In this document: piece after piece, positions 1-18,818 of the stretch
Layout of the letters: each line of letters starts with the position of its first letter
Position numbering within the stretch: position 1 is the stretch's first letter
DNA from: Gammaproteobacteria bacterium
GTDB lineage: Bacteria > Pseudomonadota > Gammaproteobacteria > UBA6429
Direction of reading: 5' to 3'
DNA length: 18,818 nt
Assembly: GCA_003232015.1 (NCBI GenBank)
Contig: QIKU01000022.1
Span: 1-18,818 of the forward strand
Notes under the pieces: model-generated
The model's database searches: none
What the model was told of the DNA's origin: nothing
What the model saw: only the letters and a program-made list of their open reading frames with translations
Position numbers and translations under genes: made by a program

Positions 1-166
1 AACTGTAGGTTTTTATTTCTATAAATTCTGCGGATATTTTTTTGATTGCCGAAAGTTTATTTAAAATAAAGTTTAAATCCTTATTGTCGGCAACAACCAC
101 ACTGGAAAATAGAACTCCCAATGTTATCCATAATAATATTTTGACAATGTTATTTAGTTTCATCAT
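1..166 (-). CDS. LolA-like periplasmic carrier protein of the aryl-polyene cluster (partial, N-terminus only)
   Basis: The left edge cuts this gene, leaving about 55 codons. The start is an ATG-ATG pair at 166/163. The first ATG overlaps the end of the upstream acyltransferase gene by 17 nt, so the two are probably translationally coupled. The protein opens with a signal peptide: a basic MMKLNNIVK start, a hydrophobic stretch ILLWITLGVLFSSVVV, and a likely cleavage at VVA-D. The mature start has the pattern seen at the beginning of LolA-family proteins (LNFILNKLS...ISAEFIEIKT, where LolA has an A-x-F followed by polar residues). LolA-like proteins (COG2834) are regular members of aryl-polyene clusters and are thought to help move the product or its lipid carrier through the periplasm. 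The family call rests on this short segment plus context. Any secreted beta-sheet protein remains possible. Confidence 0.6.
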   Translation of the reverse strand, partial: MMKLNNIVKILLWITLGVLFSSVVVADNKDLNFILNKLSAIKKISAEFIEIKTYS

Positions 167-1079
167 TCCAGAAGTCATAAAAATTAAACCAGTTATACGG
201 CGACTTTATAATATAATGCTCCAGTCGGGAAACATATGTTTGTGTCCAATATTGTATTTCTTGATCTCTTTTTTTGCGATCAATATTCAGGCCATCTGAT
301 ATTAATTCAACATGAAGGTCATAGTTGTTACCGCCCTGGTATAAGCCACAAAATAGTACAACCGGTACTTTTAAAATTGATGCCATCAACATCGGGCCCG
401 CCGGGAAATCGACCTTATCACCTAGCAGCGTGCATTGTGTTTTTCGTTCCCCTTCGGTTACTCTATCGCCCAACATACCGACAAAATAACCCTCATCAAT
501 CGCCTGCTGCATTTGTAAAAGTGCATCGTTGTCAGCAAGATTAATCACGGTATCCGCAACATCTGGATTCAGTTCATCAAAAATCCGGGTAAGCATTTGA
601 TTATGCTCGCGATACATAAGTACCTTTAAGCGCACATGGCTATCTTTAACCGCCAATGAACGCAAAACTTCAAAACTACCATGATGCGAACCTAATAAAA
701 TACCGCCTTTACCCTGTGCCGTGTAGTCATCCAGAATTTTTCTTCCGTGGATATTTATCTTAAATTTATCATGTTGATCGGTTAAAAAAAACACACGATC
801 TAAAATGGTGGCTGAAAAATGGTGGATATGCTTTGCAATAGTAATAAAAGAAATTTTTGCTCCATTCTTTGCACAGTTTATGCGCCTAAAATAATTTTTA
901 GATGAACGAACAACCGTTGGCGAGGTAAGAAAGAAATAGGCAGTAATAGGGTATAAAATAATTCTTGCGGTAGGGCGGCCAATATTTAAAGCAATCCAGC
1001 AAATTAATTTGAGAGTGAAAGAGTTACTTCTCTCGGTGCTTTCTTTCCAATTTGTGCTTTTTTCAGCTGCATTGCTCAT
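150..1079 (-). CDS. LpxL/HtrB-like lysophospholipid-type acyltransferase of the aryl-polyene cluster
   Basis: A 309-residue inner-membrane acyltransferase of the LpxL/LpxM superfamily. The catalytic H-x4-E motif is present (GSHHGSFE, His132 and Glu137 from the ATG start). It is followed by the family block GDRVTEGER...LLGDKVDFPAGP, and a hydrophobic N-terminal anchor lies near residues 26-55. I chose the ATG at 1079, 7 nt after the dehydratase stop. It gives the short NWKESTERSN lead-in typical of cluster members. An in-frame TTG at 1112 would add 11 residues and overlap the previous gene by 26 nt, without a better ribosome site. In aryl-polyene clusters this enzyme is believed to transfer an acyl or polyene chain onto a lipid acceptor. 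Lipid A acylation is an alternative, but the operon position, downstream of ACP, ligase and dehydratase genes, argues for pigment assembly. Confidence 0.85.
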   Translation of the reverse strand: MSNAAEKSTNWKESTERSNSFTLKLICWIALNIGRPTARIILYPITAYFFLTSPTVVRSSKNYFRRINCAKNGAKISFITIAKHIHHFSATILDRVFFLTDQHDKFKINIHGRKILDDYTAQGKGGILLGSHHGSFEVLRSLAVKDSHVRLKVLMYREHNQMLTRIFDELNPDVADTVINLADNDALLQMQQAIDEGYFVGMLGDRVTEGERKTQCTLLGDKVDFPAGPMLMASILKVPVVLFCGLYQGGNNYDLHVELISDGLNIDRKKRDQEIQYWTQTYVSRLEHYIIKSPYNWFNFYDFWNDETK

Positions 1080-1086
1080 AATAAAT

Positions 1087-1416
1087 TTACTTAGTCCCAA
1101 CCTGCTCTTCAAGCTTTATCTCGCCTTGTGCCACCAGTTCACCATTGTTGTATACGGAAAATTTTATTTTTGAATGCCCGGAACTTGCAAGAATCTTATC
1201 CTCAAGATGTACTGTTACCTCCTGTTCTGCAAGTAAAGGCTGCGAGAATTTTACACTGCTAAAGCCTGTTATTTTAAATGTGCTGTCCTGTTGCAAAATA
1301 ATGCTGGCGACTTCATCCAGAATAACAACGCCCGGGACAATCGGGTTGCCTGGGAAATGCCCCGCCAAACAGGAGTGATCTTTTTTTATCTGGAATGATG
1401 TATGTGCGGTTGGCAT
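1087..1416 (-). CDS. ApeI-like 3-hydroxyacyl-ACP dehydratase (hot-dog fold)
   Basis: A 109-residue single hot-dog protein. Residues 19-30 read GHFPGNPIVPGV, the FabA/FabZ/ApeI signature with the putative catalytic His20, followed by the acidic pair Asp34-Glu35 on the central helix. It is shorter than FabZ (about 150 residues) and matches the compact dehydratases of aryl-polyene systems. These remove water from 3-hydroxyacyl-ACP intermediates to create the conjugated double bonds. In the studied Xenorhabdus pathway, ApeI is reported to work together with a second hot-dog protein, ApeP. No such partner lies in this window, so it would have to be encoded further left. The gene starts 14 nt after the ligase stop and belongs to the same operon. 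Use in fatty-acid synthesis is possible but unlikely in this setting. Confidence 0.85.
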   Translation of the reverse strand: MPTAHTSFQIKKDHSCLAGHFPGNPIVPGVVILDEVASIILQQDSTFKITGFSSVKFSQPLLAEQEVTVHLEDKILASSGHSKIKFSVYNNGELVAQGEIKLEEQVGTK

Positions 1417-1430
1417 TGTCTGATTTTTAT

Positions 1431-2780
1431 CTACCCTGTTTTAGATTTACATTGACACGATAATTCAATAAGTGCCTGTCGGGTTAGCTTTCCGGTTTTA
1501 TTATAAGGTAAACTTTTCACCGTATATATTGGACGAGGAATAAAAACACGGTCGACCTTCTGTGCTAACTCTACTGAAATTTGCTTGGTGGTTAATTGTT
1601 CAGTTACCACAAACGCCGTTAGCCGCGATACTTCATTATTATCATCCGGTAAATAAACCGCAGCATCATCCACACCTTCAATCGATTCAAGTTTGAGCTT
1701 TAAATCAGACAAAGAACCACGCTTGCCAGCAACATTTACCATGTCATCATCCCTGCCTAATAGCTTAAAGTGATGCTCATCTTCAACCTTAACAACATCA
1801 TTTAAGGTAATGTCTTTGTCCATATAGGGCGCATCTATGTACGCTTTATTGCCAGCTGGGTAAATACGTATACCTTTATATAGTTGCCAGGTTTGTTCTT
1901 TTAAGGTTTCACGCGAGGCCATTGAACCCACTTCCGTACAACCAAATATTTCCTTAACCGTTGCTTTCATTTTATCTTCCACCTGCATCGCCACTTCACT
2001 GCGCAAGGGCGCTGTTGCGGATATAATAAACCCAATATTTTTCCACTGTATATTACTGGTCGAGGCACAGGCTCGCAAATGCACTGGCGTTGTTATTAGA
2101 ATAACAGCCTGCGGTGCAGACTCAATCGCTCGGCGAATATCTTCAGGGTAGAAAGGTCGGCCAGCATAAACAGGACAGGTATTTTGCAAACTGTAAAGAA
2201 TGGATGTTTCAAGGCCATACATATGTTGCGGCGGTACGGTTGAAACAATGTAGGCCGGATTCTTATCCAGCCCAAACCGATCCGCGGCCATCTGCGCTCC
2301 CATTACCAGCGCTTTCCATGTTTTGCTGTTACCCTGCGGCTTACCCGTGCTGCCCGAAGTAAAGGCTATCGCAGCTACCTGCTCGCCATCAATAGCAGGG
2401 GTTTTAATTTTGTTATTTGATTCCGTTGATTTATTTTCTTTTTTAAACAGTTTGCGTACATTTAACTGTTCCAGCTCTAACGCCTCTAATTTTTCTTCAG
2501 TAAGGCAATAGCTATCAGCATAATCTTCTACTACGGCATAGAGTGTTTCGAACACCCTGTTTTGCGGCAATAAATTTGTCTGGCCTTTTACGATAACCGC
2601 AGCAAAAGTCACCATAAAATAATAACGGTCTTCACATAAATTAATTGCATATTGATTGTTTGGTAGATGCGCGGCCACATGCATCACATCCGCCAGAAAT
2701 TGCGCATGCGTTATCTCAAGCTGCTCATTCCAGGCAACCAGCGAATCGCTATCTGCATGCTGTGTAAGGTTTAATTTCAT
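1431..2780 (-). CDS. AMP-forming acyl/aryl-ACP ligase (ApeH/XanA2-like)
   Basis: A 449-residue member of the ANL adenylating superfamily. Visible core motifs are the phosphate loop FTSGSTGKPQG (about 140-150), FGCTEVG (about 279-285), the hinge region GRDDDMVNVAGKR (about 342-354) and the C-terminal YNKTGK with the adenylation lysine near Lys431. It is shorter than typical acyl-CoA synthetases (over 500 residues), like the ligases of aryl-polyene clusters. Those activate an aromatic acid and load it onto the cluster ACP. In Xanthomonas, XanA2 is described as doing this with hydroxybenzoate, which fits the chorismatase next to this operon. The ATG overlaps the stop of the membrane-protein gene by one base (TAATG), so translation is probably coupled. 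Specificity (3-hydroxybenzoate, 4-hydroxybenzoate or coumarate-like) cannot be read here. Confidence 0.85.
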   Translation of the reverse strand: MKLNLTQHADSDSLVAWNEQLEITHAQFLADVMHVAAHLPNNQYAINLCEDRYYFMVTFAAVIVKGQTNLLPQNRVFETLYAVVEDYADSYCLTEEKLEALELEQLNVRKLFKKENKSTESNNKIKTPAIDGEQVAAIAFTSGSTGKPQGNSKTWKALVMGAQMAADRFGLDKNPAYIVSTVPPQHMYGLETSILYSLQNTCPVYAGRPFYPEDIRRAIESAPQAVILITTPVHLRACASTSNIQWKNIGFIISATAPLRSEVAMQVEDKMKATVKEIFGCTEVGSMASRETLKEQTWQLYKGIRIYPAGNKAYIDAPYMDKDITLNDVVKVEDEHHFKLLGRDDDMVNVAGKRGSLSDLKLKLESIEGVDDAAVYLPDDNNEVSRLTAFVVTEQLTTKQISVELAQKVDRVFIPRPIYTVKSLPYNKTGKLTRQALIELSCQCKSKTG

Positions 2781-3400
2781 TAGCGGCTGCGCTGCACATT
2801 TATTAACTGTTTAATAAAAACAATAAACCCCGGATGCTCTAAATTTCGTAATACAATTCTACGTAACAGGTATTCGAGCATCACAAAGAGCACCACTAAA
2901 ATATAGTTTAAAAAATTAGTAATGTAAGACCATGTTTCCATATCGTAAAAGAAGGCAACCAACATTGATTCTATAGAAAGAAACAGAAAAAATAATACCC
3001 ACATGCAGGTTACAAAGCGGGTGTATTTTTTTTCTTTTTCAACCAACGGAGTGGTTCTTATTTTTTGTGCAATGCTTGTAATAAAAGCCGTTTGCCCGCC
3101 CATCAAGGTTTTACCAAACACATAAGCCAACACCAGAGGAATAAGCACCGGCGGTAAAAAGACAACAAGCTGTGCTTTATAAATTAAAATTGCACCAATA
3201 AGCAGGCTTAATAGTAACAACCCCATTGCCAGCCATTTGTGGCTCTGCAAAACATTTTGCAGCGCTATCATCAGCAACAGTACAATGATATAAATACCAG
3301 CAAACAGGTATTGTTCAATTACAACCAGATAATGCACTAAAAATGGATAGCTGATGCTGGCCAGCAAAACCAGTAACTTCCAGTGTTGTTTCTTTAACAC
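2780..3400 (-). CDS. COG4648-type polytopic membrane protein of the aryl-polyene cluster
   Basis: A 206-residue inner-membrane protein with about six hydrophobic segments, roughly at 8-27, 30-49, 56-73, 78-96, 129-150 and 158-180. Between the fourth and fifth lies FGKTLMGGQTAFITSIAQKI, which matches the conserved FG-x-TL...PLI-x-x-IA loop I associate with the COG4648 membrane family found between ACP and ligase genes in aryl-polyene clusters. Its biochemical role is not established; anchoring the assembly line or moving the product are common guesses. The start is GTG at 3400, because no upstream ATG lies in frame and the N-terminus KKQHWKLLVLLAS is a good first membrane segment. No strong ribosome site is visible. 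It starts 40 nt after the ACP stop and runs directly into the ligase gene. Confidence 0.75.
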   Translation of the reverse strand: MLKKQHWKLLVLLASISYPFLVHYLVVIEQYLFAGIYIIVLLLMIALQNVLQSHKWLAMGLLLLSLLIGAILIYKAQLVVFLPPVLIPLVLAYVFGKTLMGGQTAFITSIAQKIRTTPLVEKEKKYTRFVTCMWVLFFLFLSIESMLVAFFYDMETWSYITNFLNYILVVLFVMLEYLLRRIVLRNLEHPGFIVFIKQLINVQRSR

Positions 3401-3440
3401 GGTGTTTAGTCTATTAAAGTTGGGGTAACAAAATTATAGT

Positions 3441-3716
3441 TTACTGCTGCTTGTTTTTTTCGATATGTTCGCTTAACTGGCGCAAAGTTGAAAAAATAGT
3501 GGCATTCTCGGGGTCGTCAGAACGTAGCTGAAACCCGTATTTCTGGGAAATGGCCATGGCTATTTCCAGTGCGTCGATAGAGTCTAGCCCCAACCCCTCA
3601 CGAAACAAAGGTGCTTCCGGCTCAATTTCAACAGCACTGATATCTTCCAGATTAAGCGCCTCTACAATTAATGCTGCAACCTCTAATTCTCTCTCACTGT
3701 GCTGACTACCGGACAT
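3441..3716 (-). CDS. Acyl carrier protein of the aryl-polyene/xanthomonadin type (ApeE/XanC-like)
   Basis: A 91-residue acyl carrier protein. The phosphopantetheine site is GLGLDSIDALE with Ser46, preceded by the usual acidic helix and the EAPLFREGLG loop. I chose the ATG at 3716 because GGGGAG lies 4 nt upstream as a Shine-Dalgarno sequence. An in-frame TTG at 3728 would put that site inside the gene. The carrier would hold the aromatic starter and the growing polyene chain as thioesters in the cytoplasm. It is the first gene of the leftward operon and sits about 36 nt downstream of the predicted transcription start. Only one ACP is seen, as described for XanC in Xanthomonas, whereas Xenorhabdus-type clusters carry two adjacent ones. 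A second ACP outside the window cannot be excluded. Confidence 0.88.
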   Translation of the reverse strand: MSGSQHSERELEVAALIVEALNLEDISAVEIEPEAPLFREGLGLDSIDALEIAMAISQKYGFQLRSDDPENATIFSTLRQLSEHIEKNKQQ

Positions 3717-3758
3717 ACTGCTCCCCAAAACTGTCTGTACTTGCCAATAAAAGCCAAA

Positions 3759-3767
3759 ATTATAGCA
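3759..3767 (-). promoter_or_regulatory. Extended -10 promoter of the aryl-polyene operon
   Basis: On the minus strand this reads TGCTATAAT, a perfect TGn-TATAAT extended -10 element. The nearest -35-like hexamer, TTGTCA, is 20 nt upstream of the -10, which is too far for a normal -35 and fits an extended -10 promoter that does not need one. The predicted start near 3752 leaves a leader of about 36 nt before the ACP ATG. The divergent chorismatase would need its own promoter in the same 200-bp gap; a weak TATAAA at 3858-3863 on the plus strand is the best candidate, without a good -35. Confidence 0.6.
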
Positions 3768-3915
3768 GAAACACCCTGATAAGTTGACAAAATGCGTCTA
3801 ACGGGTGCTGATTGCGCCACACTGCCACTGATAACTCCATTAAAATCATATTGTTAGTATAAATCCTGCGCTTATTTTCAAGTCAATCTCCTGTTTATGC
3901 CCATTTTGCGATAAA

Positions 3916-4989
3916 ATGGCATCATCCACTCTTAAAAATACTGGAAGAATGCACAAAATGTCTGTGGCTCATATCACTCCGCCTGGTCCACTCTTTTCGC
4001 CCGGTAATGCCCCCTTTAGCATTGCTTTTGCTCAGGCTGAACAAATTCAGGCGCTCGACAAAGAAAAAATTATAACCACTATTCATTTTAACGCATCGGA
4101 ACAACCGGCACCCAAAGATCCGGAAACCTTTAATATTGTACTACCGTCATTATCAGCTCCCAATTATTCTGAAGTCTGGATTGCACGTGATAAGCTTGTT
4201 TCAGGTCAGCAGGGTGATATTAAATTTAGAAAAAATAATGAGATTTTATTTGGCAAAATTTGTCTTGACGAGTCTCAGTTTGACTCACTGGAAGATTGCA
4301 GCAAACACGCCTATTCGTCGGTGCTGAATTTTATAAATAAAAAAGAGTTTCCACATTTAGTTCGCATCTGGAATTATTTTCCTGAAATTAATGGTAGCCT
4401 CGATTCAGTTGAACGTTATCAGTCTTTTTGCATTGGCCGCTACAGTGCCTACCAGAATGTAACAGAGTTCGAGCGCACCTTGCCTGCAGCAACGGCCATT
4501 GGCTCTTATGGCAAAGGCTTTATTATCTATTTTATTGCAACAACAAAAGCCGGCGTACAGGTTGAAAACCCACGGCAGATCAGCGCCTACCACTACCCGG
4601 AAAAGTACAGCCCTAAAAGCCCTTCTTTTGCACGGGCAACACTCAAGCACTGGCCGTCAGTGACGCATTTCTTTATTTCTGGAACTGCCAGCATTGTTGG
4701 ACACGAAACGCTGCATGAAGAAAATGTTTTGATACAACTGGAAGAAACACTCAATAATATTGACGCACTGGTTACAACCGTTCGCGACACCCACCAGCAA
4801 CCTATTCATGACATTACTAATCTGTCATTAATGAAAGTTTATATCCGCCACCCTGAGCATTATAAAATAATACGGGAAGCCTTATCACAACGAATGGGCA
4901 AGAATGTTTCGATTATTTATTTACAAGGGGATATTTGCCGGGAAAAACTATTACTGGAAATTGAAGCTTTTGCTGAATTCCCGCATTAG
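3916..4989 (+). CDS. Chorismatase, probable 3-hydroxybenzoate synthase (XanB2/Hyg5-like)
   Basis: A 357-residue cytoplasmic enzyme of the chorismatase (FkbO/Hyg5/XanB2) family, which hydrolyses chorismate and releases pyruvate. Family blocks visible are RIWNYFPEIN, ERYQSFCIGR, LPAATAIGS, VENPRQISAYHYP, FISGTASIVGHET and the C-terminal ICREKLLLEIEAF. Glu348 would be the catalytic glutamate. Cys341 sits exactly seven residues before it, the spacing I recall for Cys327/Glu334 of Hyg5, which marks enzymes making 3-hydroxybenzoate rather than dihydroxycyclohexadienoate. The start is uncertain. ATG at 3916 gives the longest form, but ATG at 3958 has a GGAAGA about 9 nt upstream and better spacing. 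The gene is divergent from the pigment operon and probably supplies its aromatic starter. XanB2 is reported to make both 3- and 4-hydroxybenzoate, so this protein may also feed ubiquinone synthesis. Confidence 0.88.
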   Translation: MASSTLKNTGRMHKMSVAHITPPGPLFSPGNAPFSIAFAQAEQIQALDKEKIITTIHFNASEQPAPKDPETFNIVLPSLSAPNYSEVWIARDKLVSGQQGDIKFRKNNEILFGKICLDESQFDSLEDCSKHAYSSVLNFINKKEFPHLVRIWNYFPEINGSLDSVERYQSFCIGRYSAYQNVTEFERTLPAATAIGSYGKGFIIYFIATTKAGVQVENPRQISAYHYPEKYSPKSPSFARATLKHWPSVTHFFISGTASIVGHETLHEENVLIQLEETLNNIDALVTTVRDTHQQPIHDITNLSLMKVYIRHPEHYKIIREALSQRMGKNVSIIYLQGDICREKLLLEIEAFAEFPH

Positions 4990-5006
4990 CCCTGTTTAAA
5001 ATAAAC

Positions 5007-5031
5007 TACCCCGCAGCAAGCTGACGGGGTA
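5007..5031. repeat. Palindromic element A, possible terminator
   Basis: The arms TACCCCGCAGC and GCTGACGGGGTA pair as an 11-bp stem around an AA loop, with one bulged A. It begins 18 bases after the chorismatase stop. On the plus strand no T-run follows, so it would be an atypical terminator there. On the minus strand the sequence after the stem is T-rich (TAGTTTATTTT). The same core CAGCAAGCTG recurs in element C downstream, which suggests a repeat family rather than a lone terminator. Confidence 0.6.
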
Positions 5032-5047
5032 TTAACGCCTTAAATAT

Positions 5048-5130
5048 TGTAGCCCGGATGGAATGCAATGGAATCCGGGAAATGTGTGGCACTCGTCTCC
5101 CGGATTACGCTGCGCTACATCCAGGCTACA
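5048..5130. repeat. REP-like imperfect inverted repeat, 83 bp (element B)
   Basis: The outer arms 5048-5080 and 5098-5130 are inverted copies of each other with 26 of 33 positions matching, around a 17-base loop. They begin TGTAGCCCGGATG and end CATCCAGGCTACA, with ATCCGGGA/TCCCGGAT in the inner part. The motif GTAGCCCGGATG...ATCCGGG is, from general knowledge, a widespread extragenic palindrome in gammaproteobacterial genomes. Such elements are often multicopy and may be moved by REP-associated (RAYT) transposases. No transposase is present here. One arm (5048-5080) has drifted from the other mainly in its middle. Confidence 0.75.
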
Positions 5131-5147
5131 CAGTTCGCTTTTTATAT

Positions 5148-5169
5148 CTGCGCAGCAAGCTGCGGGGAA
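5148..5169. repeat. Palindromic element C, degraded copy of element A
   Basis: The core CGCAGC-AA-GCTGCG (5151-5164) is a perfect 6-bp stem with an AA loop. The right flank GGGGA matches element A, while the left flank is TCTG instead of CCCC. It therefore looks like the same repeat as element A with one decayed arm. It lies 61 to 82 bases beyond the end of the chemoreceptor gene, on its downstream side. Confidence 0.5.
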
Positions 5170-5229
5170 TTAAACTCAAAACGATTAACTCAGGCCGATA
5201 AAAGAAACAGTGTCCTTCGCTATCGTAGT

Positions 5230-7113
5230 TTAGCTTTTAAGCTGGAAACGGTGCACTACACTATTGAGTTCTTCAGTTAAGCGGTTTAAATCCTTGCTGG
5301 CATCAAGCACCTGAGTAGCGCCAACCGCATTCCTTTCCGAGATAAGATTAATATCAACAATATTACGATTAATTTCTTCCGCTACGCCTGTTTGCTCTTC
5401 TGCCGCACTGGCAATCTGGGTGTTCATATCATTAATCGTGCTAACAGAACTGGTGATGGTGTTCAGAGATGCGCCTGCATCACCCGCCTGTTTAACCGTT
5501 TGCTCAGCGCGTTCACGACCTTGCTCCATTGTGCTCACCGCATTACGAATACCTGACTGTAGCTTTTCTATCATTGCCTGAATTTCATTGGTTGATTGCT
5601 GGGTACGACTCGCCAGTGTTCTTACTTCGTCGGCAACAACAGCAAACCCACGACCCTGCTCACCTGCACGTGCCGCTTCAATTGCAGCGTTGAGTGCTAA
5701 CAAATTAGTTTGCTCGGCAATGCCACGAATAACATCGAGGATAGTGCCAATGGACTCACTATCATCACGTACTTCATTAATAACGATACTGGCATTTTCA
5801 ACCTCATTTACAAGCTGCTCAATAGAGCTGATGGTTTCATTAACAACACTCTGGCCGGTATTCACCTCAGTATCGGCATGACTTGCCGCATCAGCCGCGC
5901 TGCTGGCATTGCGTGCAACTTCCGTAACAGTGGACGACATTTCATTCATTGCTGTTGCAACTTGCTCAATGCTTAGCTGTTGTTCATTTAAACTACTTTG
6001 TGTCGACTTTGTAATCGTCACCATTTCATGCGCGGATGTACCAAGACGACCGGCTATAATATTTATCAGCTCAATTATTTCACGCAACTGAATAGTGGTC
6101 TGCTGCATCGCCTTCTGTAGCTGGCCAATTTCGGCCGTTGAAGTCACTTCAATATCGGTGGTTAAATCACCCGCGGCAATCTTGTTCAAATTCGTTACAA
6201 CATCACCAAGGGGTTTAAGCATATAACGCATATAAACATACAGACCTATTAGCGCAAAAATAACGATCAAGGCTGTTAGGCCATACGCAAGCATGTTGAT
6301 ATTTTGAAGAGCGGTATAAGACTGGGTATAGTCCTTTTCAATAACAAGATGGGCGAGTGGAACACCTTTGTTATTGCTAATGGGCAGTATTGTAACAGCG
6401 CCAATACGACCTCTCATATCATGCTGTTGCAAGCTGCTTTCCCCTAGTACGGGTAGTTCAATGTGCTCCACGGGAAGGACGTTTTCTTTTGCCCTTGTGC
6501 TGTATTCAGTTTTACCCGACTCGCTAACAATGATAAGTTCTGAATGGTCATTTTTTTTGAAATCTTCGATAGCGTCTTGCAAATTACGCGCAAAAATACC
6601 CACACCGATGGTTTTCCCACGCATTGTAAGCGGGAAGGCAACAATAGCAACGAGGCGGCCATCTTCAGCACGCTCTATTCCTCGCATAACCTTACCGGTT
6701 GTAATTGCCTGCATGACGAGTGATTTATTCGTTTTACCCTTAAATGCCTGTGGTGCTGAAAAGAGGACATTGCCATCAAGATCAGCCAACTGCATACGTG
6801 AAATAACCCTGGAAGCAGACAACAGGTTGAAGGTAGTCGTGGCACCTTCCTTAAGCGCCTCACTGTCTTTATTAAGCAGCGCCTTACGCGTTGCACGGTC
6901 ACGCGCCAGTATCGACGTGCCGGGCACCATCTTATCCATCTGGCTATCAACAATCTTCTTCCACAGAACCGCTTTCCCTGAAATGGTCGCATCAGCAAAC
7001 ATGCCTTCAATATGCCCCTGCGAGAGCATGCTGGTGCCAATCTGGGTAAAGGATGCCAGCAGCGTTACAATGCTGGCACCGATTGTGACTTTTGCACGTA
7101 AAGTTAAGCTCAT
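5230..7113 (-). CDS. Methyl-accepting chemotaxis protein with periplasmic Cache-like sensor
   Basis: A 627-residue transmembrane chemoreceptor. It has TM1 at about 8-30, a periplasmic sensory region at about 32-272, TM2 at about 274-297, a HAMP domain at about 298-350 and a C-terminal signalling coiled coil. The conserved hairpin tip [20 protein letters not shown] and [15 protein letters not shown] identify the kinase-control tip that contacts CheA/CheW. The sensor contains [12 protein letters not shown] and [12 protein letters not shown]...[12 protein letters not shown], a pattern like Cache (PAS-like) domains, so small-molecule sensing is likely, but the ligand is unknown. There is no NWETF-like CheR/CheB tether at the C-terminus (it ends HRFQLKS). 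The gene starts 30 nt after a secreted rhodanese gene, with AAGG as ribosome site, and shares its sigma-28 promoter. Confidence 0.93.
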
Positions 7114-7143
7114 ACGTAATGGCCTTAAATTGTGGATATATTG

Positions 7144-7563
7144 TTACTCGACAGGGTAGCCCGCAGTTTTCCATGCAGGGAAACCATCACGGAAATAATA
7201 GACCTTACTATAGCCCCAGCCCACTGCCTTGGCACTTGCTTTTGAACTTCTCATGCAGCTTTCGCCATTGCAATAAATAACCACCGCGTCATTTTTCTTA
7301 ATTTCCTTACCCATGCTGGCTTCGTTGAGTTTCTTTTTTAACTCAATGTGAATCGCGTCAGGAATACGTCCAGCGCCCCAGTCCTTATCGGAACGGACAT
7401 CGAGAAAAATACTGCCCTTGTCAAACAACGCTTTTGCTTCTGTAGCCGTAACTGTTTTGGCACCATCAATGCTCATCGGTGAAACCTTGCCAGCAGATTG
7501 AACCGATGCAATAACAGTAAAGCCCAATATGACGGCTAATAATTTTGATGTCATGTTTCTCAT
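7144..7563 (-). CDS. Secreted single-domain rhodanese, co-transcribed with the chemoreceptor
   Basis: A 139-residue protein with a signal peptide (MRNMTSKLLAVILGFTVIAS, cleavage probably near VQSA-G) followed by one rhodanese domain at about 38-138. Family marks are FLDVRSDKDWGAGRIPDAIHI, the active loop YCNGESCMRSSKA with catalytic Cys98, and GYSKVYYFRDGFPAWKTAGYP. Rhodaneses carry a persulfide on this cysteine and transfer sulfane sulfur. The second cysteine, Cys103, at the end of the loop could form a disulfide or take part in exchange. A strong AAGGAG lies 9 nt before the ATG. Both the export signal and the intact active site suggest activity in the periplasm. It is the first gene after a sigma-28 promoter and lies 30 nt before a chemoreceptor whose sensor also faces the periplasm. 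Confidence 0.9.
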   Translation of the reverse strand: MRNMTSKLLAVILGFTVIASVQSAGKVSPMSIDGAKTVTATEAKALFDKGSIFLDVRSDKDWGAGRIPDAIHIELKKKLNEASMGKEIKKNDAVVIYCNGESCMRSSKASAKAVGWGYSKVYYFRDGFPAWKTAGYPVE

Positions 7564-7681
7564 AAACTATATCTCCTTAAGACCAAAGTTGTGTTTTCGG
7601 GTGCCTGTTACATATTTACCCACGACTTAACTTCAAAAGCGCCGTTCAAGCAAATAAAAGAATCCTGCAGGCACAACAACT

Positions 7682-7708
7682 TTATCGGCGTCCTATTAGC
7701 CAACTTTA
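7682..7708 (-). promoter_or_regulatory. Sigma-28 (FliA) flagellar-class promoter for rhodanese and chemoreceptor
   Basis: On the minus strand the -35 element TAAAGTTG (7701-7708) and the -10 element GCCGATAA (7682-7689) are separated by exactly 11 bases. The enterobacterial sigma-28 consensus is TAAAGTTT-N11-GCCGATAA, so 15 of 16 positions match. The predicted start near 7674 gives a leader of about 110 nt before the rhodanese ATG at 7563. The site sits in the 241-bp gap between yajL and the rhodanese gene. It places the operon in the late flagellar/chemotaxis regulon. Confidence 0.88.
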
Positions 7709-7804
7709 GCGAAAACAAGTACTCATTTTGAAAAATAACAGTCTATAAAAAGATTTGATGATAGGGGGAGGGTAGCAATCTGACACGCTGGAAAATAGCA
7801 GAGA

Positions 7805-8386
7805 CTAAACGCGCATTAAACCTGCTTCAACTTCATTGCGTTTTTCTTTTCCGAGAAGCTGTTCAATTAACACAAGTGCAAAGTCCATTGCCGTACCGGG
7901 GCCGCGCGAAGTAATGATATTACCATCGACAACAACGCTTTGCTCTTTGTAGTCCATGTTTTTAATCTTACTCTGCGCCAGACTACCGGGATAACTGGTA
8001 AAGCTTTTACCATCGAGCAACCCGGCTGAAGCCAGCGCTTTGGGCGCAGCACAAATAGCTGCAATAACTTTGTTACTAGCCGCCATGGACTTTAATTTGC
8101 TCTGTACTCTTTGATCATTTTGCAAATGGTCGGCACCCGGCAGGCCACCGGGTAAAATAATAGCGTCGAAAGACATGTCCATAACGTTATCAATAACCGT
8201 ATCGGCAACCAGTACCATTCCACGACTGGCTTGCACCGGGTTGGCGTCCAGGCTGGCGGTTACGACCTTTATTTCAGCACGAGTGAGCAAATCGGTGATG
8301 GTAACCGCTTCGAGTTCTTCACAACCTTGCGCCAGAGGCACCAGTACTTTTAGTTGTTTTTGTTTTGCTTCAACGGTGTTTGCCAT
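7805..8386 (-). CDS. yajL: DJ-1/PfpI family protein, YajL-like
   Basis: A 193-residue cytoplasmic protein of the DJ-1/ThiJ/PfpI superfamily. The nucleophile elbow is AAICAAPKAL with Cys112, and the partner glutamate is Glu26 in GCEELEAVT, matching Glu18/Cys106 of human DJ-1. Further similarity to E. coli YajL covers TDLLTRAEIKVVTAS, ILPGGLPGA and the C-terminal TSRGPGTAMDFAL...LLGKEK. YajL-type proteins protect against oxidative and carbonyl stress. A glyoxalase/deglycase activity has been proposed but is disputed. The ATG lies 37 nt inside the end of the YibQ-like gene, so translation is probably coupled. The upstream GAGTAA is a weak ribosome site. Confidence 0.9.
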   Translation of the reverse strand: MANTVEAKQKQLKVLVPLAQGCEELEAVTITDLLTRAEIKVVTASLDANPVQASRGMVLVADTVIDNVMDMSFDAIILPGGLPGADHLQNDQRVQSKLKSMAASNKVIAAICAAPKALASAGLLDGKSFTSYPGSLAQSKIKNMDYKEQSVVVDGNIITSRGPGTAMDFALVLIEQLLGKEKRNEVEAGLMRV

Positions 8387-9228
8387 TGAGTTACTCGCTT
8401 ATTTATTTTGAGCTGCGCGCGATTTTTCTGCCGTATGCTGAGCAATTCAGACATATAAACAAATTCCAGCCCCTGTGCTTTTGCTTCAGGTAACCATTGT
8501 TCCAGCGCTCGGATTGTTTCAGGAAAAGGGTGTGCAATAACCACCGCACTGCCACTACGTCTGGCAACACTCATCGCCAGAGCAAGCTGTTGCTGTATTG
8601 CTTTTTCTGACAGATCATTATCCACAAAAACATCGCGTGTTTCACTGCGCAAGCCATATTGTCGCGCAACATTAAGCGCCTGACTTTTTCCAGATGTTCG
8701 GCTATCAACAAAATACATTTCTCTTGTGACCAGCATTTCCATTAACCATGTCATCGGCTCAGACTGCTGGGTTAGCAAGCTGCCCATATGGTTATTTACA
8801 CCTTTAATATAGGGTATGGCCAACAAGTTATGTTGCAACTCCAGTTCAAAAACAGCCCTCGGCATGGCCGCTGTTAAACCACCCGGCCCGAGCTTTTTAC
8901 CACTCGTCGCCTCCATTGGAATATGCAGCATAATTTCTTTTTGCTTTTTATTGGCCAGGTTCGCCAGCTTTCTTGCATGTGGTGCATAAGGCAAAAAAGC
9001 GTAGGTGATGTTTGCCGGTAAGTTAATCGCACGTTTACCTGACTGGTAGCGATAACCCATATCATCAATGATAAGGCTGATGTAATACTGAGCTTTTGCT
9101 TGTGCAGGTTTGTTATCGGGCAAAAAGCCTTGTTCGGGTATGTTCACTGTCGTACTGGAAACCGCTGCCGCATCAACAATTTGCAGACTACAGAAAAAAA
9201 GTGCCAGTAATAATACAATTAAACGCAT
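8350..9228 (-). CDS. YibQ-like divergent polysaccharide deacetylase
   Basis: A 292-residue secreted protein. The signal peptide is MRLIVLLLALFFCSLQIVDA, cleaved near residue 20-22. The rest matches the divergent polysaccharide deacetylase family (DUF610, COG2861): LIIDDMGYRYQSGKRAINLP, ITYAFLPYAPHARKLA, EIMLHIPMEA, GVNNHMGSLLT, FVDSRTSGKSQA, VVIAHPFPETI. Members have the NodB-type barrel with Asp and His residues in these blocks, but their substrate is not known. In E. coli the homologue lies directly behind envC. Here ctpA is immediately upstream (112-bp gap) and yajL overlaps its end. A role in envelope or peptidoglycan metabolism is inferred from this company. Confidence 0.88.
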   Translation of the reverse strand: MRLIVLLLALFFCSLQIVDAAAVSSTTVNIPEQGFLPDNKPAQAKAQYYISLIIDDMGYRYQSGKRAINLPANITYAFLPYAPHARKLANLANKKQKEIMLHIPMEATSGKKLGPGGLTAAMPRAVFELELQHNLLAIPYIKGVNNHMGSLLTQQSEPMTWLMEMLVTREMYFVDSRTSGKSQALNVARQYGLRSETRDVFVDNDLSEKAIQQQLALAMSVARRSGSAVVIAHPFPETIRALEQWLPEAKAQGLEFVYMSELLSIRQKNRAQLKINKRVTQWQTPLKQNKNN

Positions 9229-9340
9229 ACGCGATTCCGGTTTATAGAGAGCAAAGTCTCTTATTTAAAATTAAGCGCCCAAAATACTAGCGCCTCAATT
9301 TTAAAAACCTTTAATAAAAAACCTTCTATTGGGCAAATAT

Positions 9341-10669
9341 TTATTTCATACCAGCCATTAAATGCAAACCTTTTAATAAATTAAGGGCTTCATATAAAGG
9401 GTAATCTTTACTTGCTAATGGTTTTTCCTTGCTATCTATTTTTTTCTTTTTGTTTTGTTTCTTTTCTGCGTCCGGGTTTTTGTCATTCACCAGGTGCCCC
9501 TTAAGATCGGCTTCTTTAACATATAAGTCGCTATCTTCTTTTACCGCAACCTGCACGTGGCTTATTTTAATATCCGGTGTAATGCCTTTTGCCTGAATTG
9601 CACGATCCTTCGGAGTGTAGTAACGCGCGGTTGTCATTTTCAATGCGGTATTATTACCTAACTTAACAATAGACTGTACTGAACCTTTGCCAAATGTTTG
9701 CGTACCCATAATAATGGCACGCTTATGATCCTGTAATGCGCCCGCAACAATCTCTGATGCAGATGCCGAACCACCATTCACCAGTACCACGACAGGAATA
9801 CCATTGACGCGGTCAATCGGTGTTGCCTGAAAACTGTGCTGGCTATCACGATGCCGCCCCCGCACGGAAACAATGATACCTTTGGTTAGGAACGCATCAG
9901 AAACAGCAACTGCCGCATCCAGTAAGCCGCCCGGGTTATTACGCAAGTCTAAAACCAGACCATTGAAACCTGATTTTTTATTTTTCTTCTTAAGGTCATC
10001 AAGCGCTTTTAATAAATCTTCACCGGTACGTTCCTGAAACTGGGTAATACGCACGTAGCCATAGCCTGGTTCAAGCACACGGTGCTTGATGCTCTTCACC
10101 CGAATCTTGTCACGTACCACGGTTACTTTAAAGGGTTTGTCCACACCTTCCCGTGACACCAGTAAATCAATCGGCTCGCCCGGTTTACCGCGCATTAACT
10201 TAACCGCTTCGTTCAGCTCCATACCTTTTACTGGTTTCTTATCCAGACGAATAATTAAATCGCCCGCCTGAATACCGGCACGCTGCGCCGGTGTGTCGTC
10301 GATGGGTGAAATTACCTTTACAAAACCGTTCTCCATTCCAACCACAATGCCTAAACCACCAAATTCACCACGTGTGCCAACGGTTAACTCCTTAAACTCT
10401 TCAATGTCTAAAAAGGAAGAATGCGGATCCAGACCACTCAACATACCGCGAATAGCATTGGTTAATAAGGTTTTATCATCAATTTTTTCAACGTAATTTT
10501 CTTTAATTTTACCAAAAACCTCACTGAGGGTTCGAATATCGTCCAGCGGAATGCCATCGTAGGCCTGGTTGGCATTTTTATCTGCAAACACACTCTGCCC
10601 GAGTGCGAGTACCACACCCAAAAACAGCCCAAACATTAAAATCAATACGTTACGTGTATTTACTGGCAT
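9341..10669 (-). CDS. ctpA: C-terminal processing protease CtpA (S41 family)
   Basis: A 442-residue periplasmic serine protease with an N-terminal signal or anchor segment (residues 8-28, ending QSVFA-D). A PDZ domain (about 100-180, FGGLGIVVGMENGFVKVISPIDDTPA...) is followed by the S41 catalytic core: GLVLDLRNNPGGLL, NGGSASASEIVAGAL and TFGKGSVQ. By the 25-residue Ser/Lys spacing of the family, the catalytic dyad is Ser303 and Lys328. The C-terminal tail after about residue 375 is lysine-rich and low complexity. CtpA-type proteases degrade periplasmic proteins recognised by their C-termini, including murein hydrolases in Pseudomonas. That suits its position between envC and the YibQ-like gene. 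The ATG is clear, but the ribosome site (GAGAC) is weak. A separate promoter is possible in the 189-bp gap to envC. Confidence 0.93.
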   Translation of the reverse strand: MPVNTRNVLILMFGLFLGVVLALGQSVFADKNANQAYDGIPLDDIRTLSEVFGKIKENYVEKIDDKTLLTNAIRGMLSGLDPHSSFLDIEEFKELTVGTRGEFGGLGIVVGMENGFVKVISPIDDTPAQRAGIQAGDLIIRLDKKPVKGMELNEAVKLMRGKPGEPIDLLVSREGVDKPFKVTVVRDKIRVKSIKHRVLEPGYGYVRITQFQERTGEDLLKALDDLKKKNKKSGFNGLVLDLRNNPGGLLDAAVAVSDAFLTKGIIVSVRGRHRDSQHSFQATPIDRVNGIPVVVLVNGGSASASEIVAGALQDHKRAIIMGTQTFGKGSVQSIVKLGNNTALKMTTARYYTPKDRAIQAKGITPDIKISHVQVAVKEDSDLYVKEADLKGHLVNDKNPDAEKKQNKKKKIDSKEKPLASKDYPLYEALNLLKGLHLMAGMK

Positions 10670-10771
10670 AATTCTGTCTCTTGTCTTTATCTTGATGGTC
10701 TTTATCTAATGACTAATTAGTCTTAAACTAATCGGCTAAATGGTTCTTTTTAAACGATCTATCCTTAATAG

Positions 10772-10799
10772 ATACTACCTTAAATATTTTTACTGTCCA
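10772..10799 (-). promoter_or_regulatory. Possible sigma-70 promoter of ctpA
   Basis: On the minus strand TGGACA (10794-10799) and TAGTAT (10772-10777) are 16 bases apart, matching 5/6 and 4/6 of the sigma-70 hexamers. The start would leave a leader of about 100 nt before ctpA. This leader also contains the 12-bp palindrome GACTAATTAGTC at 10711-10722, which could be an operator or chance in AT-rich DNA. The assignment rests on the motif match only. Confidence 0.35.
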
Positions 10800-10858
10800 C
10801 TATTTAATAGGCTTCTTGTGCGCCTTATTAACGGTAACCCTTAGAAAATAGCCCGGTT

Positions 10859-12034
10859 TCAGCCTCGACGCACTTTACGACACCAGATTTTCGGGTTGGT
10901 TGGCTTACCATTTTCCCTTATTTCAAAATACAGCCCGGCTTTTGCCTGCCCGCCAGTATTGCCGACACTGCCTATAATTTCGCCTTCATCCACCCAGTCA
11001 CCGGTCTCTTTTCTTATATTCTCATTATGGCCATATAAACTCATATAACCATCACCATGGTCAATAATAATGAGCAACCCATAACCCCGCAACCAGTCGG
11101 CATACGCCACCCGGCCATGCGATATTGCTCGCACATTATTACCCTGCCGCGCCTTAATAATCACCCCGTTCCATTTCAGCTTTGCCGTTTTGCGTGACTT
11201 ACCAAATAAGTTCTTTACTGCCCCCAAAGCGGGCCAGTATAACTTGCCTTTAAGCGTTGCAAACGGCTGGTGCTTACCCGCTGTGGTTAACATTTCCGGC
11301 ATACTGTCGCTAATTACGTTCAGCACACGTTCTAATTGTTTTTCATTTGCCAGCATCTGCTGCAAGGCACCGTCTTTATGCTCAATATCTTTTGAGAGTT
11401 GGGCGATAACAATCGCCCGTGCCTGATAACTGGCTTCCAGATTTTTCTTTTCCGTAAGCTGTTGTTGTTTAAGCTTTTGCAGGGTTTTATTTTCCTGATG
11501 GATGCGTTTTTTTATCTGCTCAAGACTTCGCAGGGTTTTAGTTGATGTGTCAATCCGCTCGGAGCGTGCCTGGTTAAAATAATCGTAATAGGTTAATACC
11601 CGTCCAATGGCATTCGGGTTTTCCTGGTTCAGCAATAACTTTAAATATTCCTGCTTGCCAATGGTATAAGCCGTGCGAACCTGCTGACCTAGCAAGTCAC
11701 GCTGTGTTGCAAGATCTTTATTTAATCCTCTACGCTGCGTTTGTAATTGCCGTAAGCGTTTGTTTTGCCGTCGCAGTTTGCGCTTTAACTGGTTGAGATT
11801 GTTAACCCGTTTGCTAATATTAATTTCTGTGGTGCGCAATTCCTGGCTCACCTTATCATGTAAAGTGCGGACTTCATCCAGCTCACTTCTTATGTTTTTT
11901 ATTTTAGTTTTTAATTGTTGTAACTCCTGCTCGCGCTGCTCCCGGTTGTCGTCGTCAAAAGAATCGGCCAGCACATAAAAACCATTACCAGCAAAAATAA
12001 ATATTACCAGTAATTTTAAAATTATCTTATGCAT
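10859..12034 (-). CDS. envC: Murein hydrolase activator EnvC (degenerate LytM domain)
   Basis: A 391-residue periplasmic division protein. It has a signal peptide at 1-23 (ending YVLA-D), two long coiled-coil stretches (about 30-125 and 160-240, rich in K/R/Q/E/L) and a C-terminal LytM/M23 domain (about 288-385). The metal ligands of active M23 peptidases are missing: the usual H-x-H-F-E is GLYFEIR here (367-373), and the upstream H-x3-D is absent from WNGVIIKARQG. That is the hallmark of EnvC, which does not cut peptidoglycan itself but activates amidases AmiA/AmiB at the division site under FtsEX control. Strong likeness to E. coli EnvC is seen in ADWLRGYGLLIIIDHG and YFEIRENGKPTNP. The start codon overlaps the acetyltransferase stop by 8 nt (ATGCATAA), so the two genes are co-translated. 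Confidence 0.93.
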   Translation of the reverse strand: MHKIILKLLVIFIFAGNGFYVLADSFDDDNREQREQELQQLKTKIKNIRSELDEVRTLHDKVSQELRTTEINISKRVNNLNQLKRKLRRQNKRLRQLQTQRRGLNKDLATQRDLLGQQVRTAYTIGKQEYLKLLLNQENPNAIGRVLTYYDYFNQARSERIDTSTKTLRSLEQIKKRIHQENKTLQKLKQQQLTEKKNLEASYQARAIVIAQLSKDIEHKDGALQQMLANEKQLERVLNVISDSMPEMLTTAGKHQPFATLKGKLYWPALGAVKNLFGKSRKTAKLKWNGVIIKARQGNNVRAISHGRVAYADWLRGYGLLIIIDHGDGYMSLYGHNENIRKETGDWVDEGEIIGSVGNTGGQAKAGLYFEIRENGKPTNPKIWCRKVRRG

Positions 12035-12461
12035 TGATTAATCTTTTGGTCATACTTTTATGTGGAATACCGGCATCCATAAATTGCTCGCTGCTGCAAA
12101 CAAAGCCATGCTGCTCATAAAATGAAATAGCGCTCACTTGCGCATGCAAATAAACCCTGTCTATATTTTGTTGTTTTGCAACTGCCAGCAATGTTAGCAA
12201 AATTGCTGAGCCAATACCTTGTTGCCGGTATGTTTTTAACACCGCCATTCGGCCAATATGGCCATCAACCTTTATCCGACCGGTCGCAATGGGCTTACCC
12301 TCGTTATTAACGGCAATAACATGCTGAGCTGATTCATCAAACTCATCCCACTCCAGTTCTTCAGGCACCTGTTGCTCCTGAATAAAGACTGCACGCCGAA
12401 TGGCGCTGAGTTGTTGTTGATGACTGCGCCATGCGCAGACATGAATTGAATAATTGTGCAT
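12027..12461 (-). CDS. GNAT family N-acetyltransferase (ElaA/YjcF-like)
   Basis: A 144-residue single-domain GNAT protein. Characteristic stretches are RRAVFIQEQQVPEELEWDEFD, the acetyl-CoA loop RMAVLKTYRQQGIGSAI (the R/Q-x-x-G-x-G/A type), and the C-terminal LHAQVSAISFYEQHGF...FMDAGIPHKSM, close to the ElaA/YjcF group of unknown substrate. I chose the ATG at 12461; an in-frame TTG at 12479 would add six residues. No convincing Shine-Dalgarno sequence is seen for either. A TATAAT at 12517-12522 on the minus strand could be its -10, but the -35 is poor. The gene overlaps envC by 8 nt. The substrate is not predictable. Confidence 0.85.
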   Translation of the reverse strand: MHNYSIHVCAWRSHQQQLSAIRRAVFIQEQQVPEELEWDEFDESAQHVIAVNNEGKPIATGRIKVDGHIGRMAVLKTYRQQGIGSAILLTLLAVAKQQNIDRVYLHAQVSAISFYEQHGFVCSSEQFMDAGIPHKSMTKRLINA

Positions 12462-12547
12462 GCTGCTATTTTTACCCAAGGCAAAGCCATTGCTAAATTT
12501 AAATAATTGATTACTGATTATATGGACTCAAAGAATAGAGCTACATC

Positions 12548-14437
12548 TTAGATAGATGTTTTTGTTCTGGCAAATCCCTTTAATAGCCATTCCTGAAAAT
12601 CACTGGATTTTAGCGGCTTGCTATAGAAAAACCCCTGTAAAATATCGACACCCAGCAAATCCAGACTATCGATGGTCTTCTGATCTTCTACGCCTTCAGC
12701 CACAACCTGACAATTCAGGTTATGGCCCAGCTCGATAATGGTTTTGATAATGGCATGGTCACTGTGGCTATTGTGCATATCCAGTATAAATGATTTATCT
12801 ATTTTTAAAGTATCAATGGGCAGATTTTTTAGATAGTTTAATGATGAGAAGCCGGTACCAAAATCATCGATGGCCAGTCGCAACCCGGCATCAGAAAGCT
12901 GATTTAATATTTTCCCGGCGCGACCTAAATCATGCATAAGTGCCGTTTCTGTTATTTCAAACTCAATTTTCTCTGCCTTCAGTTCAGCACTTTCTAAAAT
13001 AGCATTTATCTCATCAAGCAATGAAAAATCCTGTAAGCAGTATGTTGACAGGTTGATGTTAACGCCAAAGACATAACCTTGCCGATGCCATTTTTTACAA
13101 TCATCCACAGCCTGCTCTAATACTTGTAATGTTAGCAGGCGGATTAACCCCATCTGCTCAGCCATGGGTATAAATTCATCAGGTAAAATATTACCAAGTT
13201 CCTGATGCTGCCAACGCGCAAGCACTTCGGCACTGTTTATCGTTTTCCGGTCACGATTAATCAATGGTTGGTAGGCAACGTGAATCTTTTTGTTTTCTAT
13301 TGCAACCCGCAGGTCAGCCATCAACGTCAACCGCCGCACACTGTGCTTGTTTTGTGTCGGGTCATATATTGCAAACCCGGATTGTGATTTTTTTGCCTGA
13401 TACATAGCAATATCTGCATGCTGCATAAGTGTCTCTGCATTATCACCATGCTCTGGAAAAATAGCGATACCGATGCTGGCCTTACTCTCGGTTGCAATAT
13501 TGTTGATACGAAACGGTTCGCCCATTGCGTTCAGGATACGCTCAGCGCACAGCTTAGAGCCCTCAAGATCCGTTTGTGGTAATAACACTGCAAACTCATC
13601 ACCCCCCAGTCGCGATATAGAATCTTTTTCACGAATTGAACCCATTAAACGTGCACTCACCATTTTTAAAAGTTCATCGCCAAACTGATGCCCCAGAGTG
13701 TCATTAATTTCTTTAAAACGATCAAGATCAATTAAAAATAATGCAAATAACAGGTTATCGCGCTGCGATTGTAGAAATAATTGCTTTAACCGATCATTCA
13801 GCAATGTTCTATTTGGCAAGCCTGTTAAGCTATCATGCAGGGCAATATGTTTTAGCTGTTCATTTTTTTCAGACAGTTTTTTTGATATTTTGCTGCTCAG
13901 TAACAGGCTTATCCAGACTGCAAGCCAGAGAATAACGATGCCGGTTGTCAGCATGCGCTGTTTTAAGGTTTTTGTTATCTGGATTTCTTCATTTGCTGCT
14001 GGTTCAAGCATAATGAGCTGGTAATTTTTGTTGGGAAGATCGCTTATTGCCCAATAATACTCATTGTTATCAAGGTAAATAATCCCATGCTTTCTTTTGC
14101 CTGTATACGCTACTTTCAGCTGCTGCGAGATAAGTGACGGATCAAGTTTTTTAATGTCACCTGCTGAATATAATATCTGCTGTTCTTTTTGAATGAGTAA
14201 AACAGACTGCGGAGTGGAAAATCGATTGCGAAGCTCTTCAAGATAAATTTCAGAAACATACTGATCTCCAGGTAAGGTAAGTCGCTCGGCAACCTCCTTA
14301 TTAAGATATTGTAAAAAAATAGTAAGCTGCGCACCCCGGCTTTCTGTAAGCTCCCGATAGACCAGAAGACCAAAAACAACTTGTGCCAATACAGTTATGC
14401 CCAGGACAGAAAGTAATATTTGTGACCGCAACCGCAT
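12548..14437 (-). CDS. Membrane GGDEF-EAL protein (c-di-GMP cyclase/phosphodiesterase)
   Basis: A 629-residue inner-membrane protein: TM1 at about 8-27, a periplasmic region at about 28-162 of unknown fold, TM2 at about 163-182, GGDEF at about 195-360 and EAL at about 370-620. The cyclase motif GGDEF (278-282) is intact. An inhibitory-site RxxD (Arg269-Asp272) stands exactly five residues before it, so feedback by c-di-GMP is likely. In the EAL domain the signature reads EVL (404-406). The other key blocks are kept: NINLS (460-464), EITE (494-497), DDFGTGF (524-530), Lys545 and EGVE (581-584). Both activities are therefore possible. It starts 9 nt after a DUF2892 gene that itself follows a secreted binding protein. 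This suggests that the periplasmic part receives a signal from that protein. Confidence 0.93.
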   Translation of the reverse strand: MRLRSQILLSVLGITVLAQVVFGLLVYRELTESRGAQLTIFLQYLNKEVAERLTLPGDQYVSEIYLEELRNRFSTPQSVLLIQKEQQILYSAGDIKKLDPSLISQQLKVAYTGKRKHGIIYLDNNEYYWAISDLPNKNYQLIMLEPAANEEIQITKTLKQRMLTTGIVILWLAVWISLLLSSKISKKLSEKNEQLKHIALHDSLTGLPNRTLLNDRLKQLFLQSQRDNLLFALFLIDLDRFKEINDTLGHQFGDELLKMVSARLMGSIREKDSISRLGGDEFAVLLPQTDLEGSKLCAERILNAMGEPFRINNIATESKASIGIAIFPEHGDNAETLMQHADIAMYQAKKSQSGFAIYDPTQNKHSVRRLTLMADLRVAIENKKIHVAYQPLINRDRKTINSAEVLARWQHQELGNILPDEFIPMAEQMGLIRLLTLQVLEQAVDDCKKWHRQGYVFGVNINLSTYCLQDFSLLDEINAILESAELKAEKIEFEITETALMHDLGRAGKILNQLSDAGLRLAIDDFGTGFSSLNYLKNLPIDTLKIDKSFILDMHNSHSDHAIIKTIIELGHNLNCQVVAEGVEDQKTIDSLDLLGVDILQGFFYSKPLKSSDFQEWLLKGFARTKTSI

Positions 14438-14446
14438 TAAACAGTA

Positions 14447-14665
14447 TTACTGTTTTTTTCTATTACAGGTGCTGATGCCCGTGATAACGTACAAAGGGCA
14501 GAATCTCAACAGCGCCACAACTAAACTTAATACACCGATAATACCAATGATATTTGAACTTAATGGATCAGTTATAAATTCTTTATCAATAAATCCAATA
14601 TAAATTAAAACCAGGCTTATCCCTATGCGTAATATCTGATCCAGTCGACCGACATTTCTTTTCAT
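14447..14665 (-). CDS. Small DUF2892 (YgaP-type transmembrane) protein
   Basis: A 72-residue protein with two hydrophobic segments, about 12-25 and 36-54. It shows the DUF2892 pattern: an N-terminal MKRNVGRLDQILRIGISLVLIYIG and a C-terminal ALLRFCPLYVITGISTC with the family's CPLY-x-x-x-G-x-x-T motif. In E. coli YgaP the same membrane hairpin is fused to a rhodanese domain; here it stands alone. Its two cysteines near the membrane face could be redox-active, but no function is known for the free-standing form. A good ribosome site (GAGGTG) precedes the ATG. It is tightly packed, 12 nt after the binding-protein stop and 9 nt before the GGDEF-EAL gene. Confidence 0.85.
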   Translation of the reverse strand: MKRNVGRLDQILRIGISLVLIYIGFIDKEFITDPLSSNIIGIIGVLSLVVALLRFCPLYVITGISTCNRKKQ

Positions 14666-14677
14666 GATACACCTCTA

Positions 14678-15418
14678 TTATATAATTATATTGCTTACCT
14701 GTTGCCCACCCACATGTTCTGCACCCTCGCTAACCGCCTTCACATTGCTACTATCATCAAATACCCAGGTGGAGCCGGTGTGGCCGATGGCAGTGTTAAA
14801 TTTTGTCACCATTTTTACCATTTTATTGGCGCTGCTAACATTGATACGCTCTTTAGTAAAATCACCCACCGTTGGTAAAATTGTTTTCCAGTGACCGGGA
14901 CGTTTTTTGCAATGCAGCCGGGTAACAACGGCAATGGGCTTATCCCAGCCACCGAGCTTATTCCAGTTAGTGAGCTCACCACGAAAAATAGCGCGAACTT
15001 GAGCAACCGATAAGTTTTTAATTGGGTTATTTTTATTAACAAGGATAAGAATAGGTTCAGCCGCAAGCGGGTAAAGTTTTATTTTCTTTTTATCCAGCTC
15101 TTGTTGGCTTAACGGGCAACATACAAAGCCAAATGTCGGGTGGTCGTGGCTATGCCTTTGAGCCAGTTTTATGCCAGCATTACAGCCCATACCAAGATTG
15201 GAATTTTTTCCGTATAGCTGCAGTTTTTTACCGGTTGACTCCTCCAGTTCAGATTTAAGATCATCAAAAATCACCCATGCAAAGTGTGCCCCTGCGCCGG
15301 TAATAGCGACGGGTTCGGCATAACTGTGAGAAGGTGAAAAAAATAGAAAGGCAACAGGTATATAAACAAGCCGCAATGTCTTTGTGATTTTTGTTATCAT
15401 ACTATAACGACTACACAT
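14678..15418 (-). CDS. Small secreted PstS-fold (PBP-like) substrate-binding protein
   Basis: A 246-residue protein with a signal peptide ending SHSYA-E (residue 34) and a periplasmic binding domain of the PstS-like class (PF12849 type). ITGAGAHFAWVIFDDLKSEL, VRAIFRGELTNWNKLGGWDKPIAVVTR and NTAIGHTGSTWVF align with family blocks. The phosphate-binding S-G-T step that normally follows FRGE-x-x-NW...R is absent; the sequence there is TRLHCKKRPGHW. The ligand is therefore probably not phosphate. The mature protein has four cysteines (79, 100, 101, 170) and several nearby histidines. No ABC permease or ATPase gene is near. An ATG at 15400 is an alternative start; neither start has a clear ribosome site. 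It leads an operon with DUF2892 and GGDEF-EAL genes, which suggests a sensory role. Confidence 0.8.
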   Translation of the reverse strand: MCSRYSMITKITKTLRLVYIPVAFLFFSPSHSYAEPVAITGAGAHFAWVIFDDLKSELEESTGKKLQLYGKNSNLGMGCNAGIKLAQRHSHDHPTFGFVCCPLSQQELDKKKIKLYPLAAEPILILVNKNNPIKNLSVAQVRAIFRGELTNWNKLGGWDKPIAVVTRLHCKKRPGHWKTILPTVGDFTKERINVSSANKMVKMVTKFNTAIGHTGSTWVFDDSSNVKAVSEGAEHVGGQQVSNIII

Positions 15419-15512
15419 AGGAATGATGAAAAGACCCGTTTGATTTTAACCCCTGTAAACAGATAAATGATTATTAACCCAAACAAATGTGCATCTGCAT
15501 CTATCATATTAG

Positions 15513-15536
15513 TATAGAAACAGACTGTTTTCTATA
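15513..15536. repeat. Inverted repeat upstream of the binding-protein operon
   Basis: TATAGAAACAG (15513-15523) and CTGTTTTCTATA (15525-15536) are inverted copies with one extra T, separated by a single base. The element lies about 95 bases upstream of the binding-protein start and 78 bases after the roxA stop. It could be an operator for the operon or a weak hairpin. No T-run follows on the minus strand, so a terminator is unlikely. The 195-bp gap shows no other clear signal. Confidence 0.35.
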
Positions 15537-15613
15537 TTCTTAGCTCCGTTTTTACTGTAGCCCCCTAATGAAAGCTAGAATAAATTAGTTGGTTATTCCA
15601 GTGTTGAAAGGGT

Positions 15614-16777
15614 TCAGGCCTTTAAAGGCAGAAGTTGCCCAGCATGATAAAGAGACAGGATGAGTTGCTGTTCTGCTTTGTTAAAGTTACTTTTATTTAA
15701 ATCACACTCACGCTGCGCACAGAGTTTTTTGGCAAACTGATTACTAACACTAAAGTCATCACCATCAATAAACAGCAATGTTTCTGAATCTTGTTCGTAA
15801 AAAGCAAACCGGCTAGCAGGGTTACGGTATAAAATGGGGTGACTTTTCTTTAATGCAGCAAAATTTGTAAACCGCGCTTCGTTTTCATTAACCAGATCAG
15901 TTTTGGTGTCACTCACAAAACGACCGAACCATTGTGCTAGCGATGGCTGACCCTCGCTTAAATACGCTTTAAAAATTTCACGGATGTTTTCAATCGCCGA
16001 CCCGGTTATTTCATTTGGGTGTGTCTGTCGTTGCAAATTTTTATCTTTATACGTTTTATTATTGGCTAAATCATGACTAATAAAATCAATAAAGTCGCTT
16101 AGCATTTCTGTGTGCGTCGGCGCACGAAAGCCGATTGAAAAACTCAAACAGTCACCCATCGCAACGCCGTAATGGCTCACACCGGGAGGAATATAAATAA
16201 TATCCCCCGGCTCAAGCAACCATTCCTGCTCGGCTGTAAAATCTTTTTGAATGCGTAAATTTGTATTAGCAACCTGATTATCATCTGCCACCGGCCGGGT
16301 ACTGATTTGCCAGCGCCGCTGACCTTGTGCCTGTACAATAAACACATCGTACTGATCCAGATGTGGGCCAACGGTGCCACCTTCAGGCGCATAGCTAATC
16401 ATCAAATCATCAACGCGCCATTCAGGAATAAAGCGAAAGGCATCGACGATACTGACAAGTTCAGGTAAATGTTTTTCGACGTCGTTTACTAACAACGTCC
16501 AGTGTGTTTCGGGTAACGTTGCAAAAACGTTTTCATCCATCGGCCCATCAATAAGCTGCCACGACGTGTCGCCCCCTTTCTCAATAACGATGCGCGAGTG
16601 CACATCCTCTTCACAGGCAAGGCCAGCTAGTTCGTCGGCAGTAATAGGAGAAGTGAAATTTTTAAAACCTTGCCGGATAACCAGAGGCTGCTGTTGCCAG
16701 TAGTCTTTTATAAATTGTTCTACGCTTATTTCACCAAGGGGTGGCAAATGGCCTTTCAACTTTGCATCTGCCGGCAT
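15614..16777 (-). CDS. roxA: Ribosomal oxygenase RoxA (YcfD-like, uL16 arginine hydroxylase)
   Basis: A 387-residue JmjC/cupin 2-oxoglutarate and Fe(II)-dependent oxygenase, close in length to E. coli YcfD/RoxA (373). The iron triad is visible as His139-x-Asp141 in GPHLDQYDVFIVQAQGQRRW and His202 in IPPGVSHYGVAMGDCLSFSIGFRAP. The N-terminal PPLGEISVEQFIKDYWQQQPLVIRQ matches the family lead-in. The C-terminal third corresponds to the dimerisation and winged-helix regions. RoxA hydroxylates an arginine of ribosomal protein uL16 (Arg81 in E. coli). The gene follows gpmI after 31 nt with no terminator, so it is probably read from the gpmI promoter. A perfect palindrome GCCTTTAAAGGC ends the coding region, but without a loop or T-run. 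Confidence 0.9.
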   Translation of the reverse strand: MPADAKLKGHLPPLGEISVEQFIKDYWQQQPLVIRQGFKNFTSPITADELAGLACEEDVHSRIVIEKGGDTSWQLIDGPMDENVFATLPETHWTLLVNDVEKHLPELVSIVDAFRFIPEWRVDDLMISYAPEGGTVGPHLDQYDVFIVQAQGQRRWQISTRPVADDNQVANTNLRIQKDFTAEQEWLLEPGDIIYIPPGVSHYGVAMGDCLSFSIGFRAPTHTEMLSDFIDFISHDLANNKTYKDKNLQRQTHPNEITGSAIENIREIFKAYLSEGQPSLAQWFGRFVSDTKTDLVNENEARFTNFAALKKSHPILYRNPASRFAFYEQDSETLLFIDGDDFSVSNQFAKKLCAQRECDLNKSNFNKAEQQLILSLYHAGQLLPLKA

Positions 16778-16808
16778 TTACTTTATCCAACCCTTGCTTA
16801 CTAACATT

Positions 16809-18380
16809 CTATATTAAACTGCTTTGGCCTTCGTCCATTTTAGGTTTAACTAAAGATCGACCTAACATTTCATTGGGTTGTTCAATGCCCATTAAATACA
16901 ACATCGTCGGTGCAATATCGGACAAGGCACCACTGGTTTCCAGTTCGGCTTCCCGCCCGACATACAGCAAGGGAACCGGATTTGTGGTGTGTGCGGTATG
17001 TGGCTGGCCTGTTTCAACGTCTAACATTTTTTCTGCATTACCGTGGTCGGCAGTAATTAAAATTTCACCGCCAGCCTGCTGCACGGCTTCAACCACCTCC
17101 GCAACACAGCGGTCAATGGTTTCAATGGCTTTAACCGTTGCATCAAAGTTACCCGTGTGACCAACCATATCCGGGTTGGCGTAATTACAGATAATAACGT
17201 CGTACTTGTCACTCTTAATCGCCTCAACCAGTTTTGTAGTTAATTCCGGTGCATTCATTTCCGGCTGCAGATCGTAGGTTTTAACATCGGGCGATGGCAC
17301 TAAAATGCGATCTTCAAATTCAAAAGGCTCTTCACGTCCACCATTAAAAAAGAAGGTTACATGCGCGTACTTTTCTGTCTCGGCAATACGCAACTGCCGC
17401 ATACCTAATTTGGAAATGTAGTCACCAAATACATTCTTTAAGCGTTCCGGTGGGTAGGCTACAGGCACATCGTATTGTGAATTATATTCGGTTAGGCAAA
17501 CAAAGGAACCCAACTTTACCGCGTTGCCGCGCTCAAAGGCGTCAAAGTCAGGTTCAATAAATGGTCGAGTAATTTGCCGGGCACGATCTGAACGGAAATT
17601 CATAAAAATAACAAAATCACCGGTTTGAATTTGTACTGGCACCACCCCTTTAGGATGAATAGCCGTGGCCTGAACAAACTCATCGGTTTCGTTGCGCGCA
17701 TAGGCCATTTCCAATGCTTCGTGTGCCGTCTCGGCAGAAAAATTGGACGCACCATTCGCAATAACATCGTAGGCTTCTTTAATGCGTGGCCAGCGATGGT
17801 CTCTGTCCATCGCATAAAAACGCCCTGTCACCGATGCAAACTGGCCACCGCCAATTTCGTCCAGCTTGGCCTGCATTGCATCTATTGAGGCAAAGGCACT
17901 TTTAGGCGGGGTATCGCGGCCATCTAAAAAAGCATGCAAATAAACATTTTGCACACCCTGTTTAACGGCAAGCTCCATCATGGCATGCAAATGCTCTTCA
18001 TGGCTATGCACACCACCGGGGGATAATAGCCCCATAATATGTACTGCTTTGCCAGCTGATTTTGCATTGTCGACTGCGTCCACTAATGTCTGATTTTTAA
18101 AAAATGAGCCCGTTTTTATCGAGCGACTCACCCGGGTGTACTCCTGGTACACCACCCGACCGGCACCTAAATTCAGGTGCCCCACTTCCGAATTGCCCAT
18201 TTGGTCGGCAGGTAGGCCCACTTCAGGGCCCGAACCACGCAAAGTGGTATGTGGGTACTCCGTGTACAATCGGTCTAAATTAGGGGTGTTGGCATTGGCA
18301 ATTGCGTTATTTTCAACGACATCGGTAATACCCCAGCCGTCCATAATAACCAGCACCATTGGCTTTAAATTCAATGACAT
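16809..18380 (-). CDS. gpmI: 2,3-bisphosphoglycerate-independent phosphoglycerate mutase
   Basis: A 523-residue cytoplasmic glycolytic enzyme interconverting 3- and 2-phosphoglycerate, of the alkaline-phosphatase fold and full family length (about 510). Motifs are LVIMDGWG with the metal ligand Asp14, NLDRLYTEYPHTTLRGSG, DQMGNSEVGHLNLGAGR with the nucleophile Ser64, GLLSPGGVHSHEEHL, HAFLDGRDTPP, NYANPDMVGHTGN and LITADHGNAE. The start is supported by AAAGAG 6 nt upstream and by the conserved N-terminus. In E. coli and relatives the gene precedes envC and yibQ; here roxA follows it instead. It is divergent from an ArsR-type gene across 282 bp. Confidence 0.97.
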   Translation of the reverse strand: MSLNLKPMVLVIMDGWGITDVVENNAIANANTPNLDRLYTEYPHTTLRGSGPEVGLPADQMGNSEVGHLNLGAGRVVYQEYTRVSRSIKTGSFFKNQTLVDAVDNAKSAGKAVHIMGLLSPGGVHSHEEHLHAMMELAVKQGVQNVYLHAFLDGRDTPPKSAFASIDAMQAKLDEIGGGQFASVTGRFYAMDRDHRWPRIKEAYDVIANGASNFSAETAHEALEMAYARNETDEFVQATAIHPKGVVPVQIQTGDFVIFMNFRSDRARQITRPFIEPDFDAFERGNAVKLGSFVCLTEYNSQYDVPVAYPPERLKNVFGDYISKLGMRQLRIAETEKYAHVTFFFNGGREEPFEFEDRILVPSPDVKTYDLQPEMNAPELTTKLVEAIKSDKYDVIICNYANPDMVGHTGNFDATVKAIETIDRCVAEVVEAVQQAGGEILITADHGNAEKMLDVETGQPHTAHTTNPVPLLYVGREAELETSGALSDIAPTMLYLMGIEQPNEMLGRSLVKPKMDEGQSSLI

Positions 18381-18431
18381 AGGCTCTTTATTTTCTTAAT
18401 GTTTTTAAATAAATTCAACAAACTCACCTTT

Positions 18432-18460
18432 TATATAAGGTCTAAATAGTGATAATTCAA
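18432..18460 (-). promoter_or_regulatory. Probable sigma-70 promoter of gpmI
   Basis: On the minus strand TTGAAT (18455-18460) and TATATA (18432-18437) are separated by exactly 17 bases, each matching 4 of 6 consensus positions. The start near 18425 leaves a leader of about 45 nt before gpmI. It would also drive roxA. The remaining part of this divergent gap is AT-rich, with no further clear signal except the -10 on the opposite strand. Confidence 0.5.
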
Positions 18461-18545
18461 TCCTGGATCAGGCTCCTGCACTATGCTCAATCTCAAAAAA
18501 ACCTGAAAATAAGCAAATAAAGCCTTCTCAAACGGTACATAATTG

Positions 18546-18551
18546 TATAAT
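18546..18551 (+). promoter_or_regulatory. Possible -10 box of the ArsR-type gene
   Basis: A perfect TATAAT, preceded by TG, stands 111 bases before the ATG at 18663. No good -35 is found 16-18 bases upstream. A start near 18558 would give a leader of about 105 nt. A promoter is expected in this gap for the rightward gene, but this particular one rests on the -10 box alone. Confidence 0.4.
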
Positions 18552-18662
18552 GTTTTAGTAATAAAGGGCAGCCGCTAATTTGAACTATTTTTCAGTCGAA
18601 TTGCAGGTGCTACAAATAATAAAAATTCTTCTTTTCAAAACATAACATTTGGGCGAGTCAAA

Positions 18663-18818
18663 ATGAGCGAAATCGAATTAGACACTTTACTTACACGAGA
18701 CGAAGACATTGACCGCGCATCGCGTTCTTTAAAAGCCATGTCGCACCCCTTACGGCTGAAAATTCTTTGCACTTTGGGCGATAAGGAAATAAGCGTGCAG
18801 GATATTGTTGAGCATGTT
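18663..18818 (+). CDS. ArsR-family transcriptional regulator (partial, N-terminus only)
   Basis: The right edge cuts this gene after 52 codons. The visible part, after an acidic MSEIELDTLLTRDEDIDRAS, reads LKAMSHPLRLKILCTLGDKE and then ISVQDIVEHV. This is the start of the winged-helix domain of ArsR/SmtB regulators (the A-x-x-HP-x-R-x-x-IL-x-x-L pattern). The single cysteine in ILCTLG lies in the position where metal- or persulfide-sensing members carry ELCV-like motifs, although that motif is not complete in the visible part. Effector and target genes cannot be told from this fragment. It is divergent from gpmI. GGGCGAG before the ATG is a weak ribosome site. Confidence 0.82.
   Translation, partial: MSEIELDTLLTRDEDIDRASRSLKAMSHPLRLKILCTLGDKEISVQDIVEHV

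Follow-up and report, generated by a model that had tools for sequence, protein, structure and literature searches.

A secreted two-cysteine rhodanese paired with a dCache_3 chemoreceptor behind a sigma-28-type promoter: a putative periplasmic accessory for sulfur sensing

The DNA analysed here (the window) is an 18,818-nucleotide stretch, contig QIKU01000022.1 of the gammaproteobacterial assembly GCA_003232015.1. On its minus strand lies a two-gene unit, in which a rhodanese gene is followed by a chemoreceptor gene, with a sigma-28 (FliA)-type promoter ahead of both. The features of the unit, listed 5' to 3' on that strand, are as follows.

7682..7708, minus strand: sigma-28 (FliA)-type promoter, TAAAGTTG-N11-GCCGATAA, 15 of 16 consensus letters
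7573..7580, minus strand: rhodanese ribosome binding site, TTAAGGAG, with a Shine-Dalgarno-like AAGGAG before the ATG, read from the sequence
7144..7563, minus strand: apparently secreted single-domain rhodanese, 139 aa (PF00581, 63.9 bits; model pLDDT 88.7)
7492..7563, minus strand: putative signal peptide of the rhodanese, residues 1-24 (by eye; low-confidence stretch of the model)
7249..7272, minus strand: active-site loop CNGESCMR with C98 (7270-7272) and C103 (7255-7257), from YCx4C conservation
7114..7143, minus strand: gap of 30 nt between rhodanese stop and receptor start, from the sequence
5230..7113, minus strand: chemoreceptor (methyl-accepting chemotaxis protein), 627 aa (PF00015, 156.8 bits; PF00672, 43.8 bits; PF14827, 38.6 bits)
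6325..6957, minus strand: dCache_3 periplasmic sensing domain, receptor residues 53-263 (domain match, translation and model)

In full, the promoter reads TAAAGTTG GCTAATAGGAC GCCGATAA (7708..7682, minus strand), with a spacer of 11 and a single mismatch to TAAAGTTT-N11-GCCGATAA, the sigma-28 consensus given in PMC2859248 and PMC4866697. The original prediction of a near-perfect sigma-28 promoter was thus correct. A scan allowing up to three mismatches found three matches in the window against 0.40 expected, a number reached in 3 of 200 shuffles, and this site was the sole match with one mismatch. The promoter ends 118 nt before the rhodanese start codon (7563), and a transcript start is expected near 7674-7676. 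The ribosome binding site is also present at the related loci L001, L002 and L038. No terminator-like site was found between positions 4900 and 8500, and tRNA and Rfam scans of the whole window gave no match. The gene 5' of the unit encodes a DJ-1 family protein. Since this gene was matched upstream at L001 and L002 and at none of the 34 other loci surveyed (some with little upstream sequence), we take the unit to consist of the rhodanese and the receptor. The original prediction ended one gene short of this unit, leaving the receptor (7113-5230) outside, and had regarded a rhodanese as an unexpected member of a sigma-28 regulon. That surprise disappears with the chemoreceptor as second gene, which is usual content of sigma-28 units; we therefore rejected the idea that the rhodanese belongs to the flagellar regulon on its own. 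Such a promoter is to be expected of a chemoreceptor operon, which this unit is. In E. coli, the receptor genes aer and trg are preceded by sigma-28 promoters (PMC2859248). In the nearest relative, G001, two proteins exceed the FliA_WhiG cut-off, and two proteins above the FliA cut-off per genome were likewise seen in G002, G004, G005, G010, G012 and further genomes.

Other genes in the window were noted in passing. A chorismatase-like protein (3916-4989, plus strand; PF21168) reaches 235 bits with TIGR04444, below the cut-off of 325, and opposite it, at 150-3728 on the minus strand, lie genes that by eye resemble an acyltransferase, a dehydratase, an AMP ligase and an acyl carrier protein. 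Further along, a PstS-like binding protein (14678-15418, minus strand) is encoded upstream of a GGDEF-EAL protein (12548-14437, minus strand), possibly another pair of a periplasmic partner and a signalling protein.

The dCache_3, HAMP and MCP signalling domains of the receptor each exceed the Pfam cut-off, an arrangement that it shares with other dCache_3 chemoreceptors (PF14827). Residues 1-287 were modelled with a pLDDT of 88.3. When solved structures were searched by sequence for relatives of the sensing domain, the best E was 0.28. PMC4822843 records dCache_3 in 236 MCPs with no structure as of 2016, and the literature searched, seen in part, yielded no dCache_3 ligand. A database search with the sensing region, restricted to proteins 0.55-1.75 times the query length, returned PF00015 proteins, that is chemoreceptors, in 62 of the 62 matches listed. 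The tree of the sensing domain was poorly resolved. The dCache_3 domain of the window receptor contains no cysteine. Among 33 receptors, the first 290 residues contain none in 23 cases (three of these shortened by a contig end), one in 8 and two in 2. As 23 of the 33 are without a cysteine in the sensing region, a covalent sulfur relay from the rhodanese to a receptor cysteine appears unlikely.

To survey the pair, one genome per species was scanned with a rhodanese alignment, giving 36 loci. At 33 of these, in Gamma- and Alphaproteobacteria, a match to the sensing domain of the window receptor follows the rhodanese on its strand, the gap measuring 1-351 nt by approximate starts; the exceptions were L011, L034 and L036. 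Genomes were then added by class and order, and duplicates removed. A rhodanese was called linked when a sensing-domain match started no more than 600 nt behind it, and this held for 56 of the 74 distinct rhodaneses, counting the window and excluding L095, a truncated copy. The median distance from rhodanese to the start of the sensing-domain match is 42 nt over the 56 pairs. Three of the 18 non-linked rhodaneses (L041, L053 and L071) still adjoin a chemoreceptor. L053 comes after one. L041 also comes after a receptor, in a rhodanese-receptor-rhodanese row that it forms with L054 (G252:C6:13754-16627). In G002, a second and distant rhodanese, L071 (L071:1-1953), carries a 14/16 site and stands ahead of a chemoreceptor whose sensing part is not of the window receptor's family; judging from this locus, the pairing may have arisen more than once. 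Later searches added 12 more distinct loci, of which five are linked (L112, L113, L115, L117 and the more distant L118), and the other seven, distant at 112-125 bits, showed no receptor match in flanks of about 1.5 kb. In the literature searched, seen in part and mostly outside subscription journals, we found no description of a rhodanese-chemoreceptor pair.

Some loci depart from the simple pair. The rhodaneses of L011, L034, L055 and L068 have no window-type receptor behind them. At L011 (L011:5995-10844) a rhodanese with a 13/16 site has behind it genes for a binding protein of the phosphonate type and for a PAS-GGDEF-EAL protein, and the sensing-domain protein of that genome sits on a different contig. 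At L012 (L012:1765-6037) two tandem receptors stand behind a single rhodanese.

Occurrence of the rhodanese is patchy. At E <= 1e-25 the class yielded it in 17 of 369 genomes, the order in 12 of 40 and the class around Kiloniella in 3 of 240; at E <= 1e-30 it turned up in 9 of 145, 2 of 148, 9 of 24 and 7 of 41 genomes of four further orders. All of these counts take in distant, non-linked rhodaneses. The same 369 genomes contain 26 rows of the sensing-domain family, spread over 20 genomes; 15 of the rows follow a rhodanese, 10 stand without one and one is a fragment at a contig edge. Because those 10 rows have no rhodanese beside them, the sensing domain can work without one. A same-family receptor of this kind occurs at L093 (L093:905-3849), where by eye a small lipoprotein-like gene lies upstream and a CheW-like frame downstream. 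Among 61 sensing-region proteins (window excluded), 21 come with a longest contig of the same size as that of a listed rhodanese match, a hint of rhodanese-receptor linkage that applies to metagenomes only and draws on 120 listed of 601 rhodanese matches.

The rhodanese itself exceeds the PF00581 cut-off of 22.2 bits, and its model shows a confident fold past residue 30, with residues 1-4 and 19-23 below a pLDDT of 50. Both protein features named in the original prediction are found: a signal peptide, apparent by eye, and the intact active cysteine, C98. A signal-peptide-like start was scored by a crude rule in 51 of the 56 linked rhodaneses, and two of the five misses begin inside the protein. 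C98 is conserved in all 56. The motif YCx4C is present in every one of these distinct proteins and the longer YCx4CxRS in 53; among the non-linked rhodaneses YCx4C occurs in 15 of 18, and seven distant non-linked ones carry the loop YCNGxxCxLS, with the arginine missing. Four of the five best-scoring rows, that of the window among them, contain no cysteine besides C98 and C103; the fifth (L038) adds one at residue 13. In alignments the active-site loop has two extra residues compared with 6mxv and 3tp9, so it does not qualify as a short loop and turnover by the rhodanese is not to be assumed. Residues that separate linked from non-linked rhodaneses (8 rows excluded, L041, L053 and L071 among them) include P129, R66, D61, A64 and R105, and may reflect subfamily instead of receptor contact. 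Membership of two annotated families was rejected: TIGR03865, at 59 bits against a cut-off of 128.05, and GlpE (NF001195), at 31.2 bits against 102.

We scored promoter sites as the best consensus match (0-16) with a spacer of 11 in the 300 nt upstream. The thresholds of 12, 13 and 14 were set after a first look at L001-L036, and an earlier scan had used spacers of 10-12. Scores were obtained for 54 of the 56 linked rhodaneses, L026 and L032 having too little upstream sequence. The main set of 42 consists of the window and 41 loci whose genomes encode a FliA scoring above the family cut-off. In this set, 14 loci score at least 13/16, 18 at least 12/16 and 24 below 12. Control regions, taken from other genes at the same loci, reach at least 13 in 1 of 126 and at least 12 in 6 of 126 cases (14/42 versus 1/126, Fisher 7e-9), and the lone control match at 13 or above lies before a gene for what looks by eye like CheV, a chemotaxis protein. 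When the consensus was permuted 500 times, no permutation gave 13 or more at more than 1 of the 42 loci. Within 150 nt upstream the comparison is 14/42 versus 1/128, and after clustering at 70% identity a site is present in 9 of 29 clusters (Fisher 7e-7), or 7 of 29 by cluster median. In view of the shuffles, the permuted consensus, the control regions and the clustering, we rejected chance as the explanation of the promoter.

The orthologue sites at L001 and L002 score 15/16, and that of L038, TAAAGTTT-N11-GACGATAG, scores 14/16. Five linked loci found after the thresholds were chosen, all in genomes with FliA, score 12, 13, 13, 12 and 9. The sites are scattered over the rhodanese tree. Scores below 12 despite a FliA in the genome occur at L003, L004, L009, L014, L018 and L020, among others, and the alphaproteobacterial L008, L013, L015, L017, L030 and L033 have neither a full FliA nor a site. 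Among 12 linked loci from genomes that yielded no full FliA, one (L023) reaches 13 or more, and this site counts against the sigma-28 reading. Three of 17 non-linked rhodaneses have a site: L011 (13), L068 (14) and L071 (14). G023, G024 and G027 each have a linked copy at 14/16, against 8-10 for the four non-linked secreted paralogues in these genomes; this contrast is not general, since linked and non-linked copies score alike in G025 and G072 (11 and 11; 9 and 9). Against the expectation that relatives keeping the pair would also keep the promoter, the main set gives a mixed picture: a site stands at about one third of the loci at 13/16 or above, or at a somewhat larger share at 12/16, and is absent or unrecognisable at the rest, so that sites are strongly enriched but not universal. 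Judged by consensus matches, the promoter is kept in several lineages, not all, and with 24 of 42 linked loci below 12/16 sigma-28 control is not a fixed feature of the pair.

SoxB (E <= 1e-100) was found in 14 of 17 rhodanese-positive genomes compared with 136 of 352 others (369 genomes, Fisher 5e-4, kinship uncontrolled), and in 11 of 13 when only genomes with a receptor-linked rhodanese are counted (Fisher 0.002, kinship again uncontrolled). As 5 of 6 genomes with the sensing domain and no rhodanese match also have SoxB, this enrichment is not specific to the rhodanese. The closest species-named relative among the matches listed is Sulfuriflexus mobilis, an organism in culture, with a rhodanese 76% identical (P0016) and a receptor sensing region 71% identical (P0127). 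The suggestion that sulfur chemistry is linked to motility at this locus finds support, as a hint, in the pairing of a rhodanese with a chemoreceptor.

Known systems offer partial parallels. Periplasmic binding proteins assist chemoreceptors, as maltose-binding protein does with Tar and the ribose- and galactose-binding proteins do with Trg. Here too, a soluble protein in the periplasm would be the putative partner of a receptor in the membrane, but this partner is a reactive-cysteine rhodanese, not a solute-binding protein, and its gene opens the receptor operon. The conserved pair of a secreted two-cysteine rhodanese and a chemoreceptor is what is unusual; receptors with periplasmic partners are already known. 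PspE is a secreted single-domain periplasmic rhodanese with a cysteine loop; compared with it, the window rhodanese has the longer, two-cysteine loop CNGESCMR and adjoins a chemoreceptor. PMC3733917 terms PspE a putative thiosulfate sulfurtransferase. BH2092 (PDB 3nhv, 3o3w) has a YCxGxxC loop equal in length to that of the window rhodanese in alignments. The best NCBIfam match of the window rhodanese is the PQQ-dependent catabolism-associated CXXCW protein (TIGR03865), far below its cut-off.

The site, the gene order, the recurring pair, the partly recurring promoter and the two conserved cysteines are read from the sequences themselves; a periplasmic role for the rhodanese and an action on the receptor are what we infer from its fold, its cysteines and its place beside the receptor. 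The best reading of these data is that the rhodanese senses or processes a sulfane-sulfur compound as a putative periplasmic receptor accessory. We consider it probable, with some reserve, that rhodanese and receptor form a chemoreceptor operon of two genes, expressed along with the late flagellar genes, in which the periplasmic rhodanese serves the receptor as an accessory for sulfur sensing. FliA would transcribe the leader, the secreted two-cysteine rhodanese and the dCache_3 chemoreceptor, so that receptor and periplasmic partner would be produced together once flagella are under construction. In the periplasm, C98 would react with a sulfane-sulfur donor (thiosulfate, polysulfide or similar), with C103 as its putative resolving or redox partner. 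The loaded rhodanese could then dock on the dCache domain, and docking would alter how the receptor governs the chemotaxis kinase, allowing cells to steer by sulfur compounds. A more specific form, in which the rhodanese is a covalent chemosensor that gains sulfane sulfur as a C98 persulfide and shows that state to the chemoreceptor, is conceivable, and we hold it only tentatively.

An enzyme that makes the signal could give the same gene pair: the rhodanese would convert a periplasmic sulfur compound, and the dCache domain would bind the product (e.g. sulfite, sulfide or thiocyanate) with no contact between the two proteins. That none of the 56 linked rhodaneses has lost the cysteine loop is consistent with this, the cysteine-free sensing region of 23 of 33 receptors suits a small-molecule ligand, and the 10 of 26 sensing-domain rows without an adjoining rhodanese suggest that the domain may bind a ligand alone. 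However, a freely diffusing product would need no operon partner, and the loop, two residues longer than in 6mxv and 3tp9, argues against taking turnover for granted; we regard this explanation as unlikely. We would give still less weight to a redox sensor, in which a C98-C103 disulfide switch reports oxidants, not sulfur, to the receptor. The two conserved cysteines, five residues apart and alone in the window protein and three more of the five best-scoring rows, would suit such a switch, but the second cysteine also occurs in 15 of 18 non-linked relatives and is hence not special to the paired form, and the fold and cysteine position match sulfur carriers.

The absence of a window-type receptor behind the rhodaneses of L011, L034, L055 and L068, and of a rhodanese beside 10 of 26 sensing-domain rows, might suggest that the two are chance neighbours, a housekeeping periplasmic rhodanese riding on a chemoreceptor promoter with no joint function. 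Against this, gene order is kept at 33 of 36 loci across two classes, the distant rhodanese of L071 precedes a receptor with another sensing part, and four non-linked paralogues in three genomes are siteless where the linked copy has a site. A merely fortuitous neighbourhood thus seems very improbable.

On the accessory reading that we prefer, rhodanese and receptor may together form a sensor with which swimming cells navigate by sulfur compounds. If this is true, the partners of chemoreceptors would extend from binding proteins to a reactive-cysteine protein. If the rhodanese is in addition a covalent chemosensor, an enzyme fold, not a ligand-binding protein, would be the primary detector in chemotaxis to sulfur compounds. 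We know of no established receptor for inorganic sulfur compounds in motile sulfur oxidisers. The conserved two-gene unit is a direct candidate for such a receptor, testable in Sulfuriflexus mobilis.
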